Assembly: GCA_012522855.1 (NCBI GenBank)
Contig: JAAYJQ010000023.1
Coordinates: 1 to 64,000 of the forward strand
Direction: 5' to 3'
Length of the DNA stretch: 64,000 nucleotides
Source of the DNA: Bacteroidales bacterium
GTDB lineage: Bacteria; Bacteroidota; Bacteroidia; Bacteroidales; UBA932
Shown: positions 1 to 64,000 of the stretch, one piece after another
How positions within the stretch are numbered: position 1 is the first letter of the stretch
Layout: the number at the start of each line of letters is the position of its first letter
Notes under the pieces: model-generated
Told to the model about the DNA's origin: nothing
The model's database searches: none
Seen by the model: only the letters and a program-made list of their open reading frames with translations
Translations under genes and position numbers: made by a program

Positions 1-2
1 CC

Positions 3-188
3 CTCCAGTTCACCGTAAACCCCGACGGATCCGTCTCCAACATAAAGGTCCTCCGGGGAGTCGATCCGTCGCTGGACAAGGAAGCGGTACGGGTCGTATC
101 CCTGTCACCAAAGTGGGAGCCCGGAAGGCAGAGAGACCGCGCCGTCAAAGTGACATACACGTTCCCCGTCATCTTCCAGCTCAGATAG
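3..188 (+). CDS. TonB C-terminal domain protein, 3' end only (5' end outside window)
   Basis: Frame 3 reads LQFTVNPDGSVSNIKVLRGVDPSLDKEAVRVVSLSPKWEPGRQRDRAVKVTYTFPVIFQLR*, a typical TonB-C fold ending (GxV..V..GVDPSLDKEAVRVV...W.PG...G..V.V.YT.P..F). Confidence 0.85.
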   Translation, partial: LQFTVNPDGSVSNIKVLRGVDPSLDKEAVRVVSLSPKWEPGRQRDRAVKVTYTFPVIFQLR

Positions 189-241
189 ATCCGACCAATC
201 TCCCGCATTGTGCCTATTGCCCCGGGCGTTGATGGTTGATG

Positions 242-348
242 CGTGACCATAACGTATTCATTAGTAATAAATTAAATATTTTCACCCTGGCCGAATCGAC
301 CAGGGTGATTTTATGCTATCGACTGATAATAAAACAATTCCGGTCACG
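242..348 (+). repeat. 107-nt palindromic element, copy 1 (left of transposase)
   Basis: CGTGACC 242-248, N33, TCACCC 282-287, N15, GGGTGA 303-308, N33 (ending TTCC), GGTCACG 342-348. Central stem TCACCCTGG/CCAGGGTGA is 9 bp perfect. Confidence 0.85.
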
Positions 349-466
349 GAAAAATCATTCGAAAAAAATCCAAATTTTTGAACGTACCCTTTTGGGAATT
401 TCGCGCATATTCAATATTTTTGAATAACCTCAGAACTATGAACCAGACTTTTCGAGGCGGGAGATT

Positions 467-1399
467 ATGCAGAAGAAGCGAAAGTTCAATCCAAGTGCAG
501 CCATCCACATCTACCAGAAAACCCTTGACGGAGCGGTTATCTTTTACACATTGTACGACCTGCTTGCGTACATCACCCGATTGTCCGTCAACGCTCGCAA
601 GTACGGCATCACGGTGCTGCTGATCTGTCCGATGTTCGACCATATTCACATCTTGACACTTCAGAAAACACTGGATCAATTATGCCGTTTCGTGGGGAGA
701 ACAACCTCGGAATTTGTCCTGGCATACAATGAAGACTGCGGACGGAAGGGGCCGTTGTTCAGTCCACGCTTCGGCAGTTCCATCAAAAAGATCGACAAGG
801 AAAAGCGCGCCTGCATTGCCTATCTCGCCAACAATGCTCCGGAAAAGAAATTGGTTGCCCGATGCGAGGACTACCGCTGGAATCTAATTGCCTACGCAAC
901 GTGCGATCATCCCTATTCAGACAAAATCGTGCTCAGAAAAGCCTCGCGACAGCTCCGGTCGAATCTGAATCAAGTGGACCGCTGTCTTGAAAGAGAAGAA
1001 CCGCTTGGTTACAAGCATTTGAAAAGGATGTTCAGGGGACTTGCGCGAAAAGAGCGAGAACAGCTGATCGACTACATCCTGAGCCGATATTCACCCATAG
1101 ACTACGATTTGCTGATCAGTTTCTATGGCAACTACCGAAATATGCTTGTGGCGATCAACGCCAACAATGGTCACGAATATGAGATCAAGGAGGAGTACAA
1201 TGTGGATTCGCACGAAGCCTACAAGGAGATGTTGCGTAAGGTGGCGGCACATGGGGGCGAAATCAAAGATGTCCTCACGATGTCGTTCGGACAGAAGATT
1301 GCATTGACGGGCGAACTATTGTGCGAGACCACTGCAACACCCGAGCAGGTCCGGAAGTTCCTCCACCTCAAGAAGGCCCCGGGCGATTTTCTTCCGTGA
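467..1399 (+). CDS. Y1 (HUH) tyrosine transposase, REP-associated/IS200-like family, 310 aa
   Basis: N-terminal Y1_Tnp-like region with the HUH motif (CPMFDHIHIL) and GRKGPLF..RFGSS...AYLANNAPEKK..., similar to Bacteroidales Y1 transposases; about 150 aa C-terminal extension. Confidence 0.8.
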   Translation: MQKKRKFNPSAAIHIYQKTLDGAVIFYTLYDLLAYITRLSVNARKYGITVLLICPMFDHIHILTLQKTLDQLCRFVGRTTSEFVLAYNEDCGRKGPLFSPRFGSSIKKIDKEKRACIAYLANNAPEKKLVARCEDYRWNLIAYATCDHPYSDKIVLRKASRQLRSNLNQVDRCLEREEPLGYKHLKRMFRGLARKEREQLIDYILSRYSPIDYDLLISFYGNYRNMLVAINANNGHEYEIKEEYNVDSHEAYKEMLRKVAAHGGEIKDVLTMSFGQKIALTGELLCETTATPEQVRKFLHLKKAPGDFLP

Positions 1400-1501
1400 C
1401 CAGAATAAATTAACCGACAACGATTTGGTTGTTTTCACCCTAGTAGAAATGGGAAGGGTGAAAACATTTATTTTTCTGAAAATGAATACGTTCCGGTCAC
1501 G
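1395..1501 (+). repeat. 107-nt palindromic element, copy 2 (right of transposase)
   Basis: CGTGACC 1395-1401, N33, TCACCC 1435-1440, N15, GGGTGA 1456-1461, N33 (ending TTCC), GGTCACG 1495-1501. Central stem GTTTTCACCCT/AGGGTGAAAAC is 11 bp perfect. Confidence 0.88.
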
Positions 1502-2513
1502 GGGTGCCGGGATCCGGGTCAGGCCAGCCTTGGGCGCGGAGGGGGAGCTCGGCGCCGTCGGGGGTGACGAGCACGGAGCCGACCGCGGGTTGGGCCAAAT
1601 GGCCGATCACATCGAAGGTCTGGAAGTCGCGACGGAATTTCTCGGCGTGCAGGATCGGAACGGCAAACAGGAGGCGGAAATCATCCCCTCCGTTCATCGC
1701 CGCGGAAATCGGGTCGATGTTCAGTTCCTTGCCGAGCGCGAAGGTATTCCCTTCGAAAGGAATCTTGTCGGCATAGACTTTCGCGCCGAGTCCGGAAGCC
1801 GATGTGAGCCGCTTGACGGCGTCGGACAACCCGTGGGTGACCAGAACACCGAGCGAGGGATAGATCTCGGAGTCCTCCAAATGGGTCAAAATTCCGGCGG
1901 GCAGTTCGGGCTTCAGATAACTTCCGACCAGCATCTTGTACTTCTCCAAGTCAGGCTGAAACCCTTCCAAAACAAACTTCTTCTTCTCCCGCTCCAAGAC
2001 CTGCATGCCGAGAAAGGCGGCGCCGAGGCTGCCGGACACGCAGAGGAGATCCATACTCTTGGGCTTCGGAAGTCGTTTCCGGGTGAGCAAAAGTTCCTCG
2101 CCGACAGCGGATATGCTGACGCTCAGTCCATTGGCGCAAGGAAGCAGATCCAAGTCGATCTCTGTATAGGCATATTCCTTGGCAGCAGCGACCATCCCTT
2201 CCCAAAGTTCCTGAACGGAAGGGAAGTTGAATTTTGCGGAGATGCCGATTCGGACGGAAAGGGCACGCGGATGCGCCAGCGCGGCGAACAGTTCCCCGGT
2301 CACGGCCACGACAGTCTTGTAGCCCAGATGCTTCAACGGGAAATAGGTCAGATCGAAATCCAACCCTTCCTGGAGCAAACGGGAAGCGAGCCGGGCCGCG
2401 CTGCCGTTCTCCGGCTCGAAAGACGGAGAAGCGGCTGGAGAGTATCCGGAATGTTCGAACAAGCGGTCGATCGCCGCCACCTTGCCGATGTCGCTGAATG
2501 TTTCTTTCTGCAT
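1497..2513 (-). CDS. thiL: Thiamine-monophosphate kinase-like protein (AIR synthase/ThiL family)
   Basis: Start taken at MQKETFSDIGKVAAIDRLFEHSGY (the ORF-track extension overlaps the neighbouring gene). Contains AAMNGGDDFRLLFAVP and DLDLLPCANGLSVSISAVGEELLLTRKRLPKP, a ThiL-like AIR-synthase layout. Confidence 0.7.
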   Translation of the reverse strand: MQKETFSDIGKVAAIDRLFEHSGYSPAASPSFEPENGSAARLASRLLQEGLDFDLTYFPLKHLGYKTVVAVTGELFAALAHPRALSVRIGISAKFNFPSVQELWEGMVAAAKEYAYTEIDLDLLPCANGLSVSISAVGEELLLTRKRLPKPKSMDLLCVSGSLGAAFLGMQVLEREKKKFVLEGFQPDLEKYKMLVGSYLKPELPAGILTHLEDSEIYPSLGVLVTHGLSDAVKRLTSASGLGAKVYADKIPFEGNTFALGKELNIDPISAAMNGGDDFRLLFAVPILHAEKFRRDFQTFDVIGHLAQPAVGSVLVTPDGAELPLRAQGWPDPDPGTP

Positions 2514-2518
2514 ATTGA

Positions 2519-4966
2519 TCAAATGAACAGATTCACTACGGCGTTTTCCGCGCGGTTCATGTAGGTGGCCACTCCGCCGATCTCCACGCCGTCCAAGAGT
2601 TCTTCCTTGGCGATGCCCATCATATCCATCGACATCTGGCAGGCGATGAACTCGACACCGCCTGCGAGCGCTTGGTCCCGGAGTTCTTCCAGGGAGTTGA
2701 TGTTCTTCTTTTTCATCAGGAACCGCATCATCTTGTCCCCTGCCCCCAACATGCTCATCCGGGAAAGACGCAGCTTCTTGGAACTGGAAGGAAGCATGCA
2801 TCCGAACATCTTTCCGAAGAAGTCTTTCTTCACCGCAGGCTTCTTCACCTTCTTGATCACATTCAGCCCCCAGAAAGTAAAGAAGATCGAAACTTTGTGA
2901 CCGGTGGCCGCCGCTCCGTTCGCCAAGACAAAGGTAGCGATGGCGCGGTCCAGATCGTCGCTGAACATGATGAAGGTCTTGTTTTTGCTTCCTTGCACAG
3001 CTCGATCCGAGACGGGCACGCCGGCGCCGGCTTTTTCGAAGACGGCCTTGATTTCGCCGTTTTCAGAAGTACAGGAAAGCAGGGGGTGGCCCGTGCTCGC
3101 GCTCCAGGCCGGGGCGTCCCGCAAGAAACCGGGATCCGAGGAAATGACCTCCACCCGGTCTCCGACCTCCGCCTTATCGATCGCCTGTTTAAGTTTAAGA
3201 ATGGGGCCGGGACATTGCAGACCGCAGGCATCCACGCGGATGACCCCGGCATTGAGCGCGGATGCCGGCCGCGAGGCGAACGGCATGGAAACGACCCGCG
3301 CGGGAGCGGCCGGGTCAGATGGCGAAGCGGTGGCCGACTCCCAGAGCTTGAGGCCGCCCGTGAGGTTGTACACCTGTTCGAATCCATGGCCTTTGAGGAT
3401 TCTCAGCCCTACGTAGCCGCGCAATCCGATGGAGCAGTAAATCACGATTTCTTTGTCCCGGGGAAGTTCGTCGAGATGCTCCCGCAGTTCATCCAACGGG
3501 ATGTTCACCGATCCCTCGATGGAGCCAAGGGCATACTCTTCGGGTGTACGGACATCCAGCAGGAAGACGTCTTCTTTACATTTCTCTCGCAGCTCCCGCC
3601 AAGTCACCACGGGCATGGAGCCGTTCACCACATTGGAGGCGGCGTAACCGGCGATGGCCAAGGGATCCTTGGCGGAAGAGAAAGGCGGGGCGTAGGCCTG
3701 CTCCAGCGAACAGAGATCCTGCACCGTGCCTCCGCGCTTGATGAAGATGGCCAGCTGGTCGATTCGCTTGTCCACCCCGTCCAAACCCACACACTGGCCG
3801 CCGTACAGTTTGCCGGTCTCCGGGTCGAAAACAATCTTCAGGGTAAGGGGAAAGGCCTTGGGATAGTAGCTCGCGTGCGCCGCGCTGACGGTAGTGACGG
3901 TACGGTAGGGAATGTTCAACTGTTTAAGGCGTTTCGCTGCAAGACCTGTGGCGCCGACGATGAGGTCGAATACCTTCGCGATGGAGGTGCCGATGGAACC
4001 TTCGTATTCCGTCCGGTTGCCGAAAACCATGTTGTCGGCGACGATTCTCGCCTGACGATTCGCCGGTCCCGCCAGAAAATTGAGCCAAGGTTGCCCCGTA
4101 AGCGGATGGGGATATTCAATGGCATCTCCAACAGCGTAAACTTCCGGCGCGGATGTCTGGAGGAACTTGTCCACTTGAATACCCCGCTCGCCCAGCGCGA
4201 TGCCGGCATCCCGCGCCAGCTGCGTATTCGGGCGCACGCCGATGGACAGCAGCACCAGATCAGCGTCAAGAGTTTCATCTTCGCCGAAATAGATGCGGAT
4301 GCCCCCGGCTGTTTTCTCGAATTTCTTCACGCCCTTGCCCAAATGAAGATCCACGCCCTTGTCCTGCAGGTGACCATGCACGAAGGAGGCGATAGAGAAA
4401 TCCACCGGAGCCATCACTTGCGGCGCCATTTCAATGATGGAAACCTTCGCGCCCGTCGCATGAAGATTCTCCGCCATTTCCAGGCCGATGAAACCGCCGC
4501 CCACAATCACGGTCCTGCGGATCGGACGGCTTTCCATGAAGGCTTTGATGGCATCCGTATCCTCCACATTGCGCAACGTGAAGATTCCTTCCGTATCAAT
4601 GCCTTCCAGCGGTGGCCGGACAGGATCGGATCCGGGCGAAAGGAGCAGTTTGTCGTACGTTTCCACATATTCGCTCCCGTCCCTCCTGCGGATCCTCACT
4701 TCCTTATTGGCAGTGTCGATGGCGATGGCCTCGTTCTCCACCCGCACGTCGACCTTGAACTGCAGCCCGAAGGATTCCGGGGTCTGGACGAAGAGTCTGT
4801 CCCGGTCCGCGATGATTCCGCCCAAATAATAAGGCAGGCCGCAGTTGGCATACGAAATGTGTTTTCCTTTTTCCAGGAGTATGATCTCCGCCTTTTCATC
4901 GGCCCTCCTGATTCTGGCGGCGGCGGTAGCTCCGCCGGCGACGCCTCCAATGATTACGTGCTTCAT
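2519..4966 (-). CDS. CoA-disulfide reductase / FAD-dependent NAD(P)-disulfide oxidoreductase fused to rhodanese, TusA and DsrE-like domains
   Basis: N-term MKHVIIGGVAGGATAAARIRRADEKAEIILLEKGKHISYANCGLPYYLGG (CoADR Cys), rhodanese DVRTPEEYALGSIEGSVNIPLDEL...IVIYCSIGLRGYVG, TusA VDACGLQCPGPILKLKQAI, DsrE-like C-term FIACQMSMDMMGI. Confidence 0.92.
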   Translation of the reverse strand: MKHVIIGGVAGGATAAARIRRADEKAEIILLEKGKHISYANCGLPYYLGGIIADRDRLFVQTPESFGLQFKVDVRVENEAIAIDTANKEVRIRRRDGSEYVETYDKLLLSPGSDPVRPPLEGIDTEGIFTLRNVEDTDAIKAFMESRPIRRTVIVGGGFIGLEMAENLHATGAKVSIIEMAPQVMAPVDFSIASFVHGHLQDKGVDLHLGKGVKKFEKTAGGIRIYFGEDETLDADLVLLSIGVRPNTQLARDAGIALGERGIQVDKFLQTSAPEVYAVGDAIEYPHPLTGQPWLNFLAGPANRQARIVADNMVFGNRTEYEGSIGTSIAKVFDLIVGATGLAAKRLKQLNIPYRTVTTVSAAHASYYPKAFPLTLKIVFDPETGKLYGGQCVGLDGVDKRIDQLAIFIKRGGTVQDLCSLEQAYAPPFSSAKDPLAIAGYAASNVVNGSMPVVTWRELREKCKEDVFLLDVRTPEEYALGSIEGSVNIPLDELREHLDELPRDKEIVIYCSIGLRGYVGLRILKGHGFEQVYNLTGGLKLWESATASPSDPAAPARVVSMPFASRPASALNAGVIRVDACGLQCPGPILKLKQAIDKAEVGDRVEVISSDPGFLRDAPAWSASTGHPLLSCTSENGEIKAVFEKAGAGVPVSDRAVQGSKNKTFIMFSDDLDRAIATFVLANGAAATGHKVSIFFTFWGLNVIKKVKKPAVKKDFFGKMFGCMLPSSSKKLRLSRMSMLGAGDKMMRFLMKKKNINSLEELRDQALAGGVEFIACQMSMDMMGIAKEELLDGVEIGGVATYMNRAENAVVNLFI

Positions 4967-5095
4967 GGTGTCGTGGATTGATTGTTCTCACTTGGTCCGT
5001 CCGAAAACGGTGACGTCAAAAGTAGTCAATCAACGGGATATATACAAGATGCAGGCCGGACGCCCGGCCTGCTTTTTCCGACGTGGAAAAATTCG

Positions 5096-5103
5096 TAACT
5101 TTG
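5096..5103 (+). promoter_or_regulatory. Possible -7 box TAACTTTG upstream of the ECF sigma gene
   Basis: Matches the Bacteroidetes TAnnTTTG consensus, 50 nt upstream of MDEDFL. Confidence 0.4.
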
Positions 5104-5152
5104 TTATACCCGCAGAGAACACCACTTATTCTTGCGAAATTGAATTTTGCTC

Positions 5153-5689
5153 ATGGACGAAGACTTCTTGACATTGGTTCACCATTTCTCTCAAGGAAAG
5201 GAAAGCGCGTTTCTAAAACTGTTTGAAATGTACTATCCTCGCGTCCGGGAATTCGCCCGCCGGATCGTCAAGAAAGAGGATGTCGCCGAAAATATCGCGC
5301 AAGACACCTTTGTCAAGATTTGGGAACGCAGAGAAGCCTTCTCTCCGGTCAAGGGGAGCATCAAGAATTTTTCCGGCTACCTGTACATGATCGCCCGCAA
5401 CAGCGCCCTGAATCACCTTCGACGCAATACCCGTTCCATGAGATTAGAGGAGAATGGTTCCTATTCCGTTACCATCGATGAGGAATATTATGCGAAAGAA
5501 CAGGAACTCATCATCAAGCTCATTGTTTTCAAGATGCCGGAAAAACGGCGCAAGGTCTTCTTGATGAGCCGGTTTGAGGGTCTTGACAACAACACGATCG
5601 CCGCCACGCTCCATATTTCTAAGAAGACCGTCGAAAATCACCTCACGGCAGCGCTCAAACAAATTCGCCTCGCGATGATGGGTGTTTGA
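5153..5689 (+). CDS. RNA polymerase ECF-type sigma-70 factor
   Basis: MDEDFLTLVHHFSQGKESAFLKLFEMYYPRVREFARRIVKKEDVAENIAQDTFVKIWERR...LSRFEGLDNNTIAATLHISKKTVENHLTAALKQIR: region 2 and region 4. Confidence 0.95.
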   Translation: MDEDFLTLVHHFSQGKESAFLKLFEMYYPRVREFARRIVKKEDVAENIAQDTFVKIWERREAFSPVKGSIKNFSGYLYMIARNSALNHLRRNTRSMRLEENGSYSVTIDEEYYAKEQELIIKLIVFKMPEKRRKVFLMSRFEGLDNNTIAATLHISKKTVENHLTAALKQIRLAMMGV

Positions 5690-5856
5690 CCCTTGTTTTG
5701 TGTCATATATAAAGAACTATTGATGCAATCCTATTTGTATCGTTTGACCTGTTTGAGCAATAATTTCATAATAATGTAACAGCCATTTCACTTACATTCA
5801 CCCTGAAGATCGGTATTTTTGCATTACTTATTTTTTCAGGGCATTCTTTTGCGAAT

Positions 5857-6855
5857 ATGACGAAACAAAGAAGGATAATCGATTCCTACCTATCGGGGAA
5901 CTATCCCGATGATATCTCTGAAGAATTTGTCTCATGGTTTGATTCTCCTGTCGACCAAGAAATCAAGCAAGAAGAACTTTTGGCTTCATGGGATGTTCTT
6001 GAAGCAAGCGCCGACCCGCAGGATATCAGAGATGCCTTCGAATCCGTAAAGCGTGATCTCAATATGATGACCCAAGGAGGGTATCGCTTCCGCAAGCGCG
6101 GCCGGGTGATATGGCGACACGTCGCAGCGGCGATCGTCATCGCGGCGCTGACAGCCGGCATGACGTTGTTCCTTGACAACCTTTTCCGGCCTAGCGAGCA
6201 GCCGGTGGAATGGCTGGACACTTACTGCCCGTACGGCCAGACGCTGTCCGTCGCCCTGCCGGACGGATCTTCAATCAAACTTAACGCCGGCAGCCGGCTG
6301 ATGTATCCTACAGCGTTTTCCGGAAGCACAAGGAAAATATTCCTTAGCGGAGAAGCCCTTGCGGACGTCGTCAAGGATTCCGAGAAAATCTTTGTAATTT
6401 CCACAAACGATCTGGATATAACGGTTCACGGCACCTTGTTCAATGTCCGCTCCTATCCCGAAGATTCCGAATCGGAAGTCATCCTTTTCAGTGGTTCCAT
6501 CGATTTGAATACGAAGCATCAAGACCACAACAGAAAGATTTCCCTGACCCCGGGAGACATGGTGAGAATCGACCGGAGCAACGGATCCGTCGCAATAGAA
6601 GACGTTCCGACTGAATCTTTTAGCGATGATGCCCGCCTGGTGTTTGTCAATACGCGACTGATCGACATCACCGCCCAGCTCGAAAGGGTTTTCGATGTCA
6701 ATTTCGTCATCGGAAATCCCGATATCGCTCAACAAAGATACCTGGCTTCCTTTATCAATGGAGAGTCCCTTGATGAAATTCTAGCGGTGTTGGCCAAGAC
6801 AGGTAAAATCAAATACCGGGAATCCGTAAAATCCAAAACCATATATATAGACTGA
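5857..6855 (+). CDS. FecR-family anti-sigma factor
   Basis: Single TM region followed by ALPDGSSIKLNAGSRLMYPTAFSGSTRKIFLSGEALADVVKDSEKIFVISTNDLDITVHGTLFNVRSYPED, typical FecR. Confidence 0.95.
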   Translation: MTKQRRIIDSYLSGNYPDDISEEFVSWFDSPVDQEIKQEELLASWDVLEASADPQDIRDAFESVKRDLNMMTQGGYRFRKRGRVIWRHVAAAIVIAALTAGMTLFLDNLFRPSEQPVEWLDTYCPYGQTLSVALPDGSSIKLNAGSRLMYPTAFSGSTRKIFLSGEALADVVKDSEKIFVISTNDLDITVHGTLFNVRSYPEDSESEVILFSGSIDLNTKHQDHNRKISLTPGDMVRIDRSNGSVAIEDVPTESFSDDARLVFVNTRLIDITAQLERVFDVNFVIGNPDIAQQRYLASFINGESLDEILAVLAKTGKIKYRESVKSKTIYID

Positions 6856-6879
6856 CAACTCCAAAACAATCTTCAGCTG

Positions 6880-9800
6880 ATGAAAAAAAGCAATTACTTT
6901 ATTCTGTTGTGCGTGCTGATGGCGTTCTCCCTGACAGCAAACGCGCAGAAAATTTCGCTGACAATGAGGAACGTCACAGTTCAGCAGGCGATCTTGGCAT
7001 TACAGAATCAAGGTTACTCGATTTCAGTAAAAACCGACGATGTCGATCTGAAAAAGGTGATCTCGATCGATGCGCAAGATCAGGAACTAAGCGCTGTAGC
7101 GGCGCAGATCTTCTCCGGCCAGAATGTGCAGTTTTCCGTAGATGGAAAGGTTCTGGTCGTCACGCAGGCTGCTGCGGAAGCCCCGAGGCAGCAAGATGCA
7201 AAGCAGCAGGTCAATGTCTCCGGAAGGGTCGTGGACCGGACCGGCGAACCCTTGATCGGGGCAGCCGTCCTTGTCAAGGGGACAGCCCGGGGCGTAAGCA
7301 CGGATGCTGCCGGCCATTACTCCATCAATGCCCTGCCCGAGGATGTCCTTGAGTTTTCTTTCATCGGATTCACCCCGATGGAAATCCCGGTGGGCATCAA
7401 TACCGTGATCAATTGCACGCTTCTGGAAGACCTGAACTTCCTCGAAGACGTCGTGGTGGTGGGATATGGAACACAGAGCAGAAAGACGCTCTCGTCGGCA
7501 ATTGCCAAAGTGGATGGCGAAAAATTGACGGGTGCCCCGGTTTCTTCCGTCGGAGAAGCTCTTAAAGGAAAGGTTACGGGGCTGCGCGTCACGTCCAACA
7601 ACAACAACGCAGGCGAGGCGCCTCGTTTCTTGATTCGCGGCGGCTCTTCCATCAACAGAAGCAATGATGCGCTTACCCTCGTGGATGGTGTAGAACGTAA
7701 CATCAGCGACCTCAACCCCAATGACATCGAGTCAATTGAGGTCTTCAAGGACGCTGCCTCTTCCGCAATCTATGGAGCCCGCGCGTCAAACGGCGTCATC
7801 GTGGTTACGACAAAGAAAGGAAATCCCTACAAGCAGCCGCAGATTGTATTTGATTCCCAGATGGGTGTGGCCAGCCCTTCCCGTCTTTGGGATTTGGCGG
7901 ATGCCACGGAGTTCTTGACCATCGTGCGCCCGGCCGCCGCCCAGGGTCCCAATGCTTCTCTTGTGCTCGACGGCCTTAACGGACCGGGCATCGGCAACAC
8001 CACTTCAACGGCTACATATTCAACACGTTACCTTAATGATGGCGAAACGGTTCCGGAGGGCTACCTCTCCATGGCAGACCCGGTGAATCCGTCCAAAACG
8101 ATTATTTACACCAACAAGAACTGGCAAAAGGAGTGGTTCCGTAATGTGTTGTATCAGAAGCAGTATGTCGGCTTGAATGGCGGTGACCAAAATCTGAAAT
8201 ACGCTGCGTCCGTCGGCTATTTGGGAGATCAGGGCATTTTGCCCATGAATAACTACGAAAACCTGACCATGCACGGCAATACTTCATTCAAGGTAACCAA
8301 AAATCTGGAAGCATCCACGACCTTCGATCTTTCTCACGGCAAAATACAACCTACCACGGACAATTATTTCGCAGCGATCGGCCGGGGACTGATGATGTCT
8401 CCTACCCACATCGGGCGATATCCTGACGGAACGTTCGCAACGGGCGGAACCAACAAGGTTCAGCAAAGCGCGGAGTTCTATTCCGCATTCTATGATCGCG
8501 CGCGGATCACGAACCAAGTTATGGGCAGCATCAACCTGAAGTGGAAAGTGACAGACTGGCTAAGCGCCAACGCGCAATACTCCTACTTTGACAACAACTA
8601 TCGCGGAAGCTACTACGCTCACGGTGAAGTTGATGGAACTCCAAACTACATCGAACAGACCCGTTCCACAACGGAGACCCGAACAGGGACGACCCGTAAT
8701 GTGTTCATCACTTATCTGACTGCCGACAAGTATTTCGGAAAACATCATCTTCAGGGAACAGCCGGCTATGACTGGAGCAAATGGCATTATGAATACCTTA
8801 CCGCCCGCAATACCGGCTCCTTGTCCGACAAGATCCCCTACCTTACGTCGGGCGGAGACAATACTTCCGGAACCATGTCCATGAGCAATCAGCGTCATGA
8901 CACTGCCTTGATCTCTTATTTCGCCCGCACACAGTACAGTTTTGCGGACAGGTATGTCTTTGCAGCCACATTCAGGGCGGATGGCTCTTCTCTCTTTCTC
9001 GGCGACAACAAGTGGGGGTATTTCCCCTCGGTTTCCGGCGCTTGGCTGATCAGCGAAGAGCCGTTCTTCGAGTCTATGACGGAGAAAATGAATATGCTCA
9101 AGTTGCGTCTCTCCTATGGCCAGACGGGCAACAACAGCATTTCCAGAACCGCTCCGTTGGGGGCTTTCAGCCAAGGCACCTATGCCGGCTACAACACCAT
9201 TCTCCCGTCCACTATGCAAAACAAGGACCTGAAATGGGAGACCACTACACAGATGGACATCGGCTTGGACATCGGCTTCTTCAATGACAGAATCCGTATG
9301 GTTCTGGACTACTACAACAAACGTACGGACGACCTGATTTTCGGAATCACATTGCCGGATACCGCCCAATTGACCAGCGTCCAGTCAAATGTCGGCAGCG
9401 TCCGTTTTTATGGAATGGAATTCGAATTGCACACTGTCAACATCAACAAGAAAGATCTCCATTGGACAACCGACTTCACCTATTCCTACAACCGCAACAG
9501 GGTTGTCGCCCTTCCTGAAGAGTACAGGTATGAAATCTTGGATATGAACGGAAACCCGACCGGGACCTTCGGTTATCGCATCGGAGGTACCGTTACCGCC
9601 AGCGGTTACCGCTACGGCGGCACAGCTGTCGGAGAACCTCTCGGAAGCATCTGGGGCTATAAGGTTGCCGGTATCCTTCAGACTGACGAACAGGCGGCGG
9701 CCGCTTATTATGATAACAGCTCACACGGTTATCGTCGCTCGGACGGTCTGTCCATCCAAGGACGCAAGGACGCAGGCGACTTTGAATGGGTCAACCGCTA

Positions 9801-10422
9801 CGGAACCGCAAAAACAGCGGACGGAAAGGAACAGATTGACGGTACCGACCTGTTCCTGATCGGCAATGTAATGCCTCATTCCATCGGCGGCATCAACAAC
9901 ACCATCAATTGGAAGCGGCTCACATTCAATATCTATTTCGATTATGCGCTCGGACATTCGATCTACAACTACATGAAGACACGCATGATGCAGAACACGC
10001 TCGGATATTCGAATGCCAATATTGACGTCCGTTTGTTCAACAATTCTTGGCGAAAGCCGGGCGACGATGCGACAACGGCCCGTTTCTTCCCGAATGACGC
10101 GGACTACGGCAACCGCAACTACTCCCGCGCCTCGGATTGGAACATCGAGCGGGCAGACTATCTTTGCCTGCGAGACGCCTCCGTATTCTACGATCTGCCT
10201 GACCGTTGGGCCAACTTCCTGCATATGAAGAAATTTACGGTGGGAATCACCGGCAACACGCTTTGGTACTTTACAAGGGTAAGCGGTGCCATCTCTCCTG
10301 AGACAGGCATCTCAACCGATTCCGGCTCGAACATGTATTCATCGACGAACAATGCGGGAGCCAGCGGAAACCTAGTTCCCTCAACAAGGAAAGTGCTGTT
10401 CAACATCAAGCTTACATTCTAA
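6880..10422 (+). CDS. SusC/RagA-type TonB-linked outer membrane receptor with N-terminal STN and carboxypeptidase-regulatory-like domains
   Basis: STN region (ISLTMRNVTVQQAILALQNQGYSISVKTDDVDLKKVISIDAQDQELS), VSGRVVDRTGEPLIGAAVLVKGTARGVSTDAAGHYSI, VVVGYGTQSRKTLSSAIAKVDGEKL, ESIEVFKDAASSAIYGARASNGVIVVTTKKG. Confidence 0.97.
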   Translation: MKKSNYFILLCVLMAFSLTANAQKISLTMRNVTVQQAILALQNQGYSISVKTDDVDLKKVISIDAQDQELSAVAAQIFSGQNVQFSVDGKVLVVTQAAAEAPRQQDAKQQVNVSGRVVDRTGEPLIGAAVLVKGTARGVSTDAAGHYSINALPEDVLEFSFIGFTPMEIPVGINTVINCTLLEDLNFLEDVVVVGYGTQSRKTLSSAIAKVDGEKLTGAPVSSVGEALKGKVTGLRVTSNNNNAGEAPRFLIRGGSSINRSNDALTLVDGVERNISDLNPNDIESIEVFKDAASSAIYGARASNGVIVVTTKKGNPYKQPQIVFDSQMGVASPSRLWDLADATEFLTIVRPAAAQGPNASLVLDGLNGPGIGNTTSTATYSTRYLNDGETVPEGYLSMADPVNPSKTIIYTNKNWQKEWFRNVLYQKQYVGLNGGDQNLKYAASVGYLGDQGILPMNNYENLTMHGNTSFKVTKNLEASTTFDLSHGKIQPTTDNYFAAIGRGLMMSPTHIGRYPDGTFATGGTNKVQQSAEFYSAFYDRARITNQVMGSINLKWKVTDWLSANAQYSYFDNNYRGSYYAHGEVDGTPNYIEQTRSTTETRTGTTRNVFITYLTADKYFGKHHLQGTAGYDWSKWHYEYLTARNTGSLSDKIPYLTSGGDNTSGTMSMSNQRHDTALISYFARTQYSFADRYVFAATFRADGSSLFLGDNKWGYFPSVSGAWLISEEPFFESMTEKMNMLKLRLSYGQTGNNSISRTAPLGAFSQGTYAGYNTILPSTMQNKDLKWETTTQMDIGLDIGFFNDRIRMVLDYYNKRTDDLIFGITLPDTAQLTSVQSNVGSVRFYGMEFELHTVNINKKDLHWTTDFTYSYNRNRVVALPEEYRYEILDMNGNPTGTFGYRIGGTVTASGYRYGGTAVGEPLGSIWGYKVAGILQTDEQAAAAYYDNSSHGYRRSDGLSIQGRKDAGDFEWVNRYGTAKTADGKEQIDGTDLFLIGNVMPHSIGGINNTINWKRLTFNIYFDYALGHSIYNYMKTRMMQNTLGYSNANIDVRLFNNSWRKPGDDATTARFFPNDADYGNRNYSRASDWNIERADYLCLRDASVFYDLPDRWANFLHMKKFTVGITGNTLWYFTRVSGAISPETGISTDSGSNMYSSTNNAGASGNLVPSTRKVLFNIKLTF

Positions 10423-10433
10423 TTCTTGCGACA

Positions 10434-11933
10434 ATGAAAAAGACTTATATATCTATCTTGACAGCGGTTCTTTGCCTGACCTGCCTGCCGGCCTGCCACG
10501 GCGACCTGGATATCGTCTATGATAACGCGCTCTCGGCCAGCAACATGTGGAAGGATCCTTCTGACTTGGAGCAGTCTGTTCCCGGTATCTATCAGAGAGT
10601 ACGAAGCTTCTTCTCTTCAAGTGAAGCCAACGTCTTCTATTACGGAGAAGTCCGTCTCGGAGACTACATGTGGGGCCCGTCTCTCAAAGACAAGGTGCAG
10701 GACAATTTCAAGATTTCCTGCCGTCATCAAACGCTGACACCCAGCAACACGATCGGTTGGTCCAACGCCTACAATGCAATTGACCAAGCGAACGCTGTGC
10801 TGGCACATTCTTCCAGTTGCAACGCTACGGAGGCGATGGTGAACTGGGCCAATGCGCAGGCATATTTCGCGCGGGCGTTCGTGTATTTCTATGTGGTGCG
10901 CCTTTGGGGCGAAGTTCCCTTGAACCTGCTTCCCGTAGAAGGAACAAGCCAGGAGGAAACCTATCCTTTCCAAGCGGCGCCGGAAGCCGTCTATGAGCAG
11001 ATCGGCAAAGATATCGCGGCTTGTGAGGCTTGCGGTGATGTTCTGGGCAGCGACAAGTATTTCGGAACAAAGGATGCCTTGAATATGCTGAAGGCAGAAT
11101 ACGCCCTCTGGATGTATTCCGTAAGGAACGGAGGGGACTCATACCTTGCTCTGGCGGAAACTGCGCTTAACGCGATCGGGATATCCGACCTCAAGCTTCT
11201 GAGCGACTATTCCAAGATCTTCGACCGCAACAACCGCAAAAATGCCGAAGTGATCTTCGCGATAAACAATACATCAACCAGCACCGCCGGTTATCAAGTG
11301 TTCTTTTGCCACACATCCAATGGTATCAAGAGCACGTATCGCCAGAATCCTGTCCCGATTTCATCCACGCAATGGTGGCACTATTCAAAGGACTTCCACG
11401 ATCTGCTGCTGGCAAGCAAGGCCGCCGGGGACAAGCGGGTTGACACGAACCTGAGTGTCGGCAACTACGGGGCTGACGGTGGCGAAATCAGCTGGTGCAA
11501 CAAGCTCCTCGGCGATATGGGCGGAAGCACCGTCGTCTTCGACAACGATCTTCTCTACAGCCGCTATGCGCTTGCGGTGATGATGCACGCTGAACTCAAG
11601 TACTACCAGGGAAAGTATTCCGAGGCATTGACGTCTCTGAACCTGATTGCAAAACGCGCCTACGGCAAGGACAACGTGTACACATCAACCTCACAGGCAG
11701 ACGTCCTGAACGCGATTGTCAAGGAATATTTCCTTGAGTTCCCGGCTGAAGGCGTCATCTGGTGGGCTCTTATCCGTACCGGAAAGATTTGGGAATATGT
11801 CCCTAACTCCGAGATTCCGGGAGAAACGTTCGGAGATCTGCGCGCAAAGAACGCGAATATTCTTTTATGGCCGATTCCGCAGGGTTCCCTCAACAAGAAC
11901 ACGAACCTGCATCAGATCAAAGGCTGGGAGTAA
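10434..11933 (+). CDS. SusD/RagB family nutrient-binding lipoprotein
   Basis: Lipobox LPACHGD, SusD pattern NAIDQANAVLAHS...AQAYFARAFVYFYVVRLWGEVPLNL, C-term LLWPIPQGSLNKNTNLHQIKGWE. Confidence 0.95.
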   Translation: MKKTYISILTAVLCLTCLPACHGDLDIVYDNALSASNMWKDPSDLEQSVPGIYQRVRSFFSSSEANVFYYGEVRLGDYMWGPSLKDKVQDNFKISCRHQTLTPSNTIGWSNAYNAIDQANAVLAHSSSCNATEAMVNWANAQAYFARAFVYFYVVRLWGEVPLNLLPVEGTSQEETYPFQAAPEAVYEQIGKDIAACEACGDVLGSDKYFGTKDALNMLKAEYALWMYSVRNGGDSYLALAETALNAIGISDLKLLSDYSKIFDRNNRKNAEVIFAINNTSTSTAGYQVFFCHTSNGIKSTYRQNPVPISSTQWWHYSKDFHDLLLASKAAGDKRVDTNLSVGNYGADGGEISWCNKLLGDMGGSTVVFDNDLLYSRYALAVMMHAELKYYQGKYSEALTSLNLIAKRAYGKDNVYTSTSQADVLNAIVKEYFLEFPAEGVIWWALIRTGKIWEYVPNSEIPGETFGDLRAKNANILLWPIPQGSLNKNTNLHQIKGWE

Positions 11934-11951
11934 TTCAAAAGCAAAAAGATT

Positions 11952-12383
11952 ATGAAAATGAATATCTTAAAATGGTTTTTACCTGTCCTGTTTGTTTTAG
12001 GAATGGCCGCAGCCTGTGACAAGGATCTCAATATGGACGGGGCTGACACGACGTCCCTGCGGGTGTCCGTTACGCCGGCGCCTGGTACTATATCCGCTGC
12101 CGGAACAAGTTTCACGGCGGCCGTGATCGTGAATCAGGGTCAGAAATTTGAAGTTCCCTGGACGGTGTCCGTGGACAACAATCCGTCATGGATTACAGTT
12201 GAGACGACAACATTGGACAGAACCTTTACCGGAACCTACGGCGGAGACGATGCGTCCTACACGGTGGCAGGCATCAAGGTTACCGTTTCGCCCAATAATA
12301 CAGGCGCGAAACGAATGGCGAACCTGCGTTTTACCGTGGCGGACAACAGTTCCGTCATCTACACGATCAATCAGGCGCAGTAA
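11952..12383 (+). CDS. BACON-domain lipoprotein
   Basis: Lipobox MAAACDKD and one BACON-like repeat ending NLRFTVADNSSVIYTINQAQ. Confidence 0.75.
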   Translation: MKMNILKWFLPVLFVLGMAAACDKDLNMDGADTTSLRVSVTPAPGTISAAGTSFTAAVIVNQGQKFEVPWTVSVDNNPSWITVETTTLDRTFTGTYGGDDASYTVAGIKVTVSPNNTGAKRMANLRFTVADNSSVIYTINQAQ

Positions 12384-13333
12384 TGAAGACCGGAAAATTC
12401 TTGACAACAGTTCTGGCGGCAACTTTGATGGCGCTTCAGCCGACAAGTTGCAATCCCAAACTGAACATAGAGCCCGTCAAGCCGGTCACTCCGACAACTG
12501 ATCCGAACGGCGATGAAGGTGACGAAACCATAGACCTTCCGACAGAGCCCGCCTCTTGCACGAACAAGATTGTAGCGCATCGCGGAGGTTCTTCCGAATG
12601 CGGCGCCCCGGACAATTCCCGAACGTCGTTGAAGTATGCGATGGGCCTGAAGTGCTATGCGATGGAATGCGACATCTACTGGACAAAGGACAATGACATT
12701 GTCGTCGCACATGCGACGGACACGTATTTCATCAACAATCTCAAACCTTGGGAGCATACACTCGAGGAACTGCGCAAGGCCGGAAAACTCTCCAACGGAG
12801 AAGAATTGCCGTCCCTGACTGAGTTTCTGGATATCGTCCAGGTCGAGGGAAACTGCACCAAGCTGTGCCTTGACATCAAGAACCTTGACGGAACGCTTAC
12901 GGATTATCCGATAAAGGCTGTCCAGAGAGCTTGTGAGATTATTGCGGCTAGAAAGGCCGAAAAGTTCTGTGAGTTTATCTGTACCAGCAACACAGCTGTG
13001 GCGGCCGCGGCGGCGGTTTGCCAAACAAAATACGGGATTCCTGTCGGCTGGATGTCCAACTCCGAACCGCATGTTCACCTGTCAAAAGGATTCACCTGGG
13101 CGAACCTCAGCACGGTCTACATCGAGCCGTACGGTACCCACGCTACGCAACGGACGATCGACCAGTACCTGAACGCCGGCATGGAGTTCAGCGTATACAA
13201 CGTCGACAAGCAAAAAGGTGATGGAAACGCCGCCTACAGCGATGAGGCCGTCGCCTACTTTGTCAGCCGCTACAAGGATCTCCGCTGCATTTGTACCAAT
13301 TATCCGAAATGGCTTCTTTCCAAAGTACAATAA
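12383..13333 (+). CDS. Glycerophosphodiester phosphodiesterase family lipoprotein
   Basis: NKIVAHRGGSSECGAPDNSRTSLKYAMGLKCYAMECDIYWTKDNDIVVAHATDTY: GDPD catalytic HR...E.D signature; lipobox QPTSCN. Confidence 0.92.
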   Translation: MKTGKFLTTVLAATLMALQPTSCNPKLNIEPVKPVTPTTDPNGDEGDETIDLPTEPASCTNKIVAHRGGSSECGAPDNSRTSLKYAMGLKCYAMECDIYWTKDNDIVVAHATDTYFINNLKPWEHTLEELRKAGKLSNGEELPSLTEFLDIVQVEGNCTKLCLDIKNLDGTLTDYPIKAVQRACEIIAARKAEKFCEFICTSNTAVAAAAAVCQTKYGIPVGWMSNSEPHVHLSKGFTWANLSTVYIEPYGTHATQRTIDQYLNAGMEFSVYNVDKQKGDGNAAYSDEAVAYFVSRYKDLRCICTNYPKWLLSKVQ

Positions 13334-13344
13334 AGTTTAATATT

Positions 13345-16300
13345 ATGGACATAAAGCATTACTTAGCAATACTATTCATTTCCTTACCATTTGCATCTTC
13401 CTGTTTACAGCAGGTGGAAACCGTTCCTGAATCCAAGGCGGTGGTAGCGTTTGGCTCCGAGGAGGTCGCTGTCCCTGCAGCTGCATCCGATCTGACGGTT
13501 GCGGTGAATGCCAATTGCGATTGGACCGCTTCTACAGAAGATTCCTGGATTCAAGTCGCTCCTCCGACAGGAACCAAAGCAACGAAATCCATAACACTTT
13601 CCGTCGCGGAGAACACGATTGAGGAAACGCCCCGTTCAGGCCAGGTCACACTGATAGGAAACGGTGTGGCCGCGACACTGAAAGTCAATCAGGCCGCTCC
13701 TGCAGGTCCTGTTCCTCCGGGAACAGAGCTTTATACAGCAGAGGATTTCATGACCTTCCTGCAACTTGCGCAGGACTTCACTCCCGCTGACGTTACGATC
13801 GTCTTCAACGACATCGATCTGGGAGGAGCCACTATTCCTTCGGTTGCCGCGTATTCAGGCATCCTTGAAGGCCGGAATCACAAGATCTACAATTTCAAGA
13901 TCGCGTCTGATTCCGAGTCCGCTGGCCTTTTCCTTACCAACAACGGCATCATCAAGGACCTGATTTTCGGTTCCTCCGACGGAACAAAGTATGACGGTGT
14001 CAGCCAGATTGCCGCAGCTGACGGAAAGGGCGGAGGAAGCATCGGTCTTGTCGCCGTCAACACAGGGACAATTGAGAATGTGACCAATTTCGCCACCATC
14101 AAGTTCGTCGCGGCATCCGTTACCGGCAAGGTCGGAATCGGTGGTATAGCAGGGACGGCAGGCGCTGGAGAAAAGGGCGCTTCCGTTCTCAAGAACTGCA
14201 CGAACAAAGCTTCCATCCTGGCTTCCGGCACGCTTGCGCAGGAAACCTCTATAGGAGGAGTTGTCGGTTATGTCGCCGCTGCGGGAACTTCGATGGAGTC
14301 TTGCACCAACGATGCCGACATCAGCATCGGCATTCCCGTCAAAAAGGTCTTCATGATCGGGGGTGTACTCGGAAGAACAGACAATGGCGGGACCTTCGAT
14401 AAACTCGTCAATAACGGAGAAGTATCTTATATTCAAGAAGACGCGCCATCAACCTGGATGGGTATCGCGGGCGTTGTCGGAGCCATTTACAAGGGTGGCG
14501 TCTTGACGAACTCGACCAACAATGGTGCCGTGTCGTCCAATCTCCAGCAGGTGAACCGCATCGGCGGAATCCTCGGTGTATTGAACACGGGCGGAAAGGT
14601 TGAAGGCTGTACCAACAACGCTCCCGTTACGCTCGATCAAGCTCAACCCAACGGCAATTGGCAGGCAGTCGGCGGTATTGTCGGATTCCAAGAGAAGAGC
14701 GCCGCCGAACTCGATAACATCGTCGCCGCCAACACCAATAAGGGCGATATCTCGGTCTCCATAGAAAACACGACAACCCATGCCAACAAGGTCTCTGCCG
14801 GTGGCGTGATCGGTGCCGCATGCCGAGAACTTAAAGCAATGGACAACACCAACCTTGGCGATGTCACCGTCGTGAACAGGGCTGCCGGCGCTGTCTACGC
14901 AGGCGGTATCTATGGCGGCCTGTACAAGTTCCCCACCGTGATTTCAACATCCGGAAATGTGAATGCCGGAAAGATTTCGGCATCGACTTCAGACAATGCC
15001 GCGGTGTACGCCGGCGGTGTGGCAGGTTATATTGCCGGAGCGGGTGGCGGCGATGCCAACAAAGTGACAATCAATCTCACCAACGAGAAGAATACCGGTG
15101 ATGTTGTATGTGCAAATGCTCCGACCGCCGGTTCCATCGCCGGTTTCAACGGCAACGGAAAACTGGTTGACAGCCAAGTCGGCGGTACCGTCAACGGCGT
15201 AGCCGTTACGGCTGCCAATATGGCCGCTCTCATCCAGGGATCCTCCAGTACAGGCACTTACGAGAATCCTACCGCACTCTCCGGCGGTGTGGTCGAGGGC
15301 AACGGCATCAAGAATGCGGATGATCTCAGGGCTTTTCTCACAGCCTCTGACTATTCACAATGGTCAGAAGAGGGTGTCGTGAGAGTTCTTGCGGACATTG
15401 ACGCCTCGTCCATTGAATCGCTTCAGATCGCGAACATCGCAGCGGGTGTTGTGATCGACGGCCTCGGCCACAAGATCTACAACATCAGGTCTGTGTCCCA
15501 TGAAACCACGACCGGCGTCATTCTCGTCAACAACGGCACCGTCAAGAATCTCTATTTCGGAACAAAGGATGGTCTGAAATACGATGGCGTGAGCCTCATC
15601 AGCGCCGCAGAAGGCAAGGGTGGCGACCAAACCGGCCTTGTGGCCGTGAATAACGGCACGCTTGAAAACATCACCACTTTCGCTGCCGTTGAATTTGTTG
15701 CCGGGCCTTCCTCCGTTTCGGAGGTCGGCGTAGGTTGCCTTGTCGGAGAGACCAGGGAAAACTCTGTCATCAAGAATTGTGTCAATAAGGCGGAACTCAG
15801 GGTTTCAGGCGTTGCCACCAAGCAGATGGACTTCGGCGGCCTTGTAGGCTTTGCGACCGGAGATGGCGCCCGGGTGATGGATTGCAGCAATGAGGCCCCG
15901 GTGAAAATCACCGCCAAAGTTGCCAAAGTATTCCACTTCGGAGGTCTTGTCGGCAGAACAAACGGACTTGTTTCAATTGAGAATTGTCATAACAGGGCTG
16001 ACGTCACCTATGAACAGAGTGAAGATCCTTCGACTTGGATGAGCATCGGGGGCGTCGTAGGTTCTGTTTATGTGGGCGGAAATATTCTAAACTCTAACAA
16101 TACGGGGGCGATTTATTCGAATTCCCAACAGGTCGTCCGCATGGGTGGCATCACCGGTGTCCTGAACACGGGAGGCGCCGTTTCCGGCTGTGTCAACGAA
16201 GGCACCTTGACCCTCAGCCAGACGGCAAACGGAAATTGGCAGAGTGTAGGCGGCATTGTCGGCTTCCAGGAAAAGAGCAAGACCGAAAAGGACAATGTCA

Positions 16301-16863
16301 TTTCGGGCAACACCAACAAGGGTTCTATAACGGTCTCCCTTGAAAACACGACGACCCATGCGAACAAGGTGGGTGTCGGCGGCATCATTGGTGAAGGCTG
16401 TCTTGCCCTGAGCGTCAAAAACAACACCAATACAGCCCCCGTCAAGGTAACCAATGCGGCTGCCGGAGCCGTTTGGGCAGGCGGTATCTATGGCGCCCTC
16501 ATCAAGAACAAGCAGGAGATCGAGTGCTCCGGCAACACAAACTCCGGATCGGTGACTGCCTCGACTTCCGACAACGCAGCGGCTGCGGCCGGCGGTGTCG
16601 TAGGTTACATTGCAGGATCAAGCGGAGGAGATGCCAACACTGTGGTCTTGACGCTGAAGAACGAGAAGAGCACGGGATCCGTCACTTGCGGCAATGCAGA
16701 GGCGACAGGAGCCATCGCCGGGAACAATGCCGGCGGCGCCCTTGATTCTTGCATTGCAGGTGGTTCAGTCAACGGCACGGCCGTTACGGAAGCCAACCTT
16801 GGAACCCTTGTGCAGGGTTCCGTAAGCACGGGAACCGTTTCAGGAACCACTTTGGCCCAGTAA
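13345..16863 (+). CDS. Large lipoprotein: BACON domain followed by two tandem GLUG-like/beta-helix modules
   Basis: Start at MDIKHYLAILFISLPFASSC (lipobox). BACON region VNANCDWTASTEDSWIQVAPPTG...LKVNQAAP. Two homologous halves, each with many GGIVG/GGVVG turns (TVKNLYFG, NGNWQSVGGIVGFQEKS, ENTTTHANKV). Confidence 0.85.
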   Translation: MDIKHYLAILFISLPFASSCLQQVETVPESKAVVAFGSEEVAVPAAASDLTVAVNANCDWTASTEDSWIQVAPPTGTKATKSITLSVAENTIEETPRSGQVTLIGNGVAATLKVNQAAPAGPVPPGTELYTAEDFMTFLQLAQDFTPADVTIVFNDIDLGGATIPSVAAYSGILEGRNHKIYNFKIASDSESAGLFLTNNGIIKDLIFGSSDGTKYDGVSQIAAADGKGGGSIGLVAVNTGTIENVTNFATIKFVAASVTGKVGIGGIAGTAGAGEKGASVLKNCTNKASILASGTLAQETSIGGVVGYVAAAGTSMESCTNDADISIGIPVKKVFMIGGVLGRTDNGGTFDKLVNNGEVSYIQEDAPSTWMGIAGVVGAIYKGGVLTNSTNNGAVSSNLQQVNRIGGILGVLNTGGKVEGCTNNAPVTLDQAQPNGNWQAVGGIVGFQEKSAAELDNIVAANTNKGDISVSIENTTTHANKVSAGGVIGAACRELKAMDNTNLGDVTVVNRAAGAVYAGGIYGGLYKFPTVISTSGNVNAGKISASTSDNAAVYAGGVAGYIAGAGGGDANKVTINLTNEKNTGDVVCANAPTAGSIAGFNGNGKLVDSQVGGTVNGVAVTAANMAALIQGSSSTGTYENPTALSGGVVEGNGIKNADDLRAFLTASDYSQWSEEGVVRVLADIDASSIESLQIANIAAGVVIDGLGHKIYNIRSVSHETTTGVILVNNGTVKNLYFGTKDGLKYDGVSLISAAEGKGGDQTGLVAVNNGTLENITTFAAVEFVAGPSSVSEVGVGCLVGETRENSVIKNCVNKAELRVSGVATKQMDFGGLVGFATGDGARVMDCSNEAPVKITAKVAKVFHFGGLVGRTNGLVSIENCHNRADVTYEQSEDPSTWMSIGGVVGSVYVGGNILNSNNTGAIYSNSQQVVRMGGITGVLNTGGAVSGCVNEGTLTLSQTANGNWQSVGGIVGFQEKSKTEKDNVISGNTNKGSITVSLENTTTHANKVGVGGIIGEGCLALSVKNNTNTAPVKVTNAAAGAVWAGGIYGALIKNKQEIECSGNTNSGSVTASTSDNAAAAAGGVVGYIAGSSGGDANTVVLTLKNEKSTGSVTCGNAEATGAIAGNNAGGALDSCIAGGSVNGTAVTEANLGTLVQGSVSTGTVSGTTLAQ

Positions 16864-16866
16864 GTG

Positions 16867-18645
16867 ATGCTCTTACGTAACCATCTGTTTTTTGCAGCGT
16901 TCGCGCTGGCGAGCCTCTTCGCCAGCGCGAGTGCCTGCAAAGATTCGGCTCTACCTGAACCGAGAGCGCAAGAAACAACGGATCCTGAAAAAGACGAAGA
17001 CGGGGGGACGATCCTGTTTTCGGAAAACTTCGATGCCTGCACGATGTCCGAAGGGCCCTTCATTCAGTCCGACAATTTCAAGGCGGACTGTGAAAACCCG
17101 TTAAGTCATATATCCTTCAAATCCACAGAGTGGAAGACCGTAGCGACTTCGCACATCTGTTCGGAAGAATATATGAACTCCCGGGGGTTCGGTCCTTGGG
17201 TCTATTTGTTCAGGGTTTCAGAACGGCCGGGGTATTTGGCGTGCGGCGTGAACAACGAAGGAAAGCGGGGCATCATACAGTCCCCGATGCTTTCCGCCAT
17301 AAAGGAAGTTTCGGATGTTCGTTTGACTTTTGACATCATGCCGGAGCCGAAAATGACGGACAATTTCTGCTTCAAGGTGTGCTTGGCCGGCGTAATCGTT
17401 TCGGCCAAACTGAATGGAGCGGAATATCCGCTGACCGATACCTATGACGGAATCGAGCACCGCCTGCTTTTTCCTCGAAACGCGCTGAAGAACAACTGGA
17501 ACACCATCACGGTCGATATCTCGAAAGCCACTGACGGCACCATGCTGTACTGGTCCAGCGAGAGCAACGTGAAGACGTTGAACCACGGCTTTTACCTGGA
17601 CAACATCAAGGTGGTTGAAACCGCGAAAATGCAGCGTCCTGAAAAGGGGCTGAGAGTCTTGTTCTGGAACATTCAGAACGGTATGTGGAGCGATCAGCAG
17701 TCGGGCTTTGTGCACTTCAAGGAATTCATTTCCAAATACGATCCGGACGTCTGTATCTGGTGCGAAGCGCAGTCCATCTACAAAAACCGCAGCACCGAAA
17801 AGTGCTCGGTTTCAGATCGTTATTTCCCAGATGGCTGGGCGGAATTCGCCGCCGCTTATGGACATCGATACACGGCGATCGGCGGCTACCGCATCTATGC
17901 TGATGACTATTATCCCCAAGTGGTTACATCGAAGTATCCGATTGAAACACTTGCCTTGATCACGGAAACAGACCTGGAACATCAGCAGATGGCAGATGCC
18001 TGGACGGACGGAGCCAGCCACGAGGCTGAGTATCATAGCCATTGCGCCGAAGGCTATTGCCCGGTTTCCCACGGCGCCGCCGTCCAGCAGGTCAACGTCG
18101 ACGGAACGAAGATCAACATTATCACTTTGCATCTTTGGCCTCACGCCTACAGCTACTATGCAAAGTTTGTCATAAAAAACCAGAACTATGATTCTGCGAA
18201 CGGTGTCGGCGGCAACGCCCAGCGCGAAGCGGAGATCAAATACATCTGCTCCAGAAGCGTGGATGACCCCAAATTCGCATCAGAGAAGAACTGGCTAATG
18301 GCGGGTGACTTCAACGCCAGAAGCCGCCTGGACAACTGGCGGTACAAGTTGCCCGAAGACAGCCCGTTCTTGAACAGCCACGACTACATCCTGAACAAAA
18401 CTTTCTTCAAGGATGTCATCGGATTGCAATACCCGGGGCATTTCTTCGCAACGCGCACCTGGGCGAATGATGCGGCGGGCAAGGATCCGCCAAGATATGA
18501 CTTCGTCTACGCATCGCCGGACATGTATTCAAAAGTCCGCAATGCGCTGACACTGAACGAATCATATACAAATATGATTTGGGCGATGTCCAACTATTAC
18601 GACTCGTCCGACCATCGTCCGATACTGATTGATTTTGAATTATAA
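16867..18645 (+). CDS. Endonuclease/exonuclease/phosphatase (EEP) family lipoprotein with an N-terminal accessory domain
   Basis: C-terminal half LRVLFWNIQNGMWSDQ...DVCIWCEAQSIY...NIITLHLWPH...WLMAGDFNARS...YDFVYASPDMYSKV...SDHRPILIDF: EEP motifs. Lipobox SASACKD. Confidence 0.88.
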   Translation: MLLRNHLFFAAFALASLFASASACKDSALPEPRAQETTDPEKDEDGGTILFSENFDACTMSEGPFIQSDNFKADCENPLSHISFKSTEWKTVATSHICSEEYMNSRGFGPWVYLFRVSERPGYLACGVNNEGKRGIIQSPMLSAIKEVSDVRLTFDIMPEPKMTDNFCFKVCLAGVIVSAKLNGAEYPLTDTYDGIEHRLLFPRNALKNNWNTITVDISKATDGTMLYWSSESNVKTLNHGFYLDNIKVVETAKMQRPEKGLRVLFWNIQNGMWSDQQSGFVHFKEFISKYDPDVCIWCEAQSIYKNRSTEKCSVSDRYFPDGWAEFAAAYGHRYTAIGGYRIYADDYYPQVVTSKYPIETLALITETDLEHQQMADAWTDGASHEAEYHSHCAEGYCPVSHGAAVQQVNVDGTKINIITLHLWPHAYSYYAKFVIKNQNYDSANGVGGNAQREAEIKYICSRSVDDPKFASEKNWLMAGDFNARSRLDNWRYKLPEDSPFLNSHDYILNKTFFKDVIGLQYPGHFFATRTWANDAAGKDPPRYDFVYASPDMYSKVRNALTLNESYTNMIWAMSNYYDSSDHRPILIDFEL

Positions 18646-18658
18646 ACACTGAAGAATT

Positions 18659-19498
18659 ATGAAAAAAGCATTTATTCTCGCATTGACGCTGACCCTTTCC
18701 GTGTCCGCTCTCGCCTGGGGTCGCCTGGGTCACGCCAGCATAGCAAAAATTGCGGAAGACCACCTGACAAAGAGAACAAAACGCGCCATCTCGGAAATCA
18801 TGCAGGGCGAGCCAATCTCCGGCTATGCTTCCTATGCGGATGAGTATAGGGAAACACTTCTCTTCGATGTGGGCTTCGATCCTTCCAAAGGAGGGAATAG
18901 GATTTCGAAATTGCCTCATCTTTTTGAAGTCGATATGAATTTCGAGCCGTTCCGCGGAAACAATGACAATGGAAGATACGTCAATAACTGCATCAATTTA
19001 ATCATGCAATACAGCGACAACCTCAAGAATTGGAAGATGCTGGACGATTCAACCCGTTTCACGGAGCTGGTTCTGCTGGTACATTTCGTGGGCGATATGC
19101 ATTGTCCCGAACACGTCAGGTACAATCCGGAAGACATGACAATCGGTAAGTACAACGTCCTGTTCAACGGGAAAGAGATTGAGTACCACAAATATTGGGA
19201 CAGCAGCTTGATGGAATCCCGGTTCCCGTGGAGTTTTTCAGATTTTGCCTATTTGCTGGATTCGTGGTCAAGCAGCGAACAAAGCGAGATCGTGAAAGGA
19301 GACCCGTATGACTGGGGAAAGGAAATTGCCGAGCTCAGCTATCCCGTTCATCAGGTCCGGGAAGGCGATGTCATTACAACGGACCTGTTCGAGGAGCATT
19401 TGTCGCTCATGAAGTCGCAATTGCGGAAAGCGGGATACAGGCTTGCGCATCAACTCAACAAGGTGTTTGATCCGCGCTATGCACGTAAATACAAATAA
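18659..19498 (+). CDS. S1/P1 nuclease family protein (secreted)
   Basis: Signal peptide ALAWGRLGHASIAKIAEDHLTKRTKRAISEIM, LVLLVHFVGDMHCPEHV, WDSSLM: zinc-ligand pattern of the S1/P1 nuclease family. Confidence 0.9.
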   Translation: MKKAFILALTLTLSVSALAWGRLGHASIAKIAEDHLTKRTKRAISEIMQGEPISGYASYADEYRETLLFDVGFDPSKGGNRISKLPHLFEVDMNFEPFRGNNDNGRYVNNCINLIMQYSDNLKNWKMLDDSTRFTELVLLVHFVGDMHCPEHVRYNPEDMTIGKYNVLFNGKEIEYHKYWDSSLMESRFPWSFSDFAYLLDSWSSSEQSEIVKGDPYDWGKEIAELSYPVHQVREGDVITTDLFEEHLSLMKSQLRKAGYRLAHQLNKVFDPRYARKYK

Positions 19499-19539
19499 TA
19501 AGCGTATCTTTATCCATTATCCATCATTTTTGCAGTAAT

Positions 19540-20361
19540 ATGAAAAAGTTTATTCTTGTATTTTTGGCCATTTGCGTATCTGCGGGAGCATTCGCACAAA
19601 GTCAGACCATCCGTGCCTTCTCTCACCGCGGGGGACGCCTTGAGCGGGATGAGAACACAGCGGTGGCGTTCCAGGAAAGCTGGGATGCCGGTTATACCGG
19701 ATTCGAGACAGACATCCGCATGACCAAAGACGGGGTTTTGTATCTTACGCATGACCACACGCTGGAGCGTACCACAAACGGAACCGGCGTTTTTGAAGAA
19801 AAAACGGCTGCGGAAATCGACCGGCTTCGCACGAAGAAAGGCAACAAGATCATGTCCCTGGAAGAGTTCTGCAAGTTCCTGGACGGTAAGGAAAACTTGT
19901 ACGTGGAATTTGAGATGAAGACCGCTCCGAAGGAACTCTATCCGCAGGCCAGGCTGGAGGATTATGTGGAGAAAGTCTATCGCGCGGTGAAGGCGCTCGA
20001 TTGCAAAAACGCGCAATTCGTGTTCACTTCCAGCGATTATCGGGGTCTCCGCTATCTGCAGGAGCACCATCCCGATGCGGAGCTGCTCCTGATCATCAGC
20101 AAGCCGCTCAACGACGAAACCATCGCGATTGCCAAGACCGTCGGGATCTACACCCTGGGCTGCAGGATGGAGGGCACCAGCCGCGCGATGGTCGAGAAGG
20201 CTAAGAAGGAAGGGATCACGGTCAGCCTGTGGCCCGGATTAAGCGTCGATGACTTTATGCTCGGAGCCTATCTCGGATCCGATCGCATGTGCACGGACGT
20301 TCCCCTCGAGGTCATGAAGTTCATGAACGAAAAGTGTCCCTGGATAAAAGTCGTGTATTAA
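19540..20361 (+). CDS. Glycerophosphodiester phosphodiesterase, periplasmic
   Basis: IRAFSHRGGRLERDENTAVAFQESWDAGYTGFETDIRMTKDGVLYLTHDHTLERTTNGTG: GDPD signature after a signal peptide. Confidence 0.95.
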   Translation: MKKFILVFLAICVSAGAFAQSQTIRAFSHRGGRLERDENTAVAFQESWDAGYTGFETDIRMTKDGVLYLTHDHTLERTTNGTGVFEEKTAAEIDRLRTKKGNKIMSLEEFCKFLDGKENLYVEFEMKTAPKELYPQARLEDYVEKVYRAVKALDCKNAQFVFTSSDYRGLRYLQEHHPDAELLLIISKPLNDETIAIAKTVGIYTLGCRMEGTSRAMVEKAKKEGITVSLWPGLSVDDFMLGAYLGSDRMCTDVPLEVMKFMNEKCPWIKVVY

Positions 20362-20362
20362 C

Positions 20363-20629
20363 ATGCTGTCCAAGAAGGTAATCTTTACTGGCAGATCGGG
20401 CCTGCATGCTCAGCCTGCGAGTAAATTGGTACAGCTTGTCAAGGGTTTTCCCGACTCGAAAATCACCCTTTCCGTTGCCGATAAATGCGTCAACGCGGCT
20501 TCGATGCTGTCTGTGCTGTCCCTCGGACTCGCACAAGGGATGGAAGTGGAAGTGCGCGTGGATGGCGGGGACGAAGAAGCCGTACTTCTTTCGGTGGTCG
20601 ATTTCTTTGCCTCATTGACAGAAGCATGA
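20363..20629 (+). CDS. HPr-family phosphocarrier protein
   Basis: MLSKKVIFTGRSGLHAQPASKLVQLVKGFPDSKITLSVADKCVNAASMLSVLSLGLAQGMEVEVRVDGGDEEAVL: active-site GLHAQPA, 88 aa. Confidence 0.93.
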   Translation: MLSKKVIFTGRSGLHAQPASKLVQLVKGFPDSKITLSVADKCVNAASMLSVLSLGLAQGMEVEVRVDGGDEEAVLLSVVDFFASLTEA

Positions 20630-22029
20630 AAGCGAGCGGACCTGCCTTCCTGTTTGTTCGGCGAACGTCTTCGGGCGCCGCTCCCCTTCCGTTCGCGGAG
20701 GCACTGGAACAGGTTCGCAGGGATCTTGCCCGTTATGCGGAAAAAGATACTCTCTTCGCCACCCATCTGGAAATCGCGGACGACCCGCTTCTGCGCGAAA
20801 CCGTTGAGAAATATATTTCTGACGGTCTTACAGAGCAGAAAGCCATTGAAGCAGCCTGCGCGCAGATATGCCAAACCTTCACGGAGATCGATGACGAGTA
20901 CCTGCGCGCGCGGGTGGATGACGTACGGGATGTTTTCAACCGCATCAGCCGCGCCGTTGCCGGAGAAACAACAGCGAATGTCGATGTTCCGCGCGGGAGC
21001 ATACTGGTCGCGGAAGAGTTGCTTCCGTCGGACACGGTCTCCCTGGATTTTGATCATCTGGCCGGAATCATCTGCCATCGGGGCAGCACAACCAGCCATG
21101 TCTGCATCCTCGCGCGTTCAAAAGGGATACCGATTGCTGTAGGCTTGCCGATAAACGCCATCCGTCCGGGCGACATCGTTGAAGTGGAAGATCCGCTCGT
21201 GGGGACTTTACCCATTGCGGAAAAAGTTCGCAAGGCCGGCCGAAAACTCTTCGCCAACGCCGGGAGCGTACAAGACATTCGCAATGCCATGAAGGCCGGA
21301 GCCGACGGAATCGGATTGTTCCGGACGGAATTTTTATTTTTGAGCAGACCGGATATGCCGTCTGAGGAGGAGCAAGAAGCCATTTATCGCAACGCAATCG
21401 AAGCATGTAACGGTAAACCTCTGACGATTCGCCTGCTGGACGCCGGAGGAGACAAGGCGCTGCCCTGGCATTCTCCCGAACAGGAGGACAATCCTTTTCT
21501 CGGAGTGCGGGGGATACGGCTGCTGCTCGCAAACCCGGAAATTCTGCGCGCCCAGATCCGCGCCATCCTCCGAGCGGCCGCTGACACAAAGATGACCGGA
21601 GAAACCCGGATCATGATTCCGATGGTAACCCGGATTGACGAGGTGAGAACGGTTCGGGATATGGTCAGCAGTGAATCCGATCTACTTGAGGACGTCAACG
21701 GATCGATTCCCGTGGAAATCGGAGCCATGATAGAAACACCGGCGGCCGTACTGAATGCAGTCGAACTTGCGGCAGCCTGTGATTTCTTTTCTGCCGGAAC
21801 AAACGATCTGACTCAGTATGTGATGGCAGCGGATAGAGGAAACGCAGCGGTGTCCTATCTGTATGATGCCCTGTCTCCGGCAATGAAAAAAGCGCTGGAA
21901 ATGACCGTGGACGCAGCGCGCTCCGCCGGGATTCCCGTCGGAATCTGTGGCGAACTTGCTTCCGATCCGAGGGCGACGGAACTGCTCCTCGGACTCGGTT
22001 TCGACAGCCTGTCAATCTCACTCTCATAA
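20626..22029 (+). CDS. ptsI: Phosphoenolpyruvate-protein phosphotransferase (PTS enzyme I), short form
   Basis: ATGA overlap with HPr. Contains HRGSTTSHVCILARSKGIPIAVG (phospho-His), GADGIGLFRTEFLFLSR, TIRLLDAGGDKALPW, FFSAGTNDLTQYVMAADR, GICGELASDPRATELLLGLGFDSLSIS. Confidence 0.93.
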   Translation: MKASGPAFLFVRRTSSGAAPLPFAEALEQVRRDLARYAEKDTLFATHLEIADDPLLRETVEKYISDGLTEQKAIEAACAQICQTFTEIDDEYLRARVDDVRDVFNRISRAVAGETTANVDVPRGSILVAEELLPSDTVSLDFDHLAGIICHRGSTTSHVCILARSKGIPIAVGLPINAIRPGDIVEVEDPLVGTLPIAEKVRKAGRKLFANAGSVQDIRNAMKAGADGIGLFRTEFLFLSRPDMPSEEEQEAIYRNAIEACNGKPLTIRLLDAGGDKALPWHSPEQEDNPFLGVRGIRLLLANPEILRAQIRAILRAAADTKMTGETRIMIPMVTRIDEVRTVRDMVSSESDLLEDVNGSIPVEIGAMIETPAAVLNAVELAAACDFFSAGTNDLTQYVMAADRGNAAVSYLYDALSPAMKKALEMTVDAARSAGIPVGICGELASDPRATELLLGLGFDSLSISLS

Positions 22030-22033
22030 AAAA

Positions 22034-23206
22034 ATGAACAACGGACATCCACCAACAGCACTCCAATTCGGTGCCGGCAACATCGGCCGCGGGCTCGTCG
22101 GGGCGATATTGGCCCCGGCAGGATACAAAGTCATCTTTGCAGATGTCGTCAACGACCTCGTCGGCCAAATCAATTCCCGGGGAGAATACACCGTTCATGT
22201 GCTGGACATCAACAGCTATGACATCCCCGTAAAGGGTGTCAGCGCCGTCAACAGCGCCGGCGCGGAAGCGGTGGCGAAGGTGTCGGAGGCCGACATCATC
22301 ACCACTGCCGTGAGTCTCCGTATTCTCAAATTTGTGGCTCCCACGATTGCCAAGGGCATCGCGGCGCGCAAAGATGCCGGCAATGAAAAACCGCTCAACG
22401 TGATTGCATGTGAAAACGGACTCCGCGCTTCCAGCCAGCTCAAGGACCTGGTGTATGCTCTGCTGGACTCCGATACGGCGACCTGGGCAGACAACCACGT
22501 TGGATTCCCCGACGCTGCCGTGGACCGGATCATCCCTCCCGTCCACTGCGAAGCGCCTCTCGATGTGGCGGTGGAAGAGTACTTTGAATGGGATGTCGAG
22601 CGTGACTCTTTCGTCGGTGAAGTTCCCGCCATCGAAGGCATAACGCCTGTTGATAACATCCTTGCTTACATCGAACGCAAACTTCTCACACTCAACACCG
22701 GCCACACCACCGCCGCCTATTTGGGCAAGATCAGGGGCTACGACACCATCGAAGCGTGCGTCTCGGATCCCGAGCTCTTCTCGGCCGTGCGGACAGCGAT
22801 GCAGCAGAGCGGGGAAGGCTTGGTGAGAAAATTCGGCTTTGACCACGACGCGCATTTCGCCTACATCGAAAAGGTTCTCCGGCGTTTCAGCAATCCATTC
22901 CTGAAGGACGAATGCGATCGCGTGGGACGGGAGCCGTTACGGAAACTCGCTCCCGATGACCGCCTCATCCTTCCGATCATGAACGCCAGGCGTTTCGGTC
23001 TCCCGTACGACAAACTTCTCCCTGCTGTCGGCGCCGCCCTGCATTTTGACAATCCCGGGGATCCCGAGAGCGTCGAAATGCTCCGGAGCATTGCGAACGC
23101 AGGTCTTGCGGCCACAATCGTGAAATACACCGGCATTCATATGGATGATCCGCTCGTAAATGAAATCATTGACGCCTACTATAAGGTAAAACGATCATGG
23201 AGATAA
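22034..23206 (+). CDS. mtlD: Mannitol-1-phosphate 5-dehydrogenase
   Basis: MNNGHPPTALQFGAGNIGRGLVGAILAPAGYKVIFADVVNDLVGQINSRGEYTVHVLD...GLRASSQLKDLV...FPDAAVDRIIPP: MtlD family; directly between EI and the mannitol EII. Confidence 0.93.
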   Translation: MNNGHPPTALQFGAGNIGRGLVGAILAPAGYKVIFADVVNDLVGQINSRGEYTVHVLDINSYDIPVKGVSAVNSAGAEAVAKVSEADIITTAVSLRILKFVAPTIAKGIAARKDAGNEKPLNVIACENGLRASSQLKDLVYALLDSDTATWADNHVGFPDAAVDRIIPPVHCEAPLDVAVEEYFEWDVERDSFVGEVPAIEGITPVDNILAYIERKLLTLNTGHTTAAYLGKIRGYDTIEACVSDPELFSAVRTAMQQSGEGLVRKFGFDHDAHFAYIEKVLRRFSNPFLKDECDRVGREPLRKLAPDDRLILPIMNARRFGLPYDKLLPAVGAALHFDNPGDPESVEMLRSIANAGLAATIVKYTGIHMDDPLVNEIIDAYYKVKRSWR

Positions 23207-24996
23207 AAGGGCAGATACAACGCTTCGGAAGATCGCTCAGCGCGATGGTGATGCCGAACATCGGCGCCTTCATCGCGTGGGGACTCATTACTGCCATATT
23301 CATCGAGGGTGGATGGATGCCCAACGAGCACATCGCGAAGATGGTTTCTCCGATGCTCAAGTATCTGCTGCCGCTTCTGATCGCGTTCACGGCCGGCAAG
23401 AATGTCGGCGGCTACCGGGGAGGTGTAGCCGGGGCTGTGGCAGCGATGGGGGTCATCATCGGAACCGACACCCCGATGTTCCTCGGAGCCATGATTGTCG
23501 GTCCGATCGCCGGCTGGTGCGTCAAGAAATTCGACAAACTCGTCGAGAACAAGATCGCCGCAGGCTTCGAGATGCTCGTCGACAACTTTTCGCTGGGAAT
23601 CATCGCGATGTTGCTTGCCATCATCGGTTATTTGCTGATCGGGCACGCGGTTTCATGGGTGACGGATGCGTTGAGCCGCGGCGTGAACTGGATGCTCGAC
23701 CACAAGATGAATCCCCTTCTGGCAGTTCTCGTCGATCCTGCCAAGGTGCTGTTCCTCAACAATGCTGTGAACCACGGCATCATGACCCCGCTCGGCATTC
23801 AGCAAGCCGCGGAAACGGGACAGTCGATGCTGTTTCTGGTGGATCCGAATCCCGGCCCCGGTTTAGGCATTCTCTTGGCTTGTTGGTTGTTCGGCAAGGG
23901 CTCTACCCGTGATTCCGCTCCCGGAGCCATGGTCATCCAACTTTTCGGCGGCATCCATGAGATCTACTTTCCATACGTGCTCGCGCGACCGATCCTGCTG
24001 ATCCCTGTCATGGTAGGCAATATCTGCGCGCTGTCGTTCTTTACGCTTGTGAATTTCGGACTTGTGGCTCCGGCATCGCCGGGAAGCCTGATTTCGATTA
24101 TTCTGATGTCTCCGCGCGGCAAAACGCTCATGGGGATTGCAGGAGTCTTCATTGGCGCCGCAGTGTCGTGCCTGTTGGCCTGGCCGATCGTGAAGCGACG
24201 CCCGGACTTTCAGGGTACAACAGACAGGGAACCTTCCGACAACGGAACCCAATCTTCCGTATCCATGGATGACGTCCTTGAAACAGCGATTACCAAGGTC
24301 GTATTCTCCTGTGACGCCGGAATGGGGTCCAGCGCTCTGGGCGCCTCTCGTTTTAAAGCCCGCCTGCTGAAGGCGGGTCTGAAGACGGTGGATTGCACCA
24401 ATTGCGCCGTAGGAGAAATCCCTGCGGATGCTTCCGTGGTCGTGTGCCAGCATGAACTCGCGGAACGCGCGCGCAAAAGCGGAAAGCCTGTCATAGCCAT
24501 TTCCAACTTCCTGAAAGATCCGGCACTGGATAAGTTGCTTTCGACACTTCAGGCAAGTGTTTCTGCTCCGCAGATGCTCTCCGCGGAAAACATATCACTC
24601 GGGCTTCCTTCAGAAAGCAGAGAGGATGCCGTCCGCAGAGCGGGGGAAATGCTCGTTTCAGGCGGCTACGTTACCTCAGAATATGTGGATGCCATGCTCG
24701 AACGCGAGAAGATCGTCTCTACTTATATGGGAGATGGAGTCGCCATCCCGCATGGCACATCGGAGGCGAAACGTTCCGTGATCCATTCCGGGATCGTCTT
24801 GCTTCAATACCCGCAAGGAGTCGACTTTGATGGAGAAACGGCTTACCTGGTCGTCGGAATCGCAGGCAAGGAAGACCGCCATCTCGAAATCTTGTCCAAA
24901 ATCGCCGAAGTCCTGGGGGATCAAGCCACCCTCGATCGTCTGCGTACTACTCCCGAGATTTCGGAAGTGCTTGACATTTTAGGAACAATTTCTTGA
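23197..24996 (+). CDS. mtlA: PTS mannitol transporter subunit IICBA
   Basis: EIIC QRFGRSLSAMVMPNIGAFIAWGLITAIFIEGGWMPNE, EIIB VVFSCDAGMGSSALGASRFKARL, EIIA EREKIVSTYMGDGVAIPHGTSEAKRSVIHSGIVLLQYPQGVDF. Confidence 0.95.
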   Translation: MEIKGQIQRFGRSLSAMVMPNIGAFIAWGLITAIFIEGGWMPNEHIAKMVSPMLKYLLPLLIAFTAGKNVGGYRGGVAGAVAAMGVIIGTDTPMFLGAMIVGPIAGWCVKKFDKLVENKIAAGFEMLVDNFSLGIIAMLLAIIGYLLIGHAVSWVTDALSRGVNWMLDHKMNPLLAVLVDPAKVLFLNNAVNHGIMTPLGIQQAAETGQSMLFLVDPNPGPGLGILLACWLFGKGSTRDSAPGAMVIQLFGGIHEIYFPYVLARPILLIPVMVGNICALSFFTLVNFGLVAPASPGSLISIILMSPRGKTLMGIAGVFIGAAVSCLLAWPIVKRRPDFQGTTDREPSDNGTQSSVSMDDVLETAITKVVFSCDAGMGSSALGASRFKARLLKAGLKTVDCTNCAVGEIPADASVVVCQHELAERARKSGKPVIAISNFLKDPALDKLLSTLQASVSAPQMLSAENISLGLPSESREDAVRRAGEMLVSGGYVTSEYVDAMLEREKIVSTYMGDGVAIPHGTSEAKRSVIHSGIVLLQYPQGVDFDGETAYLVVGIAGKEDRHLEILSKIAEVLGDQATLDRLRTTPEISEVLDILGTIS

Positions 24997-25038
24997 AACA
25001 TATCGTAATTTTATTCATCCTGACGAAATCTATATTTG

Positions 25039-26502
25039 ATGCAGACTAAAAAATCATTCAAGTATTGGCAGTGGCGCGTAATCATCTGTTCGATGATCGG
25101 GTACTCCATTTTCTACTTCGTGCGGAAGAACTTCTCTTTTGCCATGCCGGCATTGGGTGCTGAATATGGGATCACGGACACAAGTTTCGGTGTCATCCTT
25201 ACCCTGGTCGGGTTGATCTATGGCGTTTCCAAACTTGTGAACGGTTTCATCGCCGACCGATCCAATCCCCGGTGGCACTTGGCGTTCGGCCTGGGAATCT
25301 GCGTGATTCTCAATTTTATCTTCGGCTGGAGCGCGGAAATCAGCCGCCTGATCTCAGGGCAATCGGAAGGTCCGGACTTCATCAATGTAATGGTGATGGT
25401 CATCGCCGTGCTATTGGTGCTCAACAATGTTTTTCAGGGATGTGGTTTCGCCCCGTGCAATCACTTGATGGTCAGCTGGGTACCCCCGAAAGAGCTGGCC
25501 ACGAAAATGTCGCTCTGGAACACGGCGCATTCTATCGGAGCCGGCATCGTGGCCGTGGTCTGCGGCTGGATCATCGGAAATCTCGGTGTCAACTTGGCCG
25601 GAAGTCCTGACGTTGTAAGCGCGATCGCCGGAAACCTCGGCAAAAAAATTTCGGATCCTGCCGTGATCCAAGCGGCCTCCCATATAGGAGCGTGGCGGTG
25701 GTGCTTCTGGATTCCCGCAGCCATCGGCGCTTTCGGGGTGTTCTTCATCATCATTACCCTCCGGGACACGCCATCCTCGGTAGGGCTTCCCGAACTTCCG
25801 AACACGAAAACGGAACTGGACGACGATGATTCGCCTGAAGCCTTCAGAAAGTTCATCATTGAAAAAGTACTCAAGAACAAGATTGTCTGGACTTTGGCTG
25901 TCGCCGATCTTTTCGTTTACATTGTCCGTTTCGCCATCCTGGACTGGGGGCCGAAATTCCTGCAGATGGGCGAGTCGCAGTTGTCACCGCTCTTCGCCGG
26001 TGTGACCATCGGTATTTTCGAGTTGTTCGGATGTCTGGGCATGCTTTCCGCCGGATGGATCACGGATCATTGGTTCCACAGCAAAGCGCAGCGGGTATGC
26101 GTCATCGAGATGGCCCTGACAGCAGTCTGCCTGGCGATCATCTGGTTGCTGCCTGCCGGCGCCAATCCTGTCCTGATGCTTTTCCTGCTGGCGATGGCAG
26201 GCTTCTTCCTCTACGGCCCGCAAGCCCTCCTCGGAGTAATCGCCTCCAATCAAGTTACGAAAAAGGGAGCCTCATCCGCTGTCGGCATCATCGGATTGAT
26301 GAGCTACCTGAGCGTGCTCTTCACCGGCGTCGGAATCGGACTCCTTTCGGATAAATACGGTGACGCCTTCTGGAACAACCTATTCCTGATTATGGCGGGA
26401 GTCGCCGTTATCGGCGGCCTAATCGTCTTGACGCTCTGGAACATCAAAGACGACGGCTATATTCACGAAAACCAGCCTGAAACTTCAGAGATTAAAAAGT
26501 AG
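25039..26502 (+). CDS. MFS organophosphate:phosphate antiporter (GlpT/UhpC type)
   Basis: KYWQWRVIICSMIGYSIFYFVRKNFSFAMPALGAEYGITDTSFGVILTLVGLIYGVSKLVNGFIADRSNPR...VFQGCGFAPCNHLMVSWVPPKELATKMSLWNTAHSIGAG: OPA family; exact substrate not resolvable. Confidence 0.88.
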   Translation: MQTKKSFKYWQWRVIICSMIGYSIFYFVRKNFSFAMPALGAEYGITDTSFGVILTLVGLIYGVSKLVNGFIADRSNPRWHLAFGLGICVILNFIFGWSAEISRLISGQSEGPDFINVMVMVIAVLLVLNNVFQGCGFAPCNHLMVSWVPPKELATKMSLWNTAHSIGAGIVAVVCGWIIGNLGVNLAGSPDVVSAIAGNLGKKISDPAVIQAASHIGAWRWCFWIPAAIGAFGVFFIIITLRDTPSSVGLPELPNTKTELDDDDSPEAFRKFIIEKVLKNKIVWTLAVADLFVYIVRFAILDWGPKFLQMGESQLSPLFAGVTIGIFELFGCLGMLSAGWITDHWFHSKAQRVCVIEMALTAVCLAIIWLLPAGANPVLMLFLLAMAGFFLYGPQALLGVIASNQVTKKGASSAVGIIGLMSYLSVLFTGVGIGLLSDKYGDAFWNNLFLIMAGVAVIGGLIVLTLWNIKDDGYIHENQPETSEIKK

Positions 26503-28198
26503 TATCCAGATTCGTGGTCAATGTCGCGCAGGAATAGACGTTCTTTTTTCCGCTTGAAGGAATGGTCTGCGTAGCGCGGGCTTCCCACCCTTTTTCACTG
26601 GACGGATCACCGGAAGCCGGTTTGTAGTACCAATAGTGGCTTGCCGTAGAGTTGGACCAAGTGGTAGAATTCTTGTTTTTCACATTGAAATAGAAGGCAG
26701 CGGCAGCCACATTGGCCGAAGATCCGTCGGGGACGCGCGTGAAGTCTCCGATTTTCGTCCCGTTCTGGTAGAGTTCCACCTTCCAGTTGGCGCCGTCATC
26801 ATTGAACACCTCCGCGACAAAACAGTCTTTGAACTTGGTGTTGCCTTTGACTGTGATGTTCGCTGAGCCCGCCTTCTGCGAAGCCATGTTCCAGACCAGG
26901 GGAAACCGCCCCCCCTCATAGTACAACTGATTGCCGTCATAGACCCGCATCTGCTCATCAAGCGGCCTGTTCGTGCCTTTGGCAACCCAGTCCACGATCT
27001 GGTTCCCCTCGATGCGGTAGATGCTGTAGCCGTTCGGCGCGCCCGTCACGTTGGAGTTGCTGCACCACCACGCGCCGCAGGCCGCTCCATGAATATGTTC
27101 ATAGAGGTTCTGTCCACCGGCCGCCTTGAGGGAGTGGATGTAATTCTGATGGTAATGTGTGTGGCCGATCATGATGTGAGCTTCTTTGAACTGCGTCAGA
27201 AGATTGAGCACCTCTTGATAGTTGTTGCCCTTGCTCGAGCGGAGCGGGATATGGGCACAGAAAATGACCATCTTGTCGGATTTGTCCGCAACCTGCGAAA
27301 GATCTTCATTCAGCCAGTTCAACTGAGCGGCGGTAAATCCGCCGTTGTAGCTCCAGCTGGATCCCGACGATTCGGTTACGATGACATTGTCCATCACGAT
27401 CACATGCGTTTTGCCGAGATTGAAAGAATAGTCCGTCGGGCCGAAGGCATCCACGAAATTCTTGGTCGCATTGAAATCGTTCAACGCCGCGGCATTGTGA
27501 TCGTGATTCCCGATGCAGTTGAAGAAGGGAAGATATTTGTCCGTTCCGATCTGCACGCGGCTCATGGAGCTGATCATCGCAGGCCACTTCGATATGTCAT
27601 CGAAAATGATGTCACCGAGGGTAATTGCATAGGTATCACCGTAATCTCCGGATGCAAGCGTCTGTTGAATGTCCGGAATGGTTTCCGATACCCATCGCTG
27701 CACATCGCCGTCCGTCTTGCATTGCGGGTCTCCGATCATCAGAAGGGTGAACTTCCCGTCCGAGGATTTCCGGGGAGTCAGCGTGAAATCATTCCGGTTC
27801 ACGACAGCCCTGTCGATCTTGGAGGTAGAAAAGAAGACCGGCTTGCTTGGAGCCGACGAGGAGGTGTAGACTTCGTAGTCGGCGGGCAAAGAGTAATAGA
27901 CATTGCGGCAATAGGTGGCAGCCGTCATCTGGTACACCCCGTTTGCATCGGTCTTGACATATTTGAATCCGTCCGTCACCGGGACACCGGGAATGCCTTT
28001 TCCGGTTGTCGCATCCTTGATCAGGCCGACCAGGTTGTTTCCTTCCTGTATGGTTGTGCCGTTGATAATGGATTCGGTGTTCTCGTCGGGATCCGGATCC
28101 GGATTCGGATCCTGCTTCGAATTCTTCTCGCAGCAGGCGGCCATTATCACAATGGCCGCCCCAGCAGCGAAAAAGGTTGAAATTTTTCTAAAGTTCAT
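26492..28198 (-). CDS. Calcineurin-like metallophosphoesterase lipoprotein with N-terminal regulatory-like and C-terminal domains
   Basis: Lipobox IMAACCEK, GLIKDATTGKGIPGVPVTDGFKYVKTDANGVYQMTA, FTLLMIGDPQCK...GDIIFDD...CIGNHDH...IFCAHIPLRSS...MIGHTHYHQNYI: metallophosphoesterase motifs. Confidence 0.93.
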   Translation of the reverse strand: MNFRKISTFFAAGAAIVIMAACCEKNSKQDPNPDPDPDENTESIINGTTIQEGNNLVGLIKDATTGKGIPGVPVTDGFKYVKTDANGVYQMTAATYCRNVYYSLPADYEVYTSSSAPSKPVFFSTSKIDRAVVNRNDFTLTPRKSSDGKFTLLMIGDPQCKTDGDVQRWVSETIPDIQQTLASGDYGDTYAITLGDIIFDDISKWPAMISSMSRVQIGTDKYLPFFNCIGNHDHNAAALNDFNATKNFVDAFGPTDYSFNLGKTHVIVMDNVIVTESSGSSWSYNGGFTAAQLNWLNEDLSQVADKSDKMVIFCAHIPLRSSKGNNYQEVLNLLTQFKEAHIMIGHTHYHQNYIHSLKAAGGQNLYEHIHGAACGAWWCSNSNVTGAPNGYSIYRIEGNQIVDWVAKGTNRPLDEQMRVYDGNQLYYEGGRFPLVWNMASQKAGSANITVKGNTKFKDCFVAEVFNDDGANWKVELYQNGTKIGDFTRVPDGSSANVAAAAFYFNVKNKNSTTWSNSTASHYWYYKPASGDPSSEKGWEARATQTIPSSGKKNVYSCATLTTNLDTTF

Positions 28199-28211
28199 GG
28201 AGAATAAATTA

Positions 28212-30053
28212 TTACCATCCGTAGTTCTGACCCAGTTTCGGGTTTTCTACAAGCGCGGACGCCGGGATCGGACTCAAATACATCTTGTCATCCCATTGCA
28301 ATCCGTAATGGTAGATCAGATAACCGGATGTCTTGTCTGTAAGCGACCAAGTGTTGTTCGCTCCGGAATTGGCGATCTTGTAATTCGTCGGTGACCCGGC
28401 ACCGCTTCCGACCGTGTAAGGGAATCCGTTGATCGTGAATCCTCTCGAAACTTCCGTCGCTGTCAGGTAGATGCCCCTCCACCCCAGATTCTGGAAGCGC
28501 GTCGCGATCTTCTGGCCCAGTTTCCAGCGATACAGGTCATCTTGGCGCAGACCGTTTTCCATCACCAGTTCCACCGCGCGCTCCCTTCTGATTTCCAGCA
28601 GGATGTTGTTCAGCACAGGGTAACCGTCTCCGTTGTAATATTCGGTCAAGAAAGGATCAACGACATAGTCGGAGCTGCCCGGATAGATGTTCCTGACGCC
28701 TGCCCGCTCACGCAGAGCTCCAATGGTCTTGTTCCAAATATCTTCCGTCATTTCGCCAAGTTCGGCCTTCGCTTCCGCATGGTTCAGGAGCACCTCCCCG
28801 AACCGGAGGATCGGAACGGAGTTGTTGGAAAGAGCCCGTGAATAGTTCTCTTCTTTCTCAATACACCATTTGTGGAACTGGTAGCCGGTCCAACTCATCG
28901 AAAAATTGGTCTTGAAGGGAAGAATCGCCCCCGCAAGATCTTGATACTGATAGCCGGGTCCGACGATGGACTGCGCAAGACGCCAGTCGCGGTTGTCGAA
29001 CTCTTCGTTCACAGAAACCTTGTCATTCGTTATGGGAGTTCCGTCCAGCGTAAGATACATATTCACGAGTTCCTTCGTCGGGCTGTACTGTTGTCCCATG
29101 GACGTGGAGCGGTAATACCAGGTCAGATCGTGGAGCACATTCACCTCGCCGCCATTGGCCTCGCGGGACCAGATGACTTCGTCGGTCGGAATGACCATGC
29201 TCTTGAACAAATCGCTGTAGTCAGACTGCGGTTTGCCGGTGTTGTGCAGGGTGAACAGACCGCTTTGCATCAATTTTTCGTTCGCGTCGATGCACTGACG
29301 ATAGAGTTCCTCGGACGATTCGTACTGGTTGTTCCAGGCAATGTTCGTGGATGGATTCGTTGTGTGATACTTCCGGTAGGCTGCTTCATAGAGGCAGATC
29401 CGGGACTTGTAGGCCAACACGACCCATTTGTTGACATATGTCCTGCCTTTGGTCAGGACATCATTTTCGCCCGAAACATGCTCGGCGGCGAAGTTGATGT
29501 CTTCGAGAATTTTATGGAACAGGTATTCGCGATCATCCCGCGATCCATAGAGAAGCGTGCTGTCTTCTTTCTGCGGGACATGATCGATCCAGGGAACATT
29601 TCCAAAAGCCTGCATCTTGGAAAAATGAGCGTAACCCCTCCAGAATCGCGCGATCCCCTCATAATGGTTATACTTGGCCTCGGAGATGAATTCCTTCGCC
29701 CGCGTCATGTTTTCGAGCATGAAGTTGGTTCCGCGGATGAAAGAAAAGTTGCCGTAATCCCAGCCGGACTGTTTCTGTGGGTTCCAGATGAACGGATGGT
29801 AGAAATCCGAGCCGGTCTTCGTGGCAACGAGATCGGTGTAGGCATCACTGGAGATCGCAACGGATGTAAAACCGGGCAGATAACTCTGGATGAAGCCGTT
29901 GCAATACATCTGAAGATCCTTTTCTGTCTTGAAATAGGAAGGCGCGGCGATGGTATTCGTCGGGTTTCGCTCCAGGAAATCCGAGCAGGACACAAGCGAT
30001 GCCAGCAAGCAGGCAGCAAGAATAATCGTAGTGTATGTTTTTTTCATATTCAT
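28212..30053 (-). CDS. SusD/RagB family lipoprotein (second SusCD pair)
   Basis: MNMKKTYTTIILAACLLASLVSCSDFLERNPTN, ARFWRGYAHFSKMQAFGNVPWID, C-term YLSPIPASALVENPKLGQNYGW; AGGAGG ribosome-binding-like sequence upstream. Confidence 0.95.
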   Translation of the reverse strand: MNMKKTYTTIILAACLLASLVSCSDFLERNPTNTIAAPSYFKTEKDLQMYCNGFIQSYLPGFTSVAISSDAYTDLVATKTGSDFYHPFIWNPQKQSGWDYGNFSFIRGTNFMLENMTRAKEFISEAKYNHYEGIARFWRGYAHFSKMQAFGNVPWIDHVPQKEDSTLLYGSRDDREYLFHKILEDINFAAEHVSGENDVLTKGRTYVNKWVVLAYKSRICLYEAAYRKYHTTNPSTNIAWNNQYESSEELYRQCIDANEKLMQSGLFTLHNTGKPQSDYSDLFKSMVIPTDEVIWSREANGGEVNVLHDLTWYYRSTSMGQQYSPTKELVNMYLTLDGTPITNDKVSVNEEFDNRDWRLAQSIVGPGYQYQDLAGAILPFKTNFSMSWTGYQFHKWCIEKEENYSRALSNNSVPILRFGEVLLNHAEAKAELGEMTEDIWNKTIGALRERAGVRNIYPGSSDYVVDPFLTEYYNGDGYPVLNNILLEIRRERAVELVMENGLRQDDLYRWKLGQKIATRFQNLGWRGIYLTATEVSRGFTINGFPYTVGSGAGSPTNYKIANSGANNTWSLTDKTSGYLIYHYGLQWDDKMYLSPIPASALVENPKLGQNYGW

Positions 30054-30063
30054 TCCTCCTGTA

Positions 30064-33000
30064 TTAGAAAGTGAGATTGACTCCAAAGGTGATCGATTTC
30101 AGCATCGGGTAGCTGTAGCCTTCGCCAACGCCGCCGAGACCGGGAAGAGTGCCGCCCGAGAAGTCGGAGTCCCCGCTCGAGATCACTTCCGGATCGAACA
30201 TCTTGGTGTGCTTGAAGAGCGGCGAGAAAGTCAGTAGGTTGGTGCCCGTCACATAGAACCTTGCCCTTTCGATGTGAATCTTTTTGGTGAGGGCGCTTGG
30301 AATCGTGTAAGAAAGCGTAACGTCCTTGAGCCGCAAATAAGCGGCTTTTTGGAGATAGTAGTCATTCTCGTAAGTTAGGGGGCCCTGATTCCGGTTGGCG
30401 GAATAGGCGACCCTGCGTGTCCAGTACGGCTTGTCGGCCGCGTTCGTCACGAACCAGTCCGGTGTGCTGTAATCCACTTCGACGGTGTTGCCTTCCATGG
30501 TTTTCATCAAGAAGCCGTACGGGCGATTGTACATCCCCCAGAAGAAACCGGATTCGGTCAGCGGATACCAGTCGCGCCGTCCAATGCCCTGCAGGAACAC
30601 GGAGAGGCCGATTCCGTTCCAGTTCGCATCCAAGTTGATGCCGTACTGGTAATGGGGCAGACTGTTGCCGATCCGCTCCAGGTCTCCGTGATTCTCAAGC
30701 GTGGCGTTGCCGGCATCGATGGTTCCGTCCCCGTTCACATCCAGAAACTTGAGGTCACCGGCGTATGCGCGGAAATTGCTCCCGTTCTTATGGAAGGTGT
30801 TGGTTGTCCAGTTGTCCGCTTCCGCGTTCGTCAGGAAATAACCGTCCGTACGGAAACCCCAGATTTCACCGAGTTCTTTTCCAGGATAGAAGGAGTAGAT
30901 AAGACCGCTCGCGAACGGGAAGTCCGTGATTTTGGAGACGCTGTCCCAGAGGCTTCCCTTGATGCTGTAACCGAACGGCTTCCCCGCCACCGTGAACTGA
31001 TCCTTCCAAGAGAGCGTGAGCTCCCATCCCTTGGTCTGCATACTGCCGTAGTTACCTCTCGGAGAGGCGGCTCCGTAGATCGCGGGAATGGTCGGTCCGT
31101 TGGTGATCATGTCCTTCGTGTTCCGGATGTAGTAGTCTCCGGAGAAAGACAGACGGCTCTTCAAGATGTCGAAATCCAAACCGACGTCGTATGTCGTGAC
31201 GGTTTCCCAGGTCAGGCCGTCCGGAACGACATTGGCCTGTTGGGTGTAGATGAATTTCTTTCCGTCAAAGAGAACGGAGCTCTTGCTGAGGCTGATTTTT
31301 TCCAGGAAATAGTAAGCGGATATGTCGGAGTTGCCGAGCGCGCCGACGTTGGCCCTGAGTTTAAGGTTGTCAAGCCAACTGCTCGCCCAGCGCATCCAAG
31401 GTTCTTCGTTGATCCGCCAACCGACGGAAGCGGAGGGGAAGAAGCCCCATTGCTGGCTCACCGGGAATTTCGAACTGCCGTCATAGCGGGCAGCCGCTTC
31501 CAAAATGTACCGTTTTAGAAATGTGTAGTTGACACGGCCGAAGAATCCGACCAGTCCCACGGAAGTAAGGTAGTCGTTCGGTTCGGCGTATTCCGTGCCG
31601 TCCATCAGTTCAAAACTCGGATAGGAGTCCCATAGGATACCCTTCCGCTGCATATAATAATTCGTATACTTGCTGTCGGTCAAGTTCCACCCGACAACCA
31701 CGTTGAGATCGTGATTTTCCCCGAGCCTCGGAGTGTAAGTAGCCACGACGTTGGCGGCTTGGTAGTCGGTTTGGTTCCGGTTGCGGGAATGGTAGGAATC
31801 CTTCTCCGCGACGAAAACATCATTCGTCACACCCGGAGCCGGTGAGTATTGCGATGGCGTGCGGACCCGGTCCCACTCGTAGCGTCTTGCCTGGTAGGTA
31901 TAGTCCGCCCGGATGCTCAAGATGTCCTTGATCGGAGTGACGGTCAGGCCGAATGTCGTCTGGAAATTGATGGATTTCCGATTGTCGAAGTCATCCCCTT
32001 CCTTGAAACGCCAATACCCCGTGTTCTCGCCCCAGAAGGTGTGGGTCCCGTCCGGATTGGTGGGAACGAAGATGGGAGATCCGCGGTGTTCCATATTCCG
32101 GAGAAACGGCATGTTATAGGCAAAGAACGGCTGATCGTACCGGTCGTGGAAAAAGGCGGTGTTGTTATCGACGGAAACATAGTCGTTGATGTCGATACTG
32201 CCTTTCGAACGGATGTTGAAGGTGTTGAACACCTCGTTCCCGACTTTGTAGATGGCGTCCTGGTTGTAGAAACGGCCGCTCAAGGAATACTTGACCCGAT
32301 TTCCCGCAGCATTGACGCTGATGTTGTGGGTCTGCGACGAATTGAGCCGTTTATAGAAGAGTTCCATCCAGTTGGTGCTGCCGTAGTACCTGTAGTTTCC
32401 GGTTACCGGATCCACCACGACCTGATCGGGGTAACCCTGTTCTTTCCGGACTCTCAGTTCTTCCAGATATTCCGGCGTCAGTCCGACATCGACGTTGTTG
32501 ACATCGGTGTGCCATTTGCCGGCAGCGGTCGGGGTGCGACCGTCGCCGTCCCAGAACTGCTCGAAAGCCACCGCCCAATTTATAGGCGTCATAGTCGATC
32601 TCGTCTTCCCAGAGAACCGTGCGCTGGTTGATGGAGTAGGCGGCTTGGTAGTTGACGCTGATCTTGTCCTTGGTCGGGTTTTTAGTCGTCACAAGGATGA
32701 CGCCGAACGCGCCTCTGGATCCATAGACAGCCGCGGAAGCGGCATCCTTAAGAACGGAGATGTTCTCGATGTCATCCGGGTTGACCATGTTCAGACTGCC
32801 TTCCACACCGTCGATGAGAACGAGCGCTCCGGTTCCGTTTCCGATGGAATGGGAAACGCCCGAAGAACTGGTGGCGGATTTTCTTGAATAGTACTGCTGA
32901 GAACCGCCCCGGATGTAGATGCTGCCGGAGTGGGAAGGCTTGCCATCATTCATGTAGATGTTCAAACCGGAAATCTGTCCCTGCAACATGCGGTTCAGGC

Positions 33001-33418
33001 TGGGAGCGGTTTTATTTTCAAGAGATTCTCCGGAAAGACTTTCCACGGCGCCGACCAATTGTTTCTTTTTCAGCGTTCCGTACCCGACAACCACACTTTG
33101 CTCGAGGAGTTCGGTGTCTTGTTCGAGAGAGAAATCAATCCTGGTGTTTTGTCCCACCGGTTTTTCCATCGTCTGATAGCCGACGATCTGACAGACCAGA
33201 ATGTCGGTGCTGTTTACGCCCGACAGGCTGTAGGTTCCGTCTTCCATCGTGATGACGCCGTTCATGGTCCCTTTGACCAAGACAGCTGCTCCGATGACGG
33301 GCTCTTGGGTCTGGGCGTCGCGGACGACCCCCGAAACCACGTGGCTCTGTGCAGACATCCATCCCGGCATTAGAAGAAAAGCCAGGAAGGACGCAATAAC
33401 TGCGATTCGATAGTTCAT
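30064..33418 (-). pseudogene. SusC/RagA TonB-linked receptor interrupted by a frameshift near 32579-32581 (or a sequencing indel)
   Basis: N-term ORF 32351-33430 (SGVVRDAQTQEPVIGAAVLVKGTMNG..., VVVGYGTLKKKQLVGAVESL, DIENISVLKDAASAAVYGSRGAFGVILVTTK...EIDYDAYK) continues in another frame as NWAVAFEQFWDGDGRTPTAAGKWHTDVNNVD... (ORF 30064-32592) to the OM-barrel C-terminus FGVNLTF. Confidence 0.85.
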
Positions 33419-33560
33419 TTTAATTTCCATAAAAGTTGACTTGTCTCAATAGTTTTCGCTCAAATGAGCATGAAGTCAGATTATCGAAGTGCAAGACTCA
33501 ACTGATATGGATTTTTAATTCATAATTTCAAATTTTTAAAAATAAACAATCTTCGTTTGA

Positions 33561-33568
33561 CAAAGATA
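33561..33568 (-). promoter_or_regulatory. Putative -7 box (TATCTTTG on minus strand) of the susC2-susD2-phosphoesterase operon
   Basis: CAAAGATA on + strand; on the minus strand TTG-N21-TATCTTTG fits the Bacteroidetes promoter pattern. Confidence 0.55.
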
Positions 33569-33581
33569 TAAAATATTACCA

Positions 33582-33616
33582 TTATATTACAATTTTATTG
33601 CCGTTATATTACAATT
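33582..33616. repeat. Direct repeat pair TTATATTACAATT (33582-33594 and 33604-33616), 22-bp period
   Basis: Two identical 13-mers in the AT-rich intergenic region between divergent susC2 (-) and the FN3 lipoprotein (+). Confidence 0.7.
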
Positions 33617-33675
33617 GCCGGCAATGAAAACGCCGAAAAGTTCATTTGTTGTGATGGAAAAATCGAAAAATTCAT

Positions 33676-33683
33676 TATCTTTG
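33676..33683 (+). promoter_or_regulatory. Putative -7 box TATCTTTG of the FN3 lipoprotein gene
   Basis: Exact TAnnTTTG match 107 nt upstream of ATG 33790; -33 spacing is not ideal. Confidence 0.45.
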
Positions 33684-33789
33684 CAAAGAAGTCAGAGGCG
33701 TAGGCCACATTTCGAAAATCGTGCAAGGCTCAAAGGATCTACAGAGCTTATTCCTATTCATCAATTCGAACACGAAATTTATTATCAAC

Positions 33790-36700
33790 ATGAAGAACAG
33801 TAGAATTCTGGTGGCATTTCTTGCCTTTACCGTAGCTTTGTGCATAGCCGGCTGCAAAGGCGAAGAAATCATCTCCGGGATCAATCCATCCAAACCGGCG
33901 CCGGAAAACCTGAGGATTGACGAGTCCGTGATGTCCGAGGGTACAATCGGGGTTATCTGGGATGCGAAGAAGGCCACCGCTGCCGGAGCGACCAGCTTTA
34001 CGGTCCAGCTTTCGCCTAATCCTGAAACCGGATCCAATTACAGTTCCGACAAGGAATACAAAAACCTTACGCTGAAAATCACTGACGATGTCTATGATGC
34101 GGCGACTTTCAGCGGGCTGCAGGCCTATTCGCCCATGTATGTGCGAGTGCGGGCCAATTATCCCAGATCCGTCTTCTCCGAATGGGTCTATCTCGGTCTG
34201 AACGGCAGATCGCTTCCTTTCGAGGCCGGTATGGGATTCATCGATTCCACGCTCGTTAACGTCAAAGACCTGTCCTACAATTTTGACAAGTCCGGCAAGA
34301 CGGCGATGAGTTTTGATTTCAATGCCAATGATGCGGTAAACGCAGGAGCCGCGACCCTCCGGTTCCAGATCGTCAACAACATCACCGGTGCCGTCGAGGG
34401 TTCGCAAGCGTTGGTGCCCCCGCTGGCGGAGTCCAACGTGCTTTTCAGCAAGCTCAAGAACGGCACCGCCTACAAGATGCGCTCCCGCGCGGAGTATGCG
34501 TCGGCAGACGGAATCTTCAACCTGTGTTCCGCCTGGAAATGGGCGGAGACAGATTCCACATCCATGTTCCGTGTCGGAACGGGACCGGAAGTTGAACGCT
34601 ATGTCGCCCCGACCACGAAACTGCTGCGCGCCTCTTCTTCTACCCTGACCTTCTCCTGGTCAGAATCCAACTTCGCGAGTGCGGACAAGGATCTCAGCCG
34701 GCCGATCAGCGCGGCGCTGTACCGCGACGAGAAGTGCTCCGACCTGGTTGTTTCCTGGGATTTCGGAGCCAACAACACCATTTTCGGCGGCAAGGCGCCT
34801 GCCTTCATTTTCACAGGACTGCAACGAGCCACGACTTATTATTTTGTCGCAACTGACACGGAAAGCAAGATGGCCAGCGAGCCCCTCGCAGCCACGACGG
34901 AAGACTTCAACATCGTCATGGTTGGTTCCGAAAAAGCGGCTGTCGGTGATGTGGTCGTGGCGGAAGACTTCGGCGAGCTCATTTGGGGAGGCGACCTCCT
35001 CTTCGGCGCTGCCGGATATTCCCACGAGGGTCGCGGTTCCGCAACCGCGCTAACGCCTGCGTCCGGCACGAATCCGGTGGCACCCGGCGGCCTTTACCTG
35101 GTTCCCGCGTCGACGGAAATGGGACTCTTCAATACGTTGAAAAACGCCATTCCAAACACCAAGCGTATCAAGAACTGGGGCATCATTACCGAAAACGGAA
35201 CAAATGGCGGCATCATCTGCGCCCGCTCCGGCTATCTCAAACTGGGCGCATCCAGCCTCATCGGCCTGATCGTAACACCCGTCTTGTCCAATCTTTCCGG
35301 AACCGCGACTGTCGAACTCAGCTTCAAGGGCAGCCTGTACGGAAGCGATCCCACCACGGCTGCTGTCGAAATCGTCAACAGCGCCACCTTCGGCACGATC
35401 GGCACAACCTCCATCAACGAGGTCAGTGGAACGCGGGTTCAGGTCCAACCCTTTACACTGGAAGCCGGCGGGTGGAAAGAATATCGTTTCGAAATTTCCA
35501 ACGTCATGCCTTCCTCCGCCATCGCGATCGGTCCGACCCGCGAAGGGGTCAGCGGACAACACAGAATGTACATCGATGACATCGTCGTGAAGGTCAAATC
35601 CTATGGCGGCACAGTCATCGAGCTTTCGAAGCCGGTCATCACGGCTGCCGAAGCCGGATCCGACAAGGTCACCCTCTCCTGGGACAAGGTCGAAAACGCG
35701 ATTGAGTATCAGATCGAATACAAAAAATCTTCAGACGCGGATTTCATTGTAGCCGGTTCTACCGGAGAGCTGACCTATGTGCTCACAGGGCTTGATGCGC
35801 TGACTTCCTATGATGTGCGCATCATGGCCACCGCCGGGGACAACAAGTCCGAATATTCCGACGTGAAAACCGCTACGACCACAGAAGCTCCCAAGGCGCT
35901 TGCGCAGAAGGCACGGTATATATCTTCAACGCAAATCGGAGTTGTCTGGTCATTCACGGATTACCAAGACATCCCCACCGATGTCGCGGACGACTACACC
36001 GTCGCGATCTACCAGGATGAAGCCTGCTCGAACCTGCTTGTGAGCTGGAATGTTCCGGCCTCCAAGTCCTATTGGGAGTGGCACCATAACGACACGTTCG
36101 GAACCTGTCCCTCCTGGCTCTTCCCGGGTCTGACTCCCTCCACTACCTACTGGGTCAAGGTTACGAACACCACCAAGAATCTCAGCTCCGTGGGCAAGTA
36201 CACCACGGAAGCCTCCAAGGTCGTGACCCTGCCTGCGTCTCCTGCCGCTGCCGGAAGCGTCATCCTCTACGAGGATTTCGGTCAGTTCCTCTGGGGCGGC
36301 GAAACGGTCCGGCTTTTCCCGGGCTTTTCCTCTTACACGAGGGGCGCGGACACGGAAATCAACAATGCCGTGGGAGAGGATCCGCAGAGCACGGACGGAA
36401 AGACCGGCTTCTACATCGTCAAGGCGAACACCCATATGGGACTGTTCAACACCCTCAAGAACGCCATCCCGACAACGAGACTGGAAGGTTGGGCGGACTG
36501 GATGGAAAATGACCAACACAAGGCGATGTGCGTCGAAAACGGCTGTCTCAAAGTCGGCGCGAGCAGCCTGACCGGTGACATCGTCACGCCTGAACTTAGC
36601 TGTCTGAGCGGAAAAGCCACGATAGAAGTTCAATTCGATGCTGCCCCCTATGTGGAAGGCGGTTCCCAGGCGTGGGATCCGCTCAACGGCCGGGTAGACG

Positions 36701-36945
36701 TGTTCGACAACACGACCGTGACTTCCTACGCCCTGCCGGCTGCGACCGTTCCGGTTCAAACAAAGGAATGGACTCTTGCCGAGAAATACGAGTGGCAGCG
36801 CTTTACCGTGACGCTGTCCGGAGTCACGCCTACTTCCCGAATCGGCATCGGCGCCTTCAGAAAAGACGGCGATGGGAACATCGGCAAGACACAGGCCCGT
36901 ATGTACCTGGACAACATTCAGATTAAAGTTCTGAGTTACGAATAA
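33790..36945 (+). CDS. Fibronectin type III-containing lipoprotein with two paralogous C-terminal-type modules
   Basis: MKNSRILVAFLAFTVALCIAGCKGEE lipobox; FN3-like stretches (LSKPVITAAEAGSDKVTLSWDKVENAIEYQIEYKKSSDADF...LDALTSYDVRIMAT); repeated EDFG.(L/F)(I/L)WGG... MGLFNTLKNAIP ...LK(L/V)GASSL module. Confidence 0.8.
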   Translation: MKNSRILVAFLAFTVALCIAGCKGEEIISGINPSKPAPENLRIDESVMSEGTIGVIWDAKKATAAGATSFTVQLSPNPETGSNYSSDKEYKNLTLKITDDVYDAATFSGLQAYSPMYVRVRANYPRSVFSEWVYLGLNGRSLPFEAGMGFIDSTLVNVKDLSYNFDKSGKTAMSFDFNANDAVNAGAATLRFQIVNNITGAVEGSQALVPPLAESNVLFSKLKNGTAYKMRSRAEYASADGIFNLCSAWKWAETDSTSMFRVGTGPEVERYVAPTTKLLRASSSTLTFSWSESNFASADKDLSRPISAALYRDEKCSDLVVSWDFGANNTIFGGKAPAFIFTGLQRATTYYFVATDTESKMASEPLAATTEDFNIVMVGSEKAAVGDVVVAEDFGELIWGGDLLFGAAGYSHEGRGSATALTPASGTNPVAPGGLYLVPASTEMGLFNTLKNAIPNTKRIKNWGIITENGTNGGIICARSGYLKLGASSLIGLIVTPVLSNLSGTATVELSFKGSLYGSDPTTAAVEIVNSATFGTIGTTSINEVSGTRVQVQPFTLEAGGWKEYRFEISNVMPSSAIAIGPTREGVSGQHRMYIDDIVVKVKSYGGTVIELSKPVITAAEAGSDKVTLSWDKVENAIEYQIEYKKSSDADFIVAGSTGELTYVLTGLDALTSYDVRIMATAGDNKSEYSDVKTATTTEAPKALAQKARYISSTQIGVVWSFTDYQDIPTDVADDYTVAIYQDEACSNLLVSWNVPASKSYWEWHHNDTFGTCPSWLFPGLTPSTTYWVKVTNTTKNLSSVGKYTTEASKVVTLPASPAAAGSVILYEDFGQFLWGGETVRLFPGFSSYTRGADTEINNAVGEDPQSTDGKTGFYIVKANTHMGLFNTLKNAIPTTRLEGWADWMENDQHKAMCVENGCLKVGASSLTGDIVTPELSCLSGKATIEVQFDAAPYVEGGSQAWDPLNGRVDVFDNTTVTSYALPAATVPVQTKEWTLAEKYEWQRFTVTLSGVTPTSRIGIGAFRKDGDGNIGKTQARMYLDNIQIKVLSYE

Positions 36946-36960
36946 AGTACTTTTCAATTA

Positions 36961-37003
36961 AGCGGTCCGGGTGCTGGATTCCATCGGCATTCGGACCGCT
37001 TTT
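36961..37003 (+). terminator. Intrinsic terminator/attenuator-like hairpin
   Basis: AGCGGTCCG (36961-36969) pairs with CGGACCGCT (36992-37000), followed by a T-run. Confidence 0.75.
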
Positions 37004-37018
37004 TAAATACAAGAACAC

Positions 37019-38212
37019 ATGAAAAAAATTGCTGCCTGGTTTTTACTGCTGTTTCTTGCGCTTCCGGTCATCGCGCAGGAAGGCAACTTGCCGGCGAGTG
37101 TCCGGCAAGCGTGCGGCCCCTATCTCCAGAATGTGACCGATACCAGTTTTACCGTTATCTGGACCACGAACATGGATGCCGTGTCCTGGGTGGAGGTGGC
37201 TCCCGATGACGGAACCAATTGGAACAACACCGCCAGACCCAAGTACTACGATCTACGGGGCTTCGGCAGGAGGCCCATCGCAAAAGTGCACCACGTCACG
37301 GTCAAGGGCTTGGAGCCGGACACAAAGTATCGCTACCGGATCATGATGGAAGGCGTGACCGGCCAGTACGACAGGGTGGGTATCTCCTACACCCCCGGCT
37401 ATGGTCTGGATGTCATCAGCCACCCCACATCCGTCCGCACAAAGGCCCGTTCTTACGACCGCCTGCACATTGCGATGGTGAACGACCTGCACGAGGGGGA
37501 TTCTGTGTTCAGAAGACTCTTCTCGGACGCGAAACAGCAGCAATATGACTTCGTGGTTTTCAACGGCGACATGACCACTGATATCGCGAACGAGAAGGAC
37601 TTGGTCAAACATTATCTGAAATCCGCAGCCGAACTTTTCGGTTCGAGCACACCGATTTATGCTACGAGAGGCAATCATGAATATCGCGGCAATGATGCGC
37701 TCAAGTGGATGGATTACTGGGAAACTCCGACCGGAAAAACGTATTTCTCGGTCTGCTACGGAAAATTTTTCTTCATCTTCCTGGACAGCGGCGAGGACAA
37801 GTACGATGGTGACATCCGGAATCTCGGGATCATGATCACGGACCAATACACAGACGAAGAAGCGGCTTGGCTGAAAGAGGTGGTCGGCAGCGAAGCTTTC
37901 CGTCACGCGGAGGTGCGGATCGTATTCAGCCATATGCAGCCGGATCCGAAAGGATGGTTCGGCAACGCGGTGGTCGCCAACAAGTTCGTGCCGATTCTGA
38001 ACCGGGCGGGCATCGATTTGATGCTGTGCGGACATATTCATAACTACAAATTATACGAGGTGGGGACAACGAACGCGCGGTTCCCCGTCGTTTGCAACAA
38101 GAACCGCGAACTGATGACGCTGGATGTGGACAAAAACAACATCCGTTTGAAATTTTTCGACCCGGATCACAAATTGTTGAGATCCCTGGATATCAAGACA
38201 CGACAATACTGA
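37019..38212 (+). CDS. Secreted metallophosphoesterase with purple-acid-phosphatase-like N-terminal FN3 domain
   Basis: ACGPYLQNVTDTSFTVIWTTNMDAVSWVEVAPDDG...VKGLEPDTKYRYRI...MVNDLHEG...FNGDMTTDI...TRGNHEYRG...FSHMQPDPKGW...CGHIHNYKLY. Confidence 0.93.
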   Translation: MKKIAAWFLLLFLALPVIAQEGNLPASVRQACGPYLQNVTDTSFTVIWTTNMDAVSWVEVAPDDGTNWNNTARPKYYDLRGFGRRPIAKVHHVTVKGLEPDTKYRYRIMMEGVTGQYDRVGISYTPGYGLDVISHPTSVRTKARSYDRLHIAMVNDLHEGDSVFRRLFSDAKQQQYDFVVFNGDMTTDIANEKDLVKHYLKSAAELFGSSTPIYATRGNHEYRGNDALKWMDYWETPTGKTYFSVCYGKFFFIFLDSGEDKYDGDIRNLGIMITDQYTDEEAAWLKEVVGSEAFRHAEVRIVFSHMQPDPKGWFGNAVVANKFVPILNRAGIDLMLCGHIHNYKLYEVGTTNARFPVVCNKNRELMTLDVDKNNIRLKFFDPDHKLLRSLDIKTRQY

Positions 38213-38373
38213 ACGCTTCCGCGGATTTGCAGAGTTCCCTGACGATTGCCGACAGTTCGTCCGGCGCGTTCACTCCGGACGAGATCGAGAAAACACCCGA
38301 CAAGTATTGATCCGGATTTCGACGGCGCTTGCCGCCAACATCTTCACAATAATAAACCTTGATATTCATATAT

Positions 38374-39078
38374 ATGCTGCATCCTGACAACGGCGGCCAT
38401 TCGCCGGAAATGATTGATAAGGCCGACCTCGAAAGCCGGCGGGTAACCAAGAACATCGTTCTTGACAAGGATGGCAAGTACCACTGGTACTACGAATTCA
38501 AATTGCTGAAAAATCCGACGATCCTGTTCCTCCTGTGGAAAATGTTCTTTTGGATCGGATTCGGCATCTGGCTCGTGTCGGTGCTCTTGATGACGTTTGA
38601 AGGAAACTTTTCTCGGGACTTCTGGAGCATCACCAAAACCTTCGGCATCGGCATCGCCGGCCTCGAAGCCCTCGCCGCCCTCGGCTACTTCCTTTATGCC
38701 TGGATGCAGGGTTTCAAGTACTGCGTCCTGTTTGAAATGGGAGAAGAAGGCGTCAAGCATACGCAACTGCAGAGGCAGTTCAAGAAGGCTCGGGCGATGT
38801 CTCTCGTCCTCATCTTGGCGGGGCTCTCCGCCGGCAAGCCGGATCCGGTCGGTGCCGGATTACTCGCCGCCGCCAGAAATAGTATGTTCTCTTCTTGGAG
38901 CCACGTGCGCAGCATCGAGATCTTCCGCAGACGGGGCGTGATCAAGGTGAACGAACGGCTGAACAAGAACCAGGTCTATGCCGAACCCGAAGACTTTCCG
39001 TTCGTCGAGAATTACATCAAGGCTCACGTGCCCGGCGAATGCAAAATCCGTGAATGCACCTTTGCACAATCCCGCTAA
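38374..39078 (+). CDS. Putative membrane protein of unknown function (two TM segments)
   Basis: MLHPDNGGHSPEMIDKADLESRRVTKNIVLDKDGKYHWYYEFKLLKNPTILFLLWKMFFWIGFGIWLVSVLLM...; good ORF but no family recognised with certainty. Confidence 0.7.
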   Translation: MLHPDNGGHSPEMIDKADLESRRVTKNIVLDKDGKYHWYYEFKLLKNPTILFLLWKMFFWIGFGIWLVSVLLMTFEGNFSRDFWSITKTFGIGIAGLEALAALGYFLYAWMQGFKYCVLFEMGEEGVKHTQLQRQFKKARAMSLVLILAGLSAGKPDPVGAGLLAAARNSMFSSWSHVRSIEIFRRRGVIKVNERLNKNQVYAEPEDFPFVENYIKAHVPGECKIRECTFAQSR

Positions 39079-39116
39079 ATTTCCTATTTTCGAAAGATTT
39101 GATATTTTCTTTCAAC

Positions 39117-39956
39117 ATGAAAAAAACACTTCTCGCGCTGCTGGCGGTACTGATGGCGCTTCCCTTTGGCTTGTCGGCCAGAAACAAGCAACCCGTCACC
39201 CTCTCTGTCATCTCCTACAACATCCGGACGGGAGAGGCGGATGACGGAACCAACTCCTGGAGATACCGCTACCCGGCTTCCGCAATGATGATCATGGACC
39301 AAAAACCGGACATCTTCGGACTTCAGGAAGCCTATGATTATCAAGTCCGGTATCTGGAAGAATATTGTCCCGGTTACAAGTCGGTCGGCGTGGGCCGGGA
39401 AGACGGGAAGAAGGAAGGCGAGCATATGTCCGTTTTCTACAACAAGAAAACGGTCTCCCTCCTCAAATGGGGAACGTACTGGCTTTCCGAGACGCCCGAC
39501 AAGCCTTCGATCGGATGGGATGCCGCCTGCAGACGGACGGCGACCTGGGCCTTGATGAAGGACAAGCGCAGCGGGAAGAAATTCTATTTCGTCAACACGC
39601 ATCTGGACCACGTGGGCTGGGAGGCCCGGAAGAACGGCTTGGCGCTGATCGTGAACCGGATCTCTGCGATGAACCCGGAGGGCTATCCGATGGTACTGAC
39701 CGGCGACTTCAACATGACGATCGACCGTCCCGAATTCGACGCCTTGAAAAAGATCATGCTGAATACCCGGGAAACCGCCGTGAAAACCGACCGCCACGAA
39801 ACCTTCAACGGCTGGGGAAAAGGTGAAGGCATCATCGACTACATCTGGTTCAAAGGGTTCAGCAGTTGTACGGAATATGAGACTATCACAAAGCCGTACA
39901 TGGAGCGGGTCTATATTTCAGACCACTACCCGATCCGGGCGACCCTGATCTTCTGA
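39117..39956 (+). CDS. Endonuclease/exonuclease/phosphatase family protein (secreted)
   Basis: VISYNIRTGEADDGTNSWRYRYPASAMMIMDQKPDIFGLQEAYDYQVRYLEEYCPGYKSVGVGREDGKKEGEHMSVFYNKK...FVNTHLDHVG...MVLTGDFNMT...IIDYIWFKGF...ISDHYPIRATL. Confidence 0.95.
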   Translation: MKKTLLALLAVLMALPFGLSARNKQPVTLSVISYNIRTGEADDGTNSWRYRYPASAMMIMDQKPDIFGLQEAYDYQVRYLEEYCPGYKSVGVGREDGKKEGEHMSVFYNKKTVSLLKWGTYWLSETPDKPSIGWDAACRRTATWALMKDKRSGKKFYFVNTHLDHVGWEARKNGLALIVNRISAMNPEGYPMVLTGDFNMTIDRPEFDALKKIMLNTRETAVKTDRHETFNGWGKGEGIIDYIWFKGFSSCTEYETITKPYMERVYISDHYPIRATLIF

Positions 39957-39967
39957 CCCGAACCGCG

Positions 39968-41230
39968 ATGAACTGCAATCTGAAAAGAATCCTGTTATCA
40001 GCGGCGGTGCTGCTGGCCGTGCCGGCCATGGCGCAACTGAAAATGTCCAGCCCGAAGTATCACGGGATGGATCCGGACAAGCTGGCACAAGTAGACCGTG
40101 TGATCGAGGAGGCGATTTCGGAGAAAACCATCCCCGGTGCCGTGATCTCGGTAGTGCGGGGTAACGAAATCGTCTATCTGAAAGCCTTCGGCAACAAGTC
40201 CGTGGTTCCAACGGTGGAGCCGATGACCCCGCAAACGATGTTCGACCTGGCCTCCGTCAGCAAATGCGTCGGTACGACCTTGTCCTTCCTGCAACTCATC
40301 GAGAATGGCTATGTCCGGCTCACGGATCCGGTTTCCCGCTATATTCCAGGCTTCCGTCCGTGGAAGAATCCGGACGGCGATGAAACGGTAGACATCACCA
40401 TTCGCGACCTCCTGACCCATTCCTCCGGCCTTTCTCCGTACATAGAAGTAGACGCTTATGTCAAGGAATTCGGCGAAAACTCCCCCGATTCACTGGAACG
40501 CTACATCGCGACGCGCGTCCCTCGCCATTTCCGCCCGGGGACGGAACAGATGTACAGCTGCCTCAACTTCATTACGCTGCAACGCATTCTCGAACGGGTC
40601 ACGGGCGAGAAGTTGTACGAATATGCCCAGCGCCACGTGTTCGATCCTCTGGAGTTGAAGCATACCTGCTATTTCCCGCTGGTCGACCAGCCCGCAGTTG
40701 CGGACGCCGAAAAGCTGGCGAACCTGTGCGCGCCGACAGAGGTGCAGTCCGACGGTCTTCCGCTGGCAGCAAAGGTGCATGACCCCATAGCGCGAAGGGT
40801 GATGGGCGGCAATTCCGGAAATGCCGGAGTGTTCTCGAATGCGGAAGATCTCTCCGTCATCTGTGCAGCCATCCTGAACAACGGAAGCCTCTACTTGAAG
40901 AAAACGTCGGACGGGAAAGGCAGGGTTCGAATCCTCAGCCCCGCTATGATCCGGGTCATGGCGACTGTTCCGCCCGAAAACGATCCTTCGGTCGGCCGCG
41001 CCCTCGGCTGGGACAAGCCGCGCACCGGTCCGGGAACACGGGGCGATCTGTTCGACCCCGAAACCACGCTGGCGCACACGGGCTACACCGGCACTTCCAT
41101 TGTCATCGATCAGAAGACCAAGACGGCAATTATCCTGTTGGCCCATCGCGTGCACCCATATGACGAGGGTTCGCTTGCGCGACTTCGCGCGCTGGTCTCC
41201 AACATCGTAGCGGGATCAATCCTGTACTGA
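39968..41230 (+). CDS. Serine hydrolase, beta-lactamase/penicillin-binding-protein-like (class C type)
   Basis: TIPGAVISVVRGNEIVYLKAFGNKSVVPTVEPMTPQTMFDLASVSKCVGTTLSFLQLIENGYVRLTDPVSRYIPGF: SxxK (SVSK), LLTHSSGL, YSCLN (YxN-like). Confidence 0.92.
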   Translation: MNCNLKRILLSAAVLLAVPAMAQLKMSSPKYHGMDPDKLAQVDRVIEEAISEKTIPGAVISVVRGNEIVYLKAFGNKSVVPTVEPMTPQTMFDLASVSKCVGTTLSFLQLIENGYVRLTDPVSRYIPGFRPWKNPDGDETVDITIRDLLTHSSGLSPYIEVDAYVKEFGENSPDSLERYIATRVPRHFRPGTEQMYSCLNFITLQRILERVTGEKLYEYAQRHVFDPLELKHTCYFPLVDQPAVADAEKLANLCAPTEVQSDGLPLAAKVHDPIARRVMGGNSGNAGVFSNAEDLSVICAAILNNGSLYLKKTSDGKGRVRILSPAMIRVMATVPPENDPSVGRALGWDKPRTGPGTRGDLFDPETTLAHTGYTGTSIVIDQKTKTAIILLAHRVHPYDEGSLARLRALVSNIVAGSILY

Positions 41231-41236
41231 ATTCCG

Positions 41237-44200
41237 CTATTTGAGAATCGGTGCCGAAGTGACGCCGATAGCCTTGAGCGCATCGACGAAGTCTGTCGTG
41301 ACCGCTACCTGAAACTTGGTGGAGCGAAATTCAATGCTGTACTTGGTCTGGGGATCGTAGAGAAACATTTTCAGCGGGATGTTCCCGGCGTTGGCCTTGA
41401 CCAGCGCGACCAACTTCTTGCGAAAATCAGCCGTCAGCATCGGGGTTGTGAGACTGATGGAAAAACCCTTCAGCAGGGTCTCGCTCACATTTCCGAGCAG
41501 GGTCATATTCTTGACCCTGAATCCGTAGGACGGCTTTTTCCCCTGTCGGACCTCCTCGGGACGGAGTCTCCATTTCTGGTCGATCTCCCCTTCGATGAAC
41601 ACGGCCGCATGCGGTTGCAGAAATCCCATGAAAGTCTGGTGATCCGATCCGAACAAGGCAAGTTCGTAGGTGCCGCTGTAATCTTCCAGCGTGGTTTTGG
41701 AGAAGGGCTTTCCGGTCTTGGTCAACAAGTTCTTGGTCTCCGTGATGATCCCCGCGATGCACACTTTCTTCCTCTGCTGCCGGTTTTCGCACTCGGACAC
41801 CAAGGTCTGGAGCTGCGCCACCTCGCAATTCGCAAAGCATTCCATCTCGAACTGGTAGCGGTCCAACGGATGGGATGACAGGTACATGCCGACCAATTCT
41901 TTCTCTTTCTGAAGCAACTCCAGAACATTTTCCTCTCCACGCATCGCCGGAAGAACCGGACGAACCGGCTTCATTTCCTCCATACCCCCGAACAGCGAGA
42001 ACTCAAAGTCTTCGTTGGACTTGCTGAATGCGACCGCATAGTTCGATAACTCGTCAATGAAAAGTTCCCCGTTGCCGCAGGGCAGGAAGAACTGGCTCCG
42101 CTGGATTCCGAAAGAATCAAAGGCGCCGCAGCCGACCAGGATCTCCAGGGACTTGCGGTTCACTTTTCCGTCCATCCGCTCCACGAAATCGAACAGATCC
42201 GTAAAAGGACCGCCGCTCTCCCGTTCGGCAACGATTTCATCCACGATGTTGGATCCGAATCCCTTGATGCCCCCGAGCCCGAAGCGAATGTTGCCCTCTT
42301 TGTTGACCGTGAAACGGGCGTTCGACTCATTGACATCCGGATTCAAAACTTTGATCTTTCCCTTCTTGCAGTCCGCCATAATGGCCTTGATCTCATCCAT
42401 GTTGCCGAGATTCTGGCTCAGGTTGGCCGCCTGGAATTCCGCCGGGTAGTGGGCCTTGAGCCAGGCGGTCTGATAGGAAACCCAGGCATAGCACGTGGAG
42501 TGCGACTTGTTGAAGGCATATTTCGCGAAAGCCAGCCAGTCCTTCCAGATCTTGTTCAGCATCTCGAGCGGATGGCTGTTCGACAGGCCGCCCTGAATGA
42601 ATTCGTCATGCAGCGACTGGAGGATGTCGATTTTCTTCTTCCCCATGGCCTTGCGGAGCTTGTCCGCCTTGCCCCTGGAAAAGCCCGCGACTTTCTGTGA
42701 AATCCGCATGACCTGTTCCTGGTAAACCGTAACTCCGTAGGTTTCCCGAAGATATTCTTCCATATCCGGCAGGTCGTAGGAGATTTCTTCGTCCCCCCGT
42801 TTCCGAGCCACGAAGGAAGGGATGTAGTCCATGGGTCCCGGCCGATAGAGGGCGTTCATGGCGATCAGGTCTTCGAAGCGCTGCGGCTGCAACTTGATCA
42901 GCCATTCGATCATACCTTGGGATTCGAACTGGAACACGCTCTTGGTGTCACCGCGGCTGTAGAGTTCGTACACGGCGGGGTCGTCTAAGGGGATCTTTTC
43001 AATATCGATGTCCTTTCCGCGAGCCTGCTTGATATCAGCCAGGCATTCCTTGATGATGGAGAGCGTCCGGAGCCCGAGGAAATCCATCTTGAGCATGCCG
43101 ACTTCCTCGATGTAGGAGCCTTCGTACTGCGACACCCAAACTTCCTGGCCGGTGGCCTTGTCGGTACCGGTGGTGACGGGAATATAGTCGGTCAGGTTCC
43201 CCCGGCCGATGATCATGGCGCAGGCGTGGATACCGACCTGGCGGATGCTTCCCTCCAGTTTCAGGGCATATTCAATGACTTCCCGTACCAACGGATCCCC
43301 CTGCTCATATTCTTTCCGGAATTCCGGCACGAACTTCAGGCAGTTCTCAAGGGTGACCTTGTAGTCCTTGTCTTCAACCCCCGCGACAAATTTCCGTCCG
43401 TCCCGTTCCAGAATGCGCTCCCGCTTGTCCGCATCGAGCTCCTGACCCTCCTTCCAGAGACGCTCGTACGGCTCCTGAATCAAGAACGCGCGATCCGGTA
43501 TCATCTTGGAGAGCCGGTTGGATTCGTCCAGGGACAACTGACTGATGCGCGCGACATCCTTGATGGCCAGCTTGGCCGCCATAGTGCCGAAGGTGATCAC
43601 GTGGGAGACCTGATCCACCCCATACCGATCCTGGACGTACTGGATGACCCGATAGCGTCCGTCGTCGTCGAAATCGACATCGATATCCGGCATGGAGATG
43701 CGATCGGGATTCAGAAAGCGCTCGAACAGCAGATCGTACTTGATGGGATCCAGATTGGTAATCCGCAGGCAGTAAGCCACGGCGGATCCGGCGGCGGATC
43801 CCCGGCCCGGTCCAACGGAGATGCCCTGATTCTTGGCCCAGTTGATGAAGTCCTGGACAATCAGAAAATAGTCCGGATAACCCATGCTGGAGATCGTCTT
43901 GAGTTCGAAGTCCAGCCGCTCCGCCTGCTCTGCCGTCAGGGTTTCGCCGTAACGGAGCTTCGCGCCCTCATAGGTGAGGTGGCAAAGGTAGGCGACGGAT
44001 TGGCAGAAATCTTCCCCGCGCGGCTTGCCGTTCTCATCGTTGCGCCCCCGGTCGATGATCTCCTTGTACCGATCCAGATAGGTGTCGATGTCGGCGAGGA
44101 AAGACGGGGTGATTTCGAAGCGGGGAAGCACGTGACTGCGGTCGATCTCATATTCTTCGACCTTGTCGAAGATTTCCATCGTGTTGTCGATGGCCTCGGG

Positions 44201-45046
44201 GTGGTCGGGGAAGAGAGCCCGCATTTCTTCCTCGCTCTTGATGTACTCCTGTTGTGTGTAGCGGAGACGCTTGGGATCGTTGATGTCTGCGTTGGTGTTC
44301 AGACAGATGAGCCGATCGTGCGCCGGTCCGTCCTCCTTCATCAGAAAATGCGAGTCGTTCGTAGCGATGACCTTGACCTGGTGTTTCGCCGCCAAGTCGA
44401 AGAGCGCGGCGTTGACTTTCCGCTGATCGTCGTAGACTTCCAGGGAGAGACCCGGAATCTCGGTCTTATGAAGCATCACCTCCAGATAGTAGTCTTCGCC
44501 GAACAGATTTTTGTACCATTCGATGGATTCCTCGGCGCCCTCGATATCTCCGGCGAGAATATGCTGGGCAGGATCGCCTGCCAGGCAGGCGGAGGAGGCA
44601 ATCAGGTCCCCGTGGTATTTCTCCAGAATTTCCCGGTCGATCCGGGGTTTGTAGTAGAAGCCTTCGATCTGGCCGAGGGACACGAGCTTCATCAGATTCC
44701 TGTAGCCGTTATAATTCTTGGCCAGCAGGATCAAATGGTAATATTTGCTGTGCGCCGTGTCCTTGATCGTGCGGTCGAAGCCGCGGGTCACGTAGACTTC
44801 ACAGCCGACGATGGGCTTGACCGAACGGGGCAGATAAGACGGATCCTTCTCCTGTTTCTCCCGCTCCATTTTCCGGAAATCCTTGATTCCTTTGAAAAAT
44901 TCCTTGATCCCGTACATGTAGCCGTGGTCCGTGACCGCGACGCCCGGCATGCCGAGGTCCGCTACGCGCGCGATCAGTTTCGGGATGGAAGTGAGACCAT
45001 CCAGTATCGAATATTGGGTGTGGACATGCAGGTGAACGAATGCCAT
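41237..45046 (-). CDS. dnaE: DNA polymerase III subunit alpha
   Basis: PHP domain MAFVHLHVHTQYSILDGLTSIPKLIARVADLGMPGVAVTDHGYMYG; GPGRGSAAGSAVAYCLRITNLDPIKYDLLFERFLNPDRISMPDIDVDFDDDGR. Confidence 0.98.
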   Translation of the reverse strand: MAFVHLHVHTQYSILDGLTSIPKLIARVADLGMPGVAVTDHGYMYGIKEFFKGIKDFRKMEREKQEKDPSYLPRSVKPIVGCEVYVTRGFDRTIKDTAHSKYYHLILLAKNYNGYRNLMKLVSLGQIEGFYYKPRIDREILEKYHGDLIASSACLAGDPAQHILAGDIEGAEESIEWYKNLFGEDYYLEVMLHKTEIPGLSLEVYDDQRKVNAALFDLAAKHQVKVIATNDSHFLMKEDGPAHDRLICLNTNADINDPKRLRYTQQEYIKSEEEMRALFPDHPEAIDNTMEIFDKVEEYEIDRSHVLPRFEITPSFLADIDTYLDRYKEIIDRGRNDENGKPRGEDFCQSVAYLCHLTYEGAKLRYGETLTAEQAERLDFELKTISSMGYPDYFLIVQDFINWAKNQGISVGPGRGSAAGSAVAYCLRITNLDPIKYDLLFERFLNPDRISMPDIDVDFDDDGRYRVIQYVQDRYGVDQVSHVITFGTMAAKLAIKDVARISQLSLDESNRLSKMIPDRAFLIQEPYERLWKEGQELDADKRERILERDGRKFVAGVEDKDYKVTLENCLKFVPEFRKEYEQGDPLVREVIEYALKLEGSIRQVGIHACAMIIGRGNLTDYIPVTTGTDKATGQEVWVSQYEGSYIEEVGMLKMDFLGLRTLSIIKECLADIKQARGKDIDIEKIPLDDPAVYELYSRGDTKSVFQFESQGMIEWLIKLQPQRFEDLIAMNALYRPGPMDYIPSFVARKRGDEEISYDLPDMEEYLRETYGVTVYQEQVMRISQKVAGFSRGKADKLRKAMGKKKIDILQSLHDEFIQGGLSNSHPLEMLNKIWKDWLAFAKYAFNKSHSTCYAWVSYQTAWLKAHYPAEFQAANLSQNLGNMDEIKAIMADCKKGKIKVLNPDVNESNARFTVNKEGNIRFGLGGIKGFGSNIVDEIVAERESGGPFTDLFDFVERMDGKVNRKSLEILVGCGAFDSFGIQRSQFFLPCGNGELFIDELSNYAVAFSKSNEDFEFSLFGGMEEMKPVRPVLPAMRGEENVLELLQKEKELVGMYLSSHPLDRYQFEMECFANCEVAQLQTLVSECENRQQRKKVCIAGIITETKNLLTKTGKPFSKTTLEDYSGTYELALFGSDHQTFMGFLQPHAAVFIEGEIDQKWRLRPEEVRQGKKPSYGFRVKNMTLLGNVSETLLKGFSISLTTPMLTADFRKKLVALVKANAGNIPLKMFLYDPQTKYSIEFRSTKFQVAVTTDFVDALKAIGVTSAPILK

Positions 45047-45069
45047 GGCGGATCAGATTGTCGGGCAAG

Positions 45070-45077
45070 CAAAGATA
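45070..45077 (-). promoter_or_regulatory. Possible -7 box (TATCTTTG on minus strand) upstream of dnaE
   Basis: CAAAGATA on the + strand just upstream of the dnaE start; matches TAnnTTTG. Confidence 0.5.
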
Positions 45078-45106
45078 CCCAAAAATGTCCGCGTCGCAAA
45101 GGAAAG

Positions 45107-46918
45107 TCAGGATTTGTTCAGGGCTTCGTGGATCCGCTTCGCCAATGCGGGAGAAACCATCGACGAGAGGTCTTCGATCGATGCTGCGGCGATGCGGGCG
45201 ACGGAGCCGTAGTGCATCAACAGCCGACGTTCGGTCTGCTCCCCCACCCCCTTTATTTCACGCAAAGCGCTATGTATCTGAGCCTTACTCCGGAGGTTCC
45301 GGTGAAAGGCGATACCGAACCGGTGGGCTTCGTCGCGGAGGTGCTGCAACATTTTCAACGCTTGGGAATTGCGGTCCAGAAAGAGCGGATAGGGGTCCCC
45401 GACCCGTATAACTTCCTCCATACGCTCCGCCAGCCCGATCACGGTCAACTTATCTGCCAAACCCAGTTCGGCCAAGGCTTGATGGGCGAAGGCAAGCTGC
45501 CCCTTCCCGCCGTCGATCACGATCAACTGCGGCAAATCCTCGGGATGCTCCGCCAGCATTCGGGCATACCGACGGTTGACGACTTCCTTCATGGAGGCAT
45601 AGTCGTTGGCGCCGATCACCGTCTTGATCTTGAACCTGCGGTATTCGTTCTTGGCGGGTACGCCGTTCCTGAATACGACGCAGGCAGCCACAGGATTGGC
45701 GCCTTGAATATTGGAATTGTCGAAACATTCGATGTGGACCGGTAATTCCTTCATACCGAGCGCCTTCTGCAGTTCTTCCAATACGGTTTTCCGGAACAGT
45801 TCCGGATCCGTGTGCTCCCGCTGCCGAAGCGAGTTGAACTGGTGTTCGCGCGCGTTTTTGGCGCTGAGTTCCAGCAGAGAAAGTTTGCTCCCGCGGACCG
45901 GGATCCGAAACGTGATCCCCTCGATCCGGACATCGGGTTTGAAAGGAACCAGGATCTCTTTCGCCAAGGCACCGAACTTCGATTCAATCTCCGCGATGAA
46001 GGCGCTCAGGACCGAAGCCGGCTCTTCCTCGATGTTCAATTTGAAGCCCAGATTCAAGGACTGGATGATGGCTCCCCCCCGGACCCGGAGGAAATTACCG
46101 AAGGCCTCGGATGCCTCGAACACAAGGGAGAACACATCGCAGTCCGTATCCGTAGCAGCCGTAACGATGGACCGGGCATAATGCTTTTGAAGAACCTCGA
46201 TCTTGTTTTTGTAGTTCTGGGCATCCTCGAAGCGGAGTTCGTCCGAAGCCTCTTTCATCAAGGCTTCATATTCCTGGATGATTTCTTTCGCGCCGCCGTT
46301 GAGCAAACGGGTAATTTCCCGGATGTTCGTCCCGTATTCTTCCCGGCTGATTCCCCCGATGCAGGGGGCCTTGCACCGACCGATGTGGAAATTAAGGCAG
46401 GGGCGGAACTTGTTCCGGAGGATCGCGTCGGACGTAATCTTGAGATTGCAGGAGCGGAGCGGATAGGTTTTCCGGAAGAAATCCAGGAGATAATTGGCAT
46501 GGGTCACGGAACTGTAAGGCCCGAAATAGGTCCCGTTCCGGCGGTCCACCCGGCGTGTCAGGTAGATTTTCGGAAAGTCATCCTTCGTGATGATGATCCA
46601 GGGGTAGGTCTTTGAATCCTTCAGCAGGATGTTGTACCGCGGCTTATACTGTTTGATCAGATTGTTCTCCAGAAGCAACGCGTCCGCTTCCGAATCCACC
46701 ACCGAAAACTGCGCGTCGGCGATCTTGGAAACCAACAGGCGCGTCTTGATGTTCAACCGCTCCGGCGGCACGAAGTATTGGGCGACCCGCTTGCGGAGAT
46801 CCTTGGCCTTTCCCACATAAATAACCTTCCCCGAGGCATCGTAATAACGGTATACCCCGGGGGAGTGAGGGAACAGGGCGATTTTCTCCCTGACGGAAAG
46901 TCCGGTCCGCTCTTTCAA
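45107..46918 (-). CDS. uvrC: Excinuclease ABC subunit C
   Basis: GVYRYYDASGKVIYVGKAKDLRKRVAQYF (GIY-YIG), CFDNSNIQGANPVAACVVFRNG, LIVIDGGKGQL, ALREIKGVGEQTERRLLMHYG. Confidence 0.98.
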   Translation of the reverse strand: MKERTGLSVREKIALFPHSPGVYRYYDASGKVIYVGKAKDLRKRVAQYFVPPERLNIKTRLLVSKIADAQFSVVDSEADALLLENNLIKQYKPRYNILLKDSKTYPWIIITKDDFPKIYLTRRVDRRNGTYFGPYSSVTHANYLLDFFRKTYPLRSCNLKITSDAILRNKFRPCLNFHIGRCKAPCIGGISREEYGTNIREITRLLNGGAKEIIQEYEALMKEASDELRFEDAQNYKNKIEVLQKHYARSIVTAATDTDCDVFSLVFEASEAFGNFLRVRGGAIIQSLNLGFKLNIEEEPASVLSAFIAEIESKFGALAKEILVPFKPDVRIEGITFRIPVRGSKLSLLELSAKNAREHQFNSLRQREHTDPELFRKTVLEELQKALGMKELPVHIECFDNSNIQGANPVAACVVFRNGVPAKNEYRRFKIKTVIGANDYASMKEVVNRRYARMLAEHPEDLPQLIVIDGGKGQLAFAHQALAELGLADKLTVIGLAERMEEVIRVGDPYPLFLDRNSQALKMLQHLRDEAHRFGIAFHRNLRSKAQIHSALREIKGVGEQTERRLLMHYGSVARIAAASIEDLSSMVSPALAKRIHEALNKS

Positions 46919-46920
46919 AC

Positions 46921-47625
46921 CTACTGTGCCGGCTGGGCAGCCTTGGCGGAATCAGCCTCTTGAATTCGGTTTTCGAGATTTATCTTGAGCCTGGCAACGG
47001 AACTCAAGGAAGCGATCTCCGGTGAAAGGGTGTTGAGGACGGAATCCAGCTGGACATCCGTGACGAAAAGCGCGAGCCTGTCGATCGCCCTAAGGCAGAT
47101 TACGTTGTCGTTGTTGTCGTGGATTGCGTTCAGCAGAAAAGACTTGGTGAACGTCCGGTACTCTTCGTAGAACTTGTTCAGCGCCTCGGAATCCCCTCCG
47201 GCATTTTGGATGGAATCCAGACGCGCTTCCGACTGGTTCCTATGGTCGGCTTGGGCCTGCTTGAAGATTTCATGCCGGTGATTAAGGGAAAGTTCGGGAT
47301 ATTTAGACACGAAACTGACGCGCTTATCGGCCGAGATGGAAATGGTCAAGGGAGTCCCGTCCGAAATGAATTCAATCCGCATATTGTCTGCCTGAAGGCT
47401 GGCGAAACCCGTCTTGGAGGTTGGGAGTTCCACCTGGAATTTTCCGTCTTTGACGGGTACCGTTTGATCAATCGCGGCAGCCGGAAGACTCAACTTCACG
47501 GCTTCGGGCGCTTCTCCTTCGAAAACGACTTTGACACGGGTCGTCTCTGAAACTTTGGGACCACAGGCAACAGCTGCTATCGCAGCCAGTGCAACAAGAA
47601 TGATTCTGCTTGTTTTCATATTCAT
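46921..47625 (-). CDS. Lipoprotein, DUF4369-like
   Basis: MNMKTSRIILVALAAIAAVACGPKVSETTRVKVVFEGEAPEAVKLSLPAAAIDQTVPVKDGKFQVELPTSKTGFASLQADNMRIEFISDGTPLTISI: typical N-terminus of Bacteroidetes DUF4369 lipoproteins. Confidence 0.65.
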   Translation of the reverse strand: MNMKTSRIILVALAAIAAVACGPKVSETTRVKVVFEGEAPEAVKLSLPAAAIDQTVPVKDGKFQVELPTSKTGFASLQADNMRIEFISDGTPLTISISADKRVSFVSKYPELSLNHRHEIFKQAQADHRNQSEARLDSIQNAGGDSEALNKFYEEYRTFTKSFLLNAIHDNNDNVICLRAIDRLALFVTDVQLDSVLNTLSPEIASLSSVARLKINLENRIQEADSAKAAQPAQ

Positions 47626-47728
47626 ATTCAAATCAATTTCCGATTCCATGCAAAGTTATGAATATTTACGAAATATTAGTAGCTTTGAAGATACGAAAAC
47701 GCGTGGAACGAACGAAACAAAAACATTG

Positions 47729-49327
47729 ATGCCTGAAAAAAAACTACTTCTGGGCGATGAGGCCGTTGCCTTGGGGGCTTTGTATGCCGGATTGTCCGGT
47801 GTCTATGCCTATCCCGGCACACCGTCCACTGAGATCACGGAATTCATCCAGCGCCATCCCCTGACGCGAAAACGCGGGATCCGCAGTCGTTGGTGCGCGA
47901 ACGAGAAGACCGCCATGGAAGCGGCGCTGGGGATGTCCTATTCCGGAAAAAGAGCCCTGGTGTGCATGAAGCACGTCGGACTGAATGTCTGCGCCGATGC
48001 CTTCGTCAACGCCGCGATCACCGGGGTGAACGGCGGTCTGGTCGTGCTGGCAGCGGACGATCCCTCCATGCACTCGTCGCAGAACGAACAAGATTCACGC
48101 TTCTACGGCAAGTTCGCGATGGTCCCCATCTTCGAACCTTCCAACCAGCAGGAGGCCTTTGACCTTGTGGAAGAAGCCTTCGATCAATCGGAAACCTTGA
48201 AACTCCCCGTCTTGTTCCGGCTGGTAACCCGGTTGGCGCATTCCCGGGCGGACGTCAGCGTCCCGGATGCGATCCGGGAAATGAATCCGTTCCGTCCCGA
48301 AGAAGGAAGGCATTGGATTCTGCTGCCCGCCATCGCCCGGAAGCAATACCAAGCGCTGCTGGGGAAACAAGGGCAGCTGGAGGCGGAAGCAGAAAAAGCC
48401 GCGAGCCTTGAGAAGATCGACGGAAAAGGACTTGGCGTGATTGCCTGCGGAATCGCCGCCAACTATGTCAAGGAAGCGGCCCCGAAAGGGGTTTCCTTCC
48501 TGCTGAAAGTTACGCGTTACCCCTTGCCCCGGAATAAAATCCGTGAACTCGCAGCCGTCAGCGACAGGATCCTGGTCGTCGAAGACGGGCAACCCTTCGC
48601 AGAGGAGCAGGTGGCCGCCTTCCTCGGCGCGGATTACCCTGTGGAGGGGCGGTTGACGGGGCGCCTGCCGCGGACCGGCGAACTCAATCCGGACGTGGTG
48701 GCGGCCGCCCTCGGCAAAATCCCGAACCTTACGTTCGAGGCAATTCCGGATGTGGCGAGCCGTCCGCCGGCACTTTGCAAAGGGTGCGGCCACCGAGACG
48801 TGTACAAGGCACTGAACGATGTGCTTTCCGAATATCCCGGCGCGCGGGTGTTCGGAGACATCGGATGCTATACCCTAGGCGCCCTGCCTCCATACCAGAC
48901 CATCCACACCTGCGTGGATATGGGCGCTTCCATTACGATGGCCAAGGGGGCCGCCGACGCCGGCCAATTTCCTTCCATCGCGGTGATCGGAGACTCGACC
49001 TTCACGCATTCCGGCATGACCGGACTGCTGGATGCCGTCAACGACCGGGCCAACATTACTCTCCTGATTTCGGACAACCTTACGACAGCCATGACCGGAG
49101 GACAAGATTCCGCAGGGACGAACAGGTTCGAAGCGATCTGCAAAGGGATCGGGGTGGAACCCGAACACATCCGGGTCGTGGTTCCGCAACCGGCCAACCT
49201 GCCCGAAATCACGCGCATCCTCCGAGATGAAATCCATTACAACGGGGTGTCGGTCATCATCGCCCGACGGGAATGCATACAGACCCTCGGACGCAAACTC
49301 CGCAAACAAAAAGCCGAAAAAGGATGA
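47729..49327 (+). CDS. iorA: Indolepyruvate:ferredoxin oxidoreductase, alpha subunit
   Basis: LLGDEAVALGALYAGLSGVYAYPGTPSTEITEFIQ...NEKTAMEAALGMSYSGKRALVCMKHVGLNVCADAFVN...LCKGCGHRDVYKALNDVL...GDIGCYTLGALPPY. Confidence 0.95.
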   Translation: MPEKKLLLGDEAVALGALYAGLSGVYAYPGTPSTEITEFIQRHPLTRKRGIRSRWCANEKTAMEAALGMSYSGKRALVCMKHVGLNVCADAFVNAAITGVNGGLVVLAADDPSMHSSQNEQDSRFYGKFAMVPIFEPSNQQEAFDLVEEAFDQSETLKLPVLFRLVTRLAHSRADVSVPDAIREMNPFRPEEGRHWILLPAIARKQYQALLGKQGQLEAEAEKAASLEKIDGKGLGVIACGIAANYVKEAAPKGVSFLLKVTRYPLPRNKIRELAAVSDRILVVEDGQPFAEEQVAAFLGADYPVEGRLTGRLPRTGELNPDVVAAALGKIPNLTFEAIPDVASRPPALCKGCGHRDVYKALNDVLSEYPGARVFGDIGCYTLGALPPYQTIHTCVDMGASITMAKGAADAGQFPSIAVIGDSTFTHSGMTGLLDAVNDRANITLLISDNLTTAMTGGQDSAGTNRFEAICKGIGVEPEHIRVVVPQPANLPEITRILRDEIHYNGVSVIIARRECIQTLGRKLRKQKAEKG

Positions 49328-49920
49328 AAAAAGACATCATACTCTCCGGCGTCGGAGGTCAAGGTATCCTTTCGATCGCCACGGTGATCGGCGAGGCTGC
49401 CATTGCAGCCGGACTGCATCTCAAGCAAGCGGAGGTCCACGGAATGAGCCAGCGGGGCGGGGATGTGCAAAGCCACCTGCGCCTCTCCGACAAGCCTATA
49501 TTCAGTGACTTGATCCCGCGCGGGCAGGCCGACCTGATCATTGCGATGGAACCGATGGAGGCCCTTCGCTATGTGCAGTATCTGCACCCGAATGCCTGGA
49601 TCGTGACCGCTTCCGAACCGTTCGTGAACATCCCGAACTACCCGGATTCCGCGACACTGAAAAAGAATCTGGACGCTTTTCCGAATGTGGTGTCCCGGAA
49701 TATCGAAGCACTCGCAAAAGAAGCGTCCCTGCCCAAAAGCGCCAACATGGTTCTGCTGGGAATGGCCGCGTCTCACATTGCCATCCTTACGCCTGAACAA
49801 TTGCGCGCCGCCATCGGCCGCGTCTTCGCCCGCAAAGGAGAGCGGGTTGTCGCGGACAACCTGAAAGCCTTCGATCTGGGGCGGGATGCCGCCAGGCAAG
49901 AAATCGAACCCGAATCATGA
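49324..49920 (+). CDS. iorB: Indolepyruvate:ferredoxin oxidoreductase, beta subunit
   Basis: MKKDIILSGVGGQGILSIATVIGEAAIAAGLHLKQAEVHGMSQRGGDVQSHLRLSDKPIFSDLIPRGQADLIIAMEPMEALRY. Confidence 0.95.
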   Translation: MKKDIILSGVGGQGILSIATVIGEAAIAAGLHLKQAEVHGMSQRGGDVQSHLRLSDKPIFSDLIPRGQADLIIAMEPMEALRYVQYLHPNAWIVTASEPFVNIPNYPDSATLKKNLDAFPNVVSRNIEALAKEASLPKSANMVLLGMAASHIAILTPEQLRAAIGRVFARKGERVVADNLKAFDLGRDAARQEIEPES

Positions 49921-51233
49921 AAGTCTTCAATGAAACATTGGTCGAAGAGGCCTGCCGGGAACTGCATGTCGCGGATCTGTCCTCCGCGACAATCAGCGAA
50001 ATACTATTGGTCGCCCAGTATTTGGAAGAGAAAACCGGGATTCCTTTCATCCGCATGGATCAGGGGTCGCCCGGCCTGCCCGTGAACGCTTTCGGAGTGG
50101 AAGCGGAAAAAGCCGCTCTGGATCGGGGAGTGGGTTCGCAATACCCCGCCGCCGACGGTATAAAAGAATTGAAAGAGGCCGCCCATACCTTCATAAAGGC
50201 ATTCATCGACATCGAAATAAGCGCCCGCGCCTGCATCCCGACGACAGGTTCCGTGGCCGGCGCCTTCGGATCCTTCATTGCCTGTACCCAGCGAATCCCC
50301 GGCAAAGACAAAGTGCTGTTCATCGATCCCGGCTTTCCTATCTTGAAGGCACAACTCCGCATCCTGGGCATTCCCTGGAAGGAATTCGACATCTTCCCGT
50401 ACCGGGGCGCGGAAGCCCTCCGGAAGAAGTTGGAGGAAGCGCTGCAGGAAGGGGACATCGCGACTATCGTGTATTCCAGCCCCAACAATCCCGCCTGGAT
50501 CTGTCTGGAAGAAGAAGAGTTGAAGGTGATCGGAGAACTGGCGACCAAGCACGATGCCGTCGTTATGGAGGACCTGGCCTATTTCTGCATGGACTACCGA
50601 AAGAACCTGGGCCATCCGTACGAACCTCCGTTCGTGTCAACGGTCGCGCGGTACACGGACAATTACATCCTGCTGCTTTCTTCCTCGAAGATTTTCAGTT
50701 ATGCCGGACAACGCATCGCCCTTGCCTGCATCAGCGACAAACTCTTCGACCGGCAGTTTCCCGCCTTGGCTGAACGGTACCGGGATTCCGGAGTCTTCGG
50801 ACTGACTTTCATCGCTTCAATCCTCTATATGATCACCAGCGGCTGCACGGCATCGGCCCAGTACGGATACGCCGAGATGCTGCGGCTTTCTTGCGAAGGC
50901 AAGCTCAACTTCGTAGAAGACACGCGGGAGTACGAGCGCCACGCTGCGCGGATGAAAAAGATTTTCCTTGAAAATGGCTTCCATATTGTCTATGACCGCG
51001 ATGTCAGCCAGAAAATCGGGGACGGTTTCTTCTTTACGATCGGCTATGGCGGTCTGTCCGGAAGCGAACTGCTGAAGGAACTGATGTACTACGGCGTGAG
51101 CAGCATCAATCTGTCTACGACCGGAAGCCGGCAGCAGGGGGTCCGAGCCTGCGTCAGCCGCATGAAAGACGAACTGTTTCCTCTTCTGGAGACACGGATG
51201 AGGGCTTTCCGAGAAGATCATCCGCTCGCCTGA
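49917..51233 (+). CDS. PLP-dependent aminotransferase class I/II
   Basis: Fold type I pattern: GVGSQYPAADGIKELKEAAHTF...VYSSPNNPAWICLEEEELKVI...VVMEDLAYFCMDY...LLLSSSKIFSYAGQRIALA (SSSK Schiff-base Lys). Confidence 0.93.
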   Translation: MKVFNETLVEEACRELHVADLSSATISEILLVAQYLEEKTGIPFIRMDQGSPGLPVNAFGVEAEKAALDRGVGSQYPAADGIKELKEAAHTFIKAFIDIEISARACIPTTGSVAGAFGSFIACTQRIPGKDKVLFIDPGFPILKAQLRILGIPWKEFDIFPYRGAEALRKKLEEALQEGDIATIVYSSPNNPAWICLEEEELKVIGELATKHDAVVMEDLAYFCMDYRKNLGHPYEPPFVSTVARYTDNYILLLSSSKIFSYAGQRIALACISDKLFDRQFPALAERYRDSGVFGLTFIASILYMITSGCTASAQYGYAEMLRLSCEGKLNFVEDTREYERHAARMKKIFLENGFHIVYDRDVSQKIGDGFFFTIGYGGLSGSELLKELMYYGVSSINLSTTGSRQQGVRACVSRMKDELFPLLETRMRAFREDHPLA

Positions 51234-51266
51234 ACCGCGCGGACCAGAACAGTAAAACGAACGAAA

Positions 51267-52577
51267 ATGATTTGGAACGAAAACAAAGAGTGCATGTCCC
51301 GGGAGGACATGAGGGCCCTCCAAGGGAAACGGCTGCACAAAATCGTGACATATGTCTACCACAATGTCCCCTTCTATCGAAAGAAACTGCAAGAACGGGA
51401 CATCCGGCCGGATGATATCCAGTCGATCGATGACATCGTCCGTCTCCCCTTCACCACCAAACAGGATCTGCGGGACAACTATCCCTTCGGCCTCCAAGCG
51501 GCCCCGCAAAGCGAGATCGTGCGGATCCATGCTTCCTCCGGCACGACCGGAAACCCGACAATCGTCGGCTACACCCGGAAGGACATCGGAGTATGGAGCG
51601 AGTGCATGTCTCGCTGTCTGACCGCCTACGGTGTGAGCCGGAACGACACTTTCTCCGTGGCCTACGGCTACGGCCTCTTCACGGGGGGGCTCGGTGCCCA
51701 CTACGGGGTCGAAAACATCGGTGCCGCCGTCTTGCCCGCCTCGATCGGCAACACGGAAAAACACCTGCACCTGATCCGGGACCTGGGTGTCTCCGGCATC
51801 GCATGCACCCCGAGCTACGCCCTCTATCTCGCTGAAACAATGAAGCGTATGGGCATCACCAAAGAGCAGATCCGTTTACGCGTCGGCGCCTTCGGAGCGG
51901 AACCCTGGACCGAGGAAATGCGCCGGGAAATCGAGGATAAACTCGGGCTCAAAGCCTACAACCTATACGGCCTCAGCGAAATCATGGGACCCTGCGTCAG
52001 TTACGAATGTCCCCGTCAGCAGGGTTCCCACATCAACGAGGATCATTTCTTTCCCGAAATCGTGGACCCGGAAACCTTGGAACCGGTTGACGCAGGGACC
52101 GTCGGCGAACTGGTGTTCACAACGCTCACCAAGGAAGGCATGCCGATCCTGCGGTATCGTACACGGGATCTCTGTTCCATTCTCCCCGGAACCTGCTCCT
52201 GCGGAAGAACCTCCCTCCGGATGGGCCACATCATGGGCCGCACCGACGACATGCTCATCATCCGCGGCATCAACGTCTTCCCGTCTCAGGTGGAAAGTGT
52301 CGTGCTCAGCATGAAGGAATTCGCGCCCCGCTACCTGCTGGTCGTGGACCGCATCGGAAATCTCGATACGCTTCAAGTGCAGGTCGAACTGAGACAGGAA
52401 TATTTCGACGAGAATTTCGACACCATCGCCACCTTCCAGGAATTGGAAAAACGGCTGGCTGATAGGTTGAAGAGCGTGCTTTCCCTCACTGCAAAGGTTA
52501 ACCTCAAATCCCCCGGGACCCTTGCGCGGAGCCTGGGAAAAGACTCGCATGTGATTGACCACCGCAAACAATACTAA
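51267..52577 (+). CDS. paaK: Phenylacetate-CoA ligase family protein
   Basis: VYHNVPFYRKKLQERDIRPDDIQSIDDIVRLPFTTKQDLRDNYPFGL...RIHASSGTTGNPTIVGYT...YNLYGLSEIMGPCVSYEC...GRTDDMLIIRGINVFPSQVE. Confidence 0.95.
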   Translation: MIWNENKECMSREDMRALQGKRLHKIVTYVYHNVPFYRKKLQERDIRPDDIQSIDDIVRLPFTTKQDLRDNYPFGLQAAPQSEIVRIHASSGTTGNPTIVGYTRKDIGVWSECMSRCLTAYGVSRNDTFSVAYGYGLFTGGLGAHYGVENIGAAVLPASIGNTEKHLHLIRDLGVSGIACTPSYALYLAETMKRMGITKEQIRLRVGAFGAEPWTEEMRREIEDKLGLKAYNLYGLSEIMGPCVSYECPRQQGSHINEDHFFPEIVDPETLEPVDAGTVGELVFTTLTKEGMPILRYRTRDLCSILPGTCSCGRTSLRMGHIMGRTDDMLIIRGINVFPSQVESVVLSMKEFAPRYLLVVDRIGNLDTLQVQVELRQEYFDENFDTIATFQELEKRLADRLKSVLSLTAKVNLKSPGTLARSLGKDSHVIDHRKQY

Positions 52578-52588
52578 AACACAAAACT

Positions 52589-53017
52589 ATGACGATCACT
52601 CAATTATCCGTTTTTCTCGAGAACAAGGCGGGAACCCTCATCGAGATGCTTGAAACCCTTAAGCAAGCCTCCATCCAGCTGATAGCCATCACCATTGCCG
52701 AAACCGCTGAATACGGGATCTGCCGCATCATCTGCAGCGAATCCGACAAAGCGTATAATGTCTTGAGGGAGGCCAATGTGGCGGTAACGCGATCGAAAGT
52801 TTTCGCCCTCGAAGTCGAAAACAAGCCGGGAGGGGCTGCCAAGGCCATCTCCACGATTTCCAAGGAAGGAATCGGGATTTCCTATCTGTACAGTTTCATC
52901 GTTCGCGAGAAATGCTTGTTGATCTTCCGGACAGACGATGCCGAAAGGGCTGCGGATGTAATCCGGAAAGCGAAACTTCCCACGATCGATGATGACAAGC
53001 TGGTTGAATTCGCTTGA
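52589..53017 (+). CDS. Tandem ACT domain protein
   Basis: MTITQLSVFLENKAGTLIEMLETLKQASIQLIAITIAETAEYGICRIICSE...FALEVENKPGGAAKAISTISKEGIGISYLYSF: two ACT repeats. Confidence 0.92.
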   Translation: MTITQLSVFLENKAGTLIEMLETLKQASIQLIAITIAETAEYGICRIICSESDKAYNVLREANVAVTRSKVFALEVENKPGGAAKAISTISKEGIGISYLYSFIVREKCLLIFRTDDAERAADVIRKAKLPTIDDDKLVEFA

Positions 53018-53074
53018 TCCGTCGCAGCGCTTGCTTCTGCATTATTCTCTTGCAAAAAGGAATAATATGAAAAA

Positions 53075-53107
53075 GAGACTGGCCAAAAAGAATTTTTAGC
53101 CAGTCTC
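53075..53107. terminator. Bidirectional terminator-like hairpin between convergent ACT gene and rpsC operon
   Basis: GAGACTGGC (53075-53083) pairs with GCCAGTCTC (53099-53107); nested AAAAA/TTTTT inside the loop. Confidence 0.75.
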
Positions 53108-53132
53108 AGATAAAAAATTGTTTGCGATTGTC

Positions 53133-53906
53133 CTATTCAGCGCTACGATCCCGGCGAGAGCCGCGTCCACGTCCGCCGCGACGATCGTCACGACGATCCC
53201 TGCGGTCGCCGCGTCCGCCCCGCGGCGAGCGAGGCCCGCTCTGCGCGTTGGCCGCCGTTCCGGCATTCGGGCTCAAATCTTGTTTGCCGTACCGTTCGCC
53301 GTTCATGATCCAGACCTTGATGCCGAGGGTGCCGACCTTCGTGCTGGCCACTGCAAGCGCATAATCAATGTCAGCGCGGAAAGTGTGCAATGGGGTACGT
53401 CCTTCTTTGAACATCTCGCTGCGAGCCATTTCGGCACCGCCCACACGACCGGAAATCTGCACTTTGATGCCTTCCGCCCCGACACGCATGGTCGAAGCCA
53501 TGGCCATCTTGATCGCCCTTCTGTAGGAGACGCGACCTTCAATCTGGCGCGCGATGCTGTCCGCCACGATGCGGGCATCCACTTCCGGCCGCCTGACTTC
53601 AAAAATATTGATCTGAACGTCTTTCTTCGTGACCTTTTTCAACTCTTCCTTCAACTTATCGACTTCCTGTCCACCCTTTCCGATAATGAATCCGGGTCTA
53701 GCCGCATGGATCGTTACGGTGATGAGTTTGAGGGTTCTTTCGATGACAATCTTGGAAATGCTGGCCTTGGAAAGACGGCTCATGAGATACTTGCGGATTT
53801 CATAGTCTTCCGCGATCTTTTCCGCGTAGTTACCACCGCACCAGTTAGAGTCCCAACCCCGGGTGATACCGATTCTGTTAGAAATAGGATTTGTTTTCTG
53901 TCCCAT
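53133..53906 (-). CDS. rpsC: 30S ribosomal protein S3 with RG/RD-rich C-terminal tail
   Basis: [45 protein letters not shown]...[19 protein letters not shown]...; tail [34 protein letters not shown]. Confidence 0.98.
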
Positions 53907-53907
53907 A

Positions 53908-54333
53908 TTATTTGTTCTCTTCTGATGTTGTGGGTTTCTTGACATCCAGGACGACGGTCACATGGTTCGAACGTTTGCGGATTCTGCCCGCGCGGCCTTG
54001 CGGCATAGGGCGGATGCGCTTGATCGTACGGCCTTCACCGACCATGATGGTCTTGACATAGACGTTGCCTTTGTCCAGTTCCTTGCTGTTCTCCTGATTC
54101 TTCGCTTCCCAGTTCGCAATCGCGCTCCGGAGCAGTTTTTCAAGGCGAATAGAGGCCTCGCGCTTGCTGAAACGCAGCAAGTCAAGCGCCCGGTTCACTT
54201 CCACACCCCGCACGGTATCCGCGACAAGACGCATCTTGCGGGGGGATGTGGGCACATTGTTAAGCTTTGCGATCGATATATTCTTTTTGGCTTCCTTGAA
54301 CTTTTCAGCCATCTGTCTTTTACGAGCTCCCAT
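53908..54333 (-). CDS. rplV: 50S ribosomal protein L22
   Basis: [51 protein letters not shown]...[22 protein letters not shown]. Confidence 0.97.
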
Positions 54334-54344
54334 AATTCAATTTT

Positions 54345-54614
54345 TTACTTGTTATTGCCCGAATGGCCTTTGAAAGTTCTGGTCGGCGCGAATTCGCCAA
54401 GCTTGTGGCCGACCATGTTCTCCGTAATGTAAACAGGAATGAACTTGTTTCCATTATGGACGGCGACGGTATGGCCGACAAAGTCAGGAGAGATCATGCT
54501 GGCGCGAGACCAGGTCTTGATTACCTCCTTCTTCTTGCTACCATCATTCATAGCAAGAATTCTTTTTTCCAGGGCTCCCTGGATATATGGACCTTTTCTT
54601 AATGAACGACTCAT
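54345..54614 (-). CDS. rpsS: 30S ribosomal protein S19
   Basis: [19 protein letters not shown]...[53 protein letters not shown]. Confidence 0.98.
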
Positions 54615-54639
54615 AATCTTACAATTTAATTCCGTTTAA

Positions 54640-55467
54640 CTACTTTTTCTTTCTTCTCTCGATGATGAACCGGTTGGACGTAGCCTTGGGGTTACGAGTC
54701 CTGTAACCCTTTGCAGGAAGACCCTTGCGCGAGCGAGGGTGACCTCCGGACGCGCGTCCTTCACCACCACCCATCGGGTGATCGACAGGGTTCATCACGA
54801 CACCGCGAGTACGTGGCCTACGGCCCAGCCAACGGCTGCGCCCGGCCTTCCCGGATGATTCAAGATTATGATCACTGTTCGAAACTGTTCCCACGGTCGC
54901 GCGGCAGTTCACAAGCACCATCCGGGTCTCGCCTGAAGGAAGACGGATGATCGCGTGATTCCCTTCACGGGCGGCAAGCTGCGCGAATGTTCCGGCGGAA
55001 CGCGCCATGGCGGCACCCTGACCGGGACGGAGCTCGATGTTGTGAACGAGCGTACCGACAGGCATTTCGGCGAGGGGAAGACAATTGCCCAGGTCAGGAG
55101 CGACTCCGGAACCGGACTCGATGATCTGCCCCACCTTGATGCCGGCAGGAGCGATGATGTAGCGCTTTTCGCCATCCTCATACTCGACCAGGGCGATTCG
55201 GGCGCTGCGGTTCGGATCATATTCAATGGTCTTTACCGTGGCCTTCATGTTGTCCTTATCGCGCAGGAAATCGATGATGCGATACATCCGCTTGTGCCCG
55301 CCTCCGCGGTTGCGGACGGTCATCTTGCCGGTGTTGTTTCTTCCACCGGTGCGCTTGAGGGGCTCCAACAAAGCCTTGTACGGCTTCTTGGCTGTGATCT
55401 CGTCAAATGCGGAGATCGCCATATTTCTCGTGCCAGGAGTTGCTGGCTTGAATTTTCTGATTGCCAT
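54640..55467 (-). CDS. rplB: 50S ribosomal protein L2
   Basis: [67 protein letters not shown]...[28 protein letters not shown]. Confidence 0.99.
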
Positions 55468-55481
55468 TGCTTCGTCCCTCC

Positions 55482-55772
55482 TTAAATGCTGCTGTAAAAA
55501 TCAATCTTGTCGCCTTCCACGAGTGTCACATAGGCCTTCTTGAAGTGGTTCGTACGGCCTCTGAGCACACCGGTCTTGGAATAGCGGGACTTTCTTTTTC
55601 CGTAATAATTGATGGTGTTGATGTCTTTCACCGTCACGTTGTAGAACTTTTCGACCGCTTCCTTGATCTGCGGCTTGTCTGCCTTGCGATCGACAATGAA
55701 GCCGTAGCGGTTGAGCTTCTCGCTTGCCTCCGTCATCTTCTCAGTTACGATTGGCTTTAATAAAATTCCCAT
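55482..55772 (-). CDS. rplW: 50S ribosomal protein L23
   Basis: [61 protein letters not shown]. Confidence 0.97.
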
Positions 55773-55784
55773 CTCTTTACTCTT

Positions 55785-56417
55785 TTAACGGTTGGCCGCT
55801 CTTTCGGAGAGAATGTCCTGAACGCCATCGGTGAGCACGAGAGAGTTCGCGTTCATGATGTTGTAGGTGTTCAGTTCATTCAAGGTGATGACCTTAACCT
55901 CCGGAAGATTGCGTGATGAAAGATAAATGTTGTCCGAGTTGTCCGGAAGAACAAAGAGCACTTTTCTGTTACCGGCCTTGATCGCGTCAAGGATGTGCAT
56001 GAATTCCTTTGTTTTCGGGGCCTCCATGGTAAACGGTTCAATGAAAACGATCGCGTTTTCTTTCGCCTTGTAAGAGAGGGCGGAGAAACGAGCGAGAGAC
56101 TTCACCTTCTTGTTCAGTTTCTTCCTGTAGAGACGGGGTCGGGGACCGAAAGCGCGGCCTCCGCCTACAAAAATGTTCGCTTTCAAGCTTCCGTGACGCG
56201 CTCCGCCACTGCCCTTCTGGCGAACTATCTTTCTGGTGGAATAGGAAACTTCGCTTTTTTCTTTCGTCTTCGCGGTACCCTGACGACGGTTCGCCAAATG
56301 CTGGACAACGTCCAGATAGATCGCATGGTCGTTCGGCTCGATGCCGAAAACTTTCTCGTCGAGGATGACCTTCTTTCCCGAAGGCGTTCCATCAATTTTC
56401 AAAACAGGCAATTCCAT
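55785..56417 (-). CDS. rplD: 50S ribosomal protein L4
   Basis: VSYSTRKIVRQKGSGGARHGSLKANIFVGGGRAFGPRPRLYRKKLNKKVKSLARFSALSYKA. Confidence 0.98.
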   Translation of the reverse strand: MELPVLKIDGTPSGKKVILDEKVFGIEPNDHAIYLDVVQHLANRRQGTAKTKEKSEVSYSTRKIVRQKGSGGARHGSLKANIFVGGGRAFGPRPRLYRKKLNKKVKSLARFSALSYKAKENAIVFIEPFTMEAPKTKEFMHILDAIKAGNRKVLFVLPDNSDNIYLSSRNLPEVKVITLNELNTYNIMNANSLVLTDGVQDILSERAANR

Positions 56418-56421
56418 AACC

Positions 56422-57048
56422 TTATACCTCCAATGTTACATAAGAACCTTTGGCCCCAGGTACAGAGCCCTTCACGACGAGAAGATTGTTCTCAGGGATG
56501 ACCTTGACAACTTCCAGATTGGTCACCTTGACCCTTTCGTTGCCCATGTGACCGGCCATGCGTTTTCCGGGGAACACGCGGGAAGGCCACGAGGATGCGC
56601 CGATGGAACCGGGCTTGCGAAGCCGGTTGTGCTGTCCGTGGGTCGCTCCGCCGACTCCCCGAAAATGGTAGCGGTGAACAACGCCCTGAAAACCTTTACC
56701 TTTAGATGTACCGACCACATCTACGTACTTGACGTCGTCTTTAAAGACGTCGTCAACCGAGATGGTGTCTCCGAGTTTGATTTCCCCGTCGAAGTCTGCC
56801 GGAAATTCGACAATCTTTCGCTTGGGAGTGGTCCCTGCCTTTTTGAAATGCCCCAGAAGAGGCGCGCTGGTGTGTATCTCTTTTATTTCGTCATAGGCAA
56901 GCTGTACGGCGGCATAACCATCTTTTTCAACCGTACGCAATTGCGTGACAACACACGGACCAGCCTCGATGACGGTGCATGGAATGTTCTTTCCATCAGC
57001 ACCGAAAACGGAAGTCATTCCGATTTTCTTTCCAATTAATCCAGGCAT
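56422..57048 (-). CDS. rplC: 50S ribosomal protein L3
   Basis: [54 protein letters not shown]...[35 protein letters not shown]. Confidence 0.98.
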
Positions 57049-57193
57049 TGGTTTGTTAACTAATTGTTTATTAATGCTTTACGCTTTACCTCGCAAAATT
57101 GCGGGCTGCAAATATACCGATAATTTTCGGAATTAACAAAGTTTTCAACAACCTTCAACCCTTTGTCTGTCACATTCTTTATGAATATCCGCC

Positions 57194-57300
57194 CGTGACC
57201 CTATCTGCCACACTATCTGCCGGATGCTGTTTTTCACCCTCCCCCTATCGCCCGGGGTGAAAACAAGGATAACACTATCGTTTAACCATTTCCGGTCACG
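57194..57300 (+). repeat. 107-nt palindromic element, copy 3 (solitary, intergenic)
   Basis: CGTGACC 57194-57200, N33, TCACCC 57234-57239, N15, GGGTGA 57255-57260, N33 (ending TTCC), GGTCACG 57294-57300. Spacing identical to copies 1 and 2; central stem TTTTCACCC/GGGTGAAAA. Confidence 0.85.
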
Positions 57301-57616
57301 CATCACGCATCGCGTATCACGCCACCCATTAAAAACAACAGTGTTTTATGCCCTAACAATCAGCGCATTATAAATTTCAATGCGTCGGATTTTTGACTGA
57401 TTGAATTCAGTAACATATTTAATCACAATCGTTTGAATAATGCGGAATGAATATATCGCGCCACTGTCTCCACGAGGCGTTCGATGTCGCTACAGCCCGC
57501 ACTCATCCTGGCGAAACCGGAAAAATTCTCCCGGAATCTGTCCTTGCCGCCCCACCAAACCCGTTTGTTTAAATCGTTTATTATTACATCACTTGTTAGA
57601 CTAAACGCTGTGACTC

Positions 57617-57745
57617 ATGAAAACACGAACACTTTTACTGTCCATCGGCCTCCTGTCGCTTCTGTGCGGCTGCGGAGAGACGTTCAGCCCGGGGTTTCCC
57701 GAGGAATTGCAGGACTGCCACCTAGACGCCGGTCGAAAACCAGCG
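57617..57745 (+). pseudogene. Possible truncated lipoprotein gene (signal peptide/lipobox only)
   Basis: MKTRTLLLSIGLLSLLCGCGETFSPGFPEELQDCHLDAG: signal peptide with LLCGC lipobox, then no domain-like sequence; the frame runs into dacA out of frame. The end coordinate is approximate. Confidence 0.4.
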
Positions 57746-57824
57746 CTGAAATGCCGCGCTACAAGACGCTTCGTAATGTTGTGCCTTTTTGAAACTGAAC
57801 GTTTCAATAAAGGCAGGAAAGCAT

Positions 57825-57832
57825 TATCTTTG
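57825..57832 (+). promoter_or_regulatory. Putative -7 box TATCTTTG of dacA
   Basis: Exact TAnnTTTG match 26 nt upstream of the dacA ATG (57858). Confidence 0.55.
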
Positions 57833-57857
57833 CAGTACGGAATAACGACCGACCGGA

Positions 57858-58724
57858 ATGAATCTTTTGGCGTTGAATATATTCGGATTTCTGAACTTTT
57901 CGTTCACGGACATCATCGACATTTTGATGGTGACCGTAAGCATTTACTTGATTTTCAAATGGATCAAGGGGTCGGCCGCCATGAACATCTTCATCGCCAT
58001 CCTGATGCTCTTCGTGCTGCGCGTGGTCGTGACCGCCTTCAACATGAAACTGATGTCGGCTCTGCTCGGCACATTTCTGGATGTCGGCATGCTCGCCCTG
58101 ATCATTATCTTTCAACCGGAAATCCGGCACTTCCTGAATCGGTTCGGCTCCCGATACGGGGTCTCCGGCAAAAGAGGAACCTTCCTCAGCCGGATCCTCG
58201 GCATCAAAGAGACGCAACTCGGCAATGAAACCGTGAATGAATTGACCGAAGCCTGCCGGGCGATGTCGGAAAACAAGACCGGGGCGCTGATCGTCCTTCA
58301 GGGCAAGGAATCGCTCGACTTTATCGTCGAAACCGGAGACAAGGTAGATGCCGTGGTCCGCAGAAGGCTCATTATGAACATATTCTTCAAAAACTCCCCC
58401 CTCCACGACGGCGCCATGATCATCCGAGGCGACCGGATCGTGGCGGCTCGGTGCACCCTCCCGATCACGGAACGGAAGAATATTCCCGCGAGATACGGGA
58501 TGCGGCACAAGGCAGCGATCGGCATTTCGGAAGAAACGGACGCGCAAGTAATTGTTGTGTCGGAACAGACGGGGAACATTTCTTTCGTCAAGAACGGCGT
58601 CCTGACCCGGATCGGGAACATCAACGAACTGAAGATTCTGCTCGGCGCAGCCGTGGACAAGCCGAAGGCGCACGTTGAGGAAGCGAAGCCGAAGAATCCT
58701 AAAAAAACCAATGCCGCGAAGTGA
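57858..58724 (+). CDS. dacA: Diadenylate cyclase (c-di-AMP synthase, CdaA/DacA type)
   Basis: Three TM N-term, then GALIVLQGKESLDFIVETGDKVDAVVRRRLIMNIFFKNSPLHDGAMIIRGDRIVAARCTLPITERKNIPARYGMRHKAAIGISEETDAQVIVVSEQTGNIS: DGA and RHR-type motifs. Confidence 0.96.
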   Translation: MNLLALNIFGFLNFSFTDIIDILMVTVSIYLIFKWIKGSAAMNIFIAILMLFVLRVVVTAFNMKLMSALLGTFLDVGMLALIIIFQPEIRHFLNRFGSRYGVSGKRGTFLSRILGIKETQLGNETVNELTEACRAMSENKTGALIVLQGKESLDFIVETGDKVDAVVRRRLIMNIFFKNSPLHDGAMIIRGDRIVAARCTLPITERKNIPARYGMRHKAAIGISEETDAQVIVVSEQTGNISFVKNGVLTRIGNINELKILLGAAVDKPKAHVEEAKPKNPKKTNAAK

Positions 58725-61237
58725 TGGAAAAGAACGGGACCCTGATTGACACGCGGCTGGAAAGCAAACTTGGATTCGACCGGATCCGAACGATCATTTC
58801 AAACCGTTGTTCCACGGACTATGCCACCGGCCGCGTGGCGGACGAAACATTCTCAAGCAACCCGAAAGAAATCCTCAAACGGCTCTCCCTGACCGACGAA
58901 ATGCGGCTGATCGTGATGTTCGAAGAAGGGTTCCCCACCAACGGCTACATCGATTGCCTTGACTTTTTGAGACCGCTTGAACAGGTCGGCTGCACGATCG
59001 ATCTGCTTTCTCTGGGCAAGCTCCGCACCCTGATTGAAACTGTCCGGAAACTGACCCGCTTCTTTGCGGAAATCAAGGACGGGGTGTACCCCAATCTGAA
59101 ACGGATGGCTGCTCCTGTTATGAGTTTCCCGGAAGTGCAACGCAGAATCAATCTGATCCTGGACCGGTTCGGGGATGTCAAAGATTCCGCGTCCGACAAA
59201 CTGCAGCAGATCCGGCGATCCCTTGCCGCCAAGGAATCCGCCATTTCCAAACGGGCGAACGCCATCCTGAAACAGGCCCGGATGGACGGGCTCGTGGACG
59301 AAGACGCCAGCCTGACAGTCCGGGACGGGAAATTGCTGATCCCGGTGAACGCCTCAAACAAGAAAAAAATCCAGGGTTTTGTCTATGACTCCTCCTCGAC
59401 CGGAAAGACCGCTTTTGTCCAACCGGTCGAAATCATCGAACTGGAGAACGAGATCGCCGCGCTGCAGGCCGAGGAAGCCCAGGAAATCCAGCATATTCTT
59501 GCGGAATTCAGCGATTTTGTCCGGCCCTATGTTCCGGATTTGATCGGGGCGGCGGCCTACGTGGGCGAAATCGACTTCCTGGTCGCCAAAGCGCAGGTTG
59601 CCCTGGAATTCAAGGCCGGAATCCCGATCCTCTCGGAAAACGGGGAGATGCATCTTCGCAAGGCCCGGCATCCGCTGCTTGAAAAGGCGTTGATACGGGA
59701 AAAGAAGAGCATCGTCCCGGTTTCCATGCGGCTCACTCCGCAAAAGCATATTCTCCTGATCTCCGGTCCGAATGCCGGCGGCAAATCCGTCTGCCTGAAA
59801 ACGGCGGGGCTGTTGCAGTACATGTTTCAGTGGGGCATGCTGATTCCCACCTCCGAGACCTCCGAGATGCCGGTTTTCGAACGCATCATGGTCAGCATCG
59901 GAGACGACCAAAGTCTCGAGAACGACTTGAGCACCTATAGTTCATTCTTGGAGGACATGAAGTCCATGCTTCGGCATGCGGACAGGAAGACTTTGATCCT
60001 CATCGATGAATTCGGGTCAGGCACGGAGCCCGCCGCGGGCGGAGCCATCGCCGAAGCCATCCTGGCCGAGATGGACAAGCGCGGCGTGTACGGCATCATC
60101 ACCACACATTACACGAATCTCAAACTCTTTGCATCCGGATCCGAAACGGGGGTGATCAACGGCGCCATGCTTTTCGATGCCGCCAAGATCGAACCCTTGT
60201 TCCAACTGGACATCGGACTTCCCGGCAATTCCTTCGCCTTTGAGCTGGCCCGGAAGATGGGTCTGCCCGAGCCCATCGTCAAAGATGCGGAGACCCGCGT
60301 CGGAGAGGAGTTTGTGGGCATCGAACGAAACCTCCGCAGAATCGTCAAGAACCGCCGGGCGCTGGACGAAAAACTCCAGCACATCCGCCACACCGACAAG
60401 ACCCTGGAAAGCATCACCGAACGATACCAGAAGGAACTCGAAGGCATCAAGCAGAAAAAGAAAGACATCCTCGACCAAGCCGCGAAGGAAGCCGAAAACA
60501 TCGTAAAAGGCGCCAACCGGACCATCGAAAACACCATCCGCACCATCAAAGAATCCCAAGCGGACAAGGAAAAGACCCAGGAGGCGCGGAAAGAGATCCA
60601 AGATTTCATGTCCGCCCTGCAGGCCAAGAAGGAACAGGACCAGAAGAATCACGACGACTACGTAGAGCGGAAGCTCCGGCAGCTGAATTCCCGGCAGAAG
60701 GGGAAGCAGCGGAAGGAAAGGCGGTTGGCGGGAGACGACATGACCATGGAGGAGTTCCGCGGCGGCCCGTTGAAGGTCGGGGAGAAGGTGCGCGTGAAGG
60801 AGAACCGCATGGTGGGAGAGGTGATCCGGGTTTCAAACAAGGCCGTGACAATCGCCGTAGGGAATATTACGAGCATGATGCCGCTCGACAAAGTGGAGCG
60901 TATTTCTTCGGACGAGTACAAAGCCGCGACAAAGGCGCCGGAGGCCCGGATCATCCAGCGGGTAAACGAGGACCTCAACGCCCGGCGGTTGAAGTTTTCA
61001 CCGGAGTTGGATGTGCGCGGGGCGCGGCTGCAGGAGGCGATGGACATCGTGGTACATTACATTGACGATGCCATCGTGCTGAATGTCGGCTCCATCCGCA
61101 TCATCCACGGCAAGGGGACAGGAGTGCTCCGAGACGAATTGCAGAAATATCTGCGCACGGTTCCCGGGATTTCCTCGGTCCGTGACGAGCACGTCCAGTT
61201 CGGCGGAGCGGGCGTAACGGTCGTGAATTTCGAATAG
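58724..61237 (+). CDS. mutS2: MutS2 family protein with C-terminal Smr domain
   Basis: ILLISGPNAGGKSVCLKTAGLLQYMFQWGMLIP...SIGDDQSLENDLSTYSSFLEDMK...LILIDEFGSGTEPAAGGAIAEAIL; Smr end LDVRGARLQEAMDIVVHYIDDAIVLNVGSIRIIHGKGTGVLRDELQKYL. Confidence 0.97.
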   Translation: MEKNGTLIDTRLESKLGFDRIRTIISNRCSTDYATGRVADETFSSNPKEILKRLSLTDEMRLIVMFEEGFPTNGYIDCLDFLRPLEQVGCTIDLLSLGKLRTLIETVRKLTRFFAEIKDGVYPNLKRMAAPVMSFPEVQRRINLILDRFGDVKDSASDKLQQIRRSLAAKESAISKRANAILKQARMDGLVDEDASLTVRDGKLLIPVNASNKKKIQGFVYDSSSTGKTAFVQPVEIIELENEIAALQAEEAQEIQHILAEFSDFVRPYVPDLIGAAAYVGEIDFLVAKAQVALEFKAGIPILSENGEMHLRKARHPLLEKALIREKKSIVPVSMRLTPQKHILLISGPNAGGKSVCLKTAGLLQYMFQWGMLIPTSETSEMPVFERIMVSIGDDQSLENDLSTYSSFLEDMKSMLRHADRKTLILIDEFGSGTEPAAGGAIAEAILAEMDKRGVYGIITTHYTNLKLFASGSETGVINGAMLFDAAKIEPLFQLDIGLPGNSFAFELARKMGLPEPIVKDAETRVGEEFVGIERNLRRIVKNRRALDEKLQHIRHTDKTLESITERYQKELEGIKQKKKDILDQAAKEAENIVKGANRTIENTIRTIKESQADKEKTQEARKEIQDFMSALQAKKEQDQKNHDDYVERKLRQLNSRQKGKQRKERRLAGDDMTMEEFRGGPLKVGEKVRVKENRMVGEVIRVSNKAVTIAVGNITSMMPLDKVERISSDEYKAATKAPEARIIQRVNEDLNARRLKFSPELDVRGARLQEAMDIVVHYIDDAIVLNVGSIRIIHGKGTGVLRDELQKYLRTVPGISSVRDEHVQFGGAGVTVVNFE

Positions 61238-61245
61238 CGATCCGA

Positions 61246-61364
61246 GGCTGCGAAAGCAGCCGGTTTGCTCCGTAGCCACCCTCGGCTCGTAAGAGGGAAG
61301 GGCCCGGCAAAGCCGGGAGGGGTCGAGTGAAGCGAGACGAAAAGAACCGGCTGCCTTTGCAGCC
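61246..61364 (+). other. Multi-hairpin structured intergenic element (candidate ncRNA or repeat element)
   Basis: GGCTGC-N4-GCAGCC at 61246-61261 and again at 61349-61364; GCAGCCGGTT (61256-61265) complementary to AACCGGCTGC (61345-61354); CCCTC/GAGGG (61279-61297); CCCGGC-AAA-GCCGGG (61303-61317). Confidence 0.65.
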
Positions 61365-61389
61365 GACAACATATTCAAAAAACAAAACT

Positions 61390-61773
61390 ATGGAAACGGC
61401 AAGAATGAAGTTGGGTAGGCTCGGGGAGGGCGCGGCGTGCGAATTCCTGACGCAGCGGGGACAGACGGTGATTGAGCGAAACTGCCGCAAGGGGCGGCTC
61501 GAAATCGACATCGTTACGTTGGACCGAAATGGTGTGCATTTTGTAGAAGTAAAGAGCCGGACGGCGCCGGTTATGGCGGCGCCCGAAGAAAACGTGACCC
61601 TGTGCAAACAGAAGAAAATGGCACAAGCGGCCCTGCGATACCTGAACACCTCGAAAGATGAACGGCTGAAAGGCGATCTGGAGGTAAATTTTGACATCGT
61701 GGCCGTGACCTTCGCGGGAGAAAAGACACTGATCGACTACTTCCCCAACGCATTCATCCCGCTGTACACATGA
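61390..61773 (+). CDS. YraN family protein (UPF0102, putative endonuclease-like)
   Basis: MKLGRLGEGAACEFLTQRGQTVIERNCRKGRLEIDIVTLDRNGVHFVEVKSRT...KQKKMAQAALRYL...DIVAVTF. Confidence 0.93.
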   Translation: METARMKLGRLGEGAACEFLTQRGQTVIERNCRKGRLEIDIVTLDRNGVHFVEVKSRTAPVMAAPEENVTLCKQKKMAQAALRYLNTSKDERLKGDLEVNFDIVAVTFAGEKTLIDYFPNAFIPLYT

Positions 61774-61792
61774 CACTACTAAATGCCATTAT

Positions 61793-62887
61793 ATGAAAAA
61801 CAACCGATATTGCGTGATCATGGCCGGAGGCTCCGGAAACCGCTTCTGGCCGGTCAGCCGGGAATCCCGGCCGAAACAATTCCTGGACATCGCAGGCTCC
61901 GGCAAGAGCTTCCTCCAGATAACCTATGAGCGATTCTCGAAGTTCATCCCGAAAGAAAACATCCTCGTCGTCACCCTCTCCCGCTACAGCCACCTGGTCA
62001 CCGAACAAATCCCCGATCTCCCGAAAAATAATCTCTTGCTTGAGCCCTACAGCCGCAACACAGGGCCCTGTCTGGTCTACGCCACCTACCGTCTGCTGAA
62101 GCGTAATCCCGATGCCGTGATGCTGGCTACTCCGGCCGACCATCTGATTCTCGACGAAGACCTGTTCGAAAAAACCTTGGGGCACGTTCTTGACCATGTA
62201 GAAGCCCACAACGTGCTGATGACCCTCGGCATCACACCGACCAAGCCGGACATCAGTTACGGCTACATCCAGATCTCCGGCGGAAAGGCCTCCGCAACGG
62301 CCGACAAGCCCTTCAAAGTGAAGACCTTCACTGAAAAACCCGACCAGGCCCTCGCGGAAGTGTTCTGCAAAAGCGGTGAATTCTACTGGAATTCAGGAAT
62401 ATTCGCCTGGAAAGCCTCCGTCATCCGTGAAGAAATGGAAAAGCATATTCCCGAAATCACCTCCTTGTTCAAGGGATGGGAAGAAGCGCTGGAGACACCT
62501 GAAGAGATCCCCTTTTTGGAAAAGGTCTACGGCGACTGTCCGAAGATTTCCATCGACTACGGCGTAATGGAGAAGACTGACCGAGCCTGGCTCTATCCGG
62601 GACATTTCGGATGGACCGACATCGGCAGTTGGCGCGGGCTGTTCAAGATTTTCCCGGAAAAAGACCGGAACGGAAACGCCGTCAACGCCGGATGGACGCT
62701 GCTGCGGGACAACAAAGACAACCTGATCTATTCCCGGGACCGAAACAAGTTGATCGCCGTCAAAGGCTTGAGGGGCTATATGGTCATCAACACGGAGGAC
62801 GCCCTGCTGGTCTGCCCCCGCGACCAACGGTCTTTCAAAGATATCCTCGCCGACCTCGGCATGCCCGAATACGAGAAATTCCGGTAA
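61793..62887 (+). CDS. manC: Mannose-1-phosphate guanylyltransferase
   Basis: YCVIMAGGSGNRFWPVSRESRPKQFLDIAGSGKSFLQITYERFSKFIPKENILVVT...FKVKTFTEKPD...FYWNSGIFAWKAS...DYGVMEKTDRAWLYPGHFGWTDIGSW. Confidence 0.96.
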   Translation: MKNNRYCVIMAGGSGNRFWPVSRESRPKQFLDIAGSGKSFLQITYERFSKFIPKENILVVTLSRYSHLVTEQIPDLPKNNLLLEPYSRNTGPCLVYATYRLLKRNPDAVMLATPADHLILDEDLFEKTLGHVLDHVEAHNVLMTLGITPTKPDISYGYIQISGGKASATADKPFKVKTFTEKPDQALAEVFCKSGEFYWNSGIFAWKASVIREEMEKHIPEITSLFKGWEEALETPEEIPFLEKVYGDCPKISIDYGVMEKTDRAWLYPGHFGWTDIGSWRGLFKIFPEKDRNGNAVNAGWTLLRDNKDNLIYSRDRNKLIAVKGLRGYMVINTEDALLVCPRDQRSFKDILADLGMPEYEKFR

Positions 62888-62966
62888 AGACTTAAAAAAA
62901 TCAGCGGCCGAGTGCAAGATATTGGTTTTCTTGGATTTAGGAATATGTGACTATCCTTTTTCGATC

Positions 62967-63422
62967 ATGAAACATCTTTCAATCTTGCTTTCCTTGTTCT
63001 GTTTCGCCGCGATTTCCTGCTCGCGGCACAACCCGGAGCGTCCGGTCACAGAACTCACCCATACCGGCTGCTCCGACAGGCCGGCGGTCTCCCGGGCGGG
63101 CTGGTCCGCGGGACAACTCACCCTGCAATACACGAACGACGGGCTTGCCCTCACCCACACCAACGGCACGTTCAATTGCGTGCTTGAGATATACGGCCTC
63201 ACTTCCTCGTTTTCTCTGGAAGGGAATGTCATCCGATACCGGGTTTTTCCCGACACTGAACAAAGCGCGAACTGCATCTGTTTGGTGGACAAGATCCAGG
63301 ATCTGCTGACCGGACTCCAGCCCGGGGAATATATTTTAAAATACAATGAATTCCTCCCTATCAACTTCACCTACCGGCCCGGCCTGAACCTGACCTTCGA
63401 TCTGGACAAATACATGCCGTAA
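62967..63422 (+). CDS. Hypothetical lipoprotein
   Basis: MKHLSILLSLFCFAAISCSRHNPERP lipobox; no family recognised. Confidence 0.65.
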   Translation: MKHLSILLSLFCFAAISCSRHNPERPVTELTHTGCSDRPAVSRAGWSAGQLTLQYTNDGLALTHTNGTFNCVLEIYGLTSSFSLEGNVIRYRVFPDTEQSANCICLVDKIQDLLTGLQPGEYILKYNEFLPINFTYRPGLNLTFDLDKYMP

Positions 63423-63439
63423 TTATTATAGAATAATCT

Positions 63440-63941
63440 GACCTGTTCCCGCAGGACAGCGTCGCGAATTTCGTCAGGGCGGTCGGGGAAATCGACAATC
63501 CCTACGAAGCGAAAACCATTATCAATGTGTTGATTTACACGCGAGAAGTTGATGAAAACGTGGTGGACACGCTTATTGAAATTGAAGCGACCTTCAGACC
63601 GTATTTGAACTGTTATTCGCAAATTGTCGGTGCAGGGATCGTCGAGGGCCGGATCTGCGTAGTCTATAACATGGGGGCTGGACGGTCTCGACCGTCTTGT
63701 CAACATGTCCTCCCTGACTGTTCCGCTGTCCGAATACGACTACTCGAATCACCTTCCGAGGCCCATTGAATCCTATGGGTGTCCCAAGGTGGTCCGATAC
63801 AGTATCCGGGCTTACATCTTGAAGCGGTCGGCTCCGTTGCGCCTGTTCGCACGAACGATCGGGGCGACCGAGCAGGAGTACCGCAAAGATGCCTCCTATG
63901 ACTTCCGGTACCGACACCCTTCAAGGGGTCAGGCATACTGA
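63440..63941 (+). pseudogene. Possible degenerate/frameshifted CDS of unknown function
   Basis: VANFVRAVGEIDNPYEAKTIINVLIYTREVDENVVDTLIEIEATFRPYLNCYSQIVGAGIVEGRICVVYNMGAG, then another frame LDGLDRLVNMSSLTVPLSEYDYSNHLPRPIESYG...RGQAY*. No clear start; the minus strand is also open. Confidence 0.3.
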
Positions 63942-64000
63942 ATAAATGGGAACAACCCCATTAAGTACATAAACTTGGACATAGATGACATGATCGTTTT

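Follow-up and report, generated by a model that had tools for sequence, protein, structure and literature searches.

In the window, the 64,000-nt stretch of a Bacteroidales contig analyzed here, a gene for a Y1 transposase is bracketed by two 107-nt palindromes, which raises the question of what these palindromes are and how they relate to the enzyme encoded between them. Most of what is known about REPIN/RAYT systems comes from Proteobacteria and their GTAG elements. A preliminary description of the locus had proposed a REP/RAYT-like family of Bacteroidetes whose element is larger and bipartite, and the dispersed copies, the Y1 association and the geometry kept despite letter change, all reported below, support that proposal. 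The palindromes probably belong to a REPIN/RAYT-like system, in which miniature elements would be mobilized via single-stranded hairpins by a cognate Y1 transposase. Our literature search found no description of the layout or the family; bioRxiv, supplements and most subscription journals lay outside this search.

Anatomy of the palindromes in the window

The features discussed here are as follows.

242–348, no strand assigned: 5′ REPIN-like element (sequence; exact pattern; covariance-model score 81.4 bits), with outer arms CGTGACC (242–248) and GGTCACG (342–348) and inner stem TCACCCTGG (282–290) and CCAGGGTGA (300–308)
467–1399, + strand: Y1/HUH transposase, 310 aa (ORF; NF047646 match; residues invariant in 33 homologs)
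1395–1501, no strand assigned: 3′ REPIN-like element (sequence; exact pattern; covariance model), with outer arms CGTGACC (1395–1401) and GGTCACG (1495–1501) and inner stem 1430–1441 and 1455–1466
57194–57300, no strand assigned: dispersed copy of the window family (exact pattern), between the ribosomal protein L3 gene and a DUF147-like gene
57334–57440, no strand assigned, boundaries approximate: adjacent element of another family (CAGTGTTT...CAATGCGTCGG)

Both flanking palindromes lie exactly where the preliminary description had placed them and have its 7 + 33 + 6 + 15 + 6 + 33 + 7 layout. Their stems are perfect, as it had said, but slightly longer than it gave, the second copy having an outer stem of 8 bp and an inner stem of 12 bp. 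The exact copy at 57194–57300 is a third one that it did not include. Dinucleotide shuffles of the window gave no pattern match (chance expectation 0). A letter-free scan for an inner hairpin plus an outer arm yielded just the three known places when run over all 64 kb; with shuffled homolog-locus DNA (745 kb) as input it returned three matches, one of which had equal gaps and a length of 95–115 nt. The TGA stop codon of the transposase (1397–1399) lies inside the outer arm of the 3′ element (CG-TGA-CC), and this element overlaps the gene end. We also noted that window positions 1–187 are 98% identical to C19:1-187; since both are contig starts, the assembly seems to have broken at a gene end that is repeated.

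The transposase gene

The encoded protein has its HUH motif at H59/H61, a catalytic tyrosine (Y119) in YxxNN, and a C-terminal extension of ~150 aa; the HUH motif followed by a single catalytic tyrosine places it in the Y1 HUH superfamily (IS200-like). Residues H59, H61, Y119, N122, N123, K107, K111 and W138 are invariant in the window protein and 32 homologs, and all 33 homologous frames are open. The window protein matches NF047646 (REP_Tyr_transpos) with an E value of 3.6e-6 and 26.9 bits, below the curated cut-off of 80. All 33 family members match this model at E ≤ 0.1 (best E 2e-13), PF01797 matches 31 of them at E ≤ 0.1, and a profile search reaches ISDra2 TnpA (E 4e-4). In the 33 homologs there is no conserved W at the place of the W[EQ] motif before the tyrosine; the only invariant W is W138, after it. 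The C-terminal extension gave no Pfam match, to an HTH or otherwise. Separately, a QIxKFLH stretch at the C-terminus looks HTH-like. Structure prediction from two sequences returned a mean pLDDT of 49 and was set aside.

Two side observations concern relatives of this protein. The closest paralog in the same genome (L022, G000:C29:28450-29355; 50% identity) is without an element of the 107-nt type and has on both sides a compact ~40-nt hairpin, CCTGACAAAGGTGGCACC-GAG-GGTGCCACCTTTGTCAGG (flanks near 1320-1345 and 2435-2475), whose arms were found nowhere else in the retrieved loci or the window. A second group of ~300-aa Y1 proteins from the same genus (L207-L218, e.g. G039:C14:54336 and G011:C7:15598) matches the family profile only at the N-terminal 140 positions, with an element nearby in one weak case only.

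Dispersed copies fall into families, most of them beside their own transposase gene

The preliminary description proposed searching the genome for the 107-nt layout, and further copies were indeed found. The exact pattern occurs at 10 places in the whole 2.64-Mb genome; nine match the full palindrome (both strands), and the tenth (C4:113842-113948) has a single outer-arm base changed. A covariance model (E ≤ 0.01 in 2.64 Mb) located 44 places, which by their arm letters, grouped by eye, form about seven groups of 15, 8, 8, 6, 4, 2 and 1 members. Five families each flank one divergent paralog: the window gene and those at C6:29079, C21:38846, C29:141517 and C32:29765, the last assigned by direct reading. 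A sixth family, weakly scored by the covariance model, flanks the paralog at C4:106361 and has its copy in the window at 57334–57440; this copy shares 74% identity with C20:25221 and with the sequences flanking that paralog on both sides, and is also repeated at C23, C15 and C29. About seven element families coexist in this one genome, and at least six have a transposase paralog of their own next to them.

The fifteen dispersed copies of the window family, diverged outside their stems, and the copies of other families sit beside unrelated genes, mostly in weakly coding DNA as judged by a crude ORF test. Rfam gave no match for the elements; plasmids gave two weak partial matches only, and phages none. 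These gut bacteria carry, dispersed in intergenic DNA, dozens of hairpin-forming pieces of ~110 letters, with each family apparently tied to its own transposase gene.

A gene between two element copies, encoding an HUH-Y1 enzyme related to IS200 transposases, might also be an insertion sequence of the IS200/IS605 type, with the palindromes as its terminal ends and the dispersed copies as decayed remnants. We regard this as very unlikely. The seven or eight homologs in the genome are single genes, 34–50% identical and none a recent copy, whereas an active IS is marked by near-identical transposase copies, of which none was found in this genome. Moreover, solo elements far outnumber the genes (44 places versus 7–8 genes), and because they stay complete palindromes, each end is a full unit.

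Spacing and base pairing are kept while the letters change

Flanks of homologs from about 37 same-genus genomes carry palindromes of 105–112 nt with left and right gaps of equal length and unrelated arm letters. By the covariance model, an element lies within 400 bp of the gene at 35 of 38 gene loci, on both sides at 21, and the 3′ element often overlaps the gene end by 5–20 bp. The preliminary description had suggested selection on geometry and had named random spacings in homologous loci as evidence against its proposal; the spacings are non-random, and they are kept while letters change also beside homologous genes of other species.

When half-sites are stacked on their centre, each has an outer arm and an inner stem whose letters are specific to its family, and also an nTAA(C) motif, a yTGAnnnTCAG core and, ~22 nt from the centre, a TT; from family to family these features are displaced by about one base. 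The arms are specific to each gene: inner arms are 85% identical between the flanks of the same gene versus 31% between genes, and outer arms 77% versus 44%. For the spacers the difference is small (63% versus 52%).

To follow within-copy pairing we used a single family with 48 distinct copies, drawn from three genomes. Its inner-stem positions 50 and 52 differ from copy to copy, yet the two halves of each copy always match (48/48; z 8.5 and 7.0); for position 48 the value was z 3.2, and outer-arm positions 13–15 gave z 2.2–2.6. Spacer positions had no within-copy excess, except position 26 in the mini-hairpin core (z 4.2). Were common descent or whole-half conversion the cause, the spacers would be affected as well; base pairing of the stems therefore explains the data better. 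Across the alignment, the stems have 87% standard pairs versus 37–45% when slid, figures that are partly circular because the alignment was selected for complementarity; the shuffled-DNA scan, the within-copy pairing and the same-gene versus between-gene arm identities are less circular. Modest support exists for a 3-bp mini-hairpin, TGA-N3-TCA (z 4.2, 1.5 and 3.5 in register, lost when slid). In sum, evolution keeps the spacing and base pairing of the hairpin, not its letters. Across genes, arm similarity scarcely follows protein similarity (Mantel test: inner arm r 0.10, p 0.03; outer arm none), possibly owing to saturation of the signal, as the homologs share only ~38% identity. Covariation of outer with inner arms inside a half-site was set aside, being dominated by related copies.

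The 3′ element regularly contains or overlaps the stop codon of the gene, elements mostly lie in weakly coding DNA, and their inner stems could act as RNA hairpins; this invites another explanation: double-stranded binding sites, or transcribed hairpins such as terminators or attenuators, that are multiplied by other means and that the Y1 gene uses only for its own regulation or termination. Such a role would leave unexplained the fifteen dispersed window-family copies and the other families at unrelated genes, the family-specific arms tied to individual transposase genes, and a presence that follows the gene across genomes (see below); the elements also have no counterpart in Rfam. A plain double-stranded dimer site, in addition, has no need for variable letters to match within each copy. 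We therefore consider this explanation highly improbable and continue with the REPIN-like one.

Insertions absent from relatives and distribution across the genus

Two sites carry element-bearing insertions that relatives do not have. The copy at C19:31730 sits within 187 bp between two genes, the second of which was read as thyA from its product; five relatives have 1–10 bp there. Besides the element, this insertion contains ~77 bp of GC-rich repeat. At the 57194 site, the gap is ~730 bp in this genome, with two element families inside, and ~50–130 bp in several relatives. From these sequence comparisons, both insertions look like lineage-specific gains. The two neighbor genes of the window transposase are non-adjacent in the relatives' matches. 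As a separate observation, the GC-rich tract with repeated GGCGTGGCGG at L130:11850-11935 lies directly upstream of the element before thyA and resembles a repetition of the element's own outer arm.

A strong homolog of the transposase is present in 37 of 61 same-genus genomes (this one included) and in 0 of 40 sampled genomes outside the genus. Across the order, a profile search of 295 genomes (E ≤ 1e-20) reached only this genome and one from another genus of the same family, which has two shorter relatives with an element near one of them. Outside this one genus the system is nearly absent. Among named records, a goat omasum Bacteroidales MAG comes nearest.

Elements turn up in about three quarters of the genus genomes sampled. 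In the presence/absence comparison that the preliminary description had proposed, their presence follows the gene: elements occur in 36 of 37 genus genomes with a strong homolog versus 9 of 24 without (Fisher p 2e-7, treating genomes as independent and leaving shared ancestry and genome incompleteness uncorrected). An exception is G030 (97% complete), which has about 44 copies and no detected transposase homolog; the gene was either lost or lies in the missing part of the genome. Copies in G030 (e.g. L228 and L232) are of the CGTGGGG...TTGTCTATGG family.

The copies that G030 keeps without a detected gene, together with the divergence of window-family copies outside the stems, might suggest relics of a once-active REPIN-like system that is now fixed and only decaying. 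This is unlikely in our view, given that the catalytic residues are invariant, the 33 homologous frames are open, compensating changes are kept in the stems and a lineage-specific insertion is intact. A REPIN-like system that is more than a relic remains our preferred reading.

Comparison with known systems

Like REPINs, the elements are built of two inverted half-sites, form a hairpin in which changes compensate each other, have dispersed and mostly extragenic copies (by the crude ORF test) and are tied to one transposase per family. One REP family per transposase gene is the reported rule (PMC6006769, PMC3116915), and the families here fit it, as the inner arms of a gene's two-sided elements are 85% identical versus 31%. 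A close parallel is with the REPINs of clade I RAYTs in Pseudomonas fluorescens SBW25, whose segments measure 71 or 110 bp: both are inverted half-site doublets of similar total length, extragenic, with compensatory hairpin changes, one transposase per family and a gene flanked by its own elements (PMC3116915). Unlike those of SBW25, the elements here lack a 16-nt invariant GTAG-type REP (PMC3116915); outer ends and inner stem are family-specific, and what the families have in common is a weak spacer motif, nTAA(C)-N4-yTGAnnnTCA.

TnpAREP subclass 2.6 (RAYT group 5) is likewise from Bacteroidetes and without a GT[AG]G consensus, and is flanked by elements, with copies elsewhere in the genome, that the survey covering Bacteroidetes named only 'atypical secondary structures' (PMC6006769); we compared these elements by description. 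Its proteins have the motifs NH[LIV]H, WQ and YIH[QN]NP and a median of 179 aa (PMC6006769), as against [DN]HxH and Y-x-x-N-N, no W in that position, and ~310 aa here. Subclass 2.4 has double-foot REPs, which begin with GT[AG]G (5′) and close with its complement (3′); several families here have outer arms of a similar kind, GTGG...CCAC, and the Y motif (YIxNNP) is similar too. By contrast, the foot of the window family is GTGA, proteins of subclass 2.4 contain WQ, measure ~194 aa and have REPs inserted in their gene, and the two-stem fixed-geometry layout is absent from the description of that subclass (PMC6006769). TIRYTs (subclass 2.1) also have a longer protein with a C-terminal extension, flanking inverted repeats and some moderately abundant families (PMC3733652, PMC6006769). 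However, their TIR consensus GGGGWSAS was not seen on inspection of the window arms, they have a C-terminal HTH, the extension here being without a Pfam match but with the HTH-like QIxKFLH stretch, and the elements here are self-complementary units, not one terminal inverted-repeat pair. We assign the system to no published subclass: the GTAG foot and the W motif were looked for and not found, and the score stays below the equivalog cut-off.

A proposed mechanism

The preliminary description had also suggested that a GTGA/TCAC tetramer common to all four motifs could act as a guide or recognition tetranucleotide, an idea that the data support only in part. Its outer part recurs: among 19 gene families the outer-end foot is GTGG in seven, GTGA (that of the window family) in three and another sequence in nine, so that GTG(G/A) is found in 10 of 19; five more of the 19 have GT followed by other letters. 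The foot of the window family, GTGA, does not conform to the GTAG or GT[AG]G of REPs. The inner TCAC is not common to families and was rejected as part of a shared guide, other families having inner stems such as TTCTCGTTC, CCCTAGGGC and AACCCGGGC.

We propose a REPIN-like role for the 107-nt palindromes, as non-autonomous mobile elements of miniature size. On a single strand, the two inverted half-sites are predicted to fold into a bipartite hairpin with an outer stem of at least 7 bp, two ~33-nt arms, each holding the weak TGA-N3-TCA mini-hairpin, and an inner stem of 9–12 bp. One cognate Y1 (HUH) transposase per family, encoded between two elements of that family, would recognize and copy or move it, acting in trans on the dispersed copies; the outer and inner stem sequences would form the family address, and the fixed spacing would position the stems for the enzyme. 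By analogy with IS608 and TnpAREP, the enzyme may bind its element as a folded single strand, be guided by a short foot, here putatively the outer GTG(G/A), and cut with its tyrosine, presumably Y119. In TnpAREP, the last two letters of GTAG help to choose the cut site (PMC8266576). Four observations weigh against the proposal: the compact hairpins beside the closest paralog, the many copies in G030, the weak link between arm and protein similarity, and the GC-rich repeat that makes up part of the 187-bp insertion.

A further, tentative idea, and one we find rather doubtful, is that the address is modular: a common rigid geometry with a weak core motif might be readable by any of these Y1 enzymes, and swappable paired stems might give each co-resident transposase its private elements. 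If so, specificity could be re-addressed by exchanging stems with complementarity and spacing kept. The families offer a natural series of matched enzyme-DNA pairs, with geometry constant and letters changing, in which one could study hairpin reading by an HUH enzyme and the separation of families that reside together. Lastly, in the G019 family (L147-L171), the inner loops often end in GAT on one half and in AAA on the other, hence this near-symmetric element has a polarity.

Follow-up and report, generated by a model that had tools for sequence, protein, structure and literature searches.

REP-associated tyrosine transposases (RAYTs) are usually described together with GTAG-tagged REPs. Bertels and Rainey modelled REPINs as inverted pairs of REPs with a length-constrained interior (PMC3116915), and known REPs have also taken on host roles (PMC6006769). 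Quentin et al. noted 'atypical secondary structures' beside Bacteroidetes genes of subclass 2.6 (PMC6006769), and Di Nocera et al. described RAYT-like genes flanked by TIRs, not all of which carry the motif GGGGWSAS (PMC3733652). In the open-licence papers that we searched, we found no description of the class of element reported below.

The element under study (57194-57300) lies in a 64-kb stretch of DNA, the window (C26:1-64000), from a gut-type Bacteroidales genome of 2.64 Mb (G000). Judging from its sequence, we consider it probable that this element is a non-autonomous, REPIN-like palindromic mobile element and the cognate substrate of a RAYT encoded at 467-1399. This neighbouring single-strand-DNA transposase most likely scatters the copies of the element around the genome, and in related genomes the blueprint recurs in many parallel families that differ in their ends, each beside its own transposase. 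As in the REPIN/RAYT (TnpA_REP) systems of Pseudomonas and Enterobacteria, a pair of inverted palindromic half-elements of ~100 nt is dispersed over intergenic sites (PMC3116915, PMC6006769), a non-duplicated gene for an HUH/Tyr transposase is flanked by the element, each transposase has its own element family, and the interior is mainly constrained in length. The copies are multiple, dispersed and mainly extragenic, their inverted halves are predicted to form a hairpin when single-stranded, and the RAYT is flanked by its own family. Unlike REPINs, the present elements have no GT[AG]G guide where the hairpin starts (their ends are CGTGACC in family I and GTGGAGG, CTGGTC, GTTTTT etc. in others), their outer stem and inner stem-loop are strictly conserved, and their arms contain a constant palindrome, common to all families, without compensatory pairing. 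With TnpA_REP subclass 2.6 (Bertels group 5) they share the occurrence in Bacteroidetes, the lack of GTAG and the unusual recurrent structures that flank the gene (PMC6006769). They also resemble TIRYTs/TIRtrons, mostly of subclass 2.1, in which long inverted repeats, some doubly palindromic, flank RAYT-like genes and make up moderately abundant families (PMC3733652), except that GGGGWSAS is missing from the family I stems and that the constant arm palindrome is undescribed in that work (PMC3733652).

The element is recognised by the spaced motif CGTGACC-33-TCACCC-15-GGGTGA-33-GGTCACG, which has three exact occurrences in the window, at 242, 1395 and 57194; the 33/15/33 spacing given for 57194 in an initial annotation was exact. 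Given such short motifs, and arms without visible likeness, one might ask whether the spacing arose by chance, but the probability of this is negligible: base composition predicts 3e-11 occurrences per 64 kb, and 200 Markov shuffles returned no match even for a relaxed half pattern. The initial annotation had named chance expectation under shuffling as what would overturn its reading. Genome-wide, GTGACC-N25..45-TCACCC-N8..30-GGGTGA gave 26 strand matches, as opposed to 0 with a reversed control, and the copies have an arm consensus in common. The features of the locus are collected in Table 1.

Table 1. Features of the window and of the six element families of genome G000 (positions without a contig name refer to the window).
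Feature	Position	Strand	Remarks
Family I copy 1, upstream of RAYT gene	242..348	.	R1 59.2 bits; outside R1 training set
RAYT gene (Y1/HUH transposase, 310 aa; HUH H59-I-H61, Y119)	467..1399	+	NCBIfam REP_Tyr_transpos 3.6e-6
Family I copy 2, overlaps RAYT stop codon	1395..1501	.	R1 48.7 bits
rplC (ribosomal protein L3, presumed), one side of element	56422..57048	-	Orthologues in 29/37 genomes
Putative rplC promoter (TTTG, 20 nt, TATATTTG)	57109..57140	-	By eye
Family I element under study, 107 nt	57194..57300	.	Exact spaced motif; both arms fit arm consensus
Outer stem, left half CGTGACC	57194..57200	+	Pairs with 57294-57300
Left arm, 'beta' type	57201..57230	+	Common to C23:383, C23:168996, C27:10321, C27:18707; 63-83% identity
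Inner stem, left half TTTTCACCC	57231..57239	+	Pairs with 57255-57263
Inner-stem loop, 15 nt	57240..57254	+	Differs from copy to copy
Inner stem, right half GGGTGAAAA	57255..57263	+	Partner of 57231..57239
Right arm, common 'alpha' type	57264..57293	+	Arm consensus score 13.2 bits
Outer stem, right half GGTCACG	57294..57300	+	Partner of 57194..57200
Second element, degenerate, family V (inner stem TTCAATCGGTC...)	57343..57443	.	R1 24.5 bits, E 0.037, weak alone
cdaA (DAC domain), divergent, other side of element	57858..58724	+	Pfam DAC 7.8e-43, CdaA_N 7.7e-18
Family I, CGTGACC/TTTTCACCC	RAYT C26:467		
Family II, inner CCCTAGGG	RAYT C32:29768		
Family III, inner CCCGGGC	RAYT C6:29085		
Family IV, GTGGAGG	RAYTs C21:38849, C29:141526		
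Family V, inner TTCAATCGGTC	RAYT C4:106364		
Family VI, GCGATGT	RAYT C6:24743		

Copy counts were obtained by pattern searches. The half pattern CGTGACC-N30-TTTTCACCC has ~30 sites in G000 at ≤2 mismatches, and allowing ≤3 brings in further degenerate copies. Family I comprises ~15 copies in all. Of these, 14 are well formed, although C7:18241 is damaged at its right end; C23:146354 is a degenerate copy, and only half an element is left at C25:12308. The left outer-stem half is kept throughout the well-formed copies, bar a few single mismatches. The exact family I pattern is absent from all 36 other genomes of the genus that we searched. The initial annotation had called the arms of the 57194 copy largely different from those of copies 1 and 2; they are indeed unlike by eye, but do not vary freely, as both fit a genus-wide consensus in fixed register (for the left arm 5.0 bits, compared with -21.7 for its shuffles). 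Likewise, its count of 20/33 matches to copy 2 is exact as a figure, but random pairs of family arms average 15.4 ± 4.0 of 33, and the closest kin of the 57194 copy are not copies 1 and 2 but the four that share its left arm type (Table 1). The z score of the predicted fold energy is ~-3.9 for copies 1 and 2 and only -1.3 for the 57194 copy, which is itself missed by the covariance model R1 (see below) that finds the other two in the window.

The element stands between a gene that we take from sequence knowledge to be rplC and the divergent cdaA. Upstream of rplC we noted a promoter-like sequence, with an equivalent in most relatives; the element is ~54 nt further upstream and, being upstream of this putative promoter, would lie outside the mRNA leader. 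Its place in the rplC-cdaA intergenic region could mean that it belongs to a promoter element or leader conserved in the S10/rplC operon; the initial annotation had recognised a conserved leader as fatal to its own reading. We regard this as extremely unlikely: 15 relatives retain the promoter-like sequence and have no significant element upstream of rplC, where the best R1 scores (~25 bits) fall in AT-rich leader DNA, the other copies have unrelated neighbours, and Rfam has no match in the window. The rplC-cdaA intergenic DNA of the relatives is too diverged for base-by-base alignment with the 57194 site. The copy had also been called solitary, which it is not, because of the other genomic copies and because a second element, homologous to the family V elements, begins 42 nt away. 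The cognate RAYT of this second element is probably that at C4:106364, and families I and V stand side by side at three places in G000, namely in the window and twice on contig C23. Directly after the 57194 element (57301-57330) there are short imperfect ATCACGC repeats.

Only 6 of 37 elements in G000 lie inside ORFs of ≥120 aa, compared with 72% of random positions. The genome-wide count and context that the initial annotation had put forward as a check returned ~15 mostly intergenic copies, and this favours its reading of a non-autonomous element dispersed in trans, with sequence turnover and a retained architecture; the element-flanked cognate RAYT and the parallel pairs across the genus favour it as well. 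Dispersal is further supported by the copies C7:864 and C8:46537, which are 88.5% identical over 122 nt in flanks that are otherwise unrelated. In two family I copies (L002 864-985, L004 1485-1606) the homology runs 16 nt past one outer end (CTATCCCGAATTCCGG), and the mobilised unit may sometimes be larger than the element bounded by the stems. A candidate insertion into a 437-aa ORF at C21:28866 was rejected, as the 'homologues' of this ORF carry many stops and it is therefore probably antisense.

By its sequence features, the ORF between copies 1 and 2 is a divergent RAYT and not the transposase of an ordinary IS. It has the HUH motif and the catalytic Tyr in a Y1 domain, and H59, H61 and Y119 are invariant in an alignment of 23 homologues, all of which match NCBIfam REP_Tyr_transpos (the window RAYT with a score of 26.9, below the curated cut-off of 80). 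This model fits better than the IS200 model, which is matched by 4/23; Pfam Y1_Tnp is matched by 20/23 of the alignment members and weakly, with 13 bits, by the window RAYT. A PDB profile search with the window RAYT returned ISDra2 TnpA (E 0.003) and TnpA_REP 4er8 (0.88), and an AlphaFold model made from two sequences has a pLDDT of 48. In the alignment, F stands in place of the W of known TnpA_REPs, the HUH-to-Tyr distance is ~60 aa, and there is a Y--NNP motif. Subclass 2.6, in contrast, is described with W[QE] and a distance of ~82 aa (PMC6006769); the present RAYTs are ~300 aa long, and this published description sets them apart from it. Since neither the GTAG guide nor the subclass 2.6 protein features that we tested are found here, we file the elements as a variant within the RAYT/REPIN kind.

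Eight close homologues of the window RAYT are present in G000, at 34-100% identity, the best other copy being 50% identical, and the genome contains no near-identical duplicate of the gene, which fits RAYTs and not an active IS. Although Y1/HUH chemistry and subterminal palindromes are shared with IS200/IS605, the window RAYT gene has not been duplicated together with its ends. That RAYT genes of the genus have the same element on both sides would also be expected if copies 1 and 2 were the ends of an autonomous IS200-like transposon and the third copy a solo end left by deletion. We consider this quite improbable, as the other RAYTs of G000 (34-50% identical to that of the window) each have their own element, no near-identical copy of the whole unit exists in G000, and ~13/15 family I copies lie away from any RAYT, with both halves intact in nearly all.

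The pairing of RAYT and element is seen throughout the genus. The RAYT genes of other genomes are flanked by elements of 103-108 nt with stems in the same places and of unrelated sequence. In an alignment of 23 elements from other genomes, with the window family left out, 17 stem pairs were paired in 94.9% of cells as compared with 46.9% after shuffling, and covariation was 1.137 as compared with 0.211; this set was picked for having stems, so that the test is partly circular, but for copies 1 and 2 it is independent. R1, trained on other genomes only, recovered these two copies at 59 and 49 bits. It found elements, often dozens each, in 28 of 37 genomes of the genus, whereas 24 genomes from other families gave 0. 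Within 400 bp of the 45 RAYT loci of the genus, an element was present in 38 cases (on both sides in 24, on one side in 14, on neither in the remaining 7). The upstream and downstream elements of the same RAYT have far more stem sequence in common than those of different RAYTs (longest common substring 13.1 vs 5.4 for the inner stem and 6.7 vs 3.4 for the outer; permutation p 1e-4). Each RAYT has outer and inner stems of its own, in which covariation is almost perfect. Grouped by stem sequence, the R1 matches of G000 fall into the six families of Table 1, and every family has copies next to one or more RAYTs of its own.

The arms are constrained as well. Their consensus, common to all families of the genus, is an imperfect palindrome, G[TG]AA-N4-YTGA-N3-TCAR-N4-WT. 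A profile from other genomes scores the family I arms at 11.4 bits in register, and a shift of 1-5 bases lowers this to between -10 and -26. Because family I halves took part in optimising its anchors, the test is mildly circular, but this does not account for so exact a register. Each of the 30 family I arms that we tested, both arms of the 57194 copy among them, fits in exact register and beats nearly all of its own shuffles. Pairing between the halves of the palindrome is no higher than column composition predicts, which points to conservation of sequence, as for a protein site, and not of structure. Arm hairpins were set aside, with an energy z of ~0 in family I and no covariation across the genus; in the beta-arm lineage alone, one pair has changed from T-A to A-T, which is a single event. 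Pairing of arm with arm was likewise set aside (63 vs 59% in shuffles, explained in part by extended inner stems), and a guide/target arrangement of GTGA with TCAC within each half was dropped because it holds for family I and partly for family IV, and fails in the other families.

Constraint of this kind might also be imposed by the host. In genome G005, 18 copies of one family (L221-L240) are all exactly 105 nt long, without an indel, and their mean identity is 95% in the inner stem, 79% in the outer stem and 60% in the arms. Such a pattern, together with the intergenic placement and the fixed arm consensus, could come from binding sites or structured regulatory DNA or RNA (an operator, an attenuator, an mRNA stabiliser) that the host maintains, with a domesticated RAYT and immobile copies selected locus by locus. 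We consider this unlikely, but less so than the alternatives above, as the genes next to G000 elements and their orientations vary (tandem 17, convergent 7, divergent 6), families differ between species of the genus, no other genome of the genus has the family I pattern, and the region upstream of rplC is without a significant element in the relatives. The G005 family also includes a tandem array with 134-nt spacing beside a RAYT.

Returning to a RAYT-mobilised element, we start from what is observed, namely the architecture and number of the copies, their pairing with cognate RAYTs, the consensus of the arms and the intergenic bias, and from there we infer folding, cleavage, use of the arms as a second site and reinsertion. 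Where the locus becomes single-stranded, for instance as lagging-strand template, the strand would fold by its outer and inner stems. The HUH/Tyr domain of the RAYT would then recognise the family-specific stems and cleave at the element ends, while the constant arms would provide a second recognition site, which the long C-terminal region of the RAYT may read. The excised strand would be joined in again at another intergenic place. Once a copy had lost its stems, spacing or arm positions, it would no longer be mobilisable and would decay, and the other arm positions would drift, which would explain an exact length with variable arms. Counting against mobility, we saw no excised or circular form, empty site or recent insertion, and the arms of family I copies are only 43% identical on average, a high divergence for recently moved copies. 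Counting against a RAYT-driven process, R1 finds at least 32 elements in genome G030 of the same genus (97% complete), and even a profile search found no RAYT homologue there; its elements are apparently without a transposase or are served by one too diverged to detect.

A further proposal, which we put forward tentatively and would not yet favour, is that these systems form a distinct RAYT/REPIN class with bipartite recognition, in which a constant palindromic arm site would be read by a C-terminal region conserved throughout the genus and interchangeable outer and inner stems would choose the RAYT, with six or more orthogonal pairs working within a single genome. Since this one Bacteroidales genus offers more than 20 RAYT/element families, comparison alone is enough to separate what is specific in the DNA substrate from what is constant. 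One can then ask how co-evolution proceeds between a domesticated single-strand transposase and its non-autonomous elements, and how specificity is kept when several pairs share one cell. In addition, R1 offers an annotation handle for a class of repeat that Rfam does not detect in the window. Lastly, at L079 (G000:C29:27000-30800), a locus without an R1 match, the paralogue most similar to the window RAYT (50%) has a short, near-perfect palindrome (CCCTGACAAAGGTGGCACC...) on either side, possibly an arm-less derivative of the element.
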